Source of the DNA: a virus
IMG/VR virus record: IMGVR_UViG_3300037225_001477
Span: 45,502-109,501 of that record
DNA: 64,000 bases
Direction: 5' to 3' (one strand)
The notes beneath the pieces are model-generated. The model was given only the letters and a program-made list of their open reading frames with translations. It did no database searches and was not told where the DNA came from. Position numbers and translations under genes: made by a program. Shown in pieces: positions 1 to 64,000 of this stretch. Numbering within the stretch: position 1 is the stretch's first letter; each line of letters starts with the position of its first letter.

Positions 1-184
1 TAAGTAGTCCCCTGCCCCAATGGGTTCCAAAGACAGGCACTGATTGGTGTGCGTCCATTATATTAACTCCAGGGATTACCTGCTTGAAGCCAAGTTGTAA
101 TCGGGCAACCCTTAATGCTTCTTCTAATACCTCTTCTTCAATCATCATTCCTTCATCAAGTTTCAAAATGTTTTCTGTTGTCAT
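1..184 (-). CDS. Partial CDS, N-terminus of an unidentified phage protein
   Basis: The reading frame starts at ATG 184-182 and runs off the left edge after 61 codons. The visible part is acidic at the N-terminus (MTTENILKLDEG) and then contains an aromatic/His-rich stretch (DAHQSVPVFGTHWG). I do not recognise the family. There is no Shine-Dalgarno sequence; instead the late-type motif at 186-195 ends one base before the ATG, so the message may be leaderless or nearly so. Confidence 0.6.
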   Translation of the reverse strand, partial: MTTENILKLDEGMMIEEEVLEEALRVARLQLGFKQVIPGVNIMDAHQSVPVFGTHWGRGLL

Positions 185-185
185 G

Positions 186-195
186 TATAATTAGT
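186..195 (-). promoter_or_regulatory. Late-promoter-like motif ACTAATTATA
   Basis: The sequence ACTAATTATA ends one base before the ATG of the partial gene at the left edge. It is one of at least sixteen copies seen directly upstream of start codons in this window. Confidence 0.55.
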
Positions 196-197
196 AT

Positions 198-509
198 TTA
201 GAAAATCAAAGGGAATGTTGAAATAACTTGCATTCTTTTAATTGGATCTATAGCTCTAAATGCTATATCATATGCGTATTGTTCTAACATAATAGAACCC
301 TCTATATTTTTTTGAAAAGAATATAGTGATTCTCGCTGTCCAATAACTGTTTCAGAATAGTCAAAACCTTGTGAGCCTTTCCTACCTATAATATTAAGTT
401 GTATACAGTCTATTATTTTAAATTCTTTTCTTTTTTGTTGCTCTTTTTGTTTTTCTTTAAGTTTTTCAAGTTTTGTTTCAAGCTCTAATATCTCTTCTTG
501 TATTGTCAT
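198..509 (-). CDS. Hypothetical protein with N-terminal coiled coil
   Basis: About 103 residues. ATG 509 is preferred over the upstream GTG 515, because the GTG overlaps the ribosome binding site AAGGAG that serves ATG 509 at normal spacing. The first ~30 residues are a Glu/Lys-rich heptad-like helix (EEILELETKLEKLKEKQKEQ), followed by a mixed globular part. No recognised family. It lies between two other small accessory genes on the same strand. Confidence 0.65.
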   Translation of the reverse strand: MTIQEEILELETKLEKLKEKQKEQQKRKEFKIIDCIQLNIIGRKGSQGFDYSETVIGQRESLYSFQKNIEGSIMLEQYAYDIAFRAIDPIKRMQVISTFPLIF

Positions 510-562
510 AGTCACTCCTTATCCAAAGCAGGCTCAATGCATAATAAAAACTAAAATATTAT

Positions 563-1009
563 TCATTTTAATTCTTTCTTAGCACGAGCTAAAGCAAATC
601 TTTCACCTATTGCTTTTCTTTGTTCTTCAGTAAATTCTCTTTTCTTTCTTATTTTTACAGGTTTAGCTTTGATTATATTATTCTCTACTATATCAAAAAT
701 TTCTTGGAGTCTATTTAATACTAATCTTACATTTTGCCATGTAGGAGAATGGGAAAGCTCTATACATATATCATCACATTCTTTATTTCTATAAAGAGGG
801 CGTAAAGACTCTCTAATACTAGGAAAGAAATCCAATGCATCTTTTTCTTTTCCAGTAATATATAGCTTAGGTTTACCTTGGGATTGTACTGTCTTTTGTT
901 TTCTTGATACTCTCAAAGGTTCACCATTGGCTATCTTTTCTGCTCTAGCTCTTTCTCTACCTTCTTTCATTGCTTTCTTGTGCTCATCAGTAATAATACC
1001 TTTAGGCAT
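563..1009 (-). CDS. Basic hypothetical protein with duplicated terminal motif
   Basis: About 148 residues, start ATG 1009 behind AGGAG; a GTG three bases upstream is less well spaced. The N-terminus (DEHKKAMKEGRERARAEK) and C-terminus (TEEQRKAIGERFALARAKK) carry the same basic helical motif, which I know from many small phage proteins of unknown role. The middle holds no motif I recognise. A nucleic-acid-binding role is plausible from the charge but not shown. Confidence 0.6.
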   Translation of the reverse strand: MPKGIITDEHKKAMKEGRERARAEKIANGEPLRVSRKQKTVQSQGKPKLYITGKEKDALDFFPSIRESLRPLYRNKECDDICIELSHSPTWQNVRLVLNRLQEIFDIVENNIIKAKPVKIRKKREFTEEQRKAIGERFALARAKKELK

Positions 1010-1018
1010 CACATTCTC

Positions 1019-1213
1019 CTATTTAGAAAAAATATGAAGTAATCCTATCAATGCATAGATACATATAACTATACCTATTATACCTATTACAATCAACAAT
1101 GGACTTAACACCCACCACCAGCTCCAAGCAATAGCTTTTGTAAGTTTTAATACAACAAATATAATAGTTAATATTGTTGTCCATGGTAAATAACAAACAT
1201 TCTTTGTTTCCAT
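1019..1213 (-). CDS. Small membrane protein, two TM segments
   Basis: 64 residues, ATG 1213 behind AAGGAGC. Two hydrophobic segments (about residues 12-28 and 33-60) separated by a WSWWW turn predict a helical-hairpin inner-membrane protein. No holin signature can be assigned by eye and no lysis gene is adjacent, so the function is unknown. Confidence 0.55.
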   Translation of the reverse strand: METKNVCYLPWTTILTIIFVVLKLTKAIAWSWWWVLSPLLIVIGIIGIVICIYALIGLLHIFSK

Positions 1214-1223
1214 TCTAAGCTCC

Positions 1224-1508
1224 TTATTCCTTTTCCCAAAATTTAACTTGTATGCTGTCTATAAGAACTTTCTTTGCTTGTTCCTTTATATCTTCATTAA
1301 AAGGAACCTCATTAAGAGGAATTTTAGGATAAGGATAACGTCCAGAGAGTCTATCATATCCTCGTTGAACACACCAGTGATGCCTTTTTGTTTGTTTGGA
1401 TACTTCATAATATCCATCCAGGTAAAGAGTATTATTATTATCATAAAACCAAAAATTGTATTGATACTGATGAAGATCATCAACAGGAATAATAACAGAT
1501 ATGTTCAT
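1224..1508 (-). CDS. Hypothetical protein
   Basis: 94 residues, ATG 1508 behind AAGGAG at correct spacing. Rich in Tyr, Asn and Trp (YQYNFWFYDNNNTLYLDGYY), soluble, no recognised domain. A host-type promoter at 1560-1588 lies just upstream, so it probably starts the transcript that also reads the small membrane protein and basic protein genes. Confidence 0.55.
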   Translation of the reverse strand: MNISVIIPVDDLHQYQYNFWFYDNNNTLYLDGYYEVSKQTKRHHWCVQRGYDRLSGRYPYPKIPLNEVPFNEDIKEQAKKVLIDSIQVKFWEKE

Positions 1509-1559
1509 TTTCTTCTCCTTGTAAAAAGTATGGTTTTATCCTCCAGCTATCTCATATAT

Positions 1560-1588
1560 AATCTACCATATTTCATTAAAAATGTCAA
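1560..1588 (-). promoter_or_regulatory. sigma70-type promoter TTGACA-17-TAGATT
   Basis: On the minus strand the -35 box TTGACA occupies 1588-1583 and the -10 box TAGATT 1565-1560, with a 17-bp spacer. It lies between the terminator at 1600-1630 and the gene at 1224-1508, so it restarts transcription downstream of the structured RNA. Confidence 0.7.
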
Positions 1589-1599
1589 GTAGAAAAGAT

Positions 1600-1630
1600 A
1601 AAAAAGAGAGAGAAGGCATCCTCTCTCTCT
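1600..1630 (-). terminator. Rho-independent terminator
   Basis: Minus-strand hairpin of about ten base pairs (GAGAGAGAGG / CTTCTCTCTC, one bulge) with loop ATG, followed by TTTTT. It directly follows the 116-nt structured RNA at 1635-1750. Confidence 0.75.
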
Positions 1631-1634
1631 ACTG

Positions 1635-1750
1635 ATGCTGCTGGATTTTAGCAACCACGCCAATATTACGCTCAGGGCCTTCAACAGACACCCATCTCAG
1701 GTTGTTCCCCTAATCCTTGGTAAGGACTCGACCTCTCCACCCAGCAGCAC
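1635..1750 (-). ncRNA. Candidate structured small RNA closed by a long terminal stem
   Basis: The two ends (GTGCTGCTGG and CCAGCAGCAT) form a 9-10 bp closing stem around 96 nt with further pairing, including TCCTT-ACC-AAGGA and CAACC/GGTTG. The RNA is followed five bases later by a rho-independent terminator. No start codon with ribosome binding site is present inside. I do not recognise the family; tRNA, tmRNA, 6S and RNase P RNA hallmarks are absent. Confidence 0.5.
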
Positions 1751-1941
1751 TAGTCGTTCGCAGCAATCCCATATCCACCCTCTAGATTAGGTAGGTAATA
1801 ATAGTATGGGAACTATTCCCGTAGGGTTGGACTTAGCCCTAATAAATATGGTACTTATAGTCAATAGCATGGCCTTATGCCTCGTACAAGCTACAACCCT
1901 ATAAAGAACTTAACTAATACAATCCCTCACTATTTACCTCC
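1751..1941 (-). other. Gene-free stretch with a 79-nt tRNA-like element
   Basis: No coding gene is seen. The segment 1822-1900 has tRNA length, a perfect 7-bp closing stem (AGGGTTG / CAACCCT plus A) and the tRNA-like start TTGTAGCTT, but lacks a T-arm and a clear anticodon arm, so it may be a decayed tRNA. A second imperfect hairpin is bounded by TCCCATA/TATGGGA around 1768-1812. Together with 1635-1750 this makes a ~300-nt structured 3' region behind the gene at 1942-2469. Confidence 0.35.
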
Positions 1942-2469
1942 TTACGCCTGAAACATTTTAACCCTATGGGAGCGGTCAATCATTTGGGTGATGGCTTCTC
2001 TCATATAGCTGTTCAGAGGGCGATCCCATGGATGAGTAAGCCATGATGCTACTTTGAAAGTTCCATTGACTGCCATTTCAATAGCCCTACGAAGTCCTTC
2101 TTCTCTATCGAAGGAAGGAACCGGAATCTCACTAGTTGCATCCCAGTTAGTATCACGCAACATATCCAAGTACAGGCGATATGCTTTCGACTTGAAAATG
2201 TCTATCTTGGGGAAAGGAATTTCCTTTCCATTCTTGTCCAGCACTCCAGGCTTGTAATCTTTCATGCGCTGCAACATTTTCTGGATTGCGGGAATTTGGT
2301 GGGGCTTAAGATACCTCTTCTCATAATCGTGTCGATGGTTTACAAGAGACCATCCAATTTTGTCTTGACCTATAGCCACGACAATTCCTATCTTGAAACC
2401 AAGGTCGTTTCTCACGTAGGTGATAATAACCTTGTTCTTTTCAAGATACTCCTTAACCATACTGTACAT
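1942..2469 (-). CDS. Hypothetical protein
   Basis: 175 residues; ATG 2469 behind AAGGAG. Soluble and mixed alpha/beta, with a segment GFKIGIVVAIGQDKIGWSLVN near the N-terminus and a basic middle. No family recognised. It has its own sigma70-type promoter (2518-2546) and its transcript would run into the structured RNA region and terminator at 1600-1941. Confidence 0.6.
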   Translation of the reverse strand: MYSMVKEYLEKNKVIITYVRNDLGFKIGIVVAIGQDKIGWSLVNHRHDYEKRYLKPHQIPAIQKMLQRMKDYKPGVLDKNGKEIPFPKIDIFKSKAYRLYLDMLRDTNWDATSEIPVPSFDREEGLRRAIEMAVNGTFKVASWLTHPWDRPLNSYMREAITQMIDRSHRVKMFQA

Positions 2470-2517
2470 ATTAACTCCTTAGATTAGGTAACCGTCTAGC
2501 AGTTCCTATCTATAAAT

Positions 2518-2546
2518 AGTATACTATGGTTTTTTAAAAAAGTCAA
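2518..2546 (-). promoter_or_regulatory. sigma70-type promoter TTGACT-17-TATACT
   Basis: Minus-strand -35 TTGACT at 2546-2541 and -10 TATACT at 2523-2518 with exactly 17 bp between. Located between tRNA-Pro and the gene starting at 2469. Confidence 0.75.
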
Positions 2547-2554
2547 TAGGAAAA

Positions 2555-2627
2555 TAGCCGATGCCAGATTTGAACTGTGCCCTAGCATCCCAAATGCCAT
2601 GTGCTGCCGGATTACACCACATCGGCT
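2555..2627 (-). tRNA. tRNA-Pro (UGG)
   Basis: 73 nt. The acceptor stem is AGCCGAT/ATCGGCT with discriminator A. Anticodon stem TGGCA/TGCTA carries loop TTTGGGA, giving anticodon UGG with normal U33. The T-loop is TTCAAAT; the T-stem is imperfect beyond CAG/CTG. No CCA is encoded. Confidence 0.8.
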
Positions 2628-3039
2628 ATAAATAATCTTTAGAGAAATGCTCTTTATTATGACAATTAGAACATAAAACCTCACATTTATCAATTTCTTT
2701 TTTTATATTTTTAAGTGAATACCCTCCTCTTATCATATCTGCTATATTATTTTCTTTTATAGTATCATCTTTATGATGAAATACCAAACAAGCCGGATGA
2801 CTTTCTCCACACCGTAGACATACTTTTCCTTTTTTGTACTCCTTTAACCAGAATCTTCTACTTTCTCTATATTCTTTTTTTTGTAAAAGAATAGTGTATC
2901 TTTTGTTTATATGACGATTATGATCATAATCTTTTACACATTCCTTACACCAAGAATGTAATTTATCAGGAGTCTTTTTGGATTTTGAGAAGGAAGATAT
3001 ATCTTTATAAGCATTACATCTAAAACATTTCTTTTCCAT
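2626..3039 (-). CDS. HNH family endonuclease, probable homing type
   Basis: About 137 residues from ATG 3039. The TTG six bases upstream overlaps the late-type motif at 3041-3050 and is not supported by a ribosome binding site. An N-terminal zinc-knuckle pair (CFRC...CKEC) is followed by an HNH core with CLRCGESHPACLVFHHKD and a C-terminal CEVLCSNCHNKEH, so both zinc-binding Cys pairs and the His-rich catalytic strand are present. Free-standing HNH genes of this kind in phages usually spread themselves into neighbouring loci. It ends two bases inside tRNA-Pro, which suggests recent insertion next to tRNA genes. Confidence 0.8.
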   Translation of the reverse strand: MEKKCFRCNAYKDISSFSKSKKTPDKLHSWCKECVKDYDHNRHINKRYTILLQKKEYRESRRFWLKEYKKGKVCLRCGESHPACLVFHHKDDTIKENNIADMIRGGYSLKNIKKEIDKCEVLCSNCHNKEHFSKDYL

Positions 3040-3040
3040 A

Positions 3041-3050
3041 CACAATTAGT
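3041..3050 (-). promoter_or_regulatory. Late-promoter-like motif ACTAATTGTG
   Basis: Variant of the repeated motif; ends one base before the ATG of the HNH gene at 3039. Confidence 0.4.
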
Positions 3051-3061
3051 GTTTTGAGAAA

Positions 3062-3140
3062 GGGAATGTATTCCCAAATCAGAATTCTCTAGTCAACTGA
3101 TGGCCCCAAACCACCCGCTCTACTATCTGAGCTACATCCC
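3062..3140 (-). tRNA. tRNA-Pro-like (UGG), atypical T-arm
   Basis: 79 nt. The closing stem GGGATGT/ACATTCC pairs over 7 bp with one G-T. The D-arm is normal (GCTC...GAGC). The anticodon stem GGTGG/CCATC carries loop TTTGGGG (anticodon UGG). The variable region is long and the T-loop (TGATTTG) is not canonical. It duplicates the specificity of the tRNA at 2555-2627 and may be a decaying copy. Confidence 0.45.
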
Positions 3141-3146
3141 GATATA

Positions 3147-3404
3147 TTACCAATCTCTCTGAAGCATATGATCTTTCATAATTTGACTCTCTGGGGTTAC
3201 AGGTGGCTTTACATAATTAGGATCAGCCCCCCATGCTGCTTTTGCTTTTGTTCTCTGGTCTACAGGCACATCAATGGGAGTGCCTAACATTACATTGATT
3301 TCAATATACAGCTTAGTCAATTCCTCTGTCAAGTCCCTCTGTTGGTTTAGTCTGAGTCTAAGTAAATCCAATTTAGCTGCTATTTTGTTTACATCTATAT
3401 CCAT
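3147..3404 (-). CDS. Hypothetical protein
   Basis: 85 residues, ATG 3404 behind AAGGAG. N-terminal two thirds predicted helical with leucine heptads (AAKLDLLRLRLNQQRDLTEEL), followed by a Pro-rich tail. No family recognised. Co-directional with and 10 bp downstream of the HExxH protein gene, so likely co-transcribed. Confidence 0.55.
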   Translation of the reverse strand: MDIDVNKIAAKLDLLRLRLNQQRDLTEELTKLYIEINVMLGTPIDVPVDQRTKAKAAWGADPNYVKPPVTPESQIMKDHMLQRDW

Positions 3405-3414
3405 ATAAATCTCC

Positions 3415-4335
3415 TTATTTCATATTAGTGCCAAGCATATGTTCTCTATTTAATCTTGATACTATTTGTTGCTTAAAATTATTAAATGCTTGCTTATGTA
3501 TAGCATCCTTTTGAGCATAGGACATTACTACATCTAATCCAGGGTCTATTTCAAATAAATCATCTATTGTTAGATTATTCCACTCATCCTCCCCCATCAT
3601 TTTCTTTCTTTGAAGTAATCCATGGATATATGCATTAAGTTCCACAGTAGAAAATATTATATTAGGAACTTTGTAATACTTAGCAGCCCTTTGATACGAA
3701 GAATCATGCCTATTTTTTATATAATTACTATTAGTAGTATATAATGTTTCATATATCCAATGAGATATTTCATGATATACTCCCGTTTGATATTCCTCTA
3801 AAGTAAAAAGTTTTTTATCTTTAGCATAAATTATATCTTGGTCAATTCTATTCATAGAACCAATATGTCTATTAGGTACTATTGAAGTATATACATCATT
3901 AAAATCAGTAAAAATTTCATTAGAATAATACCATTTCTTCATTAAGTCATACATCACCATAGGATAGCCAACACTAATATAATCCAAAGCACCATCATAA
4001 AACCAATTACAATATGGTATAAAATATATTGAAATAGGATGCTTTCTATGAGTCTTAGTACAAATAGGAGAGAGTAATTCTTCTGACTTAGTTATATGCT
4101 GATACCTATAAGGCACTTGCATGATATCTAATAGTTTACTTTTATTATTGCTTATAGCAATAGAATCTAAGAGTTTTGTAAACCGAATAAAAGGTAAAGA
4201 TAATATTTCTATATCTTTATCATCTATATCAAAAACTTTTTCATACAGATGTGAGTTTTCTACAAACTCCATACAACTCATTCTTGAGCCTTCAAGTAAT
4301 AATGTGTATTCTTCCTCTTCTATAAGCCTAACCAT
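3415..4335 (-). CDS. HExxH-motif putative zinc metallopeptidase
   Basis: 306 residues from ATG 4335. The only recognisable feature is HEISHWIYE at residues 188-196: two zinc-ligating His flanking the catalytic Glu, preceded by a hydrophobic turn, as in gluzincin/metzincin-type peptidases. The rest is a soluble alpha/beta protein without signal peptide, so it would act in the cytoplasm or as a virion protein. There is no Shine-Dalgarno sequence; a late-type motif (4337-4346) lies just before the start, shared back-to-back with the divergent HNH gene. Peptidase activity is inferred from the motif only. Confidence 0.55.
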   Translation of the reverse strand: MVRLIEEEEYTLLLEGSRMSCMEFVENSHLYEKVFDIDDKDIEILSLPFIRFTKLLDSIAISNNKSKLLDIMQVPYRYQHITKSEELLSPICTKTHRKHPISIYFIPYCNWFYDGALDYISVGYPMVMYDLMKKWYYSNEIFTDFNDVYTSIVPNRHIGSMNRIDQDIIYAKDKKLFTLEEYQTGVYHEISHWIYETLYTTNSNYIKNRHDSSYQRAAKYYKVPNIIFSTVELNAYIHGLLQRKKMMGEDEWNNLTIDDLFEIDPGLDVVMSYAQKDAIHKQAFNNFKQQIVSRLNREHMLGTNMK

Positions 4336-4336
4336 A

Positions 4337-4346
4337 TGTAGTTAGT
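4337..4346 (-). promoter_or_regulatory. Late-promoter-like motif ACTAACTACA
   Basis: Minus-strand copy immediately upstream of ATG 4335. It lies back-to-back with a plus-strand copy at 4350-4359, forming a 24-bp divergent control region. Confidence 0.45.
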
Positions 4347-4349
4347 GAA

Positions 4350-4359
4350 ACTAATTATT
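4350..4359 (+). promoter_or_regulatory. Late-promoter-like motif ACTAATTATT
   Basis: Plus-strand copy that ends one base before the ATG of the HNH gene at 4361. Confidence 0.5.
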
Positions 4360-4360
4360 T

Positions 4361-4807
4361 ATGGAACTACACAATCAAAAACGCTCCCCAGAATGGCATA
4401 AAGTAATGCATGATTATCTCTCTAAGCATCCAGCCTGTGAAGCTTGTGGTAAGACTGAAGCAGTTAATGTTCATCACGTTGCGTCTTTCGAACTTATTAT
4501 AAATTTTGGCAGACCAGAACTTGAACTCGATGAAAACAATCTTATCACTTTATGTGAAACAGAATCGGGTAAGCCTGAGGAGAATCACCATATTGAAATA
4601 GGACATGCAGGGGATTTCAAGAAAACAAATTTGAATGTTAGAGAAGATGCTAAGAAATATTATGGAGAAACATTAGTCCAGCTTAAAGAGAATACTCAAT
4701 TCATGGAAGAAATAAAGGCGAATGCATTGCCTCCACTAGATGAATTGACACCAGAACAAAAAATATATTTTCAAAATTGGCTTGACATAACTTACCCTAA
4801 AAAATAA
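4361..4807 (+). CDS. HNH endonuclease
   Basis: 148 residues, ATG 4361, the only plus-strand gene in the first 22 kb. A CxxC pair (C26, C29) and HH (38-39) are followed by C66 and a second His cluster (NHHIEIGHAGDF), giving a beta-beta-alpha metal-type HNH core. A Pro-rich helical tail closes the protein. The spacing of the last His block to the motif GHxGDF is typical of phage HNH proteins of unknown target. No ribosome binding site; the late-type motif lies directly upstream. Confidence 0.75.
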   Translation: MELHNQKRSPEWHKVMHDYLSKHPACEACGKTEAVNVHHVASFELIINFGRPELELDENNLITLCETESGKPEENHHIEIGHAGDFKKTNLNVREDAKKYYGETLVQLKENTQFMEEIKANALPPLDELTPEQKIYFQNWLDITYPKK

Positions 4808-4878
4808 TGGAGCTAGAGACTTTGACATCTCGACCTGTAGAATGCAGATCTACCGCTCTACAACTGAGCTATAGCCCC
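4808..4878 (-). tRNA. tRNA-Ala (UGC) with C33
   Basis: 71 nt. The acceptor GGGGCTA/TAGCTCC includes a G3-U70 pair, the alanine identity determinant. The D-arm is GCTC...GAGC. Anticodon stem GTAGA/TCTAC carries loop TCTGCAT (anticodon UGC), with C instead of U at position 33. The T-loop (GTCAAA) is also non-standard. Confidence 0.75.
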
Positions 4879-4883
4879 TTGTG

Positions 4884-5261
4884 TTACTTTACTGCTACCT
4901 TCTTAGCCTTTACATTTCTTAGTAAGGTTTTTAATCCTATAATAATACCTACCAATGAAGCAACAATACCAAAAATCTGATTAGCATCATCTAATAAATT
5001 CTTTACCTTCAGGTGCTTCAGCCTAAGAGCCTCAATGGCTTGTCGCTCTGCTGATACTGGTGCTGATTCTCTTGACTTTAATGATTGTAACATCATTTCT
5101 GTTTTAGCAGGAACTGCTGCCACTAAGCCTATATTTAATTTTTCTTGTACCCAAGGAACAACATAGGGCTTTATAGCAAACACATATAAGCCTATAGCTA
5201 AGCCTACACTAATAACAATAATTTCCCATACTTCAATTACTTTCTTTTTTTTTGCTGCCAT
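4884..5261 (-). CDS. Membrane protein with two TM helices
   Basis: 125 residues, ATG 5261 behind GAGG. A poly-Lys N-terminus precedes a first hydrophobic segment (about residues 10-35). The central ~45 residues are polar. A second hydrophobic segment (about 92-110) is followed by a basic tail (RNVKAKK). This predicts both termini in the cytoplasm. Function unknown; a late-type motif upstream suggests late expression. Confidence 0.6.
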   Translation of the reverse strand: MAAKKKKVIEVWEIIVISVGLAIGLYVFAIKPYVVPWVQEKLNIGLVAAVPAKTEMMLQSLKSRESAPVSAERQAIEALRLKHLKVKNLLDDANQIFGIVASLVGIIIGLKTLLRNVKAKKVAVK

Positions 5262-5271
5262 ACTATCCTCA

Positions 5272-5281
5272 TATAATTAGT
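5272..5281 (-). promoter_or_regulatory. Late-promoter-like motif ACTAATTATA
   Basis: Ends ten bases upstream of ATG 5261; a ribosome binding site (GAGG) lies between. Confidence 0.6.
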
Positions 5282-5283
5282 TA

Positions 5284-5383
5284 TGGGACTAATAGGAATC
5301 GAACCTACCACAACCGGCTTTTTCAATACTCTATTAAAAAGTATTCAAAAAGGCCGGTGCCTAAACCAATCGGCCTTAGTCCC
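5284..5383 (-). tRNA. tRNA-Lys (UUU) with 27-nt hairpin insertion in the anticodon loop
   Basis: 100 nt. The acceptor is GGGACTA/TAGTCCC plus A, anticodon stem CCGGC/GCCGG and T-arm GTAGG-TTCGATT-CCTAT. The anticodon 'loop' has 34 nt instead of 7. It begins CTTTT and ends AA, so removing the 27 nt between them restores the standard Lys loop CTTTTAA, with the insertion at the position used by eukaryal and archaeal tRNA introns (37/38). Within the insert the anticodon pairs as TTTTT/AAAAA, then a G-G mismatch, six base pairs and a 9-nt apical loop. Confidence 0.8.
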
Positions 5384-5385
5384 TT

Positions 5386-5487
5386 TGATCCTGGCCCGGT
5401 TCGAACGGGCTACCTACTGCTTCTTTATTACTCTACTGCTAAAGTAAAAAAGAGGGCAGTTGCTCTGTCCATTTGAGCTACAGAACC
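5386..5487 (-). tRNA. tRNA-Arg (UCU) with 28-nt hairpin insertion in the anticodon loop
   Basis: 102 nt. The acceptor is GGTTCTG/CAGGATC plus A, D-arm GCTC...GAGC, anticodon stem ACTGC/GCAGT and T-arm GCCCG-TTCGAAC-CGGGC. The loop of 35 nt begins CCTCT and ends AA; excision would leave CCTCTAA (anticodon UCU, C33). The insert pairs the anticodon as TCTTT/AAAGA, then has a U-U mismatch, five base pairs (TTACT/AGTAA) and a 10-nt loop. This is the same architecture as in the neighbouring tRNA-Lys, two bases away. Confidence 0.75.
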
Positions 5488-5489
5488 AT

Positions 5490-5563
5490 TACCTTTGGCA
5501 GGGTTCGAACCTGTTACATCCTCTTTCGTGGAGAAGTGCTCTGTCCATATGAGCTACAAAGGC
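5490..5563 (-). tRNA. tRNA-Arg (ACG) with C33
   Basis: 74 nt. Acceptor GCCTTTG/CAAAGGT, D-arm GCTC...GAGC, anticodon stem CTTCT/AGAGG with loop CCACGAA (anticodon ACG), T-arm AGG-TTCGAAC-CCT. Position 33 is C where U is expected. Confidence 0.8.
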
Positions 5564-5567
5564 ACGA

Positions 5568-5649
5568 TGGGTCCAAAGGGAGTTGAACCCTCAATCCTTT
5601 CGGCATTGGTTCCTAAGACCAACGTGTATGCCAGTTCCACCACGGACCC
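5568..5649 (-). tRNA. tRNA-Leu (UAG)
   Basis: 82 nt, class II. Acceptor GGGTCCG/TGGACCC plus A; anticodon stem TTGGT/ACCAA with loop CTTAGGA (UAG, normal U33); long variable arm GCCGAAAGGA; T-arm AGGG-TTCAACT-CCCT. Confidence 0.85.
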
Positions 5650-5662
5650 TTATTTTTTATAG

Positions 5663-5735
5663 GGTGGCTGGAGGGAGTCGAACCCTCTATCTCTACCTTC
5701 ACAGGGTGGCGCAACACCAAATCTGCCTCAGTCAC
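5663..5735 (-). tRNA. tRNA-His (GUG)
   Basis: 73 nt. Acceptor GTGACTG/CAGCCAC has one A-C mismatch and a C at the discriminator position, as in histidine tRNAs. Anticodon stem CCACC/GGTAG carries loop CTGTGAA (GUG); T-arm GAGGG-TTCGACT-CCCTC. Confidence 0.75.
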
Positions 5736-5737
5736 AG

Positions 5738-5810
5738 TCCACGGTCTCCGAGTCGAACGGAGGACAACTTGGTCTTCGGCCAAGGGCTCTACCAACTGAG
5801 CTAACCGTAG
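5738..5810 (-). tRNA. tRNA-Phe (GAA) with C33
   Basis: 73 nt. Acceptor CTACGGT/ACCGTGG plus A, D-arm GCTC...GAGC, anticodon stem CTTGG/CCAAG with loop CCGAAGA (anticodon GAA), T-arm CTCCG-TTCGACT-CGGAG. Every arm is canonical except C instead of U at position 33. Confidence 0.85.
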
Positions 5811-5817
5811 ATTAAAA

Positions 5818-6162
5818 TTAATTTGATGTATTTAAAAGATACTCTCTTTTCCCCTCTAAAGCAGTAAGCTCTGAAGCTATGTGACACTCAGAAACATCTA
5901 TAAGCTTTGTAGGGAGTGACGACTTGAATACTTGTACCCATCTCTCATGCCCCTTTTGAGCCTCTTCTTTACTATCATACTGCTCCACTACTACCCATTC
6001 CCCATTATTGTAATGACTGCATTTAATAGCAGTTTCATAAGGCTGAGTAGAATCATTAACGGCGCATGTATCAATAACAGCATCAACACTTGGAATAATA
6101 GTGTTATCTACTTTGCGCTCCTCATAGTTAACCTTCATTTCAAAAAATTCAAACATATTCAT
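5818..6162 (-). CDS. Conserved phage protein, unknown function
   Basis: About 114 residues. ATG 6162 is preferred over ATG 6168, since AAAGGAG lies six bases before it. The segment from YETAIKCSHYNNGEWVVVEQ to EAQKGHERWV follows a pattern I know from small phage proteins (ET...F, then Y-x-S/T-x-EEA-x-x-GH). Role unknown. It sits between tRNA genes and would be co-transcribed with them. Confidence 0.6.
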   Translation of the reverse strand: MNMFEFFEMKVNYEERKVDNTIIPSVDAVIDTCAVNDSTQPYETAIKCSHYNNGEWVVVEQYDSKEEAQKGHERWVQVFKSSLPTKLIDVSECHIASELTALEGKREYLLNTSN

Positions 6163-6179
6163 ATTCATCTCCTTTATAA

Positions 6180-6251
6180 AGCGGCATATCGGATTCGAAC
6201 CGACGACCCCGAGTTTGGAAAACTAGGACTCTACCCCTGAGCTAATACCGC
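6180..6251 (-). tRNA. tRNA-Gly (UCC)
   Basis: 72 nt. Acceptor GCGGTAT/ATGCCGC with discriminator T, D-arm GCTC...GAGT, anticodon stem CTAGT/ACTCG with loop TTTCCAA (UCC, U33), T-arm GTCGG-TTCGAAT-CCGAT. Confidence 0.85.
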
Positions 6252-6271
6252 ATATTATCTAATTCCCAATG

Positions 6272-6347
6272 TGCGAGTTGGAGGACTCGAACCTCCCTGC
6301 ACCTACTACCCTTTCAACACCTTATCAGAGTGAGGAGATACACTCGC
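6272..6347 (-). tRNA. tRNA-Ile-like (GAU) lacking a D-arm
   Basis: 76 nt. Acceptor GCGAGT/ACTCGC and T-arm GGAGG-TTCGAGT-CCTCC are canonical. The only anticodon-like arm is TCACT-CTGATAA-GGTGT, whose loop equals that of bacterial tRNA-Ile(GAU). Only seven bases lie between acceptor and anticodon arm, so there is no D-arm, while about 20 bases lie between anticodon arm and T-arm. It could be a rearranged or decayed tRNA. Confidence 0.45.
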
Positions 6348-6357
6348 TTGAATAATT

Positions 6358-6630
6358 TCATTGAAGAAATACTGCTGCAAAAGATAGCATCATTAGTAGT
6401 ACACCCAATGAATAATATGAAGTCAGAACAGGACGAGAATAAATCTCAAACTCTGACCTTGATATATACCAGCATACTAATCCTGCTCCTATTGCAAATA
6501 CAATCTGAAACAGCCCTTCCATTGAAAGAGCAAACGTGCCTAGAGCAATAGAACCTAGAATGCCCAGTATAATTAAAACAATAACTTGATACTTAACAGT
6601 GAACTTTTCCATCAGATCATTCGCATCCAT
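6358..6630 (-). CDS. Membrane protein, three TM segments
   Basis: 90 residues; ATG 6630 overlaps the stop region of the upstream gene (AATAAATG), a sign of translational coupling. Hydrophobic segments at about residues 14-33, 38-54 and 70-88. No known motif; function unknown. Confidence 0.6.
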   Translation of the reverse strand: MDANDLMEKFTVKYQVIVLIILGILGSIALGTFALSMEGLFQIVFAIGAGLVCWYISRSEFEIYSRPVLTSYYSLGVLLMMLSFAAVFLQ

Positions 6631-6819
6631 TTATTCTACCTCACAAAATTCTGCCATTAAACATAGAGCGTGTTCATACGAACTCGCCTCCCACAACTTC
6701 TCCCCCAGCTCCTTAGCCTTATCCCTCTGCCCTGCCTCTTTCAGGGCTTTAGTACAGATGCTCAGTAGATTGAATACATTGCCATCAGCACCAGTCAATA
6801 CTACTTTAGGCTTTTCCAT
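6631..6819 (-). CDS. Small conserved phage protein
   Basis: 62 residues, ATG 6819. Contains MEKPKVVLTGADGNVFNLL at the N-terminus and a helical Ala/Glu/Lys-rich part (KEAGQRDKAKELGEKLWEA). I know this pattern from small phage and plasmid proteins of unknown function. Coupled to the downstream membrane protein gene. Confidence 0.6.
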   Translation of the reverse strand: MEKPKVVLTGADGNVFNLLSICTKALKEAGQRDKAKELGEKLWEASSYEHALCLMAEFCEVE

Positions 6820-6821
6820 TT

Positions 6822-7463
6822 CTACTCCTTTAGTTCAATCATCCTCACTGTTGACATACTAAGCATACTACTAAAAATACTTTTAGTCAAGTATACATCA
6901 TAAGAAGATTGATGTAATTCTGCTTCATCAGTAATAACATCATAGTCAGGGGCTACTTCTTTCAGCTTCCTATACTTACCATTTTCTAGAGCAGCCTGAA
7001 CTACCATTATATCCAGAGAGTGAGGAAATATCATATAGTCCTCAAGAAATATATTATCAAATCCAGTATTATTAAATCCAAGGAATACAGAGGTATTACC
7101 ACAAAAGGTTTTAAAAGAAGCAATGTCATCTAAAAAATAATCAGTGTAATCATCAAAACTACCACAAATTTCAATCCGTCTTTTATTTATTTCATCATCA
7201 ATGAGTCCATTTACTTTTGTAGCTTTAGGGTTATATTCCTCTTTACAATAATAGAATCTATTATAAGTATCAATAACCGATATAGTCTTATTGGAGTTTA
7301 ATTTACATAATTCTGCTGATATTGATAATACTGAAGGCATTGGGTTAGCTACAAATCCATTGGTTTCCAAGTCATAGACAATAAATCTATTATTGTCCTT
7401 CATATACTGAATAAATTGGACAATATAATTATTAAGTACTTGTAGCTGTTCCTCTAATATCAT
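6822..7463 (-). CDS. DEDDh-type 3'-5' exonuclease (DnaQ-like)
   Basis: About 213 residues; ATG 7463 is six bases behind AAGGAG, and the GTG at 7469 is part of that site. Motif ExoI is DLET (residues 31-34), ExoII is GFNNTGFDN, and ExoIII is a His-to-Asp block (HQSSYDVYLT), which together give the four acidic residues and the general-base His of the DEDDh family. It is a stand-alone domain without polymerase. It could serve as proofreading subunit for the separately encoded polymerase fragment or in RNA/DNA turnover. Overlaps the phosphatase gene by 32 bp. Confidence 0.75.
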   Translation of the reverse strand: MILEEQLQVLNNYIVQFIQYMKDNNRFIVYDLETNGFVANPMPSVLSISAELCKLNSNKTISVIDTYNRFYYCKEEYNPKATKVNGLIDDEINKRRIEICGSFDDYTDYFLDDIASFKTFCGNTSVFLGFNNTGFDNIFLEDYMIFPHSLDIMVVQAALENGKYRKLKEVAPDYDVITDEAELHQSSYDVYLTKSIFSSMLSMSTVRMIELKE

Positions 7464-7953
7464 ATTCACTCCTTAATTTAATACAAAACTCTTCATAGTC
7501 ATATAAAAATTCAAATTGTTCATTTGTTTCTAATATTTTTCTTTTTTTAGATATCATTTCATACGCATTCTCTACTGACATCCCCGTTCTCACACAAATT
7601 CCTACTGTCATAATTCCTGTTCTACCATGCCCACCCCAGCAATGTACTAGCACATTATTATTTTTTATATAACCACATACTGTTTCTACAGCTTGATTAA
7701 ATTTACTTATATCAGCAGGAACCTCAAAGTCTGGTATGGGATAGGATAATACTTTGGTTCCATAGGAAGAATAAACTTTGAATAAAGAAACAGTATCTCC
7801 ATATAATCTTTTTAATTCTTCTTCCCCTAATAATACTATTGCTAATTTAATCTCATTTTCTTCCATTTCCATTCCTAGCATTTCTGCCATATCTAGATTA
7901 TTCGGAGCTGATGTCATAAATACTTTCACGTTATTTAATGTAAAATAGTCCAT
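7432..7953 (-). CDS. Protein-tyrosine-phosphatase-fold phosphatase
   Basis: About 173 residues from ATG 7953, which has GAGG six bases upstream; ATG 7965 overlaps the late motif. The P-loop signature HCWGGHGRTG (about 104-113) matches HCx5R(S/T), and an upstream Asp in IPDF (~75) could be the general acid. This superfamily includes tyrosine and dual-specificity phosphatases as well as RNA 5'-triphosphatases, so the substrate is open. The nearby tRNA/RNA cluster makes an RNA substrate conceivable but this is speculation. Confidence 0.7.
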   Translation of the reverse strand: MDYFTLNNVKVFMTSAPNNLDMAEMLGMEMEENEIKLAIVLLGEEELKRLYGDTVSLFKVYSSYGTKVLSYPIPDFEVPADISKFNQAVETVCGYIKNNNVLVHCWGGHGRTGIMTVGICVRTGMSVENAYEMISKKRKILETNEQFEFLYDYEEFCIKLRSEYDIRGTATST

Positions 7954-7964
7954 ATTACACCTCA

Positions 7965-7974
7965 TATAATTAGT
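7965..7974 (-). promoter_or_regulatory. Late-promoter-like motif ACTAATTATA
   Basis: Located eleven bases upstream of ATG 7953, with the ribosome binding site between. Confidence 0.55.
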
Positions 7975-7977
7975 CTA

Positions 7978-8016
7978 ATAAAAAGAAGGACCGGGGGTCT
8001 TACCTTCCCCCGGCCC
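7978..8016 (-). terminator. Rho-independent terminator
   Basis: Minus-strand hairpin GGGCCGGGGG / CCCCCGGTCC with loop AAGGTAAGA, followed by TTCTTTT. It ends the structured RNA region 8017-8416. Confidence 0.8.
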
Positions 8017-8076
8017 GATTAATAGTTTTCAAGACTATTGTAAGTGCTGCTAGTATCCTTTCGGGCCGAAGTCACC
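8017..8076 (-). ncRNA. Structured 3' part of the 8.0-8.4 kb RNA region
   Basis: Contains a hairpin AATAGT-CTTGAAA-ACTATT with a 7-nt loop identical to a serine (UGA) anticodon loop, and CTTCGG-CCC-GAAAG. No cloverleaf can be completed around it. It lies directly between the permuted tRNA candidate and the terminator. Confidence 0.35.
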
Positions 8077-8201
8077 CAATGATTTTTACTAAAAACGCCG
8101 AGTCTGCCACCGACTCTCCTCTCCCACAATAAGCTCTTTAATAAAGCTTACAGTGGGAAAGATTGGATTCGAACCAATGCCTACGTTAAATTATATCATT
8201 G
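8077..8201 (-). tRNA. Candidate circularly permuted tRNA
   Basis: Read 5'-3' on the minus strand, the 3' half comes first: AACGT (anticodon stem 3' strand, 8187-8183), AGGC, T-arm ATTGG-TTCGAAT-CCAAT (8178-8162) and acceptor CTTTCCC+A (8161-8154). A 26-nt hairpin linker follows. Then comes the 5' half: acceptor GGGAGAG (8125-8119), GA, D-arm GAGTC-GGTGGCA-GACTC, G and anticodon stem GCGTT (8098-8094). Acceptor strands pair over 7 bp (9 with flanks), anticodon strands over 5 bp. The segments beyond the anticodon halves also pair (CAATGAT 8201-8195 with ATCATTG 8083-8077). The anticodon is uncertain (UAG if read directly after GCGTT). Confidence 0.5.
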
Positions 8202-8331
8202 TCGCCAATGCCTCTGTCACGATATAGACTTTAAGAAAACTGCCAAGCAATAAACTGATGGAATTACGTAGACTCTACTTGGGCGGCCCTAACGGGTATG
8301 CCCATTTACTGATACTACTACTAGCTCTTAA
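8202..8331 (-). ncRNA. Structured spacer upstream of the permuted tRNA candidate
   Basis: No coding gene. Contains hairpins TGGGC...GCCCA (with inner CCC-GTTA-GGG) and GTAG-AGT-CTAC, and the stem CATTG-GCGA-CAATG at its low-coordinate border, capped by a GNRA tetraloop, which competes with the long-range pairing of the permuted tRNA. Confidence 0.35.
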
Positions 8332-8416
8332 GGAGTTACCCCCCAGAGCAATACTTATGCTATTGCGAAATATCCTCATGGATTAGCACAAATACTGCCA
8401 TGGTGGAAGTAACTCC
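8332..8416 (-). ncRNA. 85-nt cloverleaf-like RNA of unknown type
   Basis: An 8-bp closing stem (GGAGTTAC/GTAACTCC) encloses hairpins ATCC-ATGA-GGAT and GCAATA-GCATAAG-TATTGC. The size and closing stem resemble a tRNA, but there is no T-loop and no clear D-arm. It begins seven bases after the stop codon of the gene at 8424-9176. Confidence 0.35.
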
Positions 8417-8423
8417 AATTTAT

Positions 8424-9176
8424 TTAACTGTTGATATAGGCGAATATTTTATCACCTAACTTGACGTTTATTACCTGTGCCTGATTAGCAGCTTGACGAG
8501 CCTGTTTTACAGCTTGAATCAGAGTGTCAATCTTTGACAAAAGGTTTGACTTCTCTATAGGCTGTAGCCTACCTGACGTATAGGTAGTTTCGTACTTACC
8601 TACCTGGACCTCGTTCTGTACCATCTCAGTCTGTGCAGGGAACTTATCCGTTGCAGCTACTTTGGTGATAACCTCAAGCTTTTTGATAGAACGGAACTTA
8701 GTATCTACAGGAGCCACATAGATAGCTCTAGCCTGTGTAGAATCCTTAGTCCATGAACGAGCAGGGTCTACCGTTGGAATGTCCTTGTAGACTTCTCTAA
8801 TCCTGACAAGATACTTCTCTAACGCAATCAGAGAAGTAGCAGAAAGGGTACCAAAGTCAGTACCATCATCAAGCATGAGAGGGGCTTTAGCAGTACCAGA
8901 AGCATTCGTCTCTTCCTTGCTGATACTGGCATCAATGGCCTTGATAACCGCACCCTGAGCATACTCTATCTTCTCTGCTACTGTGGTTACAATTTCTTTA
9001 CTCTCTGGAGGAATTTGTTCCCCAGCAGCATCGAAAGAAATGTAATTCTTCAGTACACCATCGAACAAATCCTGCTTTTTAGTGAAGGTGTTTTTGCACT
9101 CCACATCCAAAATGTTCCTTGACTGCTGTACTAAATCTTGCTCCACGGCCAATAACTGATGTAACATATTCCCCAT
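8424..9176 (-). CDS. Conserved phage protein (DUF7873-like), unknown function
   Basis: About 250 residues; ATG 9176 follows TAGGAG at normal spacing, whereas the longer start at 9200 has no ribosome binding site. The pattern TFTKKQDLFDG near residue 30, VTTVAEKIEYAQ, the LEKYLVRIREVYKDIPT block and the SNLLSKIDTLIQAVKQARQAANQ C-terminus matches a protein family I recall in many tailed phages. No enzymatic motif is visible. Transcribed from the promoter at 9551-9579 through an RNA-rich leader. Confidence 0.65.
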   Translation of the reverse strand: MGNMLHQLLAVEQDLVQQSRNILDVECKNTFTKKQDLFDGVLKNYISFDAAGEQIPPESKEIVTTVAEKIEYAQGAVIKAIDASISKEETNASGTAKAPLMLDDGTDFGTLSATSLIALEKYLVRIREVYKDIPTVDPARSWTKDSTQARAIYVAPVDTKFRSIKKLEVITKVAATDKFPAQTEMVQNEVQVGKYETTYTSGRLQPIEKSNLLSKIDTLIQAVKQARQAANQAQVINVKLGDKIFAYINS

Positions 9177-9223
9177 TTCTCTACTCCTACTATCCTCCAT
9201 GCTTTGATAACATGGATTCCTTA

Positions 9224-9296
9224 CAGGAACGGTTGGTTTTGTTCCAACACCTACTCCGGGTTTAGCCTTTGTAGTTCTCCACTAAACTACGTCCCT
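9224..9296 (-). tRNA. tRNA-like element with degenerate anticodon arm
   Basis: Exactly 73 nt. The acceptor AGGGACG/CGTTCCT pairs over 7 bp (one G-T) and the D-arm TAGTT-TAGTGGAG-AACTA is good. The T-arm position holds GTTGG-AACAAAA-CCAAC, which has the right stem and loop size but no TTC. The anticodon arm region cannot form a 5-bp stem with a 7-nt loop. Probably a decayed or repurposed tRNA in the leader of the gene at 8424-9176. Confidence 0.4.
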
Positions 9297-9309
9297 AAAA
9301 AAAGAAGGG

Positions 9310-9545
9310 GATTAAAACCCGCTAAGGTTTTTCACCACTATGAAACAAACCACCATTACTTGTTTGTCTCTGCCCTCATCTAGCATACTTTTTCGTCTAA
9401 TTCCTGGTTTATAAGAACTATTGGGCATTCATCAGGAAGCTATCCTGATTAGTCTAGCGCTACCCATGGCAGGTTTTGCCCTTGCACCTCATCTTTTTTA
9501 CAGGACACCATCGACTACTTTTCTGCTACTCCCGGTCCCTTCTTA
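9310..9545 (-). ncRNA. Candidate structured leader RNA with own promoter
   Basis: Starts just downstream of the promoter at 9551-9579. No plausible gene; several strong local hairpins: GGCA-AAACC-TGCC, ATCAGGA-TAGCT-TCCTGAT (7 bp), ACAAAC...GTTTGT, and a long-range GGGCA/TGCCC pair closing the first two. Shares the element GCAGAAAAGTAGTCGATG with a similar one (GAAAAGTAGACGATGATGG) in the RNA region near 10,060. Confidence 0.45.
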
Positions 9546-9550
9546 CTAAT

Positions 9551-9579
9551 ACTATACTGCTCTTTTCCTAAAAAGTCAA
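9551..9579 (-). promoter_or_regulatory. sigma70-type promoter TTGACT-17-TATAGT
   Basis: Minus-strand -35 at 9579-9574, -10 at 9556-9551, 17-bp spacer. Drives the structured leader 9310-9545, the tRNA-like element and the gene at 8424-9176. Confidence 0.75.
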
Positions 9580-9709
9580 TAGGGTCATCTTCAGTAGGTG
9601 CTCACTTCATTTCTAATTATGACAACCCTTAATATTGATACTCCCATGCACCGTCTGTTAGGTTTATCTCAACCTATCCTGAGTAGCTACACCATAGGAT
9701 AGGATTTAC
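9580..9709 (-). other. Gene-free spacer with hairpins
   Basis: Contains a 7-bp stem CCTATCC/GGATAGG around a 17-nt loop with the palindrome GTAGCTAC, and GGTT-GAGATA-AACC. No open frame with a ribosome binding site. Confidence 0.3.
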
Positions 9710-9782
9710 TAGTCCCGGACGGATTTGAACCGACGATCCTCAGCGTGAAAGGCTGATGGCTTAGCCGCTCGCCTACGGGACC
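9710..9782 (-). tRNA. tRNA-Glu (UUC)
   Basis: 73 nt. Acceptor GGTCCCG/CGGGACT, D-arm with GGCG...GCC, anticodon stem TCAGC/GCTGA with loop CTTTCAC (UUC), T-arm GTCGG-TTCAAAT-CCGTC. Confidence 0.85.
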
Positions 9783-9787
9783 TTGAA

Positions 9788-9858
9788 TAGTTCCTAGCAG
9801 AATTGAACTGCTGCTTTAAGATTGAGAATCTTACGAACTTCCTCTATTCTAAGGAACC
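9788..9858 (-). tRNA. tRNA-Glu (CUC)
   Basis: 71 nt. Acceptor GGTTCCT/AGGAACT plus A, D-stem GAAT/GTTC, anticodon stem TAAGA/TCTTA with loop TTCTCAA (CUC), T-arm AGCAG-TTCAATT-CTGCT. Confidence 0.8.
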
Positions 9859-10236
9859 AAAAATAAGGTGGTTCTCGTACACCTTCTACCTCTGTTGCTG
9901 TCATTCAAGGTAGTTACGTGATACTCCCCGATTTTATAGTTCCTTCCTCCTAGCGAGCATCTAGGCAGTCCCACGTATCACGATGGAGGTTATACTATTG
10001 TATCCTATTGCTAGGCTTTTGGGCTAACACTCTAACCCTCAGATGGCTTTGATGTATCCATCATCGTCTACTTTTCAACTGCTCTCCTGTTTATAGCAGA
10101 CTAAGAATTTTGATGAACAAGCTCTATTTTATACTTTTTCAAGGCAGCTACCAAGCTACTCTCGCTACCTCTAACCCTCTGTTTATATATAATATTGTGG
10201 TTTATAACGAGCTTCAGGTATTGCTCTTGCCACTAT
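9859..10236 (-). ncRNA. Gene-free structured region between tRNAs
   Basis: About 380 nt without a gene. The minus strand is purine-rich in unpaired parts and contains the conserved element GAAAAGTAGACGATGATGG (around 10,059-10,076) also seen near 9,510. GTGATACGTGGGAC and GTATCACGTAAC can pair through GTGATACGTG/GTATCAC. No promoter was found inside, so it is probably processed from a longer tRNA transcript. Confidence 0.35.
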
Positions 10237-10309
10237 TAGCTTCCCTGAGACTCGAACTCAAACTTTATAGTTTTTGAAACTATTGCCTCTGCCTTTGGGC
10301 TAGGAAGCC
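10237..10309 (-). tRNA. tRNA with anticodon CAA and short variable arm
   Basis: 73 nt. Acceptor GGCTTCC/GGAAGCT plus A, D-stem GCC/GGC, anticodon stem ATAGT/ACTAT with loop TTCAAAA, T-arm TTGAG-TTCGAGT-CTCAG. The anticodon CAA means leucine, but the variable region is only AAAGT, whereas leucine tRNAs need a long arm, so the identity is uncertain. Confidence 0.65.
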
Positions 10310-10363
10310 AAATTGATTTTAGTTCCAAACATCTCTTATAATTTCCTCTCAGTCTTATTTGTC

Positions 10364-10477
10364 TGCCATCAGAGGGAGTCGAACCCTCAATCCATTAAAG
10401 GCGGGGGATTAACCAAGATTCTCTAGAGGAAAACCCTCGTTAAGTCCCCAGTGTATTTCCATTTCCACCACGATGGC
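10364..10477 (-). tRNA. tRNA-Leu (UAA) with 29-nt hairpin insertion in the anticodon loop
   Basis: 114 nt, class II. Acceptor GCCATCG/TGATGGC plus A, D-arm GTGG...CAC, anticodon stem GGGGA/TCCCC, T-arm GAGGG-TTCGACT-CCCTC. The loop has 36 nt, starting CTTAA and ending AA; removing 29 nt leaves the normal Leu(UAA) loop CTTAAAA. Inside, T33 to the first inserted base (TTAAC) pairs with GTTAA, then a G-G mismatch and about nine further base pairs, as in tRNA-Lys at 5284. Confidence 0.75.
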
Positions 10478-10743
10478 CTGAAGGACATTATGTGGTTCTT
10501 TGTTGGACTGAGGGAACCTCACTAGCTTGTCCAGAACTAGCTACGAAGACCTCAAAAATAAAAATCTATTAGGTATGTTACTACACCAAAGGGAAGTTGC
10601 GCCCAGTCGTTGTCGTTCCCCGACTCGATGCTGGTTGCGCCCATATCCAGTCATCTGGTCCCTTTCCCGTTACAGGATGCTAACCAGAGCCTACTGTCCC
10701 ACTTATTAAAGCTGGCCACTTCCAAGCCCACTGCCTAATAGAT
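10478..10743 (-). ncRNA. Gene-free structured region downstream of the gene at 10744-10944
   Basis: Contains two copies of TGGGCGCAAC (about 10,600 and 10,640 on the minus strand) flanking the hairpin AGTCG...CGACT, a CCAG-ATGA-CTGG hairpin, and CTAGTT/AAGCTAG. No gene on this strand; the open frame on the plus strand is antisense and lacks a ribosome binding site. Identity unknown. Confidence 0.35.
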
Positions 10744-10944
10744 TTACAATCCAATCTTTGCCAATTCCTCCTGATTACAGTCCGTCATGAACTTTCTGCC
10801 TAATCTCCGCAAAGACTTAGGAGCAAGCTCTAGCCCACCAGACTTCCTACGAAGCCCCGAAGGATTTTCCGCCGAGATGGACCTGCCGGAATTCTTTCCT
10901 ACTCCCTTCACTCGGCACGAGCGATTCTTAACCTCATTCGCCAT
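10744..10944 (-). CDS. Small basic protein
   Basis: 66 residues, ATG 10944 behind AAGGAG. Strongly basic (many Arg/Lys in SCRVKGVGKNSGRS and KSLRRLGRKF), without Cys pairs or a recognised fold. Codon use is richer in GC than its neighbours. First gene behind the promoter at 10966-10994 with its palindromic spacer, so it could be an autoregulator; this is a guess from position. Confidence 0.5.
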   Translation of the reverse strand: MANEVKNRSCRVKGVGKNSGRSISAENPSGLRRKSGGLELAPKSLRRLGRKFMTDCNQEELAKIGL

Positions 10945-10965
10945 TCATGTCTCCTTCAACAAGTG

Positions 10966-10994
10966 ATAATAGGAACATAACATGTTCCTGTCAA
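10966..10994 (-). promoter_or_regulatory. Promoter with palindromic operator filling the spacer
   Basis: TTGACA (10994-10989), a 17-bp spacer that is itself a perfect inverted repeat (GGAACAT-GTT-ATGTTCC, 10988-10972), and TATTAT (10971-10966). A second overlapping -35 TTGACT lies further upstream. The inverted repeat between the boxes is an ideal repressor site. Confidence 0.7.
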
Positions 10995-10998
10995 ATAG

Positions 10999-11358
10999 TC
11001 AAGTTCTTTTTCTGGTTAAAAGTGAATATTCCATTATCTTATATGCAGTATTTTTATTAAATAAAATTTGATATCTACCATAAACAATATCTTTAGCCTC
11101 ATAAATAGTAAGAATAAACCCCATAGTATGAAGAAGTTTTCTATCCCTCAAATTGAACCAAGAACGAAATTGATTCAAATCTTTGAATCCACATCTCTCT
11201 TCTTCATCCATTCGTCGATTTATATCTTCATCTTCTATTGGACAAGGATGGTTATTGTCAGTATGACGCTTAGAAACATATTTCATAATACTAGGGTAAT
11301 ACTCATTCCGATATGGCCCAATATGTGCTTTATTTTCAACCCTATACACAAGCGCCAT
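10999..11358 (-). CDS. Conserved phage protein, unknown function
   Basis: 119 residues, ATG 11358 behind AAGGAGC. The order YRVENKAHIGPYR, HPCPIEDEDI, CGFKDLNQFRSWF and a C-terminal beta-rich stretch is one I know from small phage proteins that often lie with tRNA or nucleotide genes. No catalytic motif is visible. Confidence 0.65.
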   Translation of the reverse strand: MALVYRVENKAHIGPYRNEYYPSIMKYVSKRHTDNNHPCPIEDEDINRRMDEEERCGFKDLNQFRSWFNLRDRKLLHTMGFILTIYEAKDIVYGRYQILFNKNTAYKIMEYSLLTRKRT

Positions 11359-11387
11359 TTTAGGCTCCTTAGAATTAAGATTTGAAT

Positions 11388-11416
11388 AAGATACAATATA
11401 ATCTAAAGAATGTCAA
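11388..11416 (-). promoter_or_regulatory. sigma70-type promoter TTGACA-17-TATCTT
   Basis: Minus-strand -35 at 11416-11411 and -10 at 11393-11388 with a 17-bp spacer, directly upstream of the gene at 10999-11358. Confidence 0.7.
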
Positions 11417-11464
11417 GAATTACTATAGATATCCTAACTTTTTTCTTTGCTTTTTATTTACCCA

Positions 11465-11932
11465 TCAATACAAGTTATTATACTTGGATTTCATCTCTTC
11501 AGCAGGAAGTTTTTTGTCAATTTTAATTTCATCTATTCTCTTTTCTAACCCTGCTTCATTATAGAAGCCATAGGGATATAACTTCTCTGCTATATCATTT
11601 AAGGTTATATTCCCTTCACCAAGGGTTTCTAGAATATCAATAAGCATAACTACCACTGCTCCTACTCTATCAGGAAATACCCCAAAAGAGAGAAAAGCAG
11701 GAATAGTAAATTTCATATCATAACCAAAAATTTCAATTCTATTTTGTATCACCTGAAAAGGAAATAAAGCTTGCATATCCTCAGAATTCTCTGCTCGTTC
11801 TGTCATGTCTGATAGAATCTCTGTAGCAGTTTTGAAATTCTTATCCTGCATTTCTAGCATCGTAATTCCTAAAAGAGATTTTGCCATGTCTTCCGACATT
11901 GGTTCTGATTGACCTTCTGGTATAATACCCAT
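11465..11932 (-). CDS. Hypothetical protein
   Basis: About 155 residues; ATG 11932 is six bases behind AAGGAG and the upstream GTG belongs to that site. Helical, acidic N-terminal half (MLEMQDKNFKTATEILSDM), hydrophobic centre (VGAVVVMLIDILETLGEG). No family recognised. The ribosome binding site lies in the 3' strand of a 7-bp stem (CTTATAA/TTATAAG), so translation may be controlled by RNA folding. Confidence 0.55.
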   Translation of the reverse strand: MGIIPEGQSEPMSEDMAKSLLGITMLEMQDKNFKTATEILSDMTERAENSEDMQALFPFQVIQNRIEIFGYDMKFTIPAFLSFGVFPDRVGAVVVMLIDILETLGEGNITLNDIAEKLYPYGFYNEAGLEKRIDEIKIDKKLPAEEMKSKYNNLY

Positions 11933-12149
11933 ATTCACTCCTTATAATAAAACTACCATCACTTCGGTATGAGCGAAGAATCACAACTTTATAAGAATTG
12001 ATGGGAGACCCTCCCTCCTGATGGCATGTACCCTATCCTATCCCGTTACCCTAATTTAGGGCTGCTATGAACCTCGATAGGTAGGTACTGAAGGTATTCC
12101 TTCAGGTTTTAGCACATAGGGCGAATAAAACATAAAACGAACCATCATA
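11933..12149 (-). ncRNA. Structured leader of the gene at 11465-11932
   Basis: About 215 nt between a terminator and a start codon. Hairpins: CTGAAGG-AATA-CCTTCAG (7 bp), CCCTAA-A-TTAGGG, GGGAG...CTCCC, and a compact 55-nt element bounded by CTTATAA/TTATAAG that contains CTTCG-CTCATAC-CGAAG, a stem-loop shaped like a CAU anticodon arm. Position and architecture suggest a translation-control leader; no known riboswitch class is recognised. Confidence 0.4.
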
Positions 12150-12190
12150 AAATAAAAGGCCAGGGTGGCTTTCGCATCAATCTCCTGGCC
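12150..12190 (-). terminator. Rho-independent terminator or attenuator
   Basis: Minus-strand stem GGCCAGG/CCTGGCC with a nested GC-GAAA-GC in the loop, followed by TTTTATTTT. It lies inside the RNA region, 218 bp before the next gene. Confidence 0.7.
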
Positions 12191-12487
12191 TGAACGTTCA
12201 TACTTTTACATCCTCCCATTACAGGAGGTAATAAGTCATTTTGGTACCCTCCATAATTATAAAAGGTAATGGTGCTTGAAGTGTATACTCTTCCTATTGA
12301 CATTACCCTATCTATCTAAACATCAACACACTCAAACAAGTTTTAACAATAACCTACCCACTATAATGATAGTTGGAGTAGGGTTCTTACTTACCCGGCG
12401 GCATCGTCTTATCCTCCTTGACTTTTGTTAAGTTCACTTAATTGTTATAGCCACATGATAGTTTTTAAGGCTTTACTATCAACCTAT
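12191..12487 (-). other. Gene-free structured stretch after tRNA-Met
   Basis: Holds hairpins GATAGT...ACTATC, a ~12-bp stem (CCTAC-CC-ACTAT / ATAGT-GG-GTAGG) and GGTAATG...CATTACC followed by TTTTAT. Short frames with good ribosome binding sites occur (for example 5, 6 and 18 codons, the last running into the terminator at 12150-12190), as in attenuator leaders, but none is long enough to call a gene. Confidence 0.35.
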
Positions 12488-12559
12488 TAGCAGGAGTGGG
12501 ACTCGAACCCACACCATCGACCTTATGAGGGTAGCAACCAACCATTGGTTTATCCTGCA
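12488..12559 (-). tRNA. tRNA-Met (CAU)
   Basis: 72 nt. Acceptor TGCAGGA/TCCTGCT has an unpaired first position (T1-T72), D-arm AACC/GGTT, anticodon stem CTACC/GGTCG with loop CTCATAA, T-arm GTGGG-TTCGAGT-CCCAC. The mismatch at 1-72 recalls initiator tRNAs, but the three G-C pairs of initiator anticodon stems are absent; a CAU tRNA could also be an isoleucine tRNA after C34 modification. Confidence 0.8.
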
Positions 12560-12562
12560 ACG

Positions 12563-13282
12563 TTATTTTCTTCCCCTCCTCCAATTATTAGGTATTAGAG
12601 ATTCTTTATATACAAATTTACTTTCAATACCATTTGTAATCCACATTTTTTGTGAATTAAGTTTTTCTAAAGATATTAGTAATCCTCTTTTCCACCCTTC
12701 AGGTATGGGTTTATTACTTTCTATTTGTTTAGATTCCTTACCATTGTTAACCCACATTGTTCCATAATTTACTGCTGCTTCCCCTCTTCTGTATTCTCTA
12801 TTATAGGATATAGCTCTTCCCTTTTTCCAGCCTTCAGGAATATCATTAATTCTACTAACTGATTTGTTTTCTATTCCATTAGTAATCCACATTGTTCCAT
12901 ACCTACTATTTTTAGTACCTTGCTGATGCTTTCTTCTTCTTAATGTTTCCCTTTTCTTACTTCGGGCTTGGTCTGTTCTCGACAATTCTGTAAGCTGAGT
13001 TGAACCGCCTCTTCCTCCCGGTACAATATTATAGGTTTCTTCTTTCTGTATGAACACCTTATTTACAATAAGGGCTTCTTCTTTATACATCTCTTCCTCA
13101 GAATCAAAGAACTTTAGAATGGTTCTCTCAAAATTCTTTTTTCCTAAAACTGTCATGTCTCCTAAAAGTTTTGTACCTGAACCCATATAGTCATCATCAA
13201 GATTATAGGTTCTATGCACCCCCACATAAATTTTCCCATTTATTAGACATTTTATTTGATAAAGGTAGTATTTCTGTTTCAT
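12563..13282 (-). CDS. GIY-YIG homing endonuclease
   Basis: About 239 residues from ATG 13282; the TTG six bases upstream overlaps the late motif. The GIY-YIG module begins YLYQIKCLINGKIYVGV (residues ~6-22), followed by an Arg-containing helix (GKKNFERTILKFF) and a catalytic-type Glu (EEALIVNK). The C-terminal part is basic and has three copies of the motif MWITNG-x-E-x-K...IPxxWxxG, a DNA-contact repeat known from SegB/I-TevI-like enzymes. It abuts tRNA-Met (3 bp), so insertion next to tRNA genes is likely. Confidence 0.85.
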   Translation of the reverse strand: MKQKYYLYQIKCLINGKIYVGVHRTYNLDDDYMGSGTKLLGDMTVLGKKNFERTILKFFDSEEEMYKEEALIVNKVFIQKEETYNIVPGGRGGSTQLTELSRTDQARSKKRETLRRRKHQQGTKNSRYGTMWITNGIENKSVSRINDIPEGWKKGRAISYNREYRRGEAAVNYGTMWVNNGKESKQIESNKPIPEGWKRGLLISLEKLNSQKMWITNGIESKFVYKESLIPNNWRRGRK

Positions 13283-13283
13283 A

Positions 13284-13293
13284 TACAATTAGT
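13284..13293 (-). promoter_or_regulatory. Late-promoter-like motif ACTAATTGTA
   Basis: Ends one base before ATG 13282 of the GIY-YIG gene, with the same layout as the HNH gene at 2626-3039. Confidence 0.45.
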
Positions 13294-13314
13294 GTGTTGA
13301 TGGTTCAGAAAGTA

Positions 13315-13390
13315 CAGAGGGAGAAGGATTCGATACCTTCAACACAGAAACCTTAATAGATTTCCTGCTCTAACCTTAAGCTATCCCTCT
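13315..13390 (-). tRNA. tRNA with enlarged 10-nt anticodon loop (Ile UAU or Asn AUU?)
   Basis: 76 nt. Acceptor AGAGGGA/TCCCTCT, D-arm GCTT...GAGC. The anticodon stem GGAAA/TTTCT holds a 10-nt loop TCTATTAAGG; an alternative stem GAAAT/GTTTC leaves 8 nt. T-stem GAAGG/CCTTC with 8-nt loop TATCGAAT. Three bases too long in the anticodon arm, so identity is open. Confidence 0.5.
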
Positions 13391-14070
13391 AAAATAGAAA
13401 TACTAGGGTTTGGGTATTCACCTGACAAGCATGGCTATTCCCCCTTTTGACCTAAAGCCTAAGCTCCACCCTAAGGGATTACTTCATGTTGGCATCTACA
13501 TACACGATAGGACTGGAAGTATCTATGGAGTATGATGCCTCAGAAGAACATATGAATTTTCCCTTATGACTTGAATCACCAGTCATAAGATTTACAGGTA
13601 TTCATTACACCTAATTTGGTGGGCTTATGATTTACCAGCCCGAAAGCTACCCACCACGAGGTTTTAACTGTATTGCCCGACAGACACCCCTCTGGGTTTA
13701 GCGGAGTGTGAACTTTAATTCACACTGACCGTCCTAACTGGAACTCCTCTATAACTCCATGGGTTTCCCACTTCTCTGCTATAGAATCTACGTAACCTCG
13801 TTAGGACTAATCACATTCAATGCCTTTCTTTTACGTTACTCGTAGGCTCAACGTGCTATTTCCCCTCCACTACCCTACTGTATCGGATAGTATCACTGGG
13901 GGTGGCTGCAATCCCACTATAAAAAGGATGGCTGTATCATTGTCGAAGACTGGTGCATACCTTACAGCTAGGTTCCAAACACTACGTATCTGGACTTTTC
14001 CTGCATCCTTATTCCCCATCCCTAGTATGTCAAAGACTTTATGAAGTTAGGCTTATGCTCTCAACCTCAT
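13391..14070 (-). ncRNA. Candidate large structured ncRNA (~680 nt) with own promoter
   Basis: No credible gene in 730 bp. The promoter 14077-14105 places the 5' end near 14,070 and the RNA runs into the tRNA at 13390. Clear stems include GTGTGAA-TTAAAG-TTCACAC, CCATCC...GGGATGG, GTAGGG..., CTTATGACT-GGTGATTCA-AGTCATAAG (9 bp) and AGCCCACCA / TGGTGGGT. Size, density of stems and adjacency to a tRNA in a phage fit the large ornate RNA classes (GOLLD/ROOL type), but I cannot confirm a class by eye. Confidence 0.5.
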
Positions 14071-14076
14071 ACTCAC

Positions 14077-14105
14077 ACTATACTACTTCTTTTTCAGTTT
14101 GTCAA
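14077..14105 (-). promoter_or_regulatory. sigma70-type promoter TTGACA-17-TATAGT
   Basis: Minus-strand -35 at 14105-14100 and -10 at 14082-14077, 17-bp spacer; drives the large ncRNA candidate. Confidence 0.8.
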
Positions 14106-14121
14106 CACCTAAAAAATATTT

Positions 14122-14424
14122 TCATCCAGCATGAAAGGAAGCACAAATGACTCCCTTTTCTATAGTAGGTAAAGCCACACCAATAAATTCTACTTTAACT
14201 TGATCAGGATTATCCACCCACCCACGTTCAGGCGCTTCCCCCCACTCAGAAGTATTTGCTATAGGCCATCCTCTAAAAAATCTATAATGAGAATTAGGGT
14301 GAATCAAAGCAGCATCTTCAGAGGAATCTGCTGCTACTATTGCATCAGAATAAGTATCAAACCCGCTTTGTACAGTCTGTGAAATCCTATACAGATTTAT
14401 TTCTTTTCTCCTTCTTAGATTCAT
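14122..14424 (-). CDS. Conserved phage protein (GxDTYxxAIVAA...ASFxAG family)
   Basis: The conserved part starts at NLYRISQ and continues with SGFDTYSDAIVAA, HPN, a Trp-rich middle and the terminal ASFHAG, a pattern I know from many phages; role unknown. The start is ambiguous. ATG 14424 has only a weak AAGG, while a strong AAGGAG (about 14,408-14,413) would serve an AUA codon at 14400, exactly where related proteins begin (MNLY). The end of the preceding small gene overlaps this site, so translation is probably coupled. Confidence 0.65.
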   Translation of the reverse strand: MNLRRRKEINLYRISQTVQSGFDTYSDAIVAADSSEDAALIHPNSHYRFFRGWPIANTSEWGEAPERGWVDNPDQVKVEFIGVALPTIEKGVICASFHAG

Positions 14425-14518
14425 ATGCCTTTTTTGCTTTATTACAAAGCTCACAAAGCTCTGCTTTATAACACAGCAAATTCTTATTACACTCCGCAGG
14501 TAATTTCCAGGTTTTCAT
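14387..14518 (-). CDS. Small Cys/Lys-rich protein
   Basis: 43 residues, ATG 14518. Contains four Cys (two as CELC) and a strongly basic C-terminus (KKAYESKKEKRNK), suggestive of a half zinc finger binding nucleic acid. Overlaps the next gene's ribosome binding site. Weak own ribosome binding site, hence moderate confidence. Confidence 0.45.
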   Translation of the reverse strand: MKTWKLPAECNKNLLCYKAELCELCNKAKKAYESKKEKRNKSV

Positions 14519-14524
14519 ACTCTT

Positions 14525-14553
14525 AACCTACTACAGTTTGATTAAACTGTCAA
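14525..14553 (-). promoter_or_regulatory. Possible promoter TTGACA-17-TAGGTT
   Basis: Good -35 (14553-14548) at the very end of the zinc-ribbon gene, 17-bp spacer, poor -10 (14530-14525). Confidence 0.4.
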
Positions 14554-14711
14554 GCATTTTTTGCTAATTGTTTTCCATATTCTCTCCATGCTGTTATAGC
14601 TTTAGTCTGTTCTGGGCTATAATACTCCTTATTACATTCAGTACAACGACTTACCAGTTTTGTTATTGTCTGCTCTACAATCTTATGACAATATGGACAC
14701 TCAGCTCTCAT
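14550..14711 (-). CDS. Small zinc-ribbon protein
   Basis: 53 residues, ATG 14711 behind GGGGG. Two Cys pairs (CPYC at 5-8 and CTEC ~24 residues later) form a zinc ribbon, followed by a helical tail. Such proteins occur as small transcription- or DNA-associated factors in phages; function here unknown. Confidence 0.6.
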   Translation of the reverse strand: MRAECPYCHKIVEQTITKLVSRCTECNKEYYSPEQTKAITAWREYGKQLAKNA

Positions 14712-14721
14712 ATTACCCCCC

Positions 14722-14765
14722 TAAAAAATAACCCTGTCGAAGGCAATGAAGCTGATTCAACAGGG
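14722..14765 (-). terminator. Rho-independent terminator
   Basis: Minus-strand stem CCCTGTTGAA/TTCGACAGGG (10 bp) followed by TTATTTTTT. Ends the operon that runs from 18.9 to 14.8 kb. Confidence 0.8.
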
Positions 14766-14780
14766 AGCAAATACAGATAT

Positions 14781-14790
14781 AATAATTAGT
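14781..14790 (-). promoter_or_regulatory. Late-promoter-like motif ACTAATTATT
   Basis: Lies just behind the gene at 14792; the next start codon is 70 bases away and the terminator 14722-14765 intervenes, so its role is doubtful. Confidence 0.25.
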
Positions 14791-14791
14791 G

Positions 14792-15067
14792 CTAGTATGA
14801 CAGCATCATATTGAGCTGTTCGAACTTACCCCTCAAACTCTCAAACTTATCTTCCTGAATTTCTACTTGAGAAGCATTAGAGAGTGCTTTCCATACTGTG
14901 AAGATTTCTTCATTAGTCAACTTCACCTCTTTTTTCTCAAGCTTGGCTTGAAGATTCATCTTCTCTGTGAGAGAATACTCCTGGGGGCATGAAAGATAAA
15001 ATCCATCAAGAATATCCTCCAGTAAATCCAGTTCCTCATCCTCTAGTAACAACTTAGTTTCAACCAT
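14792..15067 (-). CDS. Hypothetical acidic helical protein
   Basis: 91 residues from ATG 15067, behind AAGGA; the upstream GTG 15082 lies inside the previous gene and lacks a site. Leu/Glu-rich helices throughout. No family recognised. Last gene before the terminator. Confidence 0.55.
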   Translation of the reverse strand: MVETKLLLEDEELDLLEDILDGFYLSCPQEYSLTEKMNLQAKLEKKEVKLTNEEIFTVWKALSNASQVEIQEDKFESLRGKFEQLNMMLSY

Positions 15068-15068
15068 T

Positions 15069-15446
15069 TTAGTTTCCTTCACTTGAGCTTAGCTCCACTA
15101 CGGGGGCATTCTTAACCATACTCTCTTCTTGCATTTCTGTCAATACCCTCTCTGCTACTTTTTCTGAATCCACATAAGCATCAACAGTACCATCACCATT
15201 GTCCATAATAAGTGCATTCTCTTCTGTAGGTTTCTTCTCCTGTTCCTTCTTCATTGCCTCCTCATATTTCATCATAGCATTGATATAGGGTCGTAAATTA
15301 GCTAAACAGGAGCCACATACAATAGCCTCCTTCTCTTCATCCGTCTTTGGGTTCTTATACAATCGAGGATAAGAATAAGCATGACAATAGGGGCATTGAA
15401 TCATATCACCACCTACAGTGGTTCTAGTTGTGTTTTTTTTACTCAT
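15069..15446 (-). CDS. Zinc-ribbon phage protein
   Basis: 125 residues, ATG 15446 behind GGGAG. N-terminal zinc ribbon (CPYC ... CGSC) with a basic linker, then a long Lys/Glu helix and an acidic C-terminus. Conserved in outline in phage gene clusters of unknown function; no catalytic residues seen. Confidence 0.6.
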   Translation of the reverse strand: MSKKNTTRTTVGGDMIQCPYCHAYSYPRLYKNPKTDEEKEAIVCGSCLANLRPYINAMMKYEEAMKKEQEKKPTEENALIMDNGDGTVDAYVDSEKVAERVLTEMQEESMVKNAPVVELSSSEGN

Positions 15447-15449
15447 AAT

Positions 15450-15989
15450 TTACTCCCACTTTCCTTCATCACCAGCCTCAGCAGCTAAATCCAGTTTCTC
15501 TTGTCGCCTTATTGCTTCTAAGTCTATATTAGCAGTATTACCACCATATTCTTTAGTTTCATCAGTATTAGGGTCGGTATAAATAGATCTAACAGAAGGG
15601 GCCTGTTCTCCCTTGGTTATTGACATTGTTTTACTAACAGGGATAGGGGCCATTTTAACATCACCTTGAATATAAGATTTAATATTATTGATATGAGCTT
15701 CAACCTGATCAGGAGACTGCCAACCACCTTCACCTAATATTACTCTCCCTTCATCATTATACACAGTATATCCATAGATACCACTTTCATCTTTACCTGC
15801 TTTCACTTTACCAGATTCAAATAAACGTTTTAGTATATTTACATTTTCAAATACTTCTTGGGGGGAGGCAAACCTAAAGTCCTCCAATAGAATGCGCTGA
15901 ACAGTGTCAAACTTATTTTCACTATCAGTAAGATTAACTATTCTAAATCCCCATTTACGTGTTTGCTGATGCTGGGATACTACTACCAT
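15450..15989 (-). CDS. Hypothetical protein
   Basis: 179 residues, ATG 15989. N-terminal ~100 residues alpha/beta (KWGFRIVNLTDSENKFDTVQ ...), followed by a low-complexity linker and charged C-terminus. Starts one base before the stop codon of the preceding gene, so it is part of the same operon. No family recognised. Confidence 0.55.
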   Translation of the reverse strand: MVVVSQHQQTRKWGFRIVNLTDSENKFDTVQRILLEDFRFASPQEVFENVNILKRLFESGKVKAGKDESGIYGYTVYNDEGRVILGEGGWQSPDQVEAHINNIKSYIQGDVKMAPIPVSKTMSITKGEQAPSVRSIYTDPNTDETKEYGGNTANIDLEAIRRQEKLDLAAEAGDEGKWE

Positions 15990-16349
15990 TTACTCTACCT
16001 TCTTACCACAATTAGTGCCATCAATAAAAGTATGGCAATCCAACAACGTCTTATATGTCAGGCAACTTATTCCTCCGTCCCAAATAACATAAACCCCATT
16101 ATGGTCTTGAGAAGCAATAAGAAGCTTATGCTCTGGTTTTGATAGTATAATCTCCCCCACCAGAGTATCTTCATAAGTAAAAGGAACATATTCATCCTTT
16201 GGCTTTATTCTATAGTTATACTCAGGATTAAAAGAAGGTGAATCTATATACATATAACTCCCTCCATCTTTATTCTTTACTTGTACCTCTTTACCCTCAG
16301 CATATGCCTTAATGATAGGCCATAACTCTTTAGCCTGTTCTTTATTCAT
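15990..16349 (-). CDS. Conserved phage protein, unknown function
   Basis: 119 residues, ATG 16349. Begins EQAKELWPIIKAYAEGKEVQ and continues with FNPEYNYRIKPKDEYVPFTY. This pattern (W-x-x-I-x-A-x-x-x-G-K, then YRIKP) is widespread among phage and prophage proteins without assigned function. Overlaps the upstream gene by 8 bp. Confidence 0.65.
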   Translation of the reverse strand: MNKEQAKELWPIIKAYAEGKEVQVKNKDGGSYMYIDSPSFNPEYNYRIKPKDEYVPFTYEDTLVGEIILSKPEHKLLIASQDHNGVYVIWDGGISCLTYKTLLDCHTFIDGTNCGKKVE

Positions 16350-16662
16350 TTGTAACCTCCCATGCTTCTATAAGTTTCACTACTTCTGTAGCATACTTTT
16401 TTCTACCTTCTATTGTATGACAACATACCCACTCTATATAAGGACCATCAATACAATTATACAATGGGCAATTAATTTCATTCCCTACTAAAGGATAATG
16501 AACTTTACATTTAGGGAACACTTCGCATAAAGCACAATAATACATAGTATCTAATTTATCAAGCATTTCTTTAGGAACTTGAGTTTTATCTTCTAGTTCT
16601 GGGTTATCTTTTAAGTATCTCCACATCTCTAATGCTATTTCTTTAGCTTCAGTCTTCGTCAT
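16342..16662 (-). CDS. Conserved Cys-rich phage protein
   Basis: 106 residues, ATG 16662. Central Cys cluster (CALC, C, CPLYNC, CC) consistent with one or two zinc sites, flanked by helices ending KLIEAWEV. Family known in phages of several hosts, function unknown. ATG overlaps the stop of the preceding gene. Confidence 0.65.
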   Translation of the reverse strand: MTKTEAKEIALEMWRYLKDNPELEDKTQVPKEMLDKLDTMYYCALCEVFPKCKVHYPLVGNEINCPLYNCIDGPYIEWVCCHTIEGRKKYATEVVKLIEAWEVTNE

Positions 16663-17093
16663 GATTCCTCCTTATGTATATGCTCATCACAGGATACATA
16701 ATACCAACCATGATTTACTCTAGATTTACCTTGTTTTCCACATACCTCACAAGTATGAGTAGAAGCATTCTCTGCCATACTAATAGCACCAGAAATATAA
16801 TCATCATCATAATTCGTATAAAATCTTAATGTACCAAATTTCTCTTTTACTTGGGTAGCCTGACACTCAACATGAGGTATTTCTTTATTTTCTTTTTTGT
16901 TGACATAATCAATATTACTATTTACATTCTGTATATGATTTTTTATTACTTCACATAAATCATGAATAATTTGATACCAGCCACCTTGACATTCGAATCC
17001 CCAGCACATACAGGTTTCCTGCATGTCCATATTACGTTGAATAAATATTTCTGGAAAATCAGCACATAGTTTAGCATCCAGTTCGCTGTTCAT
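16659..17093 (-). CDS. Conserved phage protein with C-terminal zinc motif
   Basis: About 144 residues; ATG 17093 has AAAGGAG at better spacing than ATG 17099. Core QVKEKFGTLRFYTNY followed by AENASTHTCEVCGKQG and a C/H pair (CDEHIH) is a characteristic phage family of unknown role; the Cys/His pattern suggests a structural zinc. Confidence 0.65.
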   Translation of the reverse strand: MNSELDAKLCADFPEIFIQRNMDMQETCMCWGFECQGGWYQIIHDLCEVIKNHIQNVNSNIDYVNKKENKEIPHVECQATQVKEKFGTLRFYTNYDDDYISGAISMAENASTHTCEVCGKQGKSRVNHGWYYVSCDEHIHKEES

Positions 17094-17202
17094 GGGCATC
17101 GCTCCTTTCTAATAAGGTTTCTAAGGCTCTATCAATATCCTCAATAGTATACTTTTCATACTTTTGATATTTATTACGCCAATAGCATACATCACATTTC
17201 AT
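17071..17202 (-). CDS. Small protein with CxxC, overlaps next gene
   Basis: 43 residues, ATG 17202. KCDVCYW near the start, then a charged helix. It overlaps the start of the gene at 16659-17093 and carries that gene's ribosome binding site, which suggests coupling. Own ribosome binding site weak. Confidence 0.4.
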   Translation of the reverse strand: MKCDVCYWRNKYQKYEKYTIEDIDRALETLLERSDAHEQRTGC

Positions 17203-17215
17203 TATGATATCACAA

Positions 17216-17425
17216 TTACAATTTCGTTTCACCAAATTTTCCTAATTTTTGCTCTTTAGCACAATCTAAACATATACCCCTAGACCGATGGATATCACTA
17301 GGAATAGAAGCATAACCAGATTTATACCACTCATGCCCACCCATCATCTGCCCACATGTAGGACATGGTAGCCAGAAGTACCCACCTAGAGTAGCAATAA
17401 GATGATTTATTAACCTAAATTTCAT
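17216..17425 (-). CDS. Small zinc-binding phage protein
   Basis: 69 residues, ATG 17425. Contains FWLPCPTCGQMMGGHEW and a second pair CLDC, a zinc-ribbon pattern common in phage and mobile-element proteins of unknown function. Confidence 0.6.
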   Translation of the reverse strand: MKFRLINHLIATLGGYFWLPCPTCGQMMGGHEWYKSGYASIPSDIHRSRGICLDCAKEQKLGKFGETKL

Positions 17426-17778
17426 TTTACTTTCTCCAAATATATCATTTGTAATCCATCAGTCTCATAAGGAATAAGTATTATTCTATCTCCCTTTTCC
17501 TGATATATATATTCTATATTTTCTATATATAGAAATTTAGTTGCATTTCCTTTCTGTGTCAATATAAAAGGATATTCTATAATAGTCAAATATATATCAT
17601 TCATCATAGCCACAGTAGATTTAGCAAATAGAACAAAAGAATATGGTGAATGAGATGGGGGCATTACTCTATATAGTCCCTGAACTATATCAGTGCTAAC
17701 TGGATTAAATACATCCTTCTGAGCACTAATAAGAACTGTATTTAGACAGAGAAGCAACATGAGTATAATCTTCTTCAT
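17422..17778 (-). CDS. Exported protein with signal peptide
   Basis: 118 residues, ATG 17778. Classical signal peptide: MKK, hydrophobic ILMLLLCLNTVLI and cleavage after SAQ (residue ~20). The mature part is beta-rich with no known motif. A phage-encoded secreted or periplasmic protein would change the surface of the infected cell (exclusion, anti-superinfection); that role is inference. Overlaps the ATPase gene by 53 bp and the downstream gene by 4 bp. Confidence 0.6.
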   Translation of the reverse strand: MKKIILMLLLCLNTVLISAQKDVFNPVSTDIVQGLYRVMPPSHSPYSFVLFAKSTVAMMNDIYLTIIEYPFILTQKGNATKFLYIENIEYIYQEKGDRIILIPYETDGLQMIYLEKVK

Positions 17779-18328
17779 CTATAGCCTCCAGCTTCTTACA
17801 ATAAGATAATACTTGCTCTACTCGTTTGTCAATAGGTCCAGATATGTATTCAAACTTATCATGAGCAAAATCAGGTAGGAGTCTTGTTAATATTTCTGTT
17901 ATTTCTTGTCGTTGTTTTTCATCTACAATTCTTACCCCATCTGTCTCAATAGGGAATTCAGAATTGATAACAAAAACAATATCAATATATTTCATAAATT
18001 CATGAGACATATCAAACATAAAGTTAATAGCACCACGAGACATATTACTATTATGTCGTTTTTGATGATAAAAATAATAGGAAAGATTATCTATCACTGT
18101 TCTATCAAAAAAAGCATTCTTATACTGATTAACATGATAGAGTTGTAATGCTAATGTAGTCAATTGTATATCAGTATTAGCAGTATCAAATCCTATATCA
18201 TATTTTTGTTTCAAGTATCGAGTAGGAGAATCAAATACATGATAATCCTTGAAATAAGGAGCTTTTATTAATTCCTGTATAAGTGTAGTTTTACCTACAG
18301 ATTGCGCTCCTGTTATCCCTATCTTCAT
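17726..18328 (-). CDS. P-loop NTPase, AAA_28/NadR-like kinase family
   Basis: 200 residues, ATG 18328 (ATGA overlap with the upstream gene). Walker A GAQSVGKTT at residues 7-15; hydrophobic strand ending in Asp (IDIVFVINSE) and an Arg/Asp-rich lid. The whole length matches small ATP-binding kinases related to the NadR ribosylnicotinamide kinase domain, which phages use in NAD salvage or for unknown nucleotide phosphorylation. Substrate not determinable from sequence. Confidence 0.65.
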   Translation of the reverse strand: MKIGITGAQSVGKTTLIQELIKAPYFKDYHVFDSPTRYLKQKYDIGFDTANTDIQLTTLALQLYHVNQYKNAFFDRTVIDNLSYYFYHQKRHNSNMSRGAINFMFDMSHEFMKYIDIVFVINSEFPIETDGVRIVDEKQRQEITEILTRLLPDFAHDKFEYISGPIDKRVEQVLSYCKKLEAIDEEDYTHVASLSKYSSY

Positions 18329-18891
18329 TTACCCTCCATTTCCTTTATGAGCGCATTAAACTTCTTGTCAATACCGGCATCGGTATCTACTAAGGAGATT
18401 TCCTTTATCAACTTACAACCCCAATATCCCTGTCCCTCTGGTTTATCAGGCTGATAACGAGTATCACTTCTTTTTTTCTGAAAACCTTCATATATTTCCA
18501 ATACATTTGTATCCAAATTGATAATATATGCATATTCACAGAATAATGAATCTTTCATAAACTCTTGATTATCAATCATAAGCCCAACTTTAGAATGGGC
18601 TAACAAATCACCCTGAATATCACGTAATACACAATACCAATCTTCAGGAGATTTTGAATTTACATTTTTATTATAGTATTCAGCACACTTTAGAAATTGC
18701 TCTGTAGTGGGCTTATCATTACTATTAACCATAGTAATAACAGCAAAATCATTATTTATATCTTGTATAGACCTATTCTTTATATATTTTATTATATCTT
18801 TGCCTAAATATTCTAGATCAGAATCAAAATGATTGTAAGTTATTTTTGAAACCCCATCTTTGTAAAACCCATATGCTCCTCTGGTACCCAT
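18325..18891 (-). CDS. Conserved phage protein (MGTRG... family)
   Basis: 188 residues, ATG 18891 behind AAGGAGG. Starts MGTRGAYGFYKDG and continues with ITYNHFDSDLEYLG, a conserved phage/prophage pattern. No catalytic motif recognised. First gene behind the promoter 18909-18937. Confidence 0.65.
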   Translation of the reverse strand: MGTRGAYGFYKDGVSKITYNHFDSDLEYLGKDIIKYIKNRSIQDINNDFAVITMVNSNDKPTTEQFLKCAEYYNKNVNSKSPEDWYCVLRDIQGDLLAHSKVGLMIDNQEFMKDSLFCEYAYIINLDTNVLEIYEGFQKKRSDTRYQPDKPEGQGYWGCKLIKEISLVDTDAGIDKKFNALIKEMEGK

Positions 18892-18908
18892 AGTATCCTC
18901 CTTATTGA

Positions 18909-18937
18909 ACTATACTATTAATTCAAATTAAAGTCAA
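18909..18937 (-). promoter_or_regulatory. sigma70-type promoter TTGACT-17-TATAGT
   Basis: -35 at 18937-18932, -10 at 18914-18909, 17-bp spacer; overlaps the 3' end of the upstream YopX gene. Confidence 0.75.
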
Positions 18938-19374
18938 GATAGTAATTCAGGGTTATCGTGGATGTTGCCAATAATCTCACAAAATTTTGCTTTAGCTTGC
19001 GTAATCTGTCCACCAAGTTCACCATATTCATAATCAGCATAATGTTGTCTATATCGTATATGCCCTTTATATCCAGTATCATACATATATGTATATTTCC
19101 GTAAAGATTTAAGAATATCCCCTTCATAAATTTCTTTTTTATTCTTATCATACAGCCCTATAAACTGTCCTAATGTATTTATATCAATAGTGAAAGCAAC
19201 ATCATTCTGCACAATACAATGATGAGGCTTAACATCAATTCCAGATAAAAAATACATTCCTGATTCTATTTTTTCTCCAGAATTCTCATCAGTCAAAGGA
19301 GTAATAAAATATTGTCCATATACCCATTGATAATCTCTGCCTAATACTTTAGCTCTAAACTTTATTTCCCACAT
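18934..19374 (-). CDS. YopX family protein (copy 1)
   Basis: About 146 residues from ATG 19374 (GGAGG six bases upstream); longer starts lie inside the previous gene. Begins MWEIKFRAKV, then the YopX hallmarks IGLYDKNKKEIYEGDIL and IGNIHDNPELLS. YopX proteins are common in phages of Bacillota and Bacteroidota, form a beta-barrel-like oligomer, and have no assigned function. Tandem paralogue of the next gene. Confidence 0.8.
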   Translation of the reverse strand: MWEIKFRAKVLGRDYQWVYGQYFITPLTDENSGEKIESGMYFLSGIDVKPHHCIVQNDVAFTIDINTLGQFIGLYDKNKKEIYEGDILKSLRKYTYMYDTGYKGHIRYRQHYADYEYGELGGQITQAKAKFCEIIGNIHDNPELLS

Positions 19375-19759
19375 CTTCTGCCTCCAATAATTCCGGATTT
19401 TCGTGGATGTTGCCAACGACTTCTATTGGTAGTTGTTGAACATCAACTCCAAGAATCCAATCATTTCCAAACCAAAAAACACCATAATCCCATACTATTG
19501 AGCTTTTTACAGTATATCCCTCATTGTTTAGGAATCCTAATATATCCCCCTCATAAATATCCTGCCCTTTTTTATCCTTGAGTCCGGTGTACTGCTCGAC
19601 AATTATATTATTTATATCAAGCAGGCCATGCATTTCATTTAACCAATTACCTGTAATTATTATTTCTCCATATATAGAGCATCCCTCGTTATGCATTTCA
19701 TATCCATGTAACCATTTCTTGTCTATATCATGCCATGCTCTAAACTTTATTTCACGCAT
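19355..19759 (-). CDS. YopX family protein (copy 2)
   Basis: 134 residues, ATG 19759 behind GAGGAG. MREIKFRAWHDIDKKWLHGY, QYTGLKDKKGQDIYEGDIL and VVGNIHENPELLE give the complete YopX pattern. Overlaps the neighbouring paralogue by 20 bp; the two arose by tandem duplication and have since diverged. Confidence 0.85.
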   Translation of the reverse strand: MREIKFRAWHDIDKKWLHGYEMHNEGCSIYGEIIITGNWLNEMHGLLDINNIIVEQYTGLKDKKGQDIYEGDILGFLNNEGYTVKSSIVWDYGVFWFGNDWILGVDVQQLPIEVVGNIHENPELLEAEDVGNKV

Positions 19760-20135
19760 GATTTTTCTCCTCTTCTACTCCTTCTATATTTTCATAAATA
19801 ATAGCTAAATGATGTAGTATCTGTTGTAAACTTCTAGTTTCATGAGGATACAAAAGCATACTCTTAAATATTTCATGGGCAATATAATTCATAGAATCGA
19901 GCAATTCTTCTTTAGCATGTTCTAACGTAGGGGAGTTCATGGAATTAACAAAGGAAGATTGAAAAGACAATTCACCATATTTTTTTAATCCTGCATCTCT
20001 TTTTTTCTTCAGTACCTCCCCTAAGTTCTCTATTTCATACTCGGAAAAGGCATAACAAAAAATATCATTTATTATTTTTTCATAATAAGTATTATAATCT
20101 TGAGGTAATACTGCCATTACTTCTTTATAATCCAT
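19752..20135 (-). CDS. MazG-like conserved phage protein
   Basis: 127 residues, ATG 20135 behind GGAGG. The stretch RDAGLKKYGE ... HAKEELLDSMNYIAHEIFK resembles the helical core of MazG/dUTPase-superfamily nucleotide pyrophosphohydrolases, including the EELLD acidic motif, but only one clear metal-binding pair is visible. Nucleotide-pool sanitising is possible, not shown. Confidence 0.5.
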   Translation of the reverse strand: MDYKEVMAVLPQDYNTYYEKIINDIFCYAFSEYEIENLGEVLKKKRDAGLKKYGELSFQSSFVNSMNSPTLEHAKEELLDSMNYIAHEIFKSMLLYPHETRSLQQILHHLAIIYENIEGVEEEKNHA

Positions 20136-20138
20136 AAT

Positions 20139-20603
20139 TCAACCTCCATAAGGTGTTCCAATCAATTTTTCCATAACCCTATTTAATGCTACCTGAGCCT
20201 CTTCTTCTGTAATAGGACGATACTTATAATCTTCCATTTCCATAAACATCCCTATATCCTTTAAATGTAATTCTATAGAACTCTCGTTCTCATTCTCATA
20301 GAAAGTGAGAACTCTATATTGACCATAACCCCAACCCCCTTCACTAACAATATAATCTTTTATTATATCATATTGATCCCAAGTATCATCAGAGCTATAA
20401 CTATTACTATACTTATAGCACTTGCCTATATTAGCTTTTCTCTTCTTATCTAAAAATACTCTTTCCAATACTTCTTCCGCCTTATTTATTAATTCTCTCT
20501 CTTTTCCTAGCGAAGACTCATGTTCTTTGATATACTTCTCCAATGATGTTTTAGAGAGTTTCTGTATGTTTGTAGGTGTAGTAGGTAAATCATTCGCTTT
20601 CAT
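20139..20603 (-). CDS. Hypothetical protein
   Basis: 154 residues, ATG 20603 behind TAGGAG. N-terminal coiled-coil-like helix (residues ~20-55), then a beta-rich domain (GGWGYGQYRVLTFYE...). No family recognised. Confidence 0.5.
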   Translation of the reverse strand: MKANDLPTTPTNIQKLSKTSLEKYIKEHESSLGKERELINKAEEVLERVFLDKKRKANIGKCYKYSNSYSSDDTWDQYDIIKDYIVSEGGWGYGQYRVLTFYENENESSIELHLKDIGMFMEMEDYKYRPITEEEAQVALNRVMEKLIGTPYGG

Positions 20604-20611
20604 ATTTACTC

Positions 20612-21127
20612 CTAAGGATATACAATCCTATTTACGGCTGCTGTATGCTCCAATAAATCACCATACTCATGAGGAATTGCCCCCCACATTAATGTAGCTA
20701 ACGTAGTACCATCTTCAATCAATGCTTTATACTCCACGTTTAGAATACCACAGAAAGGATTGAAATTTAATGTCAGATGCATACCAGCATCAATTAGCCG
20801 ATATTGCTGAAGATAATGAAATACAGGCTCCTGCCACTTGAAAGGAAGAGCATCGGTGAACTCTACTTTATACGCTCCTGGTTCTAAATTATACATATAT
20901 TCACCTGAAGGTAGCTGAACTTTATTTACTGCTCCTAATATATTGTTATTAGGCATTGCCTTTACAAAGATTAAGGATTGCCCTCCCATCCGAATATATC
21001 GCTGTGCTTTCAAATCAAACCCTGTATACTCTAACACTTTCTTCTCCTTTTTTATTGCCATCTTCATTAAAGCAGCATTATATTTAATTCTCTCTTCTTT
21101 AGTAAATTCACGAAAATAACTACTCAT
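20612..21127 (-). CDS. Hypothetical protein
   Basis: 171 residues, ATG 21127. Basic N-terminal helix followed by a beta-rich domain (GGQSLIFVKAM, PSGEYMYNLEPGAYKVEF). No recognised family. Seven bases downstream of the HU-like gene, likely same transcript. Confidence 0.5.
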   Translation of the reverse strand: MSSYFREFTKEERIKYNAALMKMAIKKEKKVLEYTGFDLKAQRYIRMGGQSLIFVKAMPNNNILGAVNKVQLPSGEYMYNLEPGAYKVEFTDALPFKWQEPVFHYLQQYRLIDAGMHLTLNFNPFCGILNVEYKALIEDGTTLATLMWGAIPHEYGDLLEHTAAVNRIVYP

Positions 21128-21134
21128 TTTCCTT

Positions 21135-21497
21135 TTATTCCTCTAGTTTTTTTTGCGCTGCTGCTCTTATCTTCTTTTCCGATATCTGCCAAATTATATC
21201 TCCCTTACCATCATGAGCATCACCTACAAGTCTAATGAATAAATTAGATGGTGTCAAGAGGGGTGTGAACTTGGCTACTTTAGCTCCCGACACATAATCA
21301 TCACCTTCATAGTCTATATGTAGGGTACCAATAAAAGGAATATGAATATCTTCTCCTGCAAGTAAAGATTCAATCTGACGTAAAAATGCTGATTCCAATA
21401 CATTCCTAACTGTTAATAGTTTATAGGTTGATATGGCTGAAATCTCATTCATAAGTGAGGTTTCATATTCATTTATTTTTAGGTTATTATTGCTCAT
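21135..21497 (-). CDS. Possible HU/IHF-like DNA-binding protein
   Basis: 120 residues, ATG 21497, overlapping the upstream stop codon. An N-terminal helical pair (VRNVLESAFLRQIESLLAG) leads to a beta-strand IPFIGTLHIDY, an exposed arm and a return strand AKFTPLLTPSNLFIRLV. That is the order helix-helix-beta-arm-beta typical of HU/IHF proteins, including the P-S near the end. The arm lacks the usual Arg-rich tip, so the call is tentative. Confidence 0.4.
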   Translation of the reverse strand: MSNNNLKINEYETSLMNEISAISTYKLLTVRNVLESAFLRQIESLLAGEDIHIPFIGTLHIDYEGDDYVSGAKVAKFTPLLTPSNLFIRLVGDAHDGKGDIIWQISEKKIRAAAQKKLEE

Positions 21498-22864
21498 TAT
21501 TTTTCTCCTTGATATAATTGTCCCATTGCTTTCTTCATCTCCTTTATAGATGCTATTTTATAGAAACTAGTAGGAGGTCGGAACTGTACCATAGTACTAT
21601 GAGTAAGAAAATCTGTAATCTTAACAGCATGGAATAAAGGTAATTCTACCTTTGCCGCTACATCTTCTCGATTTAACATTTTACCCTTCTCGTCGAAGAG
21701 ATTATCAATAAAAGCATCAATCAACTTATCCCTATCAATAACCTTACGAATTAAAGGAGGTACTACTTCAGGGGGAGGCTCTATTACACCTACAGGAAAT
21801 CCCTCTGAAACTTCATGAAATTCTTTCTTAGGTTCAGGTGGATTCAATTTAATAAACTCGTTTACTTCTTCTTGCATACCCTCAAATTCAGGTTTTATAT
21901 ATACAGCCCCCTCCTTCTCCTTATCAAAAGCCTCTTTTATTTCCCCTGGCTTTAACTTCCTGTATTCTTTTTCTTGTATGCCCTGTTCAAGCTTAGTTGT
22001 AATAGATTTTTCTTCTTCATCTTCTTTATCCATAGTGTTAAAATGTGGAGAGGTAATGAACAGACCTACCTCAATCATAATGGCGAGCAAATAGAGTAAT
22101 ATAAACATAACAGTTCTATCAGACATACCTAAAGAGTCTCCCATCAACTGATACATTGTGCGACCTTTGGTGCTATTAATTTTTATGTCCCCTAATCTCA
22201 GGTTCTGTAAAGTCTCATTATTTGTTTGTTTCAAGTCTAATTGCTTTTGTATATCATCATTGTTCTTGTCTATTCTTTTTTGATAAGCATCATATTTCTT
22301 TTGAAAATCTGTATCATTTTGTGAGTCCAATAGTCCTTGATTTTTAGCATAGTCAATATTCAGTTTTTTATCTTGGAGTATTCTATCATCTATAGCCTTC
22401 AATTTCTCAGTGTAAATATTTTGGGAATCAGTAGTCACTACTGATATTTTGGCTTGGGTAGTTAAATATACTGATTGTGCTATGTAACCATACGAGGCAG
22501 ATATAGATAGGAAAGCAGCAAAAAGATAAATAATAAATCGAGTTTTACCTTGTCGTCTATGCCTTAAATAAGATTCAACAGTTTTAAGGAGTTTACCATC
22601 CTTTATTTTTTTTAAGTTTTGTGACTTGAACATACCCTTGATAAATTCATCAATATATCTAGCTTTTAATTGATCAGCTTGCCAGAATGATGTGTTATAC
22701 CAAGTTAAGCATAGTATCTTGACAGCTTCAATAACTCCTGCTACAATAAGCATTATGAGAAAAGATAATAAATCATGAGATAATCCAGTGTATAAAATTA
22801 TTCCTAATCCAGTAGAAACTATTGCTAACCCGAAGAATGCAATATATTGTAAAGTTTTGAGCAA
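21497..22864 (-). CDS. Large four-TM membrane protein with coiled-coil ectodomain
   Basis: 455 residues. The only start with a ribosome binding site (GAGG, six bases away) is TTG 22864. TM helices at about residues 5-27, 30-52, 105-125 and 250-270; between TM3 and TM4 lies a ~120-residue polar coiled coil (IDDRILQDKKLNIDYAKNQ...). The C-terminal ~180 residues are cytoplasmic with a Pro-rich linker and a helical domain. Resembles phage/ICE membrane proteins of unknown function that could tether DNA or virion components. Confidence 0.65.
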   Translation of the reverse strand: MLKTLQYIAFFGLAIVSTGLGIILYTGLSHDLLSFLIMLIVAGVIEAVKILCLTWYNTSFWQADQLKARYIDEFIKGMFKSQNLKKIKDGKLLKTVESYLRHRRQGKTRFIIYLFAAFLSISASYGYIAQSVYLTTQAKISVVTTDSQNIYTEKLKAIDDRILQDKKLNIDYAKNQGLLDSQNDTDFQKKYDAYQKRIDKNNDDIQKQLDLKQTNNETLQNLRLGDIKINSTKGRTMYQLMGDSLGMSDRTVMFILLYLLAIMIEVGLFITSPHFNTMDKEDEEEKSITTKLEQGIQEKEYRKLKPGEIKEAFDKEKEGAVYIKPEFEGMQEEVNEFIKLNPPEPKKEFHEVSEGFPVGVIEPPPEVVPPLIRKVIDRDKLIDAFIDNLFDEKGKMLNREDVAAKVELPLFHAVKITDFLTHSTMVQFRPPTSFYKIASIKEMKKAMGQLYQGEK

Positions 22865-22882
22865 AATTTACCTCTTCATTAT

Positions 22883-22911
22883 AGTATACTCTCTAAATTT
22901 AAAAATGTCAA
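22883..22911 (-). promoter_or_regulatory. sigma70-type promoter TTGACA-17-TATACT
   Basis: -35 at 22911-22906, -10 at 22888-22883, 17-bp spacer; drives the membrane protein operon leftwards from the strand-switch region. Confidence 0.85.
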
Positions 22912-23030
22912 CAGGGGTACCCCTAATATTATTCTTATTATATTTATTGTATTATATTAGTAATGTTAGCCTGGATTTCGAAGAATCAATAGCGTAGTAT
23001 TTATAGAATTATATATAGTGAAAATTATAT

Positions 23031-23897
23031 GTGGGTATTGACTTTTATCACGAAGAAGGATATACTCTACATGTGAAGATAAAACGAGTAACAACAAATA
23101 GAACTATTACAGAAGAAGAATTCTTGCGGCTAAAGAAGATAAAGCCATTTTCTACCTTTAGACAAGATAGCAAAGGTATTAATTTTGGTATGATATTTGG
23201 TATGTCTTTCAAGAAGTTTAGCTCTTCTACCCTGGAAACATCATGGTCCTATGAGCGAGTACAGGAGTTTGTAAAAGAGAGACACCTAGAAGATATAGTC
23301 AAGGAGATGCAGGAAAAATATTCAAATATTGATAGTAAGCTTTGGTCATATTATGCTGTAGCCAAATTCATTAGAGATAATTTTTTTGATACATATAAAG
23401 GTTTAATGAAACGAATAAAGAGAAATGAGGAGTTGGGGAAGACAGTCGGCTATATTCGTTCTTTCCATGGAGGAATTCGTAGAGTACCTTTATTATCTTT
23501 GGCAACGAATCCAGATACAGGTAGGTATAGGCGAGATGAAAATTTGAAAGAAGCCTCAGGGCTTGTAAATATTTGTGCTAATAGCACTATACAAACTGAT
23601 GAATCAGCAGTAGTAGCAATAGCAGCATTAAAATGGAATTCTGGAGATAATGAGTGTAAAGCCTCTGTTGAAACTATTGGTTTTGTACATGATTCTCTGG
23701 ATGCATATGTGGATAAAGATAGAATACTAGAAGTAATACCTAAATTAAAAGAAGTATTTGAGATAGAGGAAAAGTGGCAGCAGGGGGTTAAATTTTTAAT
23801 TGATATACAAATAGTAGATTTAGAAAATAAGGATCATTACTATAAAAAAGGAGTAGACTTTGAAAAGTTTTTGGAGGAGTATTCTGATACTAAATAA
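23031..23897 (+). CDS. Family A DNA polymerase, C-terminal fragment only
   Basis: 288 residues from GTG 23031; no ribosome binding site. Motif B of family A polymerases is intact (R44, K48, then NFGMIFG at 51-57, the O-helix), as are QTDESA and motif C (FVHDS, H220-D221). Motif A, the thumb and any N-terminal exonuclease are missing: family members need ~550-900 residues. In the same frame just upstream, SLDFEESIA is followed by TAG and three more stops, at about the spacing expected for motif A. Either the gene is a remnant or the N-terminal part is encoded elsewhere and joined in trans. Confidence 0.75.
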   Translation: MGIDFYHEEGYTLHVKIKRVTTNRTITEEEFLRLKKIKPFSTFRQDSKGINFGMIFGMSFKKFSSSTLETSWSYERVQEFVKERHLEDIVKEMQEKYSNIDSKLWSYYAVAKFIRDNFFDTYKGLMKRIKRNEELGKTVGYIRSFHGGIRRVPLLSLATNPDTGRYRRDENLKEASGLVNICANSTIQTDESAVVAIAALKWNSGDNECKASVETIGFVHDSLDAYVDKDRILEVIPKLKEVFEIEEKWQQGVKFLIDIQIVDLENKDHYYKKGVDFEKFLEEYSDTK

Positions 23898-23927
23898 AAA
23901 TGTATGGAATAATATATTGAGGAATTA

Positions 23928-25754
23928 ATGCCAGTAAAATTAAATGTAGTAAATAATACTATACACGCAACAATAAAAGGTGATGACTTCGCTAAACTCG
24001 TTGCCTTCTTCCACAAAGAGGGTTGCACCTATAATAAAAAAGGGCATTATTATATCATTCCAGTAAATAGATATGAAGATATCTATGAGGGCTTGACTGA
24101 GATTGCACGTTTAGATATTGATATTAATACAGAAAATGAATTATCTTTATTACCAACTAAGGTTGGAACTCAAATACAAAAATATAGAATACCCTTTTCT
24201 TTAGAGGATATTAAACTACCCCCAATTAAAGGTAAAGAGCCTTATGAGAACTATCAGTATGAGGATATACAAAAATTGATGTCTACTAATAGACATCTAC
24301 TATTCAATGAGATGGGAACAGGCAAATCCTATGAACTATTCACAGCAGCAGATTTATATTCTAAATTAAAAGGATTAAAAAAGATAGTTATATTAACCTC
24401 AAATTCAGGCACCTATAATCTTTATATTGATTTACAGAAGTTTAGTCATTTCACCCAAGAGCAGATAGAGATAGGGGGAGTAAAGAATCGTAAACCCTTT
24501 GATAATGACTCCAATGTAATAATAATGAGTTATCGTTCTTTCCTTTTGGTATCTGATGAATATCAAGGTAATAAAAGTAAAATATATAAAAAGTGTCCTA
24601 TACCGATAGAGCAATGGTTGAATGAGGATAGAGGAATGCTTATATTAGATGAGTCTCATCAGTGTTCTAATCCTCAAGCTCGCCAATCCAAAGTGGTAGA
24701 TTTAATAGCTCCTTATTTCTATTATGTTTATTGTGCTACTGGAACTCCAGCCGAAAGAGAGTGGAAGTATTATTCTCAGCTAAAGCTTATGGACACTGCA
24801 TTAGTAAAGAATAAGTCCTTTACAAATTGGGCTCAGGAATATTTTGTAGTTGGAGATAAATATTCTAAATATAACGTTAAGGATATTAGGAAGGATAAAG
24901 CAGAAGAATTACAGATACTTGTAAAAAATCATTGTACTCGCAGGTTTGCTTCTGATGTATTATTATTACCTGAAAATTATATTAGACCTTATTATGTTGA
25001 ATTCAGCGATGAGCATAAAAACTTATATCAAGCTGTAGTAATGGAAACACTACAGAAAATAAAGGATACAGCGGGGGCTTTAGATGCACGTTCGGTGATT
25101 AGCTCCTTTCAAGTAGCAATGTTGGCAATAGATATGCCACAATTACTATTACGTTCAGAATTTTCCCCTGAAGTAATTAAGCTGATTGACTCATTCAAAT
25201 TTGAGAACCATAGTAAAATGGAAGCATTACTAGATTTAATAGAAAAACATAAAAAAAGTAAAATAATAATATGGACTTCGCATCCTTTAGTAGCGTCTGC
25301 TTTAGAGACTATATTGAAAAAGCAATTTCAGGTATTAGTATTGAATGGGGAATCTAAGCTTCCTCGCAAGACTACTCGTGACGAGTATAAGAAGCAGATA
25401 ATTGACAAGTTTGAGAATGAGGGGTATACTATTCTCATTGCTGGCGAACAGGTATTGAATACATCCGTATCTATAGTGAAGGCTAACGTGCAGATTTACT
25501 TTGATACTGATTTCAATTTCACTACTAAAAGCCAATCTGGATATAGAATTTATAGAATAGGACAACAACAAAACTGCTATACTTATGATTTAGTTATAGG
25601 AAAGTCTTTAGATGTAGTTAGATATAAAAATCTACAAGATAAAGATTTTATTAACAGGAATTTCTTGAATGAGAAGTATCTTGACTTGAAGCAAGTGCAA
25701 TTGATATACAATATGGAGGTAGATTATGAGGAAATATGTATTGATAATCAATAG
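23928..25754 (+). CDS. SNF2-type SF2 helicase/translocase
   Basis: 608 residues, ATG 23928 behind GAGG. N-terminal ~110 residues unassigned; Walker A MGTGKS at 129-134, DESH at 241-244, motif III TGTP at 271-274, and a C-terminal RecA-like lobe ending with the SNF2-type motif VI (GYRIYRIGQQQ). The RIGQ sequence is characteristic of Swi2/Snf2 proteins. In T4-like phages comparable proteins (UvsW-type) remodel replication forks. It lies in the replication operon behind the polymerase fragment. Confidence 0.85.
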   Translation: MPVKLNVVNNTIHATIKGDDFAKLVAFFHKEGCTYNKKGHYYIIPVNRYEDIYEGLTEIARLDIDINTENELSLLPTKVGTQIQKYRIPFSLEDIKLPPIKGKEPYENYQYEDIQKLMSTNRHLLFNEMGTGKSYELFTAADLYSKLKGLKKIVILTSNSGTYNLYIDLQKFSHFTQEQIEIGGVKNRKPFDNDSNVIIMSYRSFLLVSDEYQGNKSKIYKKCPIPIEQWLNEDRGMLILDESHQCSNPQARQSKVVDLIAPYFYYVYCATGTPAEREWKYYSQLKLMDTALVKNKSFTNWAQEYFVVGDKYSKYNVKDIRKDKAEELQILVKNHCTRRFASDVLLLPENYIRPYYVEFSDEHKNLYQAVVMETLQKIKDTAGALDARSVISSFQVAMLAIDMPQLLLRSEFSPEVIKLIDSFKFENHSKMEALLDLIEKHKKSKIIIWTSHPLVASALETILKKQFQVLVLNGESKLPRKTTRDEYKKQIIDKFENEGYTILIAGEQVLNTSVSIVKANVQIYFDTDFNFTTKSQSGYRIYRIGQQQNCYTYDLVIGKSLDVVRYKNLQDKDFINRNFLNEKYLDLKQVQLIYNMEVDYEEICIDNQ

Positions 25755-25944
25755 TGAGAATGAAGCATGGTGTAATAACGTAATACAGTTTGAAGCTATG
25801 AATATGATTGAAGCTAAAATACTAGCAAGGAAAGCAATTGAAAAAGAAAAGGAATACGTGGAAAAAAAGAATATGGTGGATGCTTCAGAGGAACTTGACT
25901 TCTATGGTTCCATTTATGAATATATAGATGAGGGGCGTATATGA
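25726..25944 (+). CDS. Small hypothetical protein
   Basis: 72 residues, ATG 25726 behind GGAGG, overlapping the helicase gene by 29 bp. Acidic, helical; no recognised motif. Pattern EAKILARKAIEKEKEYVE is common among small phage proteins of unknown function. Confidence 0.6.
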   Translation: MRKYVLIINSENEAWCNNVIQFEAMNMIEAKILARKAIEKEKEYVEKKNMVDASEELDFYGSIYEYIDEGRI

Positions 25945-26171
25945 AGTGTATGGACTTCTCATGTGCTTTAAAAGTATTGAAATTAGGAAAATCAATTCAA
26001 AGGGAGTCTCATCAAGACGTTTTTTATTACCTCAAAAATAATAGTATTTATATCCATTTAGTAGAAGATAAGATAGATATACATATAGAAGATTATAAAG
26101 CCCTTCTAAATTCTCAAGACATTCTTGCCACTGACTGGACTGTGGTAGTTGACAATCCTCCTCTAATATAG
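25941..26171 (+). CDS. DUF2829/Tad2-like protein
   Basis: 76 residues, ATG 25941 (4-bp overlap with the upstream gene). MDFSCALKVLKLGKSIQRES at the start and DILATDWTVV at the end match the short DUF2829 family (F-x-x-AL-x-x-L-x-x-G, ... DILA-x-DW). One branch of this family, Tad2, blocks Thoeris immunity by binding its signalling molecule. The usual Trp after the N-terminal Arg (RxxW) is replaced, so anti-Thoeris function is uncertain. Confidence 0.55.
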   Translation: MKCMDFSCALKVLKLGKSIQRESHQDVFYYLKNNSIYIHLVEDKIDIHIEDYKALLNSQDILATDWTVVVDNPPLI

Positions 26172-26193
26172 TATAGTTGAAAAGAGGCTATAT

Positions 26194-26985
26194 ATGAATG
26201 AACTTCCTCTGATACGATATGTACAATGCAATAAGTGTAAATCAAAGTCTGGTCCTATGGAACAACCAGGATTTTACTATGTAGATAATGGAGCATATGT
26301 AGCAGTGCAAGAATGTGATTGTCATAAGGAATGGATAAAACAAAGTAAATTACTTATTCAAGCTAATAAGAATAATATATGGATAGATGAGAACTCTCTT
26401 AAATATAATTTAGTGAGTTCTTATATAGGCACTAAAAGTTATAAAGAAATAATTAAAATTCTAAACTTTCTACAGGAGTATGATACAGACATTTTACTCC
26501 ATAATATATGTATGTATATATATGGCATTGACCAGACTCAAAAAACTACAGTAGCACAAGCAGTAGGGCTACACTTTTTTCGTAAGGGATATAGTGCTCT
26601 TTATACTCCAATGAAAGAGTTCTCTTCGATGGTATGTAAGCCCTTTCCTAGAGATGAAGAGGCAGAAAAGATTTCTGAATATATGAAAAGAGCCCAGGCT
26701 ACTCTTTTGATAATAGATGATGCCTTTGATAAGAATGCTTCTCCCGTTTATGATAGTGGCACTCAGTCCCCTTATATCGAGGCTTTCCTACGAGAGAGGA
26801 TTGACAATAAGGGAAAAGGCGTGCTATTCGTATCTAGGGTGAAACCAGAGGAGATTAAAAAAAATGGGTATTCAGATTCTTTACAATCCTTTGTAGTGAA
26901 CCATACGTCTAAAAAAAAGACAACATTAAAGTTTGAAGATGTTATAGATGATGTAGAGATACATAATATCTTTAAGGATAAATAA
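26194..26985 (+). CDS. DnaC/IstB-type helicase loader ATPase
   Basis: 263 residues, ATG 26194 behind AGAGG. N-terminal zinc site (C12, C15, C41, C43), then an AAA+ core with a degenerate Walker A (GIDQTQKTT, 111-119) and Walker B LLIIDDAF (171-178). Order and length match phage helicase loaders, and the replicative helicase follows immediately (ATG overlapping the stop). The unusual P-loop, with Gln in place of the second Gly, may lower ATPase activity. Confidence 0.75.
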   Translation: MNELPLIRYVQCNKCKSKSGPMEQPGFYYVDNGAYVAVQECDCHKEWIKQSKLLIQANKNNIWIDENSLKYNLVSSYIGTKSYKEIIKILNFLQEYDTDILLHNICMYIYGIDQTQKTTVAQAVGLHFFRKGYSALYTPMKEFSSMVCKPFPRDEEAEKISEYMKRAQATLLIIDDAFDKNASPVYDSGTQSPYIEAFLRERIDNKGKGVLFVSRVKPEEIKKNGYSDSLQSFVVNHTSKKKTTLKFEDVIDDVEIHNIFKDK

Positions 26986-28385
26986 TGGAAGAACGAACTA
27001 ACGAAAATTTTGTGCTAATGGCACAAATGCAAGTATTGAAAATATTAATTGAAAACCCCGATGTTAGTATAAAGGATATCACTTCTGATTCTTTCCATAA
27101 TCCTAAATTCAAAGCATATTATACTGCTTTACAAAATTTAAGAGAAACAGGAGAGGAAGTGAATGAAACCTCATTATTTAGAGAAGCCAATAGACTAGAA
27201 AATAATGTTGATATTGCTACTAATAAAAATCTTTTTTCTTTACAGGTAGATATATCCAACCTTGCCGGTGCTCTTGATTCCTTGAAGGATTCAATAGCAA
27301 AGCATAAGATAAATAAAACCATAGAAAAGATACAAGAACTTACAACTTCACATGATCCTTTAGATACATTGAAAGTATCTTCATTAGAGTACTCAATTCA
27401 AGAAACCTTAGCCACTGCTTATAAACAAGTTGTAAGTAAAGATTTTGAAATGCTCCTTGATAATTATACTGATGAACTACGGGAAAGAAAAAAAGGTTTA
27501 CACTTTCCTTTCTGTGAAAATTTCTTGGATCAAAATCTAACTAAAAAAGCAGCTCCTGGACAGATTATATTAATTGCTGGTGCTACTGGGACAGGTAAAT
27601 CAATATATGGATTATATGAAATGTCTAACCTAGTGGATTCTAATGTTCCATGTCTTTACTTTTCTCCTGAAATGGATGAAATTAGTACTATGGATAGGTG
27701 GATGGCAATGAGAAGTAATATACCCATTGATCAATGGTATTCAACTGGACCCACAATGGATTCATTGATTGAGATAGTACAGAAAGAAAAAGAAAAACTA
27801 AAGGATAAGGCATTTAAATTCATTGATGAACCAGATATTACATTAGATCAAATAAGGCATCATATACGAGAATTTAAACTTACTTATAAAGTACAATATC
27901 TTATTGTATTTGTAGATTTGATAACGCAAGTGAGAGAGTTTATGGATATGGCAGGAAATAAAAATTCATCTTTACCTACCATCATGGAGAAAGCAATAAA
28001 TAAAACGAATGCTATTGCCAAAAAGGAGAATGTATGTATTATTGCCATAACCCAGATGAATAGAGAAGCAGATTCGGCTAAAGTTTTAACTGTTCAAGAC
28101 CTGAAGAAATTACGTCCTACTAGAAATAATATTAAAAATTCTTCTGCTTTAGCTGAACGTTCTAGAACGGTATTAGCAGTTTTCAGAGCTAAATATTATG
28201 CTGATCAACTCCTGGCTGGTGATGCTGATGCTGCTATTCTTCCCGATGTTTTAGAAGTACAGATAATAAAGCAAAATATGGGCAGAGTTGGTGCTACAGG
28301 TAGGTATAATTTTAATGGTCCTACTTTTAGACTTAATGAATTAATAGGGGGAGGGGATATACTCGATGAAGCAAATAATGAATGA
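26985..28385 (+). CDS. Replicative DNA helicase, DnaB family
   Basis: 466 residues, ATG 26985. N-terminal helical domain (to ~150), RecA-like C-terminal domain with Walker A GATGTGKS (199-206), Walker B-type strand YLIVFVDLI, and ITQMNR, the DnaB motif H3 region; Arg-rich NRxxADSA follows. Fits the T4 gp41/DnaB length. Would unwind the fork as a hexamer together with the loader encoded upstream. Confidence 0.9.
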   Translation: MEERTNENFVLMAQMQVLKILIENPDVSIKDITSDSFHNPKFKAYYTALQNLRETGEEVNETSLFREANRLENNVDIATNKNLFSLQVDISNLAGALDSLKDSIAKHKINKTIEKIQELTTSHDPLDTLKVSSLEYSIQETLATAYKQVVSKDFEMLLDNYTDELRERKKGLHFPFCENFLDQNLTKKAAPGQIILIAGATGTGKSIYGLYEMSNLVDSNVPCLYFSPEMDEISTMDRWMAMRSNIPIDQWYSTGPTMDSLIEIVQKEKEKLKDKAFKFIDEPDITLDQIRHHIREFKLTYKVQYLIVFVDLITQVREFMDMAGNKNSSLPTIMEKAINKTNAIAKKENVCIIAITQMNREADSAKVLTVQDLKKLRPTRNNIKNSSALAERSRTVLAVFRAKYYADQLLAGDADAAILPDVLEVQIIKQNMGRVGATGRYNFNGPTFRLNELIGGGDILDEANNE

Positions 28386-28554
28386 TGATGCTTTTCATAA
28401 GGGGCATCTAAAAAAATGTGTTATATGCGGAAGAATATGCGACTCTTTATCTACAAATACTAATGATTTTCCTTTTTCTATCTCTTTTTTAGATGGTACA
28501 AAAAAATGGTTTCATGTTGGATGCTTTACTAAAGATATTAGGGAAAAGGACTAA
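28366..28554 (+). CDS. Small zinc-finger protein
   Basis: 62 residues, ATG 28366, overlapping the helicase 3' end. CVICGRIC and a later WFHVGC give a treble-clef-like Cys pattern. No function known; co-transcribed with the helicase. Confidence 0.55.
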   Translation: MKQIMNDDAFHKGHLKKCVICGRICDSLSTNTNDFPFSISFLDGTKKWFHVGCFTKDIREKD

Positions 28555-28559
28555 TTGAG
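28550..28559 (+). promoter_or_regulatory. Late-promoter-like motif ACTAATTGAG
   Basis: Overlaps the stop codon of the zinc-finger gene and precedes the small gene at 28575 with its ribosome binding site AAAGGAG. Confidence 0.3.
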
Positions 28560-28574
28560 AAAGGAGTATATCTC

Positions 28575-28730
28575 ATGGAGGATAAAATAAAAGAATTGGC
28601 TAGTCAGATACTAAACATTAGTCGAAATTACATCTTAGGTGAAGTATCTGCTGAGGTATTTGTTGCTAATGTAAATACTATAAACTTTTCACTCCATGAA
28701 GAGTTAAAAAAGAAAAAGGAACCTAAATGA
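28575..28730 (+). CDS. Small hypothetical protein
   Basis: 51 residues, ATG 28575 behind AAAGGAG at good spacing. Amphipathic helices (KELASQILNISRNYI) and a Lys-rich C-terminus. Stop codon overlaps the next ATG (AATGAATG), which supports it as a real coupled gene. Confidence 0.55.
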   Translation: MEDKIKELASQILNISRNYILGEVSAEVFVANVNTINFSLHEELKKKKEPK

Positions 28731-29122
28731 ATGTAAATGAATATTTTGATTTTAAACATTCACTCAAAGTAAATGAGGATGCTACAGAGACTCATTCTCT
28801 TGTAGATACTACAGGAATAGTAGATAATGAAGCTAAGCTTGAAAAAGCTGTAAAAAGTTTTTTAGCTTTTTTACTTCATGCTGGGTTTGATGCTGAAAAT
28901 GTATATAATTCTGTATTAGAATCAACTAAAATAATTACTGGTCACCCCGATATGGAGGATTTCGCTTTAGAGTCTGCTATTGAAGAACAAATGAATAATA
29001 AAGAAGATTTTAATAACTTTATAGAGCATATGCAAAAAACGGAGGATTTAGAGTTTTTGAGAGAAATATATAGAAGTTGGATTACAACTCATACAAAACT
29101 AAAGGTAGAAGAATCTGATTGA
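28727..29122 (+). CDS. Hypothetical acidic protein
   Basis: 131 residues, ATG 28727. Mostly helical and acidic; no recognised motif. Ends just at the -35 box of the promoter for the lytic transglycosylase. Confidence 0.55.
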   Translation: MNVNEYFDFKHSLKVNEDATETHSLVDTTGIVDNEAKLEKAVKSFLAFLLHAGFDAENVYNSVLESTKIITGHPDMEDFALESAIEEQMNNKEDFNNFIEHMQKTEDLEFLREIYRSWITTHTKLKVEESD

Positions 29123-29147
29123 CAGGACTAATTTATAATGGTATATT
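29119..29147 (+). promoter_or_regulatory. sigma70-type promoter TTGACA-17-TATATT
   Basis: -35 29119-29124, -10 29142-29147, 17-bp spacer; starts the transglycosylase transcript. The spacer also contains ACTAATTTATA. Confidence 0.75.
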
Positions 29148-29177
29148 CAATACTATCATTAGTATGGGAGTTTAATC

Positions 29178-29825
29178 GTGATAAAACAGATTGTCCTGGG
29201 GTTGTTTATTCTTTGTACCCTCGCACCTGCAATCCCCTTCACGTACTATATACCTAATAGACTTTATACTGTAGAGCTTCCAGCAAAAAAAATAATAATA
29301 AAATATCCAATACCTCCACCATGGTTTAATAAAGAACTTTTATCCTATATATCAAAAGAGTGTGAGAAATATAATGTTCCTGTCGTGCTCGTACATAAAC
29401 TTATAGAACAAGAAAGTCAATGGCATTCAAATTCTCCTTCCCCTAATTATGATAAGCATCATAGAATACTCTCTATTGATTATGGGCTTATGCAAATAAA
29501 TTCAGATAATATTGAACGTTTTTCCCATAATTATAAAGAGCCATGGAGATCAGAAAAATCATATAATCCTATACACAATTCATGGGATAATGTCCACCTT
29601 GGTATTTGTTATTTACGAGACTTATATACTCAATTTGGTAATTGGAAAAATGCTGTAGCAGCCTATAATGGCGGTACTAGAAGGGTTATAAATAATACAC
29701 TTAAAAAGAGCACCCAAGAATATGTAAATATCGTCTGTCCAGTAAATGACTGGTGGTTAACTCTACCGACTAATTATGTATGTCTAGCTGGCAATCAAGA
29801 CTCTCTGCAACAGAAAACAGAATAG
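29178..29825 (+). CDS. Lytic transglycosylase (SLT domain) with N-terminal membrane anchor
   Basis: 215 residues, GTG 29178 behind GGGAG. Signal/anchor segment at residues 4-22, then an SLT lysozyme-like fold: catalytic Glu in LIEQES (E79), GLMQIN (103-108) and AYNGG (162-166). It would cut peptidoglycan glycan strands, either in lysis or, as a virion protein, during DNA entry. The anchor argues for action in the cell envelope. Overlaps the next gene by 46 bp. Confidence 0.85.
   Translation: MIKQIVLGLFILCTLAPAIPFTYYIPNRLYTVELPAKKIIIKYPIPPPWFNKELLSYISKECEKYNVPVVLVHKLIEQESQWHSNSPSPNYDKHHRILSIDYGLMQINSDNIERFSHNYKEPWRSEKSYNPIHNSWDNVHLGICYLRDLYTQFGNWKNAVAAYNGGTRRVINNTLKKSTQEYVNIVCPVNDWWLTLPTNYVCLAGNQDSLQQKTE
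29769..29778 (+). promoter_or_regulatory. Late-promoter-like motif ACTAATTATG inside the transglycosylase gene
   Basis: Lies within the coding sequence of the transglycosylase and ends one base before ATG 29780 of the overlapping gene; the following gene has no ribosome binding site. Confidence 0.45.
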
Positions 29826-30322
29826 CGCAAACATTGGTGGATAACTCAATCATATTGAGTGGTTTTGCCACTGATGTTATCATTATAGATGAAACCTTGA
29901 ATGAAGTTCAAGATACTACAGCATTGAATGTAGAAGAAATAGGTGTGGTTAATATTATATTTCCCTCATTTCAAGATGTACCTATGAGGCGCTTCATTCA
30001 ATCTGATGGCACTTATATCTCTGCTAATGCTGGTAAAGATAGTAAAGAAGATAAAGAACCATTTGTATGCTATTCACCTATTGGAACCAATTTAGGAACA
30101 ATAATACCACAAGGCTCAATATTATTAAAATTTTTTGAAAACCCCATAGGAGCCCAGCCATGGGTGCTACCATTGAAAGTTTCAGATATTTTAGGGACTT
30201 TTGGGGCAAGAACTATTATATGGCAAAAGTTGAATATAGTATATTATGATACTCCTGTAAATACTGCTTTATATAATTATTTACTACAATTGGCTCAACG
30301 AAGGTCCTTGCTTAACTGGTAG
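29780..30322 (+). CDS. Probable virion protein, unknown
   Basis: 180 residues, ATG 29780. Soluble, beta-rich (EEIGVVNIIFPSFQDVP, PIGTNLGTIIPQGSILL) with C-terminal helix. The layout and late-type motif suggest a late structural gene; no family recognised. Confidence 0.5.
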   Translation: MSSWQSRLSATENRIAQTLVDNSIILSGFATDVIIIDETLNEVQDTTALNVEEIGVVNIIFPSFQDVPMRRFIQSDGTYISANAGKDSKEDKEPFVCYSPIGTNLGTIIPQGSILLKFFENPIGAQPWVLPLKVSDILGTFGARTIIWQKLNIVYYDTPVNTALYNYLLQLAQRRSLLNW

Positions 30323-30344
30323 GAAGAGAGCCTGAAGAGAAAGG

Positions 30345-30354
30345 ACTAATTTAA
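30345..30354 (+). promoter_or_regulatory. Late-promoter-like motif ACTAATTTAA
   Basis: Variant copy 17 bases upstream of ATG 30372, with AAGGA between. Confidence 0.4.
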
Positions 30355-30371
30355 TATATAAGGACGTTAGA

Positions 30372-33257
30372 ATGGCTAAACGTAATGTAAACGAAGATGC
30401 GCAACAACCAGGAATGGTAGATACGCTTACTAATCAGGTAAAATCTAATCCAGAACAAACTGTTCAGGCCACCTGGGATAATGCTATTTCTAACTTAAAA
30501 CCTCAGTCGGCAGAGGATTATGATAACCTCGTTCAACAAGTGCAACAGAGTTTAGGCTTAAGTGGACAGAATCCGTCAGCTAAAGGGCTATCTCAAGTAT
30601 CGGCTAACGGAATTCAAGCTCAAGGTAACCCATTACCACAATCTACTTTAGATAATGTCCCTACTCAACCTATAACACCAACTCAAACTATGGGAGCATC
30701 TACACCCCCACAGTCTGTACAGGCTCCACAGCCCACCCAGGCTCCATCCTATCCTAACTATGGTGCTAAGATGGGGAATCCAATGAAACAGTCCTACAGA
30801 AGCAGGAATAAGCCTTTTAGAGAGGATTTGGATAGAGCAAAGTCTTCAACTAAAGGGGAAGACCAAGAATATACTGGTATGACAAAACTAGAACAGGCTC
30901 AAGCCATAATAAAGGACTTGAAAAAGAAAAAGGCTACTGATGCTAATATCCTATTCAGTCTTGTCAATCGTTTATTTATTGATGTAGAGACAGCACAGAA
31001 AATATTAGATAAAGAGATAAAGAAGGATGAATTCCCAGATAAGATAGACGCTATTACTGATATGCCACAAGATGGTATAATGAGAGATATACCTATAAAT
31101 GATATATTTTTAAAAGAAAATGAAGAACCCTATAAAAAAGGAGATAGAGTAGTATTAATAAGGCTTCCCTTTGATTCTGGGGTTATGGAAAAGTATATTA
31201 TGAATAAACAGCTTCCTGGAACTGTATTATCTTCTTACAACGATATGGGACATATTCTTTATGATGTAAGATTTGATAATGGTTCTACCTTTGAGTGTCA
31301 TGGAATGGATATAAAGGGGATTAACCCTCCTATGAACCCCAAAGATTGGAAACACAGTAATGTTTATACAGAAGGGAGAATTATATGTCCTAAATGTGGT
31401 GCTACTGGAAATAATATAATGACTGAACCTTATGGTAAATGTGAATGTAAGGAGTGTGGTGATAAATTTCCAGTAAATGGTAGTGAAGAGGATAATCTAA
31501 ATGAGGATTCAATCTATAACCATTCTCATATTACTACTAATAATAATTATGATTATGGCTCATACGATTTTTATCAAATTCGTGATCCTTATGAATTTGA
31601 ACTGAACTCAACACAGCTCGTGGCTAGAGCTATGATAGTAGACCAGAGATATACCTATGAGATGCGATTCCAAGTGATGAAAGAGACTGATGCTCGTTTC
31701 CCTCAGGCTTGGAAATTCTTGTTGTTCCATGACATTAGACATGTATTGAAAATCTCTGTAAATCTATTGAATGCTAATACGAATTATATGAAATTATCTC
31801 CTGATAGTGCTCCTATTTTTAATGAAACTCGGATAGCTAAAATAGCAGCATTAGCTTTTAAATCTTATATTAAATTATGGGGTAAGCAACACTTCCAAAT
31901 TATAGTTATAGAAACAGAAAATCCAATGAGGCTTATATTTAATACACTATTAGCCAAAGAACTTGCTAAAATAACTGGTATAAAGATAGATCAGGATTTA
32001 GCATTAGAGATGACAGGAAAACCATTAGAGCATACTAATGTTCCTGGTAAACCTAAACTCTATATAGTATTGACCAATGCTGCTGGTGGTAAAATAAAAG
32101 AATCTATAGAAGAAGCTCAAAACTTTACTCCTCCTATAGATAGTTCTTTCACTAAAGATATTGAAGGCCCTGATGATATTAGTGAACGAGAATATGAAGA
32201 AAAAGTAAATGCATATTGGACACCAATTTTAAATCTATTATTCCAAGTAAAGCAACTTGGCTCTGATAAATTCAAAGCTTCTAATGGATATTCCGTTCTC
32301 ATGTATAAATGTGGTACATATAAAGAACATTTTATGATTAAGAAGGCCCTTGCTAAACCTATACTTGATATGAAAGCCATGATAAATGGAAATAATATAA
32401 GAAATATTTGTACATCTACTGAATTCTTTGTTAATGAGAAGTATATAGATATAATAAAAGATATCTGTATGGAGATAAAGATAGCATTAAAACAGAAAAA
32501 AGATTCAAAGCAGCAGTCTTTAGATCAAAAACAAGCATATTTATCCTTAAGCCCACAATTAGAGTCTCAAAGGATAAAGGAATCTTTAGATGAAAATCAA
32601 TCTTATGAAGAAGGAATATTTACTAAAGAACTTCAATTTCCTAAAAAGGGTATAGAAATAAATTATACTAGTTTCAGTTCAGCAGAGGAGATAACACAAA
32701 AATTTGGTAAGCTATTTGATAGAACTCAAGAATTATTTGACGAAATAAACTCTATACCCTTTTATCATAAGGTTAAAAGATCAAAACTATTTTCTATGGA
32801 GGGTTTTCCTATAGATGAACATTTTAGCATTAGATATAGTAACTCAGGTACACTTATTGCTTATAATAAGATTATTATAGCTGAAACACCTGATTTTAAT
32901 AATGAAGCTTATTATAAGAGTGAATTCTTCTATTATGATAATTATAGTACCCAACTAAAAGAATTCTACTCTATAGCCCAAGCTGTAATAGAAGAAATCA
33001 AAAATGCAAAATTGCATAAGAAGGATTTAAGTTTAGGTACGGGGGAAGTATCGGAGCTTTCTTTTGATGAGGCACAAGTAGACGAGGATACAGAATCCTC
33101 AGCCTTCATGCCCCCAGCGCCAGAGAATGTAGAAGGGCTTGTAACCAATCCCAATACTCCTCATGGTAAAAAAGTACCTTTTGGAGGAAAAACTGGGCAA
33201 GAGCTTCGACAAGATTCTATTGATAGTCTAAGAAAAATGGGAGTACCTGGATATTAA
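30372..33257 (+). CDS. Large late protein with zinc ribbon, unknown function
   Basis: 961 residues, ATG 30372 behind AAGGA. Residues ~1-150 are Gln/Pro/Ala-rich and unstructured; a zinc ribbon (CPKCG ... CECKECG) lies near 340-370; the following ~450 residues are alpha/beta with no motif I recognise. The C-terminal ~60 residues are acidic and Pro/Gly-rich. The late-type motif and size suggest a virion or packaged internal protein. No close family assignment is possible by eye. Confidence 0.6.
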   Translation: MAKRNVNEDAQQPGMVDTLTNQVKSNPEQTVQATWDNAISNLKPQSAEDYDNLVQQVQQSLGLSGQNPSAKGLSQVSANGIQAQGNPLPQSTLDNVPTQPITPTQTMGASTPPQSVQAPQPTQAPSYPNYGAKMGNPMKQSYRSRNKPFREDLDRAKSSTKGEDQEYTGMTKLEQAQAIIKDLKKKKATDANILFSLVNRLFIDVETAQKILDKEIKKDEFPDKIDAITDMPQDGIMRDIPINDIFLKENEEPYKKGDRVVLIRLPFDSGVMEKYIMNKQLPGTVLSSYNDMGHILYDVRFDNGSTFECHGMDIKGINPPMNPKDWKHSNVYTEGRIICPKCGATGNNIMTEPYGKCECKECGDKFPVNGSEEDNLNEDSIYNHSHITTNNNYDYGSYDFYQIRDPYEFELNSTQLVARAMIVDQRYTYEMRFQVMKETDARFPQAWKFLLFHDIRHVLKISVNLLNANTNYMKLSPDSAPIFNETRIAKIAALAFKSYIKLWGKQHFQIIVIETENPMRLIFNTLLAKELAKITGIKIDQDLALEMTGKPLEHTNVPGKPKLYIVLTNAAGGKIKESIEEAQNFTPPIDSSFTKDIEGPDDISEREYEEKVNAYWTPILNLLFQVKQLGSDKFKASNGYSVLMYKCGTYKEHFMIKKALAKPILDMKAMINGNNIRNICTSTEFFVNEKYIDIIKDICMEIKIALKQKKDSKQQSLDQKQAYLSLSPQLESQRIKESLDENQSYEEGIFTKELQFPKKGIEINYTSFSSAEEITQKFGKLFDRTQELFDEINSIPFYHKVKRSKLFSMEGFPIDEHFSIRYSNSGTLIAYNKIIIAETPDFNNEAYYKSEFFYYDNYSTQLKEFYSIAQAVIEEIKNAKLHKKDLSLGTGEVSELSFDEAQVDEDTESSAFMPPAPENVEGLVTNPNTPHGKKVPFGGKTGQELRQDSIDSLRKMGVPGY

Positions 33258-33286
33258 AATTAATAGAAGAGCAACAATATAAGCAC

Positions 33287-33315
33287 TTGACTTTTTCTTC
33301 ATAGTATGCTATATT
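33287..33315 (+). promoter_or_regulatory. sigma70-type promoter TTGACT-17-TATATT
   Basis: -35 33287-33292, -10 33310-33315, 17-bp spacer; drives the two small genes 33334-33779. Confidence 0.8.
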
Positions 33316-33333
33316 TTATCCAGAGGTAACCAG

Positions 33334-33615
33334 ATGAATAAACGAGTCTCAGTCAAAGAACTAGAAAATGGGGATGTCTTTGATTTAGTGTTTGAGGATG
33401 TATCCACAGGTACTGTGTATACTATCAATGATAATAATAAAGATGTAGCAGTATTAATGCCATATGATACTAAAGTTACAGTAGAGATAGAATTAAGTGA
33501 TAGTATCTTTAATGGATTAGCTTTAATGGCACATGAGAAAGATATTACTTTTAATCAACTAGTGACAGAAATATTAATGGAATATATCCAAAAGGAGGAT
33601 ATTAAATGCAAGTAA
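33334..33615 (+). CDS. Ribbon-helix-helix-type phage protein
   Basis: 93 residues, ATG 33334 behind GAGG. The C-terminal half (VEIELSDSIFNGLALMAHEK, then ITFNQLVTEILMEYI) has the strand-helix-helix order of CopG/Arc-type DNA-binding proteins. The N-terminal half is a small beta domain. A regulator role is likely but not proven; it has its own host-type promoter. Confidence 0.65.
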   Translation: MNKRVSVKELENGDVFDLVFEDVSTGTVYTINDNNKDVAVLMPYDTKVTVEIELSDSIFNGLALMAHEKDITFNQLVTEILMEYIQKEDIKCK

Positions 33616-33779
33616 TGAAGAATTGTAAAAGAATGATTAGAGCTACATTAGCAAAATTTGAGGAGGACACTCAAAAATATTCTTATGAAATATCTTCTAT
33701 AAAAGCGGATATAGAAAATGTCAAGCCTAAAGTAAAGAGAGTAAGAGAGGAAAGACAGAACTATAGAGATGATTATTAA
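33606..33779 (+). CDS. Small coiled-coil protein
   Basis: 57 residues, ATG 33606 with the strong site AAAGGAGG five bases upstream inside the previous gene. Highly charged helix throughout (KVKRVREERQNYRDD). Coupled to the ribbon-helix-helix gene; function unknown. Confidence 0.65.
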   Translation: MQVMKNCKRMIRATLAKFEEDTQKYSYEISSIKADIENVKPKVKRVREERQNYRDDY

Positions 33780-33785
33780 TTTGTA

Positions 33786-34217
33786 TTAAATAATTTTATA
33801 TAACCTTAATGAATCTACTATTGTTTCAGGAGCTTTTGCAGTAAGGCTATACGGTGTAATAGGATCATAAAAAATAGAGTTTTTATCATTACCTTGAACA
33901 AAATGGTGAAAACCATTACTTGGTCTAAAAAGACAAAGTATTCTATAGACAGTGGAATCTAAAGGTATTGAAGGTGGAAAGTGCCCATCAATATATTGTA
34001 AAGGAATTTCCATTAATTGGCATAGTCCATTAGGGTCTACAATATTATATCCTGAATCTAAAATATTCTTATTAAAAGCATCATACCAAGTTGAATTTAA
34101 TAAATCTATAGAGGTAGGTAATCCAATTAAGTCTCTATAATGAAATAAGCATGAAAAATAACATCCTACCTCATGACAAGTTTCTACTACTCCTGGTAAA
34201 TTTTGGTATACTGGCAT
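33786..34217 (-). CDS. DUF261-like putative cysteine peptidase/amidase
   Basis: 143 residues, ATG 34217 behind AAGGAG. Cys block near the N-terminus (C14, C19, C23 in ETCHEVGCYFSC), then GFHHFVQGN and IFYDPI near residues 100-118: a Cys-His-Asp arrangement like the papain/NlpC fold of the DUF261 phage family. Last gene of the late operon, convergent with the plus-strand block; a role in cell-wall processing is inferred. Confidence 0.6.
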   Translation of the reverse strand: MPVYQNLPGVVETCHEVGCYFSCLFHYRDLIGLPTSIDLLNSTWYDAFNKNILDSGYNIVDPNGLCQLMEIPLQYIDGHFPPSIPLDSTVYRILCLFRPSNGFHHFVQGNDKNSIFYDPITPYSLTAKAPETIVDSLRLYKII

Positions 34218-34226
34218 TTTATCTCC

Positions 34227-35192
34227 TTATTGACATTTAGCCTTAGCAATTTTTTCTTCTATTTGCTTATCTACTTCTCCATCTAATGTATTTATTGCTT
34301 TTACAAGCTCATGGGTAACTAAAGAGAACACTGTGTCCATAACATCTAATATCATAATTAGTTTTAGTTGCCATGTACGATAGAAAGAGGAATACAATAC
34401 ACTTTTAATTTTGTTTGCTAACAAATCAACATGAGGCTGAGTAAACTGTCGGTATTTTTCAACAAAACAACGAGGTATGCCTATAATACATATATTATTG
34501 AATATGAGTTCCTTTTTATATGCTTCTTCACAATACTCATCTATAGCTTCATAGAGCTTATCTGGTATTGAGAATAAAAAATTTATTTTTTCTTCCTCAT
34601 TCTTGATAGCTTCGAGAGCAGTAATAAAGTCCTTAAAAACAGAATATAAAATAGGTGACCTACACTCTTGAATAAAGATTTTACTAATATATATTTTTCG
34701 TTTATATTCATCATTATCAATATCAGGGAAGTCTATGCTTCGTTCTATACTAGACTTTAGATTAGTAAACATTGTATGTTGATTAAAGGGTATTAAATTT
34801 TTCTTCCTATCTTCTTCTACTTTAATTCTTATTCCAAGTTGAATTCTCATATCTTGTAATTCATTTTTAATTTGACATAATTCTGTTCGTAACTCTGCAA
34901 TCTCAACTTCTTGTTCCCTATTTCTAGCTTCAAAAAAATTGATTAGTTTATGTTCCATAGGGGATAAAACCTCTTTTTGTAATGCTACTGTTGCTTCTTC
35001 TTCTGAAGATACACCTAATTTTAGTCCCTCTGCTGTTAATGTTGCTGTGGGAATAGAATGATTCTTTTTAAGAGCCTCTACTAATTTGACAATAATGACT
35101 GCTACTATAGCTAAAGATCCTAATAATATTCCTATGGTAAGAATTTGATCTAAAGGTGTTTTAGATATCCAAGATAATAAAAATTCTCCCAT
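34227..35192 (-). CDS. Membrane-anchored coiled-coil protein
   Basis: 321 residues, ATG 35192 behind AAGGA. One N-terminal TM helix (residues ~15-38), followed by a coiled coil (EARNREQEVEIAELRTELCQIKNELQDMR) and a helical C-terminal domain. No catalytic motif. It resembles spanin-like or envelope-associated late proteins only in outline. Confidence 0.55.
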   Translation of the reverse strand: MGEFLLSWISKTPLDQILTIGILLGSLAIVAVIIVKLVEALKKNHSIPTATLTAEGLKLGVSSEEEATVALQKEVLSPMEHKLINFFEARNREQEVEIAELRTELCQIKNELQDMRIQLGIRIKVEEDRKKNLIPFNQHTMFTNLKSSIERSIDFPDIDNDEYKRKIYISKIFIQECRSPILYSVFKDFITALEAIKNEEEKINFLFSIPDKLYEAIDEYCEEAYKKELIFNNICIIGIPRCFVEKYRQFTQPHVDLLANKIKSVLYSSFYRTWQLKLIMILDVMDTVFSLVTHELVKAINTLDGEVDKQIEEKIAKAKCQ

Positions 35193-35207
35193 TTTTTACA
35201 TTCCTTA

Positions 35208-35217
35208 TCTAATTAGT
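35208..35217 (-). promoter_or_regulatory. Late-promoter-like motif ACTAATTAGA
   Basis: Ends 15 bases before ATG 35192, overlapping the stop codon of the upstream gene. Confidence 0.45.
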
Positions 35218-37439
35218 TAGCAAATATGAAGAGAGCTGAGAGGGGAGGTAGTAATTGAAATATAGTAGGGACCCCACTGCTTACCATTATTATCTAGGTA
35301 GTAATACTCATATATCCCTGATTCTGCTACTTTAATACAAGTAGGAAGATTAAATGTCAACAGGAGTTTACCTTGAATACCCCATTGTAGTATTCCACCA
35401 AATTCCAAACATATCATAATAGGGAGGGAGTCAACCCTTAGGAATTTTATAGAAGTGAAGTCATTGAATGTTACATAATCATATTGTGTGTATCCTGCAA
35501 AGACAGATAGAGGAAGTGTTATATTTGTTCCATTACTATCAGTAATGCTTAGAGTAACTCCTTGCTGGTCTTTATAGAGGGAGGAACCAAATGATCCTAC
35601 GGACCCAGCAGTATAGTTAGATTCCTCTACTTTAGTGTTTCCGGAATAAACTGTAACTTTAGCATCTGTATTGGCAGTAAATGTTCCTGGATTTGTATTA
35701 GTAATAATAGGATTTACATTACTTATACTATCTGATACATGAAATGTTTTACTATAATTAAAAGAAGAGAGTAAACCATCAAAAATAGTAATAGTGATGT
35801 TATATAAGAGCGTCCCAAAAGGAGGTACAAGTAGATCAGGAGGAGATAGAATAATATTAAATTTGCTACTATTGACTATTGCTACATCTCCTGCAAGAAT
35901 ATTTGTCTCTGTTTGCTGTGATATAATTTTTCCTGAGCTATCGGTGAGCTGATAGGTATAATAAAATGGATGTATACTAGTGGCATTCGGAGAAGTTACA
36001 CTAAGATTAATACTTTGACCAAAGGAAAAGACTGTTGTATCAAAAGCAGGCGCTATATTATAATTGAAATTCAAATTAAACTCTGATAAAAGAGAGTTGT
36101 ATTCAGCAGAGGTTGCTGCCCAGGCAGCAGCAAAAAGAGAGTTCCACGAGTCTATATTCACTCCTGTAGATGCCCCAAAGAATAGTAATGCGCTCAGTTG
36201 AGTAAGATTAAGGGTGGCTGCTATAGGTGAAGTAGCTAAACTAGATTGTAGCGCTTGCTGTATATATTGTACTCCACCATAACCCTTAGGAATAACAAAG
36301 GTATATATTCCTGTATATTCCAATGCTGCTACAATTGAGGTAGTGACATTATATATTTGTAGGAGTACTGTCTGTAAGGAGGTTATTTTCTTTATAAGTG
36401 CATTTACCATCTCTTGTATGGCATTTTCTTGGGTTGCCATCTCATCTTGTACACGTTTAATAAGTTTTTGGAGCATTGTGATAAGGTCTTGTAATACACT
36501 AAAATTATTTACGTTTAATCCTACCCAATGATATCCTTTTATATTCGAATTCTCAATGAGACTATCTAGAGCAGATAGCTTTTCTGATGTATTGCCGGTT
36601 TGAAGAGTATTATTAGTTTCAGCTATACCCGCCCAATCTGTTGAGAATTTGCTTAAATCCTTAGAGTCAATAAGAGAAGCGCTCTGTCCTTGAGAGGCGG
36701 TATCATTACCAAAGTTAGCAAAGGTTTTGAATAGATTATTTTTAGCCTCTGTAAGTTCATTAAAATTAAAGAACTGGCCTAAAAGAGTAAGCAATGACAT
36801 AAAAGCTGAAGGGCTGGCAGTGGTAATAAGAAACCCAAACCCAGTGGCTTGAGTGTTCACTGACCATGTGGGCTTATGTTTATCATTAGTATTACTAAAA
36901 GAAGCAAAAAATTCATTAAATGCTTGCTGGGGGGTGAGGGAAGGAATCGCTTGAAAGAATGAACTTTTTTTCCCTGTAGTGGTTTTAGTAGCAGTTGGCC
37001 CTGGGATAGATTTACCTGAGTTTTTCCCTCCAACAGGTAATACTGTTGTACTTATTGATTTAAAAACAGTAAAGTTATTCTTATCAACAAGGGGCTCTAG
37101 CATATCTATAGTGTTTTTTGGGTTTCCATCGCTTCCTAGTACATTCCAAGGGTGAATAACAATATAGCTGCCCCCTATAGACAATGCATCTTCAAATACC
37201 GTTATAATAGCGGAAGCATAATTTTTAATAAACACAGCCAAAAGATCATAAGGAGAGACTAAAAATTGTCCTACTTCAGTCAATATTTCTTTTACTATTT
37301 GAATAGCATTATTGAGTTCAGTAATAAATGTCTTAAATTGAGAAAGAGCATTATTTATGGATTGAGGTATTATTTGACCAAAGTTAGCATTAGTGGTCCA
37401 TTCTGCTTTATTGTTGCTTATAGTGCTGTTTGAGGGCAT
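35217..37439 (-). CDS. Large virion protein, probable tail/baseplate component
   Basis: 740 residues, ATG 37439. The first ~120 residues are helical, a Thr/Lys-rich linker follows (~135-155), then a helical bundle. The C-terminal ~270 residues are beta-rich with Ig-like spacing (FNYSKTFHVSDSISNVNPII; VYSGNTKVEESNYTAG) and end in HIC. Ser/Thr/Asn-rich composition is typical of exposed virion proteins. Neighbours are the glycosyltransferases and tail genes, so it may be a modified adhesin. No family recognised. Confidence 0.55.
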   Translation of the reverse strand: MPSNSTISNNKAEWTTNANFGQIIPQSINNALSQFKTFITELNNAIQIVKEILTEVGQFLVSPYDLLAVFIKNYASAIITVFEDALSIGGSYIVIHPWNVLGSDGNPKNTIDMLEPLVDKNNFTVFKSISTTVLPVGGKNSGKSIPGPTATKTTTGKKSSFFQAIPSLTPQQAFNEFFASFSNTNDKHKPTWSVNTQATGFGFLITTASPSAFMSLLTLLGQFFNFNELTEAKNNLFKTFANFGNDTASQGQSASLIDSKDLSKFSTDWAGIAETNNTLQTGNTSEKLSALDSLIENSNIKGYHWVGLNVNNFSVLQDLITMLQKLIKRVQDEMATQENAIQEMVNALIKKITSLQTVLLQIYNVTTSIVAALEYTGIYTFVIPKGYGGVQYIQQALQSSLATSPIAATLNLTQLSALLFFGASTGVNIDSWNSLFAAAWAATSAEYNSLLSEFNLNFNYNIAPAFDTTVFSFGQSINLSVTSPNATSIHPFYYTYQLTDSSGKIISQQTETNILAGDVAIVNSSKFNIILSPPDLLVPPFGTLLYNITITIFDGLLSSFNYSKTFHVSDSISNVNPIITNTNPGTFTANTDAKVTVYSGNTKVEESNYTAGSVGSFGSSLYKDQQGVTLSITDSNGTNITLPLSVFAGYTQYDYVTFNDFTSIKFLRVDSLPIMICLEFGGILQWGIQGKLLLTFNLPTCIKVAESGIYEYYYLDNNGKQWGPYYISITTSPLSSLHIC

Positions 37440-37569
37440 TCTTTAGGTTCTCCGCATCTTTTACTATCCCTTCTATTTCTTTTTGTGCTACAAGATTTAT
37501 AGACGACAAAAATATATCTATTTGGGATAGTATTTGATCATTAGACTTTTCTATTTTAAAATCATCCAT
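37408..37569 (-). CDS. Small helical protein
   Basis: 53 residues, ATG 37569 behind AGGATAG. Amphipathic helices (QILSQIDIFLSSINLVAQKE). Overlaps the next gene by 32 bp and begins four bases before the glycosyltransferase stop codon; likely an adaptor or chaperone of the following virion protein. Confidence 0.55.
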   Translation of the reverse strand: MDDFKIEKSNDQILSQIDIFLSSINLVAQKEIEGIVKDAENLKNALKQHYKQQ

Positions 37570-37572
37570 ACT

Positions 37573-38712
37573 CTATCCTAAAATCTCTTTTATAAAACAT
37601 AACCATTGGTTCTTTAGTGTTTCTAAATTATGGTTTGATCTAAAGGAACTGAGAATGGCATTACTTTCTTTTTCTCTTATATTGTTTTCAATACTCTCTA
37701 TAGCTTTTTCAGCAGAATAAGCAGATACTCCTATTTCATCCTTAAAATTTTCTAAATTGTTTTCATGAACAAAAGAGGGGATACCACAGGATAAGTACAT
37801 ATACACTTTGGAGGGGTCAGCAGATTTATACTCTTTTGGTGCTATACCACACCCTACAGATTCAGGGCTGAAAGTATCATACAGACTATAGGTGTTTCTT
37901 ATTACATCGCACTTAGGGAGCCCCAAGTCATGTCCACAGTGTAAGTATAATTTAATATTTTTACTCTCTCTATTATCTAACATCTCAATAAGCGGGTATA
38001 CTTCTCTTAAGTGCTCCTTTGACCTAAACCACCCAGCGGAAGCACTTAGTACTATATATTTCTCTTTACCCCACTCTATCTTAGAATTTCCTTCTGGTAT
38101 ATAAATATTAATACGCTTTGATTTTATTGTGTTTTCTATAAAAGAAAAACTCCTTAAAGAAGCAGTAATAGAGTAATCGAAATAAGATAATATTTCTACC
38201 ATATCCTTGTTTATCATCTCTATAGTAGTATTAATTATATCTGTAGATATTTTATTCTCTAGGTACTCCCTCAAAGTTTCAGGCCAATACTCATGACATA
38301 TCCATATTTTCTTACAATTATATTCCATTTTATCTAAGGCATAAGAGGATATTACTATATCTGGCTTGTATTCATCTAATTTTTTACATAAGTCATTATT
38401 TGAGTATAGTTCTAAAAAAGGTTTTAAGGGGTTTTCTATTTTATCCTTGGATATCATTTTACTTACCTCATCAATAGCAAGGATTGAGTGAGTATAGTTT
38501 GGTATATCTTGTTGATACCCTATGAAAAGAGGAAATGTTACTTTCATGGAAAAATTTACTAAAGTTTTATTTTCAAGAAAAACTTTTAATTCGAAATGCC
38601 CTTCATTGCTTAACTGTTGTAAAGGGTAAGAATACCCAAAGTCATATCTTTGCCCCCCTCTTAAAATGGGGATGTAATTAGAATGTTGTGGCACATACGC
38701 TATTTTAATCAT
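37573..38712 (-). CDS. GT-B type glycosyltransferase
   Basis: 379 residues, ATG 38712. Two Rossmann-like halves: an N-terminal part with RGGQRYDFGYSYPLQQL (GT4-like opening) and a C-terminal part with VLSASAGWFRSKEHL and DPSKVYMYLSCGIPSFVHE, the conserved nucleotide-sugar site of GT4-type enzymes. Sugar and acceptor unknown. One of three glycosyltransferases within 5 kb of tail genes; it probably glycosylates a virion protein in the host cytoplasm. Confidence 0.7.
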   Translation of the reverse strand: MIKIAYVPQHSNYIPILRGGQRYDFGYSYPLQQLSNEGHFELKVFLENKTLVNFSMKVTFPLFIGYQQDIPNYTHSILAIDEVSKMISKDKIENPLKPFLELYSNNDLCKKLDEYKPDIVISSYALDKMEYNCKKIWICHEYWPETLREYLENKISTDIINTTIEMINKDMVEILSYFDYSITASLRSFSFIENTIKSKRINIYIPEGNSKIEWGKEKYIVLSASAGWFRSKEHLREVYPLIEMLDNRESKNIKLYLHCGHDLGLPKCDVIRNTYSLYDTFSPESVGCGIAPKEYKSADPSKVYMYLSCGIPSFVHENNLENFKDEIGVSAYSAEKAIESIENNIREKESNAILSSFRSNHNLETLKNQWLCFIKEILG

Positions 38713-38714
38713 TT

Positions 38715-39389
38715 CTATTTCCGAGTCTTTTGATAAAGCCTATTATTTGAAAGCCATGTCCCTTCATAAAGATGTTCTGCATAGCAATTAGGATTGCTAT
38801 CCTTTTTAAAAGTAAATACAGTAGAATTTTCTACTCTAATTAAACCATCTTTAGTATCTAATGTTTTAGACTTTCCATCAAGAACACATTTGTATCTTTG
38901 TTTGAAAACTCTTTCTAAAATGGAGGAGTAATTAGCAAGAAAAAAGGTATCAAAAGATTTTTTCTTGAATTCCTCTACAGTAAACATACATCTGCTCCAA
39001 TTATTTTCATACCATTCCCTTACCTTTAATATATAAGGATGGTGGGGTTCCGCCCCTATAAGCCCTACACTAAAATTAAATCCATTATGCCCAATAAAAA
39101 ATGAATAAGGTAAAAAATCAGACAAATCTCTATGAATTATTATATCAGTATCTAACCAAATTCCACCTTCTTCAGCTAATATATCTATTCTTAATGAATC
39201 TGATGCAGGACCGTATCGTTTAGCATCATACATCCTTCTAGATGCTTCATATTTGTCTATATCTAAATTTGATTCACCCCACTCTTTAAACTCAAAATCT
39301 GAAAGAATCTTCTTCCAAGAACTTATCCTATCTATGGGTTTTTTAGCAACGTCGCCGAACCAAAGATAGTGTATGATTTTTGGAATCAT
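38715..39389 (-). CDS. GT32-like glycosyltransferase (DXD sugar-binding family)
   Basis: 224 residues, ATG 39389. MIPKIIHYLWFGD at the start, ASDSLRIDILAEEGGIWLDTDI with the DXD metal motif at ~80-82, and C-terminal H/W residues match the capsular-polysaccharide/OCH1-type (Gly_transf_sug) family, which adds hexoses from nucleotide sugars. Directly follows the radical SAM/coiled-coil genes in the same operon. Confidence 0.85.
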   Translation of the reverse strand: MIPKIIHYLWFGDVAKKPIDRISSWKKILSDFEFKEWGESNLDIDKYEASRRMYDAKRYGPASDSLRIDILAEEGGIWLDTDIIIHRDLSDFLPYSFFIGHNGFNFSVGLIGAEPHHPYILKVREWYENNWSRCMFTVEEFKKKSFDTFFLANYSSILERVFKQRYKCVLDGKSKTLDTKDGLIRVENSTVFTFKKDSNPNCYAEHLYEGTWLSNNRLYQKTRK

Positions 39390-39394
39390 AAATA

Positions 39395-39658
39395 TTAGGA
39401 TTCCCCTTCATTTTCCCAAGGTTTTTCACCAGTATTTATTCTTTTAATATAAGACAATGCTTTCGAATGAGACATTCCTTCCATTCTTAGCTGTGTTAAT
39501 AATGACCTCTCTTGCCATACACTGTTAATATGATTTTGGTGTGTCTGATAAGCAGTAGTTTGCTTATATAGGGTTTCAATTTGAGGTATAACTACCATTA
39601 GTTGGTTTATCTTGCTTTGTAAGTCCGCTACTTGAGCAGCTAAGGTTTCTAAGTCCAT
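39395..39658 (-). CDS. Small coiled-coil protein
   Basis: 87 residues, ATG 39658 behind AAAGGAG. N-terminal heptads (LETLAAQVADLQSKINQLM), C-terminal basic part. Possibly a structural adaptor; no family recognised. Confidence 0.55.
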   Translation of the reverse strand: MDLETLAAQVADLQSKINQLMVVIPQIETLYKQTTAYQTHQNHINSVWQERSLLTQLRMEGMSHSKALSYIKRINTGEKPWENEGES

Positions 39659-39669
39659 ATATTCTCCTT

Positions 39670-39679
39670 TATAATTAGT
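39670..39679 (-). promoter_or_regulatory. Late-promoter-like motif ACTAATTATA
   Basis: Eleven bases upstream of ATG 39658, immediately followed by AAGGAG; separates the glycosyltransferase genes from the radical SAM genes. Confidence 0.6.
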
Positions 39680-39680
39680 A

Positions 39681-40469
39681 TTATTCTAAAACCTTTAAAA
39701 AATAAGGGTCTTTATCCCATTCTTCTATGGCTATTTCAAAACTTTTGGATATAGCTGGGGAGGGGGGTAAGGGTATACATTTTATATGGCAATATTTACA
39801 CATTTTTTTCTTTTGGTTCAGTAGTTCTTCAGGAGTAGGAAAATGATCCAGCCCTTCTCCTAATTTGAATATTCTAGAGATGGCTATAGCCATAGAACAT
39901 ATATAAATCCCATAAGGGGAAATATTATATCCACAATTATCTTGTACCCAACAGTAATCAATATTTATATCATCTTTATAATCTATTAATCCCCGTAAGT
40001 TCGGGTGATGCCTGGATTCTACAACTTTTTGATTATAAAATTTTGATCTAACAATACAAAAATCTTTATTAGATTTTGCTACACTATAAGGATTAATCAT
40101 TGTTATAGATCGTGAATTGTCATAGGTGTTATATCTTTTTCTTATTTCTTCTAGTATGGAATTTACCCTTTCTCCTACTCCATTTGAAACAATATTCATA
40201 GGGAAAGATAGTTTAGGTCTTAGTATTTTTACTAATAAATCCAAAACTTCAAAAATTTGAGGGTGCAGTGTAGGCTCCCCTCCAAGAATGTTTATCCTTG
40301 ATACAGAAGAAATATGGGGTAAAACTGCAACAATATACTTTTCTAACTGGGATACAGACATAAAATCATTTTTATTAAATTTAGTACCGCATAATCTATT
40401 ACAATACTTACAAGATAAATTACACTCATAAGTAATATCAATATCAAAATTAACCATTACAATAGCCAA
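39681..40469 (-). CDS. Radical SAM enzyme (second copy) with auxiliary Cys motifs
   Basis: 262 residues, ATG 40469. Cluster motif CNLSCKYC (C16, C20, C23), GGEP at 63-66 (SAM binding), SNG ~95. The C-terminal part has six further Cys (C173, C179, C191, C224, C227, C231), the last three as CKYCHIKC, fit to ligate an auxiliary Fe-S cluster as in SPASM/twitch maturases. Such enzymes crosslink or epimerise residues of ribosomal peptides. Substrate candidate: the Cys-rich protein at 42155-42793. Confidence 0.8.
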   Translation of the reverse strand: MAIVMVNFDIDITYECNLSCKYCNRLCGTKFNKNDFMSVSQLEKYIVAVLPHISSVSRINILGGEPTLHPQIFEVLDLLVKILRPKLSFPMNIVSNGVGERVNSILEEIRKRYNTYDNSRSITMINPYSVAKSNKDFCIVRSKFYNQKVVESRHHPNLRGLIDYKDDINIDYCWVQDNCGYNISPYGIYICSMAIAISRIFKLGEGLDHFPTPEELLNQKKKMCKYCHIKCIPLPPSPAISKSFEIAIEEWDKDPYFLKVLE

Positions 40470-41359
40470 CTTTGAACCAACTTGGCAAGATAAGGAGTTT
40501 CATAAATATCTTCCATAACCTTTTGATTCTGGGCTAAATCAATTAAATACCAATTTTTATATTCTGTTTCAAACTTTACATCTATTAGTTTTCTTATTGT
40601 ATTAAGTTCCTCCAAAGGAACATCCTCTCCATTTAAATCTAGATATTTTCCCATAGAAAAATAGGGGGTGTCCTTATCTAAAAGTATATCTAGGGATTCG
40701 CTAACATAGCATCTAACGGGGTCAAAAGAATTTTTGAGTGTTATCATTTTCTGATTCTTGCCCATAGCTGCCTGTGGCTCTGTTGTCCATTTTTTAAGTA
40801 AACTAAGATAGAAGAATAAAGAGTGTAATTCAGAAAGAGGCTTATCCTCAAAAGAGGAATAATCTATTTTTAGATCAATATAATTGAGTACAGGATGCTT
40901 AATACAAAGTTTTATCATATCCTTATATACTTGAGCATAGTTATCTGATGTAATTATATATTCTGTCCAAAACAAAGTATTATTATAAATATAATTATTT
41001 TCTTTTTCTTTTATATTTTGTAATGTACTATTATCTGAAGATAAATATATAGTAGTATCCGTTATAAGTTCTTCAATATCTTCTAATAAATTAGAGGAAA
41101 ACTGTATATTTATTTTATTTTTAATAATATCCGTTTCTCTAATAATTTTTAATAACATCTGTAACTCATTACGGTTGCTAACAGGAATCTTATACTCTTT
41201 TTGATTTATTGTAAACAGACTTTTCTCTAAAAACTTATAAAAAGACAAGAAATTGGAAAAGGTTATCTGGCTAAAATGAGAAAATATTTCCCGAGGATTG
41301 AATAAATCTTTAATAAAATATTTTCGATTATATGCAAAATTATTGTTACTATATATCAT
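40457..41359 (-). CDS. Unassigned protein between radical SAM genes, possibly a degenerate radical SAM fold
   Basis: 300 residues, ATG 41359. No CxxxCxxC motif (only two Cys in total). Alternating strands and helices (VLNYIDLKIDYSS) and a C-terminal segment SLDILLDKDTPYFSMGKYL...VPLEELN resemble in spacing the barrel and the 'dG-x-x-x-C...lGn...leel' region of SPASM enzymes. A cluster-less partner subunit for the real radical SAM enzymes is possible; this rests on weak similarity seen by eye. Confidence 0.35.
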   Translation of the reverse strand: MIYSNNNFAYNRKYFIKDLFNPREIFSHFSQITFSNFLSFYKFLEKSLFTINQKEYKIPVSNRNELQMLLKIIRETDIIKNKINIQFSSNLLEDIEELITDTTIYLSSDNSTLQNIKEKENNYIYNNTLFWTEYIITSDNYAQVYKDMIKLCIKHPVLNYIDLKIDYSSFEDKPLSELHSLFFYLSLLKKWTTEPQAAMGKNQKMITLKNSFDPVRCYVSESLDILLDKDTPYFSMGKYLDLNGEDVPLEELNTIRKLIDVKFETEYKNWYLIDLAQNQKVMEDIYETPYLAKLVQSWLL

Positions 41360-42155
41360 TTTTTGTTTCCTCTAACAAGTTAGTAAAATAAGAAATAAGC
41401 CCATTATTTTTCTCAGATTGAGCTATGGATATCAATTGACTTATTTCCATATCACGGTGTATATGGGATATATTATTATCATAGGTGATAGTATTTAGGT
41501 TGGGTAATTCTCCCTCTCCAGGCTTATCGTTCTCTCTTATATGATATCTAAACAAATATTCAGGGCAAATAGCAATAGCATTGTTCTCCATAAATTTTCG
41601 TAAAAAGTAGTGTTCGGGGCTAATGCTCTCTGGTGGGTACTCTTTACATACATCTAAAGCATAGTTATCATAAGTAAATTGTCCTGGATTTCTATAATTT
41701 TTATCATTATAAGGAACTATACTAAAAGTATCTAATTTTTGTCTCCACCTAAAGGTTTCAATAATAGAAGTATCTATAATCTTCTCTTTTATAGTCATCT
41801 GTAAGCAAGAAATTCCATGGGTATTTGCAGTAGTATATGCCCTTACTATCTTTTCTAATCTATCAGACACATATTCATCATCATCGTCAAGAATAGAAAA
41901 TAGATCACACTTATGGTCCTTGGCTACTTCTAATGCTTGGTTTAACATCATTCCTAAATTATTTTCTTTACTTTTTAATATAGTTCTTCTAGGATTATAG
42001 GGCATCGTGCATAAGGAGTAATCTTGATCATAATTATTACTACTTGATATTACAATATGGATATATTTAGTATATGCCTGTTTATCTATACTCCGTAAGC
42101 ATCGTGGTAATAATAATGGCCTATTATGAGTACGTGTTACTATAGCTATTTTCAT
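41349..42155 (-). CDS. Family 2 (GT-A) glycosyltransferase
   Basis: 268 residues, ATG 42155, overlapping the stop of the Cys-rich gene (TAATG). KIAIVTRTHNRPLLLPRCLRS at the start and LFSILDDDDEYV (DXD motif, 89-94) are standard GT2 features. GT2 enzymes include the S-glycosyltransferases that modify cysteines of glycocin peptides, so its coupling to a Cys-rich substrate candidate is suggestive. Acceptor not proven. Confidence 0.85.
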   Translation of the reverse strand: MKIAIVTRTHNRPLLLPRCLRSIDKQAYTKYIHIVISSSNNYDQDYSLCTMPYNPRRTILKSKENNLGMMLNQALEVAKDHKCDLFSILDDDDEYVSDRLEKIVRAYTTANTHGISCLQMTIKEKIIDTSIIETFRWRQKLDTFSIVPYNDKNYRNPGQFTYDNYALDVCKEYPPESISPEHYFLRKFMENNAIAICPEYLFRYHIRENDKPGEGELPNLNTITYDNNISHIHRDMEISQLISIAQSEKNNGLISYFTNLLEETKNDI

Positions 42156-42793
42156 TAGTTATACTCACATACACATTGATTATTACAACTGCAAGTATTT
42201 TGAGCACTACACACATAGTCACAAGTACAAGTAACATGGGTACACCCATTATAGTTACAACAATTAGTCCCATGGCACACGCACTGATCCCCATGCCCGA
42301 TATCATAAGTATAACATGTACAGGAATACCCATTTGCGCATTTTACATTGCACGCACAAGCATGTGCTGTACATGAGTATGAACTACACGTAGAATAATT
42401 AGAGGTTACTACATTACATGCACATTGATTATATAAACTATTAATATCATTTACAATAGCATTCATTGTAGAAGCTTGCAGAGTTACACCAGAATTAAAA
42501 TTACCACTAGCAGCAGTTAAACTAAGATTTGTACCTATATTAGAATGAACTAAAGTTCCATACCCATTAGGATTGATTAATCCAGGCCATGTGTGAGTAG
42601 AATTTAATGTATTCTCTTGTGTAATTATTCCTTGGGGTAGGCTTCCATATATTTTAGTATACTGAGAAGGCGCTCCCACCGCAGAACCTGCGCTTCTCGA
42701 AGTGATTAATGAGTTTATAGCAACAATAATAGCACTAATATCTGAATCAGTAACTATATTAGTCTGTGTTACTGGATTTGCAATAGTTGGCAT
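42155..42793 (-). CDS. Cys-rich virion-like protein, candidate modified peptide substrate
   Basis: 212 residues, ATG 42793. Residues 1-123 contain no Cys, are Thr/Ser/Asn-rich and look like a small tail-fibre or tail-knob domain. Residues 124-209 contain 21 Cys, with seven CxC motifs (CAC, CTC, CVC, CSC) interleaved with Ser, Thr, Asn and Tyr. Reducing cytoplasm and so many paired Cys suggest metal binding or enzymatic thioether/S-glycoside formation. It is translationally coupled to a GT2 gene and preceded by a SPASM-type radical SAM gene and the tail fibre gene. Not a known toxin or metallothionein pattern. Confidence 0.7.
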   Translation of the reverse strand: MPTIANPVTQTNIVTDSDISAIIVAINSLITSRSAGSAVGAPSQYTKIYGSLPQGIITQENTLNSTHTWPGLINPNGYGTLVHSNIGTNLSLTAASGNFNSGVTLQASTMNAIVNDINSLYNQCACNVVTSNYSTCSSYSCTAHACACNVKCANGYSCTCYTYDIGHGDQCVCHGTNCCNYNGCTHVTCTCDYVCSAQNTCSCNNQCVCEYN

Positions 42794-42805
42794 TACTTTC
42801 TCCTA

Positions 42806-43912
42806 TTAAATATGGGCATACTCAAATAAAGCATCTACAAACCTACCATACTCTGCTATAAGTACATTATATTTACAGGATTGGTAATAGGGGGTTCCTG
42901 ATGTCTGCACATTAGTAGAAGGACACCAATTTTGCTGATAGTATTTATTATTACTATTATTATAATCGAGTATATTCTGCGTACTGGAATACATCTTCTT
43001 ATTTTTCCCCATATTAAGAAAGGCATTAAAGAACTTAGGCCCTCTTTCAAAAAAATTATAGTTGCTTTTATCTGCTATCATTGCTAGTCTATGACAAGGA
43101 AACAATTCTCCCTCTAGATTATATGCATACATAAAATGTCCAGCGGTACAAACCGCTCCTTTTCTTTTATACCAATTATTAGCTAAAGTAATCTTTTGTT
43201 GCTGATTTAGTTCTGGCAATAAAAAAATTTTATTAAATATTTCCTCTTGTTCTCGTAAAAATATGTCTATATCATCATCAGTATAATTCTCCTCAAATAT
43301 TATTTGGAATGTATTCTCCCCTAGCATTCCAATACTTTTATCTAAATCACCCTTTGCTTCTAATTTACAGATTTCCCACCAAAAATCAAATAACTTTGAA
43401 AGATTAGAAAAATTATTTCTTCCTATAGCACCATGGCAACTCCAAGGAATATCATTAGCAATACAGCACTTTATGTTTCTTATCACTGTACTGTATGTAC
43501 CTTTTCCTTTATGGTCCACCCTACATAAATCATTTATTTCCTCAGGTCCATCTATACTTATCTGTAACTTTAGGTTTAGTCTTTTGATGATATTTATATT
43601 CTTTATTATTAGGGTTCCATTTGTTATTAGTTGAGCATCTTTAGTAAAGGAATTTAGTAAATCAACTTTTATATCTTCATTTATATCAAGTTTCTGAATA
43701 GACGTATAGAGGTAGTCAAACTCGTCTAAAGCAAGTAAGGGCTCACCACCAAATACCATTAATCCTGTAGAGGGTAAATTTAACAGAAACTCGTCAATCA
43801 TTCCTTTACTTATAGTTTTTTGTGGCTTGTCTTTTTCAAAGCAATAAGAGCAATTCATATTGCATTTTGAGGTTATTAGTAACTCTGTAATAGGAACGGG
43901 TATAAAATCCAT
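42806..43912 (-). CDS. Radical SAM/SPASM maturase
   Basis: 368 residues, ATG 43912 behind AAGGAG. CNMNCSYC (C17, C21, C24), GGEP (55-58), ITNGT (~96-100), QISIDGPEEINDLCR (~117-131), then SPASM-type ligands C255 (GAVCTAGH), C273 (LFPCHRL), C330 and C346. Overall layout is that of anaerobic sulfatase-maturase-like and sactipeptide/ranthipeptide maturases, which form Cys-derived crosslinks in peptides. It lies 13 bp upstream of the Cys-rich gene. No recognisable RiPP-recognition domain at the N-terminus. Confidence 0.85.
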   Translation of the reverse strand: MDFIPVPITELLITSKCNMNCSYCFEKDKPQKTISKGMIDEFLLNLPSTGLMVFGGEPLLALDEFDYLYTSIQKLDINEDIKVDLLNSFTKDAQLITNGTLIIKNINIIKRLNLKLQISIDGPEEINDLCRVDHKGKGTYSTVIRNIKCCIANDIPWSCHGAIGRNNFSNLSKLFDFWWEICKLEAKGDLDKSIGMLGENTFQIIFEENYTDDDIDIFLREQEEIFNKIFLLPELNQQQKITLANNWYKRKGAVCTAGHFMYAYNLEGELFPCHRLAMIADKSNYNFFERGPKFFNAFLNMGKNKKMYSSTQNILDYNNSNNKYYQQNWCPSTNVQTSGTPYYQSCKYNVLIAEYGRFVDALFEYAHI

Positions 43913-43920
43913 AATTCTCC

Positions 43921-44964
43921 TTACGATATTCTTATCGCTGAATAAGTCATAGTGCTGCTGGCCATCCCACCATATTGAACATAGCTACCTGATGCTCTAA
44001 CAGTACCATCACCACCATTTATTTGTATTACTGTTACCGTTGCTGTGCAGTTTACATAATAGTACATATCATATCTATTTACACCAGCAGACGACACAGC
44101 AATTATAAATCCAGATTGCCCTGCTGTAGGGGCAAACCAGTTTACCCAAGTAACAGAAGTAATTCCAGTCACTTGATAAGTATAAAAAGAACCTGTAGCT
44201 GAGATGTTGCCTGTATCATCAAGTGTGGCTATTACAGCACTGTACGCACTGTTGATAACCTCCAATCCGCCTATGTAGTTTACTCGTAAAAACTTATTAC
44301 CATTTGTCACACCTGTTAAAGTATTACCAATTGCTATATTCGGGGAAACCCCAGGGCCACCATATACGCCGCCCATGCCAAGATACCCGTATTGAGTTGT
44401 TACATACAGGGATGATGTTGATGGAGTATACGTCAAATACGCAGATGATTTCAACGACTGATTTGCTGTAGCAGCGCCAAAATAAGGATAATATGTAGTA
44501 CCAGAAACATCAGCAGTAATAGTTGCAGTAGTAGCATTTACAGAAGTCAAACCACTCCCATTACCATAATAGCTACCACCAACAAAGTTTGTTGCTGATA
44601 AAGTTCCAGTAGAGGGAACATATGATAAATTAGTAGAGGATTTCAACGATTGATTTGCGGTAGCACCACCAAAATAAGGATAATACGTAGTAGCAGAAAC
44701 ATCAGCAGTAATAGTTGCAGTAGTAGCATTTACAGAAGTCAAACCACTCCCATTACCATAATAGCTACCACCACAATAAATATTATTAGTAACCGATAAT
44801 GTATCTGAAGGGTAGGTAGAAGGAAAATAACTTTGTATATAGTTAAGGAGACTATTACATACGAGAGTCCAGTATTGTTGTGCTGACGAAGAGGATGTAG
44901 TATTTTTAGATAAATTATTGGCTATAATAGTGCCTAATAATGATCCGGTTAAATCTAATGCCAT
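43921..44964 (-). CDS. Tail fibre protein with duplicated internal repeat
   Basis: About 347 residues from ATG 44964 (AAGG ten bases before); longer frames run into the spike gene. N-terminal helix (GSLLGTIIANNLSKN), then two near-identical copies of a ~44-residue unit (GGSYYGNGSGLTSVNATTAT ...) and a beta-rich C-terminus. The motif GNGSGLT is typical for fibre shafts of tailed phages. The repeat is also exact at DNA level (132 bp). Confidence 0.7.
   Translation of the reverse strand: MALDLTGSLLGTIIANNLSKNTTSSSSAQQYWTLVCNSLLNYIQSYFPSTYPSDTLSVTNNIYCGGSYYGNGSGLTSVNATTATITADVSATTYYPYFGGATANQSLKSSTNLSYVPSTGTLSATNFVGGSYYGNGSGLTSVNATTATITADVSGTTYYPYFGAATANQSLKSSAYLTYTPSTSSLYVTTQYGYLGMGGVYGGPGVSPNIAIGNTLTGVTNGNKFLRVNYIGGLEVINSAYSAVIATLDDTGNISATGSFYTYQVTGITSVTWVNWFAPTAGQSGFIIAVSSAGVNRYDMYYYVNCTATVTVIQINGGDGTVRASGSYVQYGGMASSTMTYSAIRIS
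44449..44772 (-). repeat. Direct repeat inside the fibre gene (two copies of ~132 bp)
   Basis: Copies at 44449-44580 and 44641-44772 are nearly identical; the 60 bp between them differ. Unequal recombination here would change shaft length. Confidence 0.8.
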
Positions 44965-44972
44965 AGTATACC

Positions 44973-46046
44973 TTATAATGCCATAGATTCTTCCAATGTT
45001 GCTACAGCAGTACCTGCCCCCACTCCAGGGGTGAGAGATGCCATAAAACCAATAGGAGAAGTTCCGGGAGGAACCCCTGTAGCAAATCCCTGTAAAGGGT
45101 TTGTAGGGAGAATAATGGTATCGCATTTGGATAAATCTAATACAAGGGTTTCCAGGGCTATTGAAGTTGGAGATGCAATAGTCAGAGGCCCACTACAGGC
45201 TAATGTTATTACTCCTGCTTGAACTGCTATAGTATAACTCCCTGCTAATACTTGTTGTGCGTCTGTGCCTAACATAACTGTTCTATGACAACTACCAACC
45301 ACTGTTTCATTATATGTCTTTCCTACAATAGAATCAAAATCCCCTGATGTATGTATAGATAAAGGTGAAGCTCCCGTAACCAAGGACATTCCTCCACCCG
45401 AATTCAGGGTAATCATACCTGAAGCATCTATTCGTTTTGAAGATAAATTTTCAGTACTGCCATTAGCATCTAAAGAATGGTCACCATTAATGTATTGTGT
45501 AACGGATTTTCCTCCCATATATACATCCCCTACTGAGGATACAGTGAGAGTAAAATTACCGTTGGTACAATAGATAGAACCGTCAGAGCCATAAAGGTAG
45601 ACTATATTTGTATTATATATTTGTCCTGCGGTTCCAGTAGAAACATTACTGAATGTAATATAAGTATCTGATAGCTTTTGAATAGAAATTTCATTTATGG
45701 CACTTTGCTCCATATCAGCATTAAGTTCTGCATTATTTATTAATGCTATAAATGAGGTTATATCCTCTCCTGCGGGTGGTTGTGCTGGCCCTAAAATAAA
45801 CCCAACATGGTAATCATCATCACAAACTAACCATACCGGGTCCCCAGGCTGATAACAGATATCATTATTTTTAAAGAAATTTGGATAACGAGGAAGTAAG
45901 TAGTTACCATTAACATCCTTGTCATTAATATCATTCATATCAGGTAGAACCTTAACTTGAAAATAGTTAGGCCCATAGGTAGGTTGGGCTTTATCAAGTA
46001 AATGCCTGCTATCTACAACAACACCGAGTTTTAATAAATAATCCAT
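44973..46046 (-). CDS. Baseplate spike protein (gp5/gpV-like: OB fold plus beta-helix)
   Basis: 357 residues, ATG 46046. Residues ~25-100 fit the OB-fold of contractile-tail spike proteins (GPNYFQVKVLPDMN, ICYQPGDPVWLVCDDDYHVGFILG). The remainder is Gly/Ser/Thr-rich with short repeating strands (NGNFTLTVSSVGDVYMGG, KTYNETVVGSCHRTVMLG), as in trimeric beta-helices. No lysozyme domain. Expected at the tip of the tail, bound to the hub encoded at 50663-51994. Confidence 0.75.
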   Translation of the reverse strand: MDYLLKLGVVVDSRHLLDKAQPTYGPNYFQVKVLPDMNDINDKDVNGNYLLPRYPNFFKNNDICYQPGDPVWLVCDDDYHVGFILGPAQPPAGEDITSFIALINNAELNADMEQSAINEISIQKLSDTYITFSNVSTGTAGQIYNTNIVYLYGSDGSIYCTNGNFTLTVSSVGDVYMGGKSVTQYINGDHSLDANGSTENLSSKRIDASGMITLNSGGGMSLVTGASPLSIHTSGDFDSIVGKTYNETVVGSCHRTVMLGTDAQQVLAGSYTIAVQAGVITLACSGPLTIASPTSIALETLVLDLSKCDTIILPTNPLQGFATGVPPGTSPIGFMASLTPGVGAGTAVATLEESMAL

Positions 46047-46243
46047 TATTCTACCTTGAATGTAGCATTACGAGGAATTACATGATTATTGTAGTAGATA
46101 GACTCCTGTAATACATTAGGTTCATGAGGAGCACTACTATTCATAGCGCCTCCTCCTGGGGGCATTGGGGCACCTACAGGAGAGTTGAAATTAGTATCTT
46201 CATTTGAATCTGATAAATAGTCTTCGCTTTTAACTGCTTCCAT
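46046..46243 (-). CDS. Small hypothetical protein
   Basis: 65 residues from ATG 46243; the upstream TTG 46261 overlaps the late motif. Acidic N-terminus, Pro/Gly-rich centre (SPVGAPMPPGGGAM). One-base overlap with the spike gene start. Unknown function; possibly a small baseplate subunit. Confidence 0.5.
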   Translation of the reverse strand: MEAVKSEDYLSDSNEDTNFNSPVGAPMPPGGGAMNSSAPHEPNVLQESIYYNNHVIPRNATFKVE

Positions 46244-46256
46244 GCTAACCCCACTA

Positions 46257-46266
46257 TACAATTAGT
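46257..46266 (-). promoter_or_regulatory. Late-promoter-like motif ACTAATTGTA
   Basis: Upstream of ATG 46243; first copy of the motif ahead of the baseplate/fibre/modification operon. Confidence 0.45.
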
Positions 46267-46280
46267 GGAATTAGCATATT

Positions 46281-46484
46281 TTAATATCTGTTTGTTATTA
46301 CGCTTAATACCTGTCTATAGGCTTCCTCGGCAGCCTCTTTTGAATCATAAATAGGACTTTTTATTACTCCTCCAGGAGTTAATACCTGAAAATAATATCC
46401 ATCCTCGATATGAGAGGTTTTCCCCTCCATATTCCCTACACCTATGATTGCTGAATCATGAATATACCATTCCCCTAACGTCAT
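46281..46484 (-). CDS. Small hypothetical protein
   Basis: 67 residues, ATG 46484 overlapping the upstream stop (ATGA). Pattern GYYFQVLTPGGVIKSPIYDSKEAAEEAYRQV resembles small phage proteins with a beta-hairpin and a terminal helix. No function known. Confidence 0.55.
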   Translation of the reverse strand: MTLGEWYIHDSAIIGVGNMEGKTSHIEDGYYFQVLTPGGVIKSPIYDSKEAAEEAYRQVLSVITNRY

Positions 46485-46948
46485 TGCTGCATCCCCGCTT
46501 CAGCTCTGATATTAGAGCTAAGAGTAGATAGTATAAACTGGTGAGATTTCCACATATCAATCAGCCCAGATAGAAAATCCACTTTACTTTCTTTTTCTAA
46601 ATATGTATTACGCTGTGCTTGGTATTCATCAGGATTTAGAGAAATAACTATATGTTCGATTTCTTTGGTAGATGCCCACTTCTGTGCTGTAAGCTCTGGC
46701 TTGTTTACCTCGCCTCGAACAGCAACATATTTCGCTGAATACCATGCATTATACCTTTCTTTCTCTCTCTGTAAGTCTATACGAGCTATATTATACATAG
46801 AAAGTAAAGATATATACACTTGAGAATAACCTTTAAGTGCGTGCTCTAGTTCAATAAAACTAATTTCTTTATCAGTTCCAAGGCGAGTTGCTTCTTTCAT
46901 AGAAGCAATTTGCTCTTGAACAAATTGGAGAAAAGTGTCTGATTCCAT
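46481..46948 (-). CDS. UvsY-like recombination mediator (candidate)
   Basis: 155 residues, ATG 46948. All-helical: RIDLQREKERYNAWYSAKYVAVRGEV, KWASTKEIEHIV, VDFLSGLIDMWKSHQFILSTLSSNIRAEAG. The order and the final 'FLsgLidxxkshxfxlxxl...Ea' helix follow T4 UvsY and related phage mediators that load recombinase on SSB-coated ssDNA. The RecA/UvsX gene lies 0.8 kb upstream on the same strand. Primary sequence identity to UvsY is low. Confidence 0.55.
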   Translation of the reverse strand: MESDTFLQFVQEQIASMKEATRLGTDKEISFIELEHALKGYSQVYISLLSMYNIARIDLQREKERYNAWYSAKYVAVRGEVNKPELTAQKWASTKEIEHIVISLNPDEYQAQRNTYLEKESKVDFLSGLIDMWKSHQFILSTLSSNIRAEAGMQQ

Positions 46949-46965
46949 TGTATACCTCTAAGAGA

Positions 46966-46994
46966 AATATACTACATTAAGTTGTAACTGTCAA
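46966..46994 (-). promoter_or_regulatory. sigma70-type promoter TTGACA-17-TATATT
   Basis: -35 46994-46989, -10 46971-46966, 17-bp spacer; the -35 lies inside the last codons of the upstream gene. Serves the UvsY-like gene. Confidence 0.75.
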
Positions 46995-47246
46995 GGTAGT
47001 ACCAGAACTTACAGATATATTTGCTAAATTAGTTGTGGCAGTACACCAAGGGCTCCTGAAATAAGTAGGATAAAGCGGAATATATGGATATGCAGGTTGA
47101 GGATAAATAGGATAAGGAATATAAGTAGGATTTTTACTATCAAATAATTCTTTAAGCTTAAAATATAACTCCTTAGCTGCATCTTTATCCAGTATTATTT
47201 TTGTCCCATCAATGTCAAGTCCAATAGTCTCAATTTCTACACTCAT
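46977..47246 (-). CDS. Small protein with Pro/Tyr-rich segment
   Basis: 89 residues, ATG 47246 behind AAGGAG. Acidic N-terminal beta/alpha part, then a Tyr-Pro repeat-like stretch (YIPYPIYPQPAYPYIPLYP) and a Thr/Ser-rich tail ending TVTT. Such Pro/Tyr runs occur in flexible virion or ssDNA-associated proteins; no family recognised. Confidence 0.5.
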   Translation of the reverse strand: MSVEIETIGLDIDGTKIILDKDAAKELYFKLKELFDSKNPTYIPYPIYPQPAYPYIPLYPTYFRSPWCTATTNLANISVSSGTTLTVTT

Positions 47247-47257
47247 TCTAACTCCTT

Positions 47258-47734
47258 TTATAGCCCCGGCTTATACGCATCAAAAATAGTTTTAGTAATA
47301 CTCAACTGAAAATCTAATGCGTTTATCTTATCATTTAGTGTAAGTAGGCTTTTACCTACTTCCTCAATATTTGTAGCATTGATTATTATACTACCATATT
47401 CCTTTCGTAGAGAATTTATATCCTCTTCTAATAACATCATACCCTCAAAAAATTTTATAAGATGCTCTCTACCCACCTGTATTGTTGCTTTCATGTTTCG
47501 TTCCTTTATTGTTTCTGTTATAATTTTTTCTAAATATATATTATATTCAGGAGACTCAGCAAATGAACCTGGGCTTGCTTGGGTAAGAATAGTGATGGGT
47601 TGAGATAAAGTTTCAGCCATCATTTTATCTTTAGCTATTTGAGGAATCTGGGGAGTGTATACTCCTACTAACGCCTTTCCTTGAGCATAAGTGATAAGCT
47701 GATTTATTTTATTTATAACTAAATCATCTTCCAT
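47258..47734 (-). CDS. Hypothetical helical protein
   Basis: 158 residues, ATG 47734 overlapping the recombinase stop (TAATG). Predominantly helical; no motif recognised. Its position between recombinase and mediator genes suggests a role in recombination or replication. Confidence 0.5.
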   Translation of the reverse strand: MEDDLVINKINQLITYAQGKALVGVYTPQIPQIAKDKMMAETLSQPITILTQASPGSFAESPEYNIYLEKIITETIKERNMKATIQVGREHLIKFFEGMMLLEEDINSLRKEYGSIIINATNIEEVGKSLLTLNDKINALDFQLSITKTIFDAYKPGL

Positions 47735-48828
47735 TAATCCTCCTCAGGGATTTCCTCATCGTCTTCCTCTTCAGCAGTTTCTCCTTCATCCAACACATTA
47801 TAAGTAGAGAAAAGTCCATTTACTTGTTTTTTAGCTTCCTCAAACTTTTCTGGTTGTTCATAGAGTAAAGGCAATATCTTATCCACCCCTTGAACTTTGA
47901 GTCCATACTCATCAGAATAATACCAGCCACCCTTCTTCTCTATTAACCCTAACTGAATCATGAATTCTATATATTCAAAATCGGAATTAAAACCAGAAGC
48001 ATAATACAAGTCTAAAGAGGCTGAACGCTTAGGGTATCCTATCTTAGATTTTGTATTCTTTATAGTTATTTTATTACCTATAACCTCTTTGCCATTTAGT
48101 ATATCTTCACCTTTAGATAATCTAGCTCGCCACGATGCGTAGAATCGTGGTGCATATCCGCAACCGGAAGGCGCATCTTTAGACTGATGCCCAAAAGCAC
48201 CAATACGTGCTCTCATTTGAGTTAGCATTATCATTGGAGTATCAAATCTAAACATATATGGATTCAGTTTTTTCATACCATCTCCAAACATTTTAGCAGC
48301 ACCACCAAAAGAAGCCTTACCCGCATCATCCTCCATTGCTGCTTTTGTTGCTATTGTAGAGGTAGAATCAAATATGATTAATCCTATTTCTCCTGTTTTA
48401 GTCAAATCTTCCATAATAGTGAATGCCTCTTCACCATTAAGAGGATGAATCAAAATGAATTTATCATCATTAGTATCTAGCCCTACATTTTCTGCATACT
48501 TTCTATCAAAGGTGTGCTCTGAATCTACATATAAAACTATTCTTTGTCCTTCCTTATCAGTTCTTTTCTGTATCTGTCCACCAATATAAGAACTGAATAT
48601 GGATTTTCCACTACTTTCACTACCATATAGTTCTATGGACCTATTCAAAGGATACCCACCACCAAAAATATAGTTTGCTTTAGGGGAATTTAATATCACC
48701 CTATGAATAGTCCCCGCCTCCTCTATAGAAGGTAAAGATTTTCCATATGTTACTCGTAAATCAGTAATAGTTTTAAGAATTTGTGATGTCTGCTTTTCTT
48801 CTTCAGTCTGTTCTTTGCGTTTAGCCAT
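47734..48828 (-). CDS. RecA/UvsX-type recombinase
   Basis: 364 residues, ATG 48828. Walker A GSESSGKS at 69-76, catalytic Glu in DSEHTF (~103-107), Walker B LIIFDSTS, L1/L2 regions (FGGAAKMFGDGMKK; ITIKNTKSKIG). Acidic C-terminus (EEEDDEEIPEED), as in RecA-type proteins. Catalyses strand exchange in phage recombination-dependent replication and repair. Confidence 0.9.
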   Translation of the reverse strand: MAKRKEQTEEEKQTSQILKTITDLRVTYGKSLPSIEEAGTIHRVILNSPKANYIFGGGYPLNRSIELYGSESSGKSIFSSYIGGQIQKRTDKEGQRIVLYVDSEHTFDRKYAENVGLDTNDDKFILIHPLNGEEAFTIMEDLTKTGEIGLIIFDSTSTIATKAAMEDDAGKASFGGAAKMFGDGMKKLNPYMFRFDTPMIMLTQMRARIGAFGHQSKDAPSGCGYAPRFYASWRARLSKGEDILNGKEVIGNKITIKNTKSKIGYPKRSASLDLYYASGFNSDFEYIEFMIQLGLIEKKGGWYYSDEYGLKVQGVDKILPLLYEQPEKFEEAKKQVNGLFSTYNVLDEGETAEEEDDEEIPEED

Positions 48829-49586
48829 TATTTCTCCTCATACTTCTCTCCTTCTATATCAAACTCATTATAAATGAGTCTATCTAAAAATGCTAGTTCT
48901 GGTGTCTTTCTATCATAGGTAATAAAATTATATATAGTTTTAGGCTGATCAAGATACATAAAGTCATGTAATATAGTATAATTAAATAATTTTTTATTAT
49001 ACTTTACTCTCCAATAATTACGTAATTCCCCATAAAGGGCTGTATTCCATTCAAAGCCCCCTTTAGCTTTCATATAGTCCTGCCATACATACATAAACCA
49101 TAATAATTGCTTTGGGATATTACCACCACGTTCTTGAGTTAGTTTCCAGGAGAATATTAGAGCTGAATTCAATTCCTTGTAAAACTTATCTTGCTGAATT
49201 TTCTTCTCTTCCCTAGACACTATATATTTCTTAGGAACAGGGGTTTCCATTATAATGAGAATATTTTCAGTATGAATTTTAAAATATCGTTTAGGGGGAG
49301 ACCCTGATATTCGTACTGAAAGTAAATGTTTACTTTCTAGCCCTTTTATTGCCGAGCGCTGGTAATATTCACTAATACCACATAGTTTTTCTAAGTCGTC
49401 TATTGTTTGAAAAAAATAACCATCAGAGGTGAGTAATTTACAATCATAAAAATATTTATAGAATGATAAAAATTTAGATAAAATAATAGCCTCATAGGCA
49501 TTTCCTCCTAATCCTCGTAACATTCTATCATTTATCAATGTATATGCAGATGAACTTAAATTAGATACAATATCTTCATTAGTCAT
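48828..49586 (-). CDS. Winged-helix replication protein (replisome organiser type)
   Basis: 252 residues, ATG 49586. Residues ~25-105 form a winged helix: GGNAYEAIILSKFLSFYKYF, FFQTIDDLEKLCGISEYYQR, KGLESKHLLSVRI. This pattern is seen in phage replication initiation/organiser proteins related to DnaD and lambda O-type modules. The C-terminal half is helical and aromatic. Sits between clamp-loader and recombinase genes in an unbroken operon. Confidence 0.65.
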   Translation of the reverse strand: MTNEDIVSNLSSSAYTLINDRMLRGLGGNAYEAIILSKFLSFYKYFYDCKLLTSDGYFFQTIDDLEKLCGISEYYQRSAIKGLESKHLLSVRISGSPPKRYFKIHTENILIIMETPVPKKYIVSREEKKIQQDKFYKELNSALIFSWKLTQERGGNIPKQLLWFMYVWQDYMKAKGGFEWNTALYGELRNYWRVKYNKKLFNYTILHDFMYLDQPKTIYNFITYDRKTPELAFLDRLIYNEFDIEGEKYEEK

Positions 49587-50616
49587 TAAACCTCCTCACA
49601 ACTTTTTTCTCTTCCATTGGATGACTTAGTATAAATTGAGTAAACTTACTTATGATATAGGATTTTCTCAAGAAGGGCTGGGAAGAAATATCATCAAAAA
49701 CCTGTAATAGATCATTGTATCTAGAATTAGGATAAACAGCATAAGTAGTTTTAGATAGCATATTATAAGTATAGTCAAAAATACTTATAAAGTCAACCTC
49801 TTCAAAAGCATTAAAGAATTTAGTGTCTCCATTTACTAATAATTCAATAAGATTAAATGTTTGTCGTTCATCTATTATCCCTACATTCTGTTGTATTAAC
49901 TCTAACGTCCAATATTCCCCTATTAGACATTTATCTAATGCCTGTACTGCTGCTCGTAAAGAGCCTTCCGAAGATTCCGCAATTGCCTTCAGTCCCTCTA
50001 CCTTGAAAGAATTAGGAATAGTATCAGATTCCCATAGATTCTTTTTTTCTAATATAGACTTTAACGCATACATTATATTTATTACAGTAAATCTTTGTAG
50101 ATTAAAGACTTGGCATCTACTCTGAATTTCCATAGGTAATCCAGTACTAACCATAGATAGCAGAATAAAATATACATTATCTTTAGGCTTCTCTAGCACT
50201 TTTAATAAGGCTGATTTTGCTTTTGCTGATAGTTGATCTGATTCCTCAATAATAATAATAGTATTATTATCATACATAGGAGATATATTTATGGCTGATG
50301 TTATATCAATCACATCGTCTTTTCCTGATTGAGAGCCATCAAGCCTATGTGTATCTCTATGAAAATCTTCACTTTTAATAGACTTACATGATGGGCATTC
50401 ACCACAAGGATTTCCTTCAATATCCGGGGATTGACAATTTATAGCCATGGCTATAATTTGTGCTATAGTTGTTTTGCCTGTGCCTGTAGGCCCTTTTAGT
50501 AACATAGCCTGTGGCCAGTGGTGTGTAGATTGCTGATGTAGAAGTTCTTTAATAACATTATTCTGACCAAAGACATCTTTCAAAAGCCGAGGACGTTGAG
50601 ATATTGATAGTTGCAT
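49579..50616 (-). CDS. Clamp-loader subunit, DnaX (gamma/tau)-like AAA+ ATPase
   Basis: 345 residues, ATG 50616. Starts RPRLLKDVFGQNNVIKEL, Walker A GPTGTGKT at 42-49, four-Cys zinc module (C61, C71, C74, C77), Walker B IIIEE (~121-125), and sensor/Arg-finger region SRC (~166-168): the canonical DnaX layout. C-terminal collar domain present but no tau extension. Loads a sliding clamp for the replicative polymerase; no clamp gene is seen in this window. Confidence 0.9.
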   Translation of the reverse strand: MQLSISQRPRLLKDVFGQNNVIKELLHQQSTHHWPQAMLLKGPTGTGKTTIAQIIAMAINCQSPDIEGNPCGECPSCKSIKSEDFHRDTHRLDGSQSGKDDVIDITSAINISPMYDNNTIIIIEESDQLSAKAKSALLKVLEKPKDNVYFILLSMVSTGLPMEIQSRCQVFNLQRFTVINIMYALKSILEKKNLWESDTIPNSFKVEGLKAIAESSEGSLRAAVQALDKCLIGEYWTLELIQQNVGIIDERQTFNLIELLVNGDTKFFNAFEEVDFISIFDYTYNMLSKTTYAVYPNSRYNDLLQVFDDISSQPFLRKSYIISKFTQFILSHPMEEKKVVRRFND

Positions 50617-50633
50617 TGGAGCCTCTAGAGAGG

Positions 50634-50662
50634 AGAATACAACAAAAAAAAGGAAAAGTCAA
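50634..50662 (-). promoter_or_regulatory. sigma70-type promoter TTGACT-17-TATTCT
   Basis: -35 50662-50657, -10 50639-50634, 17-bp spacer; starts the replication operon directly behind the hub gene. Confidence 0.75.
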
Positions 50663-51994
50663 CTAGTCCGTAGGAGCAGTAAATAGTAGGGATACAGTGT
50701 CAGGGTCAGTATAACTTAAACATGAAGTTTCTAGGGTAAGCTCTGTTCTACATACAATACCTTGAAATACATGAGTTACTTCTGAAATAATATAGTCTTT
50801 TTGGGTAAACAGGGAAGAGCTAGTTTGATCTTTTGTTAATAAATTCAGATTACACAATCGCCCTGCTTTAACAAATAAATTTGGCATACAAATTAAAGTA
50901 AATTTATGGGCATCTCGAAGGTCTTTATTATACTCATTGAACTTCATAGACTGTATATCATCAAAATCATGCATAGTATCATCAATGTATAGTTTAGTTA
51001 TAGCACCCATACCTTTATTTTTATTTACATAGCTGAAGCTATTAGCCTTATCATATCCTAATATAGGTAGCATAGGCGTATCATAATAAGATTTTATATA
51101 TGTTTTTTGCCTACCGAAATAAGCTAAAGCTGGAGATAAAACATCCCATAGGTTTTGTTTATTCCCTTTATTTATTTTTAATATATTACTATTAGGAAAT
51201 ATCATTAATTTTATTAAATTTGGGTCCGCCATCCAGTCTGCATATGCTGAAAATTGGGGATCAGAATAATCAATAGCTATATAAGTATCAAGCCCGGCCA
51301 TATCGCTAAAACAGCATATATCAAAGACATTATCTATATTAGTAAACATAAAAGAAGAACTATTACCAATACCTCTATAGTATTTTCGCAATCGAATATC
51401 TATAAAATCTCCTTGTTTCATCATAGTACGGTAACGATTAGCAGGGGGGTCTGCTGAAGAAGAGGATACTCTATTTCCTAGAGCACTGATGTTCGTTCCT
51501 CCTATTCTTAAATCTGATAGAGCACTACTACCATATAAATTATCATTTGTAAATATCTGTGAAACAATGGAAGGTATGTTACCATAATAAGTATGGGAAT
51601 CTAAATATTGTTGAAAATACCAAGGAGAGATTAAGGTAAGACTAAACTGATTACCTAATGTAGTAGCAGATAATCCTGCTCCCGATTGTATTGATAATAC
51701 ACATAGGGTTAGTTCAACGGAGTCATTTGACATGGCAGGGAAAAAGGTAAATTTAATAGGACTACCAATAGTAATATTATTTTGAGATACAATATCTAAC
51801 AAGTCAGAAGAAGCTGTAAACCCCCATTCTGCCATTAAATAGGTGTTATAGGCACTTACTTGTAGTATCAATTTATTTGTAGCAGTATCTATATTGCTTA
51901 AAGTAGTGAGGTCGCCAGAGGATAATAATAATTGTGCTATCCAAGGAATTTGAGACTGTATAGCCCCTGTACTACCACTATATTCATCAGGCAT
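50663..51994 (-). CDS. Baseplate hub protein (gp27/gpD-like)
   Basis: 443 residues, ATG 51994, one-base overlap with the upstream gene. Beta-rich N-terminal domain, then TLISPWYFQQYLDSHTYYG and IPSIVSQIFTNDNLYG, the 'late control' helix pattern of hub proteins in contractile tails. A later beta-barrel part (IYDDTMHDF ... FVKAGRLCNLNLL) follows. Expected to form the trimer that joins tube and spike. Confidence 0.65.
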   Translation of the reverse strand: MPDEYSGSTGAIQSQIPWIAQLLLSSGDLTTLSNIDTATNKLILQVSAYNTYLMAEWGFTASSDLLDIVSQNNITIGSPIKFTFFPAMSNDSVELTLCVLSIQSGAGLSATTLGNQFSLTLISPWYFQQYLDSHTYYGNIPSIVSQIFTNDNLYGSSALSDLRIGGTNISALGNRVSSSSADPPANRYRTMMKQGDFIDIRLRKYYRGIGNSSSFMFTNIDNVFDICCFSDMAGLDTYIAIDYSDPQFSAYADWMADPNLIKLMIFPNSNILKINKGNKQNLWDVLSPALAYFGRQKTYIKSYYDTPMLPILGYDKANSFSYVNKNKGMGAITKLYIDDTMHDFDDIQSMKFNEYNKDLRDAHKFTLICMPNLFVKAGRLCNLNLLTKDQTSSSLFTQKDYIISEVTHVFQGIVCRTELTLETSCLSYTDPDTVSLLFTAPTD

Positions 51995-52311
51995 TATACT
52001 TTTCCTTGTGAGGCTATGAAAGAATTAAGATCGCTTAACACTGGGAACTTAATTTGTGTTTCTTCATAAAGCAAAGATACATGAAAAACATTACATACAT
52101 TAAATACTATATCATCGTTATTCGCAGAACCATAGTATGCTTGACAAAATATATAAGGTTTTTGTTGTAATTGTGAATTAGGAACAACAATATAGGGAGG
52201 ATTAGCATAAGTAAAATCTCCAAAGTTAACAGATAATGTATCAGGATAATTCTGAGAGTCTACAGAATCACTCGTAACCCCTGCATTCATTAAATCATAG
52301 CGAGACTGCAT
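51994..52311 (-). CDS. Possible LysM/tail-protein-X or gp53-like baseplate protein
   Basis: 105 residues, ATG 52311. The segment IFCQAYYGSANNDDIVFNVCNVFHVSLLYEETQIKFP follows the 'iA...YG...w..i...N.i..p..l..G..i.iP' pattern of small baseplate proteins. Location between tail-tube-like and hub genes fits. Assignment by pattern only. Confidence 0.45.
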   Translation of the reverse strand: MQSRYDLMNAGVTSDSVDSQNYPDTLSVNFGDFTYANPPYIVVPNSQLQQKPYIFCQAYYGSANNDDIVFNVCNVFHVSLLYEETQIKFPVLSDLNSFIASQGKV

Positions 52312-53150
52312 TATTTACTCCTATATAAATTTGTAAAATCAGAGCTTGTAAGTATATCCTGAGTTTTAAAAGTTAAATTTAAATCTCCCGAGATAGGGTA
52401 GGAAGAACTTTCAAGGGTGCTTGAGAATGCATAAGATGCTTGAGTACAATTTAAATTTGTATACCCCATATACCTATTAAATCTAGTTCCGTTACCCCCT
52501 GATGCCCACCCAAACTCTACTTTCCACATCCCTCCACCAAAAAGAATATTAGAAGCAGTAGTTCCTATCTTTACTGCTACTCCGTTTTGATTTTTAGACT
52601 GAGCAGCTGTAGCGTCCTGCCCTATAGTCTGTAAGCTCTTCCCAACAGTTCCTGATGCTAGTCCCATTCCCACAAGACTCCCTGCAAAAAGAGCAAAGCA
52701 ATCTATAGCATTTGGACCTGGAGCAGTTAAAATAGGACCTATATCATAAGGCACAGTACATGACATTATATTCATAATAGGAACAAATACTTCTGATTTA
52801 GCATCCCAAGCATTATTCATCCCCCTGAAGAATTTTAATTTTATAGAAAACGTAGCAGGTTCCTCTCCTGCCCATGCTTGAGAATAGTATAGCTTAGTAA
52901 ATATTTTAATACCAAACATATCAGATAAAAATTCAACACCCTTGAGAACTTTTCCTGCTGTGGTGCTTACTGTTTCTGTTAAGTTTTCTACCATTTCTCC
53001 TAATGCTTCGTAAGCCTCTTTAATAGGCATTCTATATTGTTGCTCTACAGATATACCATTTTCTCCCTCATAAGGGACATACCACTCCACCGCCTTCCCT
53101 GAAGGGGAGCTTGATTTAGATAGATGTATATAACTTCCACTTAAATTCAT
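52311..53150 (-). CDS. Baseplate/tail-tube-associated structural protein
   Basis: 279 residues, ATG 53150. N-terminal beta part, an amphipathic helical centre (LGEMVENLTETVSTTAGKVL), a membrane-like Gly/Ala stretch and a C-terminal beta domain (MWKVEFGWASGGNGTRFNRY). Position directly after the tape measure and before the hub matches T4 gp48/gp54-type tube initiators, but I see no diagnostic motif. Confidence 0.45.
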   Translation of the reverse strand: MNLSGSYIHLSKSSSPSGKAVEWYVPYEGENGISVEQQYRMPIKEAYEALGEMVENLTETVSTTAGKVLKGVEFLSDMFGIKIFTKLYYSQAWAGEEPATFSIKLKFFRGMNNAWDAKSEVFVPIMNIMSCTVPYDIGPILTAPGPNAIDCFALFAGSLVGMGLASGTVGKSLQTIGQDATAAQSKNQNGVAVKIGTTASNILFGGGMWKVEFGWASGGNGTRFNRYMGYTNLNCTQASYAFSSTLESSSYPISGDLNLTFKTQDILTSSDFTNLYRSK

Positions 53151-53152
53151 AA

Positions 53153-54943
53153 TTATACCTTTGCTGGTTCAGGGGGGGCTATTTTATTTGCTTGAACTGT
53201 AGCCTTACTTGAACCTGCTGCTTTAGAATTTTTTAAAATATCATTACCCATATTTGTAGCTTTTAACATTTCTCGTAGGAGTTCATTCTGCTCTTCTAAA
53301 ATAGATGTTGTACTCTTATCTGATGTGCTCATAGCAACATTTGCTAAACTATCTATAAACATATTTAATTTATTAGTATGACTTCTATCTATTACGCTCT
53401 CTCCATCTTGTAAAGTAGCATTAACTTCACCTCCACTATGAAATTTATGAATCGCATTATCCTGTAATACTTGATCAAAAAATGAGGATTCAAAACCTAA
53501 TTTACTATAAAGTTTACGCCCTGATTCACTGTTTTTAATTTTTTGCCATAAATTAGTTTTTTGGCTATCATCATCAAACATAAATTTTGCAGAAGGGGAC
53601 ATACTTGCATTAGATGAATACCAATAATTTCCTTGAGCATCCATCATCCAATAATTACCTGCTTGCTCGGGATTACCTACTCTTCTTTCATCTTCTTTTC
53701 TTTTAGCTTCTTTTGCTTTTAGGATTTCTTGATAAGTATTAATTTCAGACTTACTACCTGTTCCCATAATTGAGTTAGCATTTGATCCACTTATATCTAC
53801 ATCAGCAGCATTACCTGTAGCTATTGCTTTTTGTGCATTAGCCGTTTCAGACATACCAGAACCAGGGGTAGTAGTTATTCCCTTAGCTTTTAATGCTGCG
53901 ATTTGCTCAGGAGTAAGACTTGCTAACGTAGCATCTCTTTCGTGTTGTCTTTTTTTTGTATCAGAAACAGCAGCACTTATTAGTAATGCTAGCCCAGCTA
54001 CGCCAGCAATAATACCTAATGCAGGAAGGGCTACAGCTAATATTCCTGGGAGGGCAGCGCCTATTGCAGTAGCAATTCCTGCACCGGCTAATAATCCTTC
54101 TATTCCTCCTCCCCCTCCCCCAGATTTCCAAGATGCATCTACCTGTGCTTTCCTTTGTATCTCTAGCATTTCTTTCAAATCGTGATGTAATAGTAATGGC
54201 GGGCCTGAAATTAAAAAAGGTAAGTGTGCTACTTCACCAGCAGAAACTTCTTCCTTGCCCTGCCCATAGGCTTCTAGGTGGAGACCTCCACCACCACCTC
54301 TACCACCATTAATTCTATCCATTTTCTTTTGGTAGCGACCTTTTCCTTTTTGAGGAGTAATTCCAGGGAGCCCACCACCACCACCAGAGGATTCATCTCC
54401 TCCACCATTCCCACCTACATTTTCTCCAAAATACCCCTTATCATAATATCCCACAAGGTTTCTATGCCCAATACTATATGCATGATTTATATTTTCTGCG
54501 TTTTCATGGGCTCTTTCTTGCTTAGGCTTAAAGTTTCCACCCAATATTTTTGAGTATATCTCTTCCCCTAGTTTTCCTAAAAAGCCACTATCAACATTTT
54601 TTTGTAAGTCTTTTTTTTGTTGTCTATCTAAAGCAGCATTACCCTTTTTTATTATAGGACTTTCTGCTATGGCTTTCATATACTTTAGCATAGCTTGGAA
54701 ATCTGTACCAAACTTTTCATCAAGTTTATCTTTAGTTTCCTGTCGTTTGAAATAGTCTTCTTGTAGTTTAAACATATTCTTAGCCGCATCTGGTTTCCCT
54801 CCTACAGCTAAAAACATATTTTGCATTATACCTGTATTCGTCTCCATTCTTTTATTGAGTTGAAGTATGGATTTATTTACTTCCTTTAAAAGGTCTTCAG
54901 TGGGGTTTTTTACTTTTGTAATACCACTCGGTATATCACTCAT
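53153..54943 (-). CDS. Tail tape-measure protein
   Basis: 596 residues, ATG 54943. Helical N-terminus, Gly-rich linkers (~175-220 and ~274-281), one long hydrophobic segment (284-327) and the C-terminal motif FHSGGEVNATLQDGESVIDRS typical of tape-measure proteins. The short length implies a short tail (roughly 90 nm at 1.5 Angstrom per residue, if all of it is stretched). Preceded by an overlapping chaperone-type gene pair. Confidence 0.8.
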   Translation of the reverse strand: MSDIPSGITKVKNPTEDLLKEVNKSILQLNKRMETNTGIMQNMFLAVGGKPDAAKNMFKLQEDYFKRQETKDKLDEKFGTDFQAMLKYMKAIAESPIIKKGNAALDRQQKKDLQKNVDSGFLGKLGEEIYSKILGGNFKPKQERAHENAENINHAYSIGHRNLVGYYDKGYFGENVGGNGGGDESSGGGGGLPGITPQKGKGRYQKKMDRINGGRGGGGGLHLEAYGQGKEEVSAGEVAHLPFLISGPPLLLHHDLKEMLEIQRKAQVDASWKSGGGGGGIEGLLAGAGIATAIGAALPGILAVALPALGIIAGVAGLALLISAAVSDTKKRQHERDATLASLTPEQIAALKAKGITTTPGSGMSETANAQKAIATGNAADVDISGSNANSIMGTGSKSEINTYQEILKAKEAKRKEDERRVGNPEQAGNYWMMDAQGNYWYSSNASMSPSAKFMFDDDSQKTNLWQKIKNSESGRKLYSKLGFESSFFDQVLQDNAIHKFHSGGEVNATLQDGESVIDRSHTNKLNMFIDSLANVAMSTSDKSTTSILEEQNELLREMLKATNMGNDILKNSKAAGSSKATVQANKIAPPEPAKV

Positions 54944-54947
54944 TATT

Positions 54948-55103
54948 TTATCCTATAGACATAGTATTTCTATGTCGGGAGTTATACTCCTCTTTTAGAG
55001 TATTATTTAGAAGATTCCATTGGAACATAAAAATATGAAATGGTAATTTCATAAGTGACTCTATTGAATTAGCCGTTCTACTCGTCATAAGATAAATCAT
55101 ATC
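54948..55103 (-). CDS. Downstream half of a tail assembly chaperone pair (overlapping frame)
   Basis: The frame is open from 55178 and overlaps the previous gene in the +1 frame; usable ATGs lie at about 55,103 and 55,085. The unique part (SIESLMKLPFHIFMFQWNLL) resembles short chaperones expressed from a second frame ahead of tape-measure genes. It may be made by reinitiation at these ATGs or by a +1 ribosomal shift; neither has a good ribosome binding site. Confidence 0.5.
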   Translation of the reverse strand, partial: DMIYLMTSRTANSIESLMKLPFHIFMFQWNLLNNTLKEEYNSRHRNTMSIG

Positions 55104-56136
55104 CATCAGGTTCTCTCGACTGTATGGCTTGAATAATATCATATGGTCGAAAAGAATACCTCCTAGTACAGTTCTCACCTGTAATGGGATTTTTTACATG
55201 GATTTCAGGATCAATACCAAATTTCAAAGAATTATAATGCTTATTTATTTTAGCAGATATATTCACATCGAATTCTGGGCGTTTTAGAATTTGTACCTTC
55301 TCACTCAAAGGTAATCCAGATACATCCTCACCATTAAACTCCAATAAGTAAAGAGCTAACGTAGCATCAGCCAAATAGATATTCTTTTGTAGTTCGGCAT
55401 TTTGCCACTCTAGATATTCCATTGTATCAAGATTAGGCAAAGTAGAAAGGTCTCTGTCTTGATCAATATAAGTAGAGTACGTCTCTGATAACCTCTGTAT
55501 CTTTGAATACTTCTTGTCGGATTCTTGAAATTTGTTCTGAACCTCTTTTCTTATAATGAGAACATCTCCATACTTTGGATAAGATATAAACTTTGCTTTT
55601 AGTAGAACCTTCCCTTCTTTATCTTTTTTAGTTATTGTAACAGTTTCCTTTACATTTTCATTTAGGCTATTTATAGTAACACAGGTTCGCAAATCTAAAT
55701 CTATTCGTGGTATCCATAGCCCCTTCTGGAGTTGCTCTATTTTTTTTATATCTCCCTTTTCTTCTAGCCATGTAATATCACTTTCATTCCATGGAAATCG
55801 GACTTCAAAAAGTACGGGAGTAAAATAGTTGGCATATATTTGTACCAAAAGTTCAATAATAGTTTTTTCGGGCCAACTAGCAACGTCAACATCACCATAC
55901 ATAAGGGAATTCAAGACGGCTATAACTCTTTCAGGTAGAATATTCTCAGCAAGCATAGAAAGTGTTAAAATATCTTCAGTATTAAAATTTCTACAATAGA
56001 CTACTTTAGGTACACCTAGTCTTCCATTTGTAGAAAGTTCAATAGGTAGATAAGAGAGGGGAACAGAAGTTACTGGAATAGGAGATATTGGAGTTTTTAG
56101 AGTTTCCCTATCTAAATCTACTAAAGTTGGTTTCAT
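55078..56136 (-). CDS. Tail assembly chaperone / baseplate hub assembly protein (gp26-like)
   Basis: About 352 residues from ATG 56136, which follows AGAGGAG; the longer frame to 56184 would place the late motif inside the coding region. The segment VYCRNFNTEDILTLSMLAEN followed by a helical part and FEVRFPWNESD resembles T4-type hub assembly/gp26 chaperones. The gene lies directly before the tape measure and overlaps a second frame, the usual chaperone arrangement. Confidence 0.55.
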   Translation of the reverse strand: MKPTLVDLDRETLKTPISPIPVTSVPLSYLPIELSTNGRLGVPKVVYCRNFNTEDILTLSMLAENILPERVIAVLNSLMYGDVDVASWPEKTIIELLVQIYANYFTPVLFEVRFPWNESDITWLEEKGDIKKIEQLQKGLWIPRIDLDLRTCVTINSLNENVKETVTITKKDKEGKVLLKAKFISYPKYGDVLIIRKEVQNKFQESDKKYSKIQRLSETYSTYIDQDRDLSTLPNLDTMEYLEWQNAELQKNIYLADATLALYLLEFNGEDVSGLPLSEKVQILKRPEFDVNISAKINKHYNSLKFGIDPEIHVKNPITGENCTRRYSFRPYDIIQAIQSREPDGYDLSYDE

Positions 56137-56147
56137 TTTGTCTCCTC

Positions 56148-56157
56148 TATAATTAGT
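56148..56157 (-). promoter_or_regulatory. Late-promoter-like motif ACTAATTATA
   Basis: Eleven bases upstream of ATG 56136, followed by AGAGGAG; back-to-back with the plus-strand promoter 56178-56206. Confidence 0.6.
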
Positions 56158-56177
56158 AGAATTTTGCTTTTTTCTGC

Positions 56178-56206
56178 TTGACATTATGTATAGTGAATAT
56201 TATACT
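56178..56206 (+). promoter_or_regulatory. sigma70-type promoter TTGACA-17-TATACT
   Basis: -35 56178-56183, -10 56201-56206, 17-bp spacer. Predicted transcription start near 56,213, which rules out an in-frame ATG at 56186 as translation start. Confidence 0.85.
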
Positions 56207-56224
56207 TATAGTAAGAGGAATGAT

Positions 56225-56548
56225 ATGGTAGTTCTAATCTTTATTGTATTACTTATTGGTATCTTTGTTTTCGCCAAGCTGAGGGATAGGAAGGACAGTA
56301 CTGATACTATGTTCCCTCCTCAAGGTAAGGAATATACAAAAAGATTAGAAACGTATATGAAAACAACCCGTTCCGCACTCTTACTCTATGACCAGTCAAA
56401 TCATAGCCCTGAAATAGCTATGCTAACTTTGGAGGCGATGAGAAGAAATCTTATTGATGTAGCTCAAATCATGATGCAGCCCACAGAGGAAGAGCGGGAT
56501 ACTGCTATTGCTACTTTAATAAAACTTGGGTACCATAAAGGAGCGTAA
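56225..56548 (+). CDS. Small membrane-anchored protein, paralogue 1
   Basis: About 107 residues from ATG 56225 (site AAGAGGA at 56213-56219). One N-terminal TM helix (MVVLIFIVLLIGIFVFA), then a soluble helical domain with YMKTTRSALLLYDQSNHSPE and LTLEAMRRNLIDVAQ. Clearly paralogous to the next gene. Function unknown; encoded opposite to the surrounding tail genes from an early promoter, like a moron. Confidence 0.65.
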   Translation: MVVLIFIVLLIGIFVFAKLRDRKDSTDTMFPPQGKEYTKRLETYMKTTRSALLLYDQSNHSPEIAMLTLEAMRRNLIDVAQIMMQPTEEERDTAIATLIKLGYHKGA

Positions 56549-56549
56549 T

Positions 56550-56927
56550 ATGATCACTTTAGGAACTGCTATCCCTGTCGTTTTGGTGTGGTTTGTTATT
56601 TTTTCACCCGCATGGATAATGCTTATCTGCAAAGGATGGCATTATCTCCGTATGGCTCAAACAATGAAAAATCCAATTATATTGGATCATTTCCAGCTTC
56701 AAGAACAAAATAAAAAACTCAGAGAGTACATGGAACTTACTAGAAAAGCAGTGATGGAGTATGACTCCTCTAAGCACGACCCTACTATGGCAGTAATGGC
56801 TCTGGAAACTATGCGACAACTCTTGAAGGAACGTAGTGTAGAGGTAGTGCCTACATACCAAGAAAAGAGTATGCTTAAAGAAATCATTATGAATCTTCAG
56901 AAGTATAAAGCAGCTAAAGGGATATAA
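56550..56927 (+). CDS. Small membrane-anchored protein, paralogue 2
   Basis: About 125 residues. ATG 56550 is directly behind AAGGAGCG; the in-frame ATG 56526 lies within the previous gene. TM helix at ~8-30, then REYMELTRKAVMEYDSSKHD and VMALETMRQLLKE, aligned with paralogue 1. Tandem duplication with divergence in the anchor. Unknown role, possibly at the host membrane. Confidence 0.65.
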   Translation: MITLGTAIPVVLVWFVIFSPAWIMLICKGWHYLRMAQTMKNPIILDHFQLQEQNKKLREYMELTRKAVMEYDSSKHDPTMAVMALETMRQLLKERSVEVVPTYQEKSMLKEIIMNLQKYKAAKGI

Positions 56928-56928
56928 T

Positions 56929-57159
56929 ATGCAAGCAAAAATTGGTGAACGAGTAGGTGCAATTCTATCAGGAAATGATACAGAAGCAAGATTCTTTGGG
57001 TATGGAATTAGAATAGAAGATGAGATACCTAATGGTGCTGGAGGCTTGGGTGAGTTACTTGTAGAAATGCAGATAACTAACCCTACTATTCTTCTCGATT
57101 CTGGTGAGAAGGTATACGGTTGTGAGTGTTGGTGGGGTAAAGAAAGGGTATCGATTTAA
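56929..57159 (+). CDS. Small soluble hypothetical protein
   Basis: 76 residues, ATG 56929. Beta-rich, with GERVGAILSGNDTEARFFGYG and DSGEKVYGCECWWGKE. The pattern is reminiscent of small phage proteins that contain an SH3-like fold. Its stop codon lies in the loop of the terminator. Confidence 0.6.
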   Translation: MQAKIGERVGAILSGNDTEARFFGYGIRIEDEIPNGAGGLGELLVEMQITNPTILLDSGEKVYGCECWWGKERVSI

Positions 57160-57175
57160 TCGATACCCTTTTTTA
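57144..57175 (+). terminator. Bidirectional rho-independent terminator
   Basis: 12-bp stem AAGGGTATCGAT-TTA-ATCGATACCCTT, followed by TTTTATT on the plus strand and TTTCTTT on the minus strand; separates the plus-strand block from the convergent minus-strand repeat protein gene. Confidence 0.9.
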
Positions 57176-58801
57176 TTATCTTGATAAATGCAACTCTACA
57201 TACGAGTTAGATAAAACATTAGATACAGATACTCTAACATAATTTGAAGGTGCTGTTAATGTAATAGCGTTAGTAAGCCCATTTACTGTAGTCAAAGAGA
57301 GTGAGGAACCATAGACTAATGCTCCTGTCTGTTGCTCAATTGGAGTACCATCAGAGGTAGATACTGTATAGGTTACATTGCTTGATTCTGTCCATAAAGT
57401 AATAGGAGTTCTGCCACCGATCCAAATATCATCCAAGTTTGTTACTAAGGAGCCAGCATTCACTACCACAGCCTGATTAGAACCAGGGGTGGTCTGAGTA
57501 GCAGTATTGGAACCAGGAGTAGTAACATATGCATAAGCAGGGGTAGACACACCAGTAATCGTTCCCATTGAAACTGCTACACCAGCAATTGTAGCAGGGA
57601 CTGTTCCTGTTAAAGTTACAATAGCGTTTGTCCTTGATGTAGTCCATGCCTCGCCTGAAGTTGTACCAGAAGCATAAGAAGTGGCTGCTACTTTTGTGGC
57701 TACTGTAGCAGGACTATCACCTAAAGATACTGTGGTAGCTTTACCATCTACAGTTATTGTAGTTCCAACAGCTACAACAGAACCTACAAATACTATATTT
57801 TGAACAGGTAGAATATCAGCATTACAAGTAACACCAGTTATTGAACCCATTGAAATTACTACAGGGGATATAAGCTTTGCTGTAGTTCCTGTCAATGTTA
57901 CCGTAGTTAGAGTACCACCACCATTGGTTGGTGTCCATGTCTCACCAGAAGTACCACCAGTTAGAGAAGTAGCTACAACCGCATTGGCTACCTGTAATGG
58001 GGTATTACCGCCAGATACAGTTACAGAAATACCATCAACAGTGACAGTAGTTCCACCAGCTACAGTAGTACCAGCGAAAGTAATAGTTTGGACAGGTAAT
58101 ACAAAGTTACTACATGTTACACCTGTAGTGGTTCCCATTGATACTATAATTCCTGCTACGGGTCCTGGAATCGTTCCAGTAAAAGTACACGTAGGCCCTG
58201 AAGCTAGTACAGTCCAGCCCTCACCAGAAGTGGTTGCTGAAGATACAAAGGAAGTGGCAGCTACAGCAGCAGCAGCTTGTATAGGAGTAAAGCCGTTAGA
58301 GACAGTTACGTTTACGCCATCTACAACTATGGTAGTACCACCACCAGCAGTGGTACCTCCGAAGGTGATAGTCTGCACAGGATAATTTGAGTTAGGGCAC
58401 GCAACACCCTGAACAAAGCTCATATCATAGAAAAGTATATTAGTTGCTGTTCCTAAAGCAATAGTAGGCTTTGAGATAGGCCCATAGGTAGTTGACTGAA
58501 GCTTCACAATAAAAGGATTGAATGAGTCAATACCTACATTAAATCCGGTAACTCCAAAAGATTTTATTTTTAATGCTACAGCCTGTGGAGATAAAACATC
58601 ATTAGCATTCAATGTTATCGTAGTTCCTGCTATTATTATTGTCCCTGCTACAGGTATATCAGTAGGAGTAGTAGAAGTATAAGATGTTATTGGAATTACA
58701 GATGTAGAGTACTGTGTTGTAAATCGAATAGAAAACTGGTATACAGCTTGTGTACCATACTGTATGCTAAAGTTTCTTCCCATATTCTGAATTAAAGCCA
58801 T
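57176..58801 (-). CDS. Virion protein with three to four tandem beta-domain repeats
   Basis: 541 residues, ATG 58801 behind AGAGG. After a degenerate first unit, three ~92-residue repeats follow, each beginning with Cys and containing PVQTITF, GTTxxVDG, TPxQxAxAVxATS, EGWT/EAWT and xSMGxxTGVT. A distinct C-terminal domain ends EPHL-free with VELHLSR. Low-charge Thr/Val/Gly composition fits a capsid decoration or tail-tube/fibre protein. It is placed between chaperone/tape-measure genes and the capsid gene. Confidence 0.6.
   Translation of the reverse strand: MALIQNMGRNFSIQYGTQAVYQFSIRFTTQYSTSVIPITSYTSTTPTDIPVAGTIIIAGTTITLNANDVLSPQAVALKIKSFGVTGFNVGIDSFNPFIVKLQSTTYGPISKPTIALGTATNILFYDMSFVQGVACPNSNYPVQTITFGGTTAGGGTTIVVDGVNVTVSNGFTPIQAAAAVAATSFVSSATTSGEGWTVLASGPTCTFTGTIPGPVAGIIVSMGTTTGVTCSNFVLPVQTITFAGTTVAGGTTVTVDGISVTVSGGNTPLQVANAVVATSLTGGTSGETWTPTNGGGTLTTVTLTGTTAKLISPVVISMGSITGVTCNADILPVQNIVFVGSVVAVGTTITVDGKATTVSLGDSPATVATKVAATSYASGTTSGEAWTTSRTNAIVTLTGTVPATIAGVAVSMGTITGVSTPAYAYVTTPGSNTATQTTPGSNQAVVVNAGSLVTNLDDIWIGGRTPITLWTESSNVTYTVSTSDGTPIEQQTGALVYGSSLSLTTVNGLTNAITLTAPSNYVRVSVSNVLSNSYVELHLSR
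57540..58390 (-). repeat. Three tandem ~280-bp coding repeats
   Basis: Direct DNA-level similarity between successive units (for example GTAACACCNGTTATTG-like junctions and ACAGTAGTTCCACC blocks on the plus strand). Copy number could change by recombination. Confidence 0.6.
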
Positions 58802-58815
58802 TATTATTCCTCTTT

Positions 58816-58825
58816 TCTAATTAGT
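58816..58825 (-). promoter_or_regulatory. Late-promoter-like motif ACTAATTAGA
   Basis: Fourteen bases upstream of ATG 58801, followed by AAGAGG. Confidence 0.5.
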
Positions 58826-58852
58826 TGCTATTTTAATAAAAACATCCTTATT

Positions 58853-60634
58853 CTAGGGGATAAGTTCATATACCATATTCCCACAATCCCAAATTCTATC
58901 ATATCCATTTATTTGCATATTTTCCCATTCAGTTAGAGTGAAGTCAAATGATTCTAATTTTTTCTTGAGTTTATGTTTTTGAAACTGTACTCGTGAGCTA
59001 CGATTAGTATAGTTTTTAGTATAATAATAATTAGGTAAAGAATCTTTAAGTTTTGTAAACCCTACAGCTTCATACCCCTTACCATTAAATAATCTTTTAT
59101 CGCAATAAGACACAATTGAACCTATATACCTTTTTCTGAAATATGATAGGAGTTTTGAGAGTCCCCCAATAACCTGACAGTCTGCTTTGGTTACATATCG
59201 TAATAGTTCCCATTCGGAATTTCTTCTATATCTTGCTTTTATAAAGGAAGCTAATGATATTAATTCTTCCTTATTGTATAAACCTAAAACAATAAAAGAT
59301 GGGTAATACCCTTGGATGTGATATGAGTCTAAAAAGACTCTTTCTATATTACTATCCACTATTTTTATTTTTAATTTACGAGCATGATACTTATTAGTAA
59401 TGATACCAAGCTTACTTTTTAATAATGCCAATACTATATTTTTTTTCTGTATCCATTCATCTTCAAATATTTGTATAAGTTCTATACCTTTATCAGCACA
59501 TAAATTAAGTTTATTAAGATGATAATTTTTATTTTTTCTTCCTGCTATTTCAGAATGCCAGTATAGGCCATTAAACTCTATAGCAAGTTTCTTATCTGGT
59601 AAATATATATCAAGTTCTAACGGAGGTATTATACTTCTATCCGAACTTATAATATTTTTTATTCCCCACTGTTCCAAATAAGATTTTATCTCTATTTCAG
59701 AAGAGGATACTGAAGTCATTAAAGGATAACATTTTATACATCTGGGGATACGACCATCTTGCAAATGATACTCAAACTCATTGCCACACTCAACACATTT
59801 CCAAGTATAGGTGTATTCTGTTCCTTTGTAATTATTATAAGTAAAAAGAGGAATTACTTTACTATCAGTTCTTTCACCAGATAGTATTTTTTCATAAAGC
59901 TTTTTAAATCTTTTCTCTATCTCTTTATTAATTATCTCTTTATTTTGTAATGCATGTTCTGTTCCATATACTTGTATCATTGTATTTTTAAACTTTTCAA
60001 AAAGTTCTTTATTCTGAAAAGCAAACTCTACTCCATACTTTTCTATCATTGTTTTTTTAGATTTATATGCTGTATTACCATGTAAGGGTGAAGAAGACCC
60101 ATATCTCTCCATATTTGTTTTATTTGTCTTTTCCCTTATATCCTTATTTTTTTGTGGATTATCAACACCATAATTCTTCATCATTGTTTTTATTGACTTC
60201 TCTCTAAAATCTTTACGTTCAAAAGAACTTTTAGCCCCATAACGCTCTAAATTTGTTTTTTGAACTTTACTTTGTATTTCTTTATTCTGTAAAGGAGCAA
60301 CGCATCCATATTTTAGAAGGTTTGTATCTTTTCTTTTCTGTATAACCTCAGGGTCCCTTTTTGCGCAATCAGCACTACAATATTTAGAATATTCCCTATG
60401 ACCCTGTACCCATATAACTTCTTTTCCACAAGAACACTTTAGGGGTTCTGTAAGGTTTCTATCAATAAGCCATATTCGTTGTAAAAATGTATAGTTACCC
60501 TTTATCAAAGATTTTAATCCATCAATATATTCTTTATATTTCAAAGACCTTACTTTGTTAGAATCAATGATTCCTTTTTTATTTCTTAATACTGTATTTA
60601 ACCAAATAATGAGTTCTTCTTTTGATAGTTCCAT
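58853..60634 (-). CDS. Hef-like homing endonuclease with VSR/PD-(D/E)XK domain
   Basis: 593 residues, ATG 60634. An N-terminal zinc motif (CSCGKE...CSADC) is followed by five copies of a DNA-recognition unit of the form (K/R)YG(V/A)xxPxQNKEIxxKxxxT (residues ~110-240) and a zinc ribbon (CVECG...CIKC). A nuclease core LELDIYLPDKKLAIEFNGLYWHSE with Asp, Glu and Lys of the PD-(D/E)XK/VSR type comes next. The C-terminal ~170 residues are probably DNA-binding. Free-standing homing endonuclease located two genes from the capsid gene. Confidence 0.8.
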   Translation of the reverse strand: MELSKEELIIWLNTVLRNKKGIIDSNKVRSLKYKEYIDGLKSLIKGNYTFLQRIWLIDRNLTEPLKCSCGKEVIWVQGHREYSKYCSADCAKRDPEVIQKRKDTNLLKYGCVAPLQNKEIQSKVQKTNLERYGAKSSFERKDFREKSIKTMMKNYGVDNPQKNKDIREKTNKTNMERYGSSSPLHGNTAYKSKKTMIEKYGVEFAFQNKELFEKFKNTMIQVYGTEHALQNKEIINKEIEKRFKKLYEKILSGERTDSKVIPLFTYNNYKGTEYTYTWKCVECGNEFEYHLQDGRIPRCIKCYPLMTSVSSSEIEIKSYLEQWGIKNIISSDRSIIPPLELDIYLPDKKLAIEFNGLYWHSEIAGRKNKNYHLNKLNLCADKGIELIQIFEDEWIQKKNIVLALLKSKLGIITNKYHARKLKIKIVDSNIERVFLDSYHIQGYYPSFIVLGLYNKEELISLASFIKARYRRNSEWELLRYVTKADCQVIGGLSKLLSYFRKRYIGSIVSYCDKRLFNGKGYEAVGFTKLKDSLPNYYYTKNYTNRSSRVQFQKHKLKKKLESFDFTLTEWENMQINGYDRIWDCGNMVYELIP

Positions 60635-60648
60635 TTCGGATACTTCCC

Positions 60649-60658
60649 TATAATTAGT
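60649..60658 (-). promoter_or_regulatory. Late-promoter-like motif ACTAATTATA overlapping a sigma70 promoter
   Basis: Overlaps the -10 box TATACT of the promoter 60656-60684, giving the composite TATACTAATTATA. Confidence 0.55.
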
Positions 60659-60684
60659 ATAAGGGTTTTTTCATGTTTTGTCAA
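60656..60684 (-). promoter_or_regulatory. sigma70-type promoter TTGACA-17-TATACT
   Basis: -35 60684-60679, -10 60661-60656, 17-bp spacer; upstream of the Hef-like gene. Confidence 0.75.
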
Positions 60685-60689
60685 TAGCA

Positions 60690-60718
60690 ATAAAAAACCC
60701 TATCCGAAGATAGGGTTT
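60690..60718 (-). terminator. Rho-independent terminator
   Basis: Minus-strand stem AAACCCTATC-TTCG-GATAGGGTTT with a UUCG tetraloop, followed by TTTTTA. Ends the transcript of the homing endonuclease at 60738-61703. Confidence 0.9.
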
Positions 60719-60737
60719 AGTTCAAACAATACTAAGA

Positions 60738-61703
60738 TTACAGGGATTTTTTTAGCCCTTTTTTTGTTATCCTCATAAATATTCTAGATAGTTTATTTAT
60801 TATCTCTTCATCACTTTTTCTATCATCTATAGAGAGATAAATATAATCTTTCATGGCTTGATACTTTATTTCTTGCTCCCTCAACTGGGACTTTTTTGTT
60901 CGTTTACTATCATTCTCATAATGAGTCCTATCCTCCCATTCTATTATTACTTTGAGTTTGAAGTTAATATAATCTAAAAAATAACCATATTGGGGTATTC
61001 TATATTCACCCCCGCCAGATTCAGCAAAAAAAGAATCTTTAGATGAAATAAACCCAAATTTTTTATCTAATTGTTCAAATATGCTACAAGCCCGAGAAGA
61101 ATAATTAGGAAAACAATTACCATTATTTTTTATCACTCTTTCTATAGTATACTCTCTTATTTTCTGTCTTACTTCAGGTATTCTTGATGGGTTATCAACT
61201 CCATACTTATTATAAAGACTGCTTTTAATTTTATTTTGAATGCTAATATCCTGAGTAGTATAGTTAACCCCATACTTTTCTTGGTTGGTTTTTCTTATTT
61301 TATTCATTCTTAATGGATCATTATGAACATGTACCATAACACACTTTTTGCTACAAATATGCCGCCCTGACCATCTCTTATCTGTATCATGTCTATTCCT
61401 ATATAAAGTATTACCACAAACTATACATGTTTTTGTTTCTTCCATCCTGGATTGAAATAAAGATTCTTGTCTTTGATGCCCTAGAGTAACAGCACAACTT
61501 CTGGAGCAGCACTCTTTTTTACTACTTTTCTTTTTAACAGTGAAAATAGTATCACATACCAGACAAATACGTTCTTGACCCTCCTCTTTCCTTATCTTAC
61601 TTATATACTTGTTTCTACATTCATAGGAACAAGTCTTGCTTTGATCCTTCTTAAGAAGTTTACCACAAATATCACAGCATCTTTCCATATCCTTATTCTC
61701 CAT
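60738..61703 (-). CDS. EDxHD-type homing endonuclease
   Basis: 321 residues, ATG 61703. Three zinc-finger-like Cys pairs in the first 130 residues (CCDICG...CSYEC; CLVCD...CCSRSC; CIVCG...CSKKC), two DNA-recognition units (EKYGVNYTTQDISIQNK; NKYGVDNPSRIPEVRQK) and a C-terminal nuclease core FLDYINFKLKVIIEWEDRTHY. This core has the E-D-x-H signature of the EDxHD group of phage homing enzymes. Sits directly behind the capsid gene. Confidence 0.8.
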   Translation of the reverse strand: MENKDMERCCDICGKLLKKDQSKTCSYECRNKYISKIRKEEGQERICLVCDTIFTVKKKSSKKECCSRSCAVTLGHQRQESLFQSRMEETKTCIVCGNTLYRNRHDTDKRWSGRHICSKKCVMVHVHNDPLRMNKIRKTNQEKYGVNYTTQDISIQNKIKSSLYNKYGVDNPSRIPEVRQKIREYTIERVIKNNGNCFPNYSSRACSIFEQLDKKFGFISSKDSFFAESGGGEYRIPQYGYFLDYINFKLKVIIEWEDRTHYENDSKRTKKSQLREQEIKYQAMKDYIYLSIDDRKSDEEIINKLSRIFMRITKKGLKKSL

Positions 61704-61706
61704 ATG

Positions 61707-61716
61707 TATAGTTAGT
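61707..61716 (-). promoter_or_regulatory. Late-promoter-like motif ACTAACTATA
   Basis: Ends three bases before ATG 61703; no ribosome binding site between. Confidence 0.5.
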
Positions 61717-61738
61717 ATGTAGAAGAGGAATAAGTATA

Positions 61739-61768
61739 AAAAGAGAGAGAGTTTCCTCTCTCTCTTTT
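61739..61768 (-). terminator. Rho-independent terminator of the capsid transcript
   Basis: 13-bp stem AAAAGAGAGAGAG / CTCTCTCTCTTTT with a 4-nt loop, followed on the minus strand by TTTTTATA. Confidence 0.85.
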
Positions 61769-61793
61769 ATATTTGTTCAATTCAGATTAAGGA

Positions 61794-63296
61794 TTAGAGC
61801 CCTCTTATGTTAGTAATCTGTATTAATCCAAAATATCCAGGATTTAATATTACGTAGTCACCAAAAGAAGCTAGTCCAGCTTCCTTATAGAAGTTCTTCC
61901 TCTGTAGAGCACCAGTTGAGAAGAATGGAACTAGAGTACCAAAAGCTACAGAAACGTCAGCCTCGTTATTCTCGTTCTTCCACACACACATCAGTGTATT
62001 TTCAGGTAATATTGCTTTAGGTACCTTGAATACTGGAATACCGTACAACTCGCCAACCTGATATCCACCAATACGGGGCTGTTGACCCTTTGTGGTAAAT
62101 CCAGCATTAAGACGAAGGTAAGTAACAGCAGCAGGACCACCAACAAGACGAGATACACCACCACGGTTTAATGCGTTGTACATAACGTCACCGACTCTCT
62201 CAATTGCTTGGGAAATAGTCTGTGCAGTATGGATATAGCTGTCTTGTGTACCAGCACCAGCCTCAGCATCGAAAACGATAGGAGCATAACCGTTCGTAGT
62301 AGCAGATGCATAAGCAACCTTTACTGCGAAGAAGTCTAGTGATTTCTTGATTTCCTGTCCAGCAGCATCCATGATGACTTCTTCTGTGCTAACACCGACT
62401 GTGGAGTCTAATACTAGCTCAGAAAGTGTTGTCCATGTTACACCAAGCGTCATAGGACGAACTTGGAACTGGTAGGAAAGCATTGTCAACTCAACTTCGC
62501 CTAAGTAGGTTCCAGTTAAGTCCTTCTCTGAGTTATACCTACCAATAGCGTTAGCTATTGCAGTACCACCAGAGGCTACAGCGATAGTATATACCGTTGA
62601 TGTAGTATCAATAGCTATAGAAGTAATACCAGAAGTTGAAGCTATTACCCAGTTAGCTGTAGCTCCACCAGGCTTATTCTCATATGCTAATACGTTGCCG
62701 TTCACATCATAGAGAATTGTATAACCAGGAATGAAGCCTTGTGTAAACTCACTAGCCTGGAAGGTAAGAGTGAAGTTTGAGCCTACGGAACCAGAGATTG
62801 ATGGGCAGTTTGCCATCTCAGTTGGGAACCTTGATTGCTTTGACTCATATGTTACGTTAGGGTTAAAATTCAAACCAGCACCAGCAAATGAATCATCACG
62901 ATTGATGTTAGTATTTGCTGTATATATAGGCTTGATATACTTGATTGAATCCTTAGCTGTCTCCATAGCAAACTCAGTAAAGAGTTTATCACGAATTGAG
63001 TTTGGATAAGCAAGCCTTACCAAACGAATCATGTTCTCAGGAGTAGCAGCGAAAGCTGAGCTGTATGTAGCCTCAGATAATCGTGCCATTGCTCTAGCCT
63101 GATTCTCCAAAAGAATAGCTAAGTTTCGAGCCTTCCGCTCGTTCATTGTTTTAAGGCCGGGTCCAATCTCTGGAACTCTCGACCATTTCTCTACATATCT
63201 ATCAGCACGATTAGTCTTCTCATTCAAAGCCTCAATAGTGGCCTCATCATAAGTAGTTTTACGTACTGATTCTCTCATTGCACTTCTCATACCCAT
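61794..63296 (-). CDS. Major capsid protein (HK97 fold, T4 gp23-like)
   Basis: 500 residues, ATG 63296 behind AGGGAG. The helical N-terminus with KARNLAILLENQARAMARLSEAT contains the segment ATPENMIRLVRLAYPNSIRDKLFTEFAM, characteristic of gp23-like capsid proteins of myoviruses. The HK97-type core is QVRPMTLGVTWTTLSELVLDSTV with AAGQEIKKSLDFFAVKVAY; C-terminal VILNPGYFGLIQI. A prohead protease would be expected to remove the N-terminal arm; no protease gene is in this window. Confidence 0.85.
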   Translation of the reverse strand: MGMRSAMRESVRKTTYDEATIEALNEKTNRADRYVEKWSRVPEIGPGLKTMNERKARNLAILLENQARAMARLSEATYSSAFAATPENMIRLVRLAYPNSIRDKLFTEFAMETAKDSIKYIKPIYTANTNINRDDSFAGAGLNFNPNVTYESKQSRFPTEMANCPSISGSVGSNFTLTFQASEFTQGFIPGYTILYDVNGNVLAYENKPGGATANWVIASTSGITSIAIDTTSTVYTIAVASGGTAIANAIGRYNSEKDLTGTYLGEVELTMLSYQFQVRPMTLGVTWTTLSELVLDSTVGVSTEEVIMDAAGQEIKKSLDFFAVKVAYASATTNGYAPIVFDAEAGAGTQDSYIHTAQTISQAIERVGDVMYNALNRGGVSRLVGGPAAVTYLRLNAGFTTKGQQPRIGGYQVGELYGIPVFKVPKAILPENTLMCVWKNENNEADVSVAFGTLVPFFSTGALQRKNFYKEAGLASFGDYVILNPGYFGLIQITNIRGL

Positions 63297-63482
63297 AAAA
63301 TTCTCCCTTTTAATAAAAACACGAGTACATAACAGTTAGGGGAATAAATTGTAGATTTAATCAACGTAAAACTATTTTAGTTTTAGATATATCCATATTG
63401 GGATACATTTCTGGAGCATATTAACTCCAATTAAAATCAAACCCTAAACTCTAATTATTTAGTAATGTAATTCCTAATATGT
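63297..63482 (-). other. Leader of the capsid gene
   Basis: 186 bp without a gene. Holds a 15-codon frame behind TTGGAG (start near 63,420) and an imperfect GGAG...CTCC hairpin. No sigma70 promoter and no exact copy of the late motif is seen. Confidence 0.35.
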
Positions 63483-63767
63483 TTATCTACCTGGATCAAA
63501 CTCTGCCATATCTCTTCTAGCCCAATCTGAATCTCTCCAATCAGGGATTCCTTTATATCTATCTAAAACAGGGCCATCACCATAAGCTAAAAGTTGATTA
63601 GCCTTTTTAACTACGTCTTCATCCTCAGCCCTTCTACCACAATAGTCAGCTTTAAATTTTTGTAATGCTTCTTCATCATTATTTAGGTATTAAAGTAAGT
63701 CCTCAATGGAAGTAAATCCATCTGTACTCATTTCTATGAGCTTAATTGTCTTTAGTATCTGTTTCAT
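63483..63767 (-). pseudogene. Small gene interrupted by an in-frame TAA
   Basis: ATG 63767 behind GGGG, 95 codons to TAA 63485-63483, but codon 26 is TAA (63692-63690). Both sides read as one plausible protein (STDGFTSIEDLL / YLNNDEEALQKFKADYCGRR ... DPGR), and no ATG follows the stop until late in the frame. Either a recent nonsense mutation, a sequencing error, or readthrough. Overlaps the upstream gene by one base. Confidence 0.55.
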
Positions 63768-64000
63768 TATTTTCCCCAAGAAGCTCCTGGCTTCCTATTA
63801 GCAAACATAGCACCTCTTTGTGCATCGGCTTTCTTCTTGCTTACAATACCATGTTTCTTACTACCATTCTTTTTCTTACCGATGTTCTCATATCCCCCCT
63901 TTACTTTTTTAGTCTTTTCACCAATCTGGGTATTCTTACCTCTCTTTACATCATCTTCAGCAGCCTCAGGAGAGTTGTCAGTATCTTTCTCCTCATTACG
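63767..64000 (-). CDS. Partial CDS, C-terminus of a Lys-rich head protein
   Basis: At least 77 codons, continuing beyond the right edge; stop TAA 63769-63767. The visible part is Lys/Gly-rich (GYENIGKKKNGSKKHG) and ends KPGASWGK. Position just ahead of the capsid gene suggests a scaffold, internal head or portal-region protein; no family assigned. Confidence 0.55.
   Translation of the reverse strand, partial: RNEEKDTDNSPEAAEDDVKRGKNTQIGEKTKKVKGGYENIGKKKNGSKKHGIVSKKKADAQRGAMFANRKPGASWGK

What the first reader, a model, noticed from the sequence alone, without database searches (positions are those of the whole stretch)
22912..23897. Family A DNA polymerase present only as a C-terminal fragment
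The 288-residue frame carries intact motifs B and C but lacks motif A, thumb and exonuclease, has a GTG start without ribosome binding site, and sits at a strand switch. In the same frame, 57 bp upstream, SLDFEESIA (motif A-like spacing) is cut off by several stops. Intact downstream motifs argue against an old pseudogene. The phage might use a split polymerase, with parts joined by trans-splicing at RNA or protein level, or simple assembly of two chains.
Basis: partly seen in the sequence, partly recalled or inferred. Interest (0 to 1): 0.7.

Follow-up and report, generated by a model that had tools for sequence, protein, structure and literature searches.

The report
Phage DNA polymerase made in halves
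This virus of bacteria carries only the back half of its DNA-copying enzyme in this stretch; relatives show that the enzyme is encoded as two separate proteins that must come together to work, probably because a self-splicing protein insert once broke the gene and then died.

Summary
Real, and not a decayed gene. The frame at 23031-23897 is the fingers/palm end of a family A DNA polymerase (motifs B and C; no motif A, thumb or exonuclease). The same stand-alone C-half, cut at the same surface loop between motif A and motif B, occurs in several other phage lineages and is under purifying selection. Related contigs supply the missing partner: separate ~660-710-residue genes with exonuclease, thumb and motif A. 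Both halves lie in one contig in G001 (and an independent near-copy), L115, G011 and G019: 38 kb apart, adjacent with an ORF between, adjacent in reversed order, or 4 kb apart. Reversed order excludes read-through and cis-splicing. No intron was found, and no conserved intein junction. The N-halves end in a ~45-residue tail; in the best cases it resembles the end of an N-intein that lost its catalytic block A and the block-B histidine. Best explanation: a two-chain polymerase that assembles without splicing, descended from a gene fractured by a split intein. Precedent exists in family B (Aeromonas phage 43A/43B), not, as far as I found, in family A. This phage's own N-half was not found in the ~147 kb known. 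The SLDFEESIA 'motif A' is non-coding coincidence.

The parts
23031..23897 (+). open frame of the stand-alone C-terminal half of a family A DNA polymerase (288 codons, GTG)
   Evidence: AF2 model of residues from 23073, pLDDT 79.9, Foldseek best hit Pol I 8oo6
23073..23897 (+). most likely coding sequence (GTG start, MKIKRVTTNRTITEEEF...), aligned with the starts of the other stand-alone C-halves
23160..23204 (+). motif B (RQDSKGINFGMIFGM)
   Evidence: alignment A1 invariant columns
23682..23696 (+). motif C (FVHDS)
   Evidence: alignment A1 invariant H220 D221
23038..23066 (+). promoter-like TTGACT-17-TATACT, conserved as TTGACT-17-TATAGT in L015
22883..22911 (-). promoter-like TTGACA-17-TATACT for the divergent leftward gene, conserved in L015
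22968..22994 (+). SLDFEESIA stretch: non-coding, not conserved; not a motif A remnant
21497..22864 (-). divergent membrane-protein gene (455 aa), same neighbour in L015
23928..25754 (+). SNF2-like helicase gene immediately downstream; same neighbour in L014 and L015
26194..26985 (+). ATPase, probable DnaC-like helicase loader (name by inspection), same operon
26985..28385 (+). DnaB-like replicative helicase, same operon

Best explanation
The window holds the gene for the C-terminal chain (fingers and C-terminal palm, motifs B and C) of a two-chain family A DNA polymerase. The other chain (3'-5' exonuclease, thumb, N-terminal palm with motif A) is a separate gene, seen in relatives and probably in the unsequenced part of this phage. 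Neither chain alone has both catalytic aspartates (motif A on one, motif C on the other), so activity needs the two chains to associate; they do so without splicing. The break most likely began as a split-intein ('fractured gene') insertion in the loop after the motif A helix; the intein then lost splicing. Shown by sequence: the C-half is conserved and stand-alone, N-half genes exist, the break site is the same, the orders and distances vary, no intron was detected, and an intein-like tail is present. Inferred: that the chains associate, that the complex is the replicative polymerase, that this phage has an N-half, and that the tail helps association.
For: C-half as a free-standing gene: L015 69%, L014/G001 42%, L115, L096, G011 32%, and a C-half in G019. 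Selection: pN 0.23 vs pS 0.80 between window and L015. N-halves: G001 710 aa, 34-37% to an intact relative; L115 658 aa; L148 at least 619 aa; G011 707 aa; L266, L267, L268 697-709 aa. Both halves in one contig: G001 and independent assembly G006, ~38 kb apart; L115 adjacent; G011 adjacent with the C-half first; G019 ~4 kb apart. Intact single-chain relatives in the same clade: L016, L116, L118 (tree). Folds: C-half to Pol I, N-half to Pol I/apPol at 7e-12. Intein origin of the tail: G001 tail's best PDB hit is an intein chain (9hth_A, E 0.022; identified as an intein from its sequence and the Aeromonas phage matches) and 10 of its 11 phage hits are N-inteins of split polymerases, E 0.5-1; L115 tail's best phage hit by score among annotated genes, CP21_249, is an N-intein. 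Against a profile of active N-inteins not chosen by hit: G001 3/3000, L115 5/3000, L148 0/3000 shuffles; L266-L268 tails match the G001 tail, 59 bits, 0/3000. Block-B His is lost in the four aligned tails.
Against: This phage's own N-half was not found in ~147 kb (G000 plus the overlapping G003). Records are incomplete metagenome contigs. No tool here tests association or activity. Motif C reads HDS rather than HDE, and the Arg of the ERxAxN motif appears changed (my reading of the alignment), so reduced or altered chemistry cannot be excluded. Intein similarity of single tails is weak (E about 0.02-2), and not significant for G011, L266, L267 and L268 taken alone.
Confidence: 0.8

Rival explanations
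1. Active protein trans-splicing: the halves carry split-intein parts and are ligated into one polymerase.
For: Active-looking split inteins occur in this clade, in L017 and L148 at motif B and in the G001 ribonucleotide reductase. N-half tails resemble N-intein ends.
Against: At this site the tails lack block A with the Cys/Ser nucleophile (TIGR01445 is not hit) and the block-B His; the C-halves start with ~10 residues and no Asn-Cys/Ser/Thr junction.
Confidence: 0.06
2. RNA trans-splicing by a split group I or II intron joins two transcripts.
For: Halves far apart on the same strand in G001.
Against: No Rfam intron at the boundaries in the window, L014, L112, L115, L015, L099 or L017; N-halves carry conserved extra coding tails before their stops, and C-halves have their own starts.
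Confidence: 0.03
3. In this phage the C-half is a remnant: the N-half was lost and another polymerase (host or phage) replicates the genome.
For: No N-half in ~147 kb; the C-half evolves faster than most of its neighbours (68.5% vs 77-86% identity for four of five).
Against: Purifying selection and an intact frame since divergence from L015; first gene of the replication operon behind a conserved promoter-like site; whole-clade conservation; the ends of the record are still open.
Confidence: 0.08
4. The C-half alone has another job, such as a DNA-binding or clamp-like subunit.
For: Lacks motif A, so cannot polymerise by itself.
Against: Motif C and motif B residues are kept; partner N-halves with motif A exist in several of the relatives' genomes.
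Confidence: 0.03
5. Assembly artefact or chimera at the strand switch.
For: Metagenome contig.
Against: Same junction and neighbours in L015 from another sample; GC and GC3 alike on both sides; G001 and G006 repeat the split arrangement independently.
Confidence: 0.01

Closest known systems
Split family B polymerase gp43A/gp43B of T4-like Aeromonas phages (25, 44RR)
   Same: One polymerase broken into two genes whose products assemble without splicing; the phage 25 chains co-purify and are active according to the review PMC2988022.
   Different: Family B, not A; there the break is tied to a homing endonuclease or an untranslated spacer, with no intein-like tail reported in the passage read.
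Split PolB with split intein (Aeromonas phages Aes508/Aes516 and others; Pseudomonas jumbo phage MIJ3, PMC6892783)
   Same: Phage polymerase fractured by a split intein; N-intein ends resemble the N-half tails found here.
   Different: Those inteins keep their conserved splicing blocks and are predicted to splice; here blocks A, F and G are gone and block B has lost its histidine.
Split minimal DNA polymerase III alpha of group 2.2 jumbo phages (PMC7824862)
   Same: Two stand-alone proteins encoded by distant genes, proposed to reconstitute one enzyme.
   Different: Family C, unrelated fold, no intein link.
Split ribonucleotide reductase NrdA of Aeromonas phage Aeh1 (PMC2988022)
   Same: Gene-in-pieces enzyme that stays active as two chains after a mobile element broke the gene.
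   Different: Different enzyme; mobE endonuclease insertion, not a dead intein.
Intact family A polymerases of Vibrio phages SIO-2 and 1.215 and of contigs L016, L116, L118
   Same: Same family; alignable with both halves.
   Different: Single chain.

Membership tests
DNA polymerase family A (PF00476) | Motif B (R...K..NFG..[YF]G) | tested here: met
DNA polymerase family A (PF00476) | Motif C aspartate (HD) | tested here: met
   VHDS in the window frame; Glu after Asp replaced by Ser
DNA polymerase family A (PF00476) | Motif A aspartate on the same chain | tested here: not met
   absent from the window frame; present on separate N-half genes of relatives, e.g. VTMDYSGLQLR in G001
DNA polymerase family A (PF00476) | Polymerase fold | tested here: met
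   AF2 pLDDT 79.9; Foldseek Pol I E 1e-4
Split (two-gene) phage polymerase | Complementary halves in the same genome | tested here: inconclusive
   met in G001, G006, L115, G011, G019; not found for the window phage, whose genome is incomplete
Split (two-gene) phage polymerase | Chains associate and are active together | not testable with these tools
   needs co-expression
Active split intein / fractured gene | N-intein block A with Cys/Ser-1 | tested here: not met
   TIGR01445 hits L017 and G001 RNR but not the split pol N-halves G001 and L115
Active split intein / fractured gene | Block B T..H | tested here: not met
   His lost in all four aligned tails
Active split intein / fractured gene | C-intein ending Asn before Cys/Ser/Thr | tested here: not met
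   C-half starts
Active split intein / fractured gene | Sequence kinship of the tail with N-inteins | tested here: met
   for G001, L115, L148; weak or not significant alone for the others
Trans-spliced group I/II intron | Intron core at the exon boundaries | tested here: not met

The most novel reading that the evidence does not exclude
A dead split intein has been kept as a docking domain: the surviving end of the N-intein on one chain and a short basic strand at the start of the other (MKIK, MRVK, MLKIK) hold an obligate two-chain family A replicative polymerase together in a whole clade of large phages, so a parasitic splicing element became an assembly interface.
Probability: 0.45. Interest if true: 0.82.

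Novelty: new variant of a known kind. Interest (0 to 1): 0.7.

Why it matters
It would be a family A DNA polymerase, the Pol I/T7 type, that works as two separately encoded chains, with the two catalytic aspartates on different polypeptides and the genes up to 38 kb apart. It offers a series of states for the question of what follows when a split intein breaks an essential gene: intact genes, actively fractured genes, and genes whose intein has died but whose break remains. It also gives a natural split site and possible docking pieces for a Pol I-type enzyme.

Tried and rejected
A motif A remnant upstream (SLDFEESIA): non-coding and not conserved. The N-terminus of the window ORF as a C-intein: the first 14 residues overlap a conserved promoter-like site and are not shared with relatives. 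N-half in the same record: none by own HMMs, phrog_17, PF00476 or the N-half profile. The overlapping same-phage contig G003 added 37 kb and no N-half. The free-standing exonuclease-like gene at 6822-7469 is not convincingly the N-half (nothing of thumb or motif A; E > 1). Pfam and NCBIfam intein models do not detect the N-half tails. The intein profile was partly circular, because two members were chosen by hit; (actB) avoid this. A shuffle test used wrongly cut tails and is void; one search repeats it. Direct BLASTP of the G001 against the L115 tail gave nothing. Single-protein scans of IMG/VR found nothing; alignment queries did. Literature: no family A case found in 8 full-text searches of an open-access library; the primary fractured-genes paper is not held.

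Full report
Observation. The frame at 23031-23897 (+) is real and is the C-terminal half of a family A DNA polymerase: Pfam DNA_pol_A positions 205-375 of 381 at E 1.3e-10, PHROG 17 (full-length polymerase) only at its C-terminal part, motifs B and C aligned with Vibrio phage SIO-2 and other intact phage polymerases. Random sequence of the same dinucleotide make-up gives no stop-free stretch above 171 codons in twenty 64 kb samples. The window is the last 64 kb of a 109.5 kb linear virus record. No other family A match and no N-half is in that record.

The upstream 'motif A' is a coincidence. In the relative L015 (69% identical from residue 23073 onward) the intergenic DNA is homologous but carries indels of 1 and 10 bases and no such peptide. 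What is conserved there is two promoter-like sites: one leftward (22883-22911) and one rightward (23038-23066, TTGACT-17-TATACT; TTGACT-17-TATAGT in L015). The rightward one overlaps the first codons of the listed frame, so GTG 23073 is the more likely start. The stand-alone C-halves of relatives begin close to the same point: MNIERVTVNRTIT (L015), MKITHRKVMRPIT (L014), MRVKKINITEKKYG (L115), LKIKKREVTLND (G011).

The C-half is conserved as a free-standing gene. An alignment scan of IMG/VR and later scans found stand-alone C-halves in L015 (66-69%), L014/G001 (41-42%), L115, L096/G005 and G011, plus a C-half in G019. Between window and L015 pN is 0.23 and pS 0.80 (saturated), so protein change is strongly suppressed. 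Intact single-chain relatives exist in the same clade (L016, L116, L118). A tree puts window, L015 and L014 together (100/98), while L115 groups with intact L116 and L118 (96/98), so the break or its loss happened more than once.

The partner exists. In G001 (170.6 kb) a separate gene of 710 codons carries exonuclease, thumb and motif A (VTMDYSGLQLR) and ends after DVHSTTGWNVF plus a tail. Its C-half lies about 38 kb away on the same strand, upstream in reading direction. An independent contig from another sample, G006, repeats both halves at the same distance. In L115 the halves are adjacent with an ORF between them that looks like part of a homing endonuclease (by inspection). In G011 they are 12 bp apart with the C-half first. 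In G019 (284.7 kb) they are about 4 kb apart, N-half first. L266 and L267 add two further N-halves. L148 has three pieces: an N-half, a middle piece starting MKIKNIEVKKLTIDDF six bases later that ends in an active-looking N-intein at motif B, then an endonuclease-like ORF and the C-intein with the rest. Reversed order and distance exclude read-through, frameshifting and cis-splicing.

How they join. Rfam finds no intron at any boundary tested. Genuine split inteins in the same clade are detected easily: L017 polymerase at motif B (TIGR01445, 2.2e-5) and G001 ribonucleotide reductase (1.2e-8, with C-part TIGR01443, 2.9e-8). The N-halves G001 and L115 are not hit by these models. Yet their tails are intein-like. 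The G001 tail's best PDB sequence hit is the chain 9hth_A, named as a DNA polymerase but matching the Aeromonas phage polymerase N-intein (E 0.022). Ten of its eleven phage hits are N-inteins of Aeromonas split PolB, at E 0.5-1 (Aes516 annotated as such). The L115 tail's top annotated phage hit, CP21_249, is an N-intein by TIGR01445. Against a profile of three active N-inteins not chosen by hit, shuffles reach the score in 3, 5 and 0 of 3000 for G001, L115 and L148; the G011 tail is not significant. Tails of L266, L267 and L268 are not significant against inteins alone, but their profile matches the G001 tail at 59 bits, 0/3000. Active N-inteins keep T..H of block B; the histidine is gone in the four tails aligned, block A is missing, and no C-intein is left on the C-halves. 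Splicing at this site is therefore unlikely, and the simplest reading is a two-chain enzyme. AlphaFold gives a confident C-half (pLDDT 79.9), matched by Foldseek to Pol I, and a weaker N-half (66), also matched to Pol I-type enzymes, whose tail is predicted as four strands and a short helix.

What is not shown. This phage's own N-half: with the overlapping contig G003 about 147 kb are known and it is not there. Association, activity and the role of the tail are inference. Motif C reads HDS, and the Arg upstream of the conserved NxxxQ appears changed.

Known context. Two-chain phage polymerases without splicing are known in family B (Aeromonas phage 25 gp43A/gp43B co-purify and are active, PMC2988022) and proposed for a minimal Pol III alpha (PMC7824862); split PolB with a split intein is known (PMC6892783). 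I found no family A case in the open-access library, which misses most subscription papers. I therefore class it as a new variant of a known kind.

Noticed in passing
window 42155-43912 and 39681-40469 (-): A protein with a strikingly cysteine-rich C-terminus (CNVKCANGYSCTCYTYD...) lies next to two genes that look like radical SAM enzymes; possibly a modified virion peptide.
   Followed up: no
window 4808-4878, 5284-5383, 10364-10477 (-): Rfam calls tRNAs that ARAGORN does not; two are 100 and 114 bases long, so may have long variable arms or insertions.
   Followed up: no
L003:14098-15882 (-), about 34.1-35.9 kb of the phage record: A metallophosphoesterase carries what looks like a cis intein (CLDRETELLTKRGW ... 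TYFTGNCWSLP).
   Followed up: partly
L113:8347-11073: Ribonucleotide reductase of the G001-type phage is broken by a genuine split intein (TIGR01445 and TIGR01443).
   Followed up: yes
L017:4348-8717 and L148:1-4332: Polymerase genes fractured at motif B by an active-looking split intein with an endonuclease-like ORF between; L148 has three polymerase pieces.
   Followed up: yes
L146:1397-5505: Campylobacter phage CP21 gp43 (family B) is annotated as many fragments, one of which is an unannotated N-intein (CP21_249).
   Followed up: partly
window 6822-7469 (-): A free-standing protein that looks like a DnaQ-type 3'-5' exonuclease (215 aa), in addition to the exonuclease expected on the N-half.
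   Followed up: no
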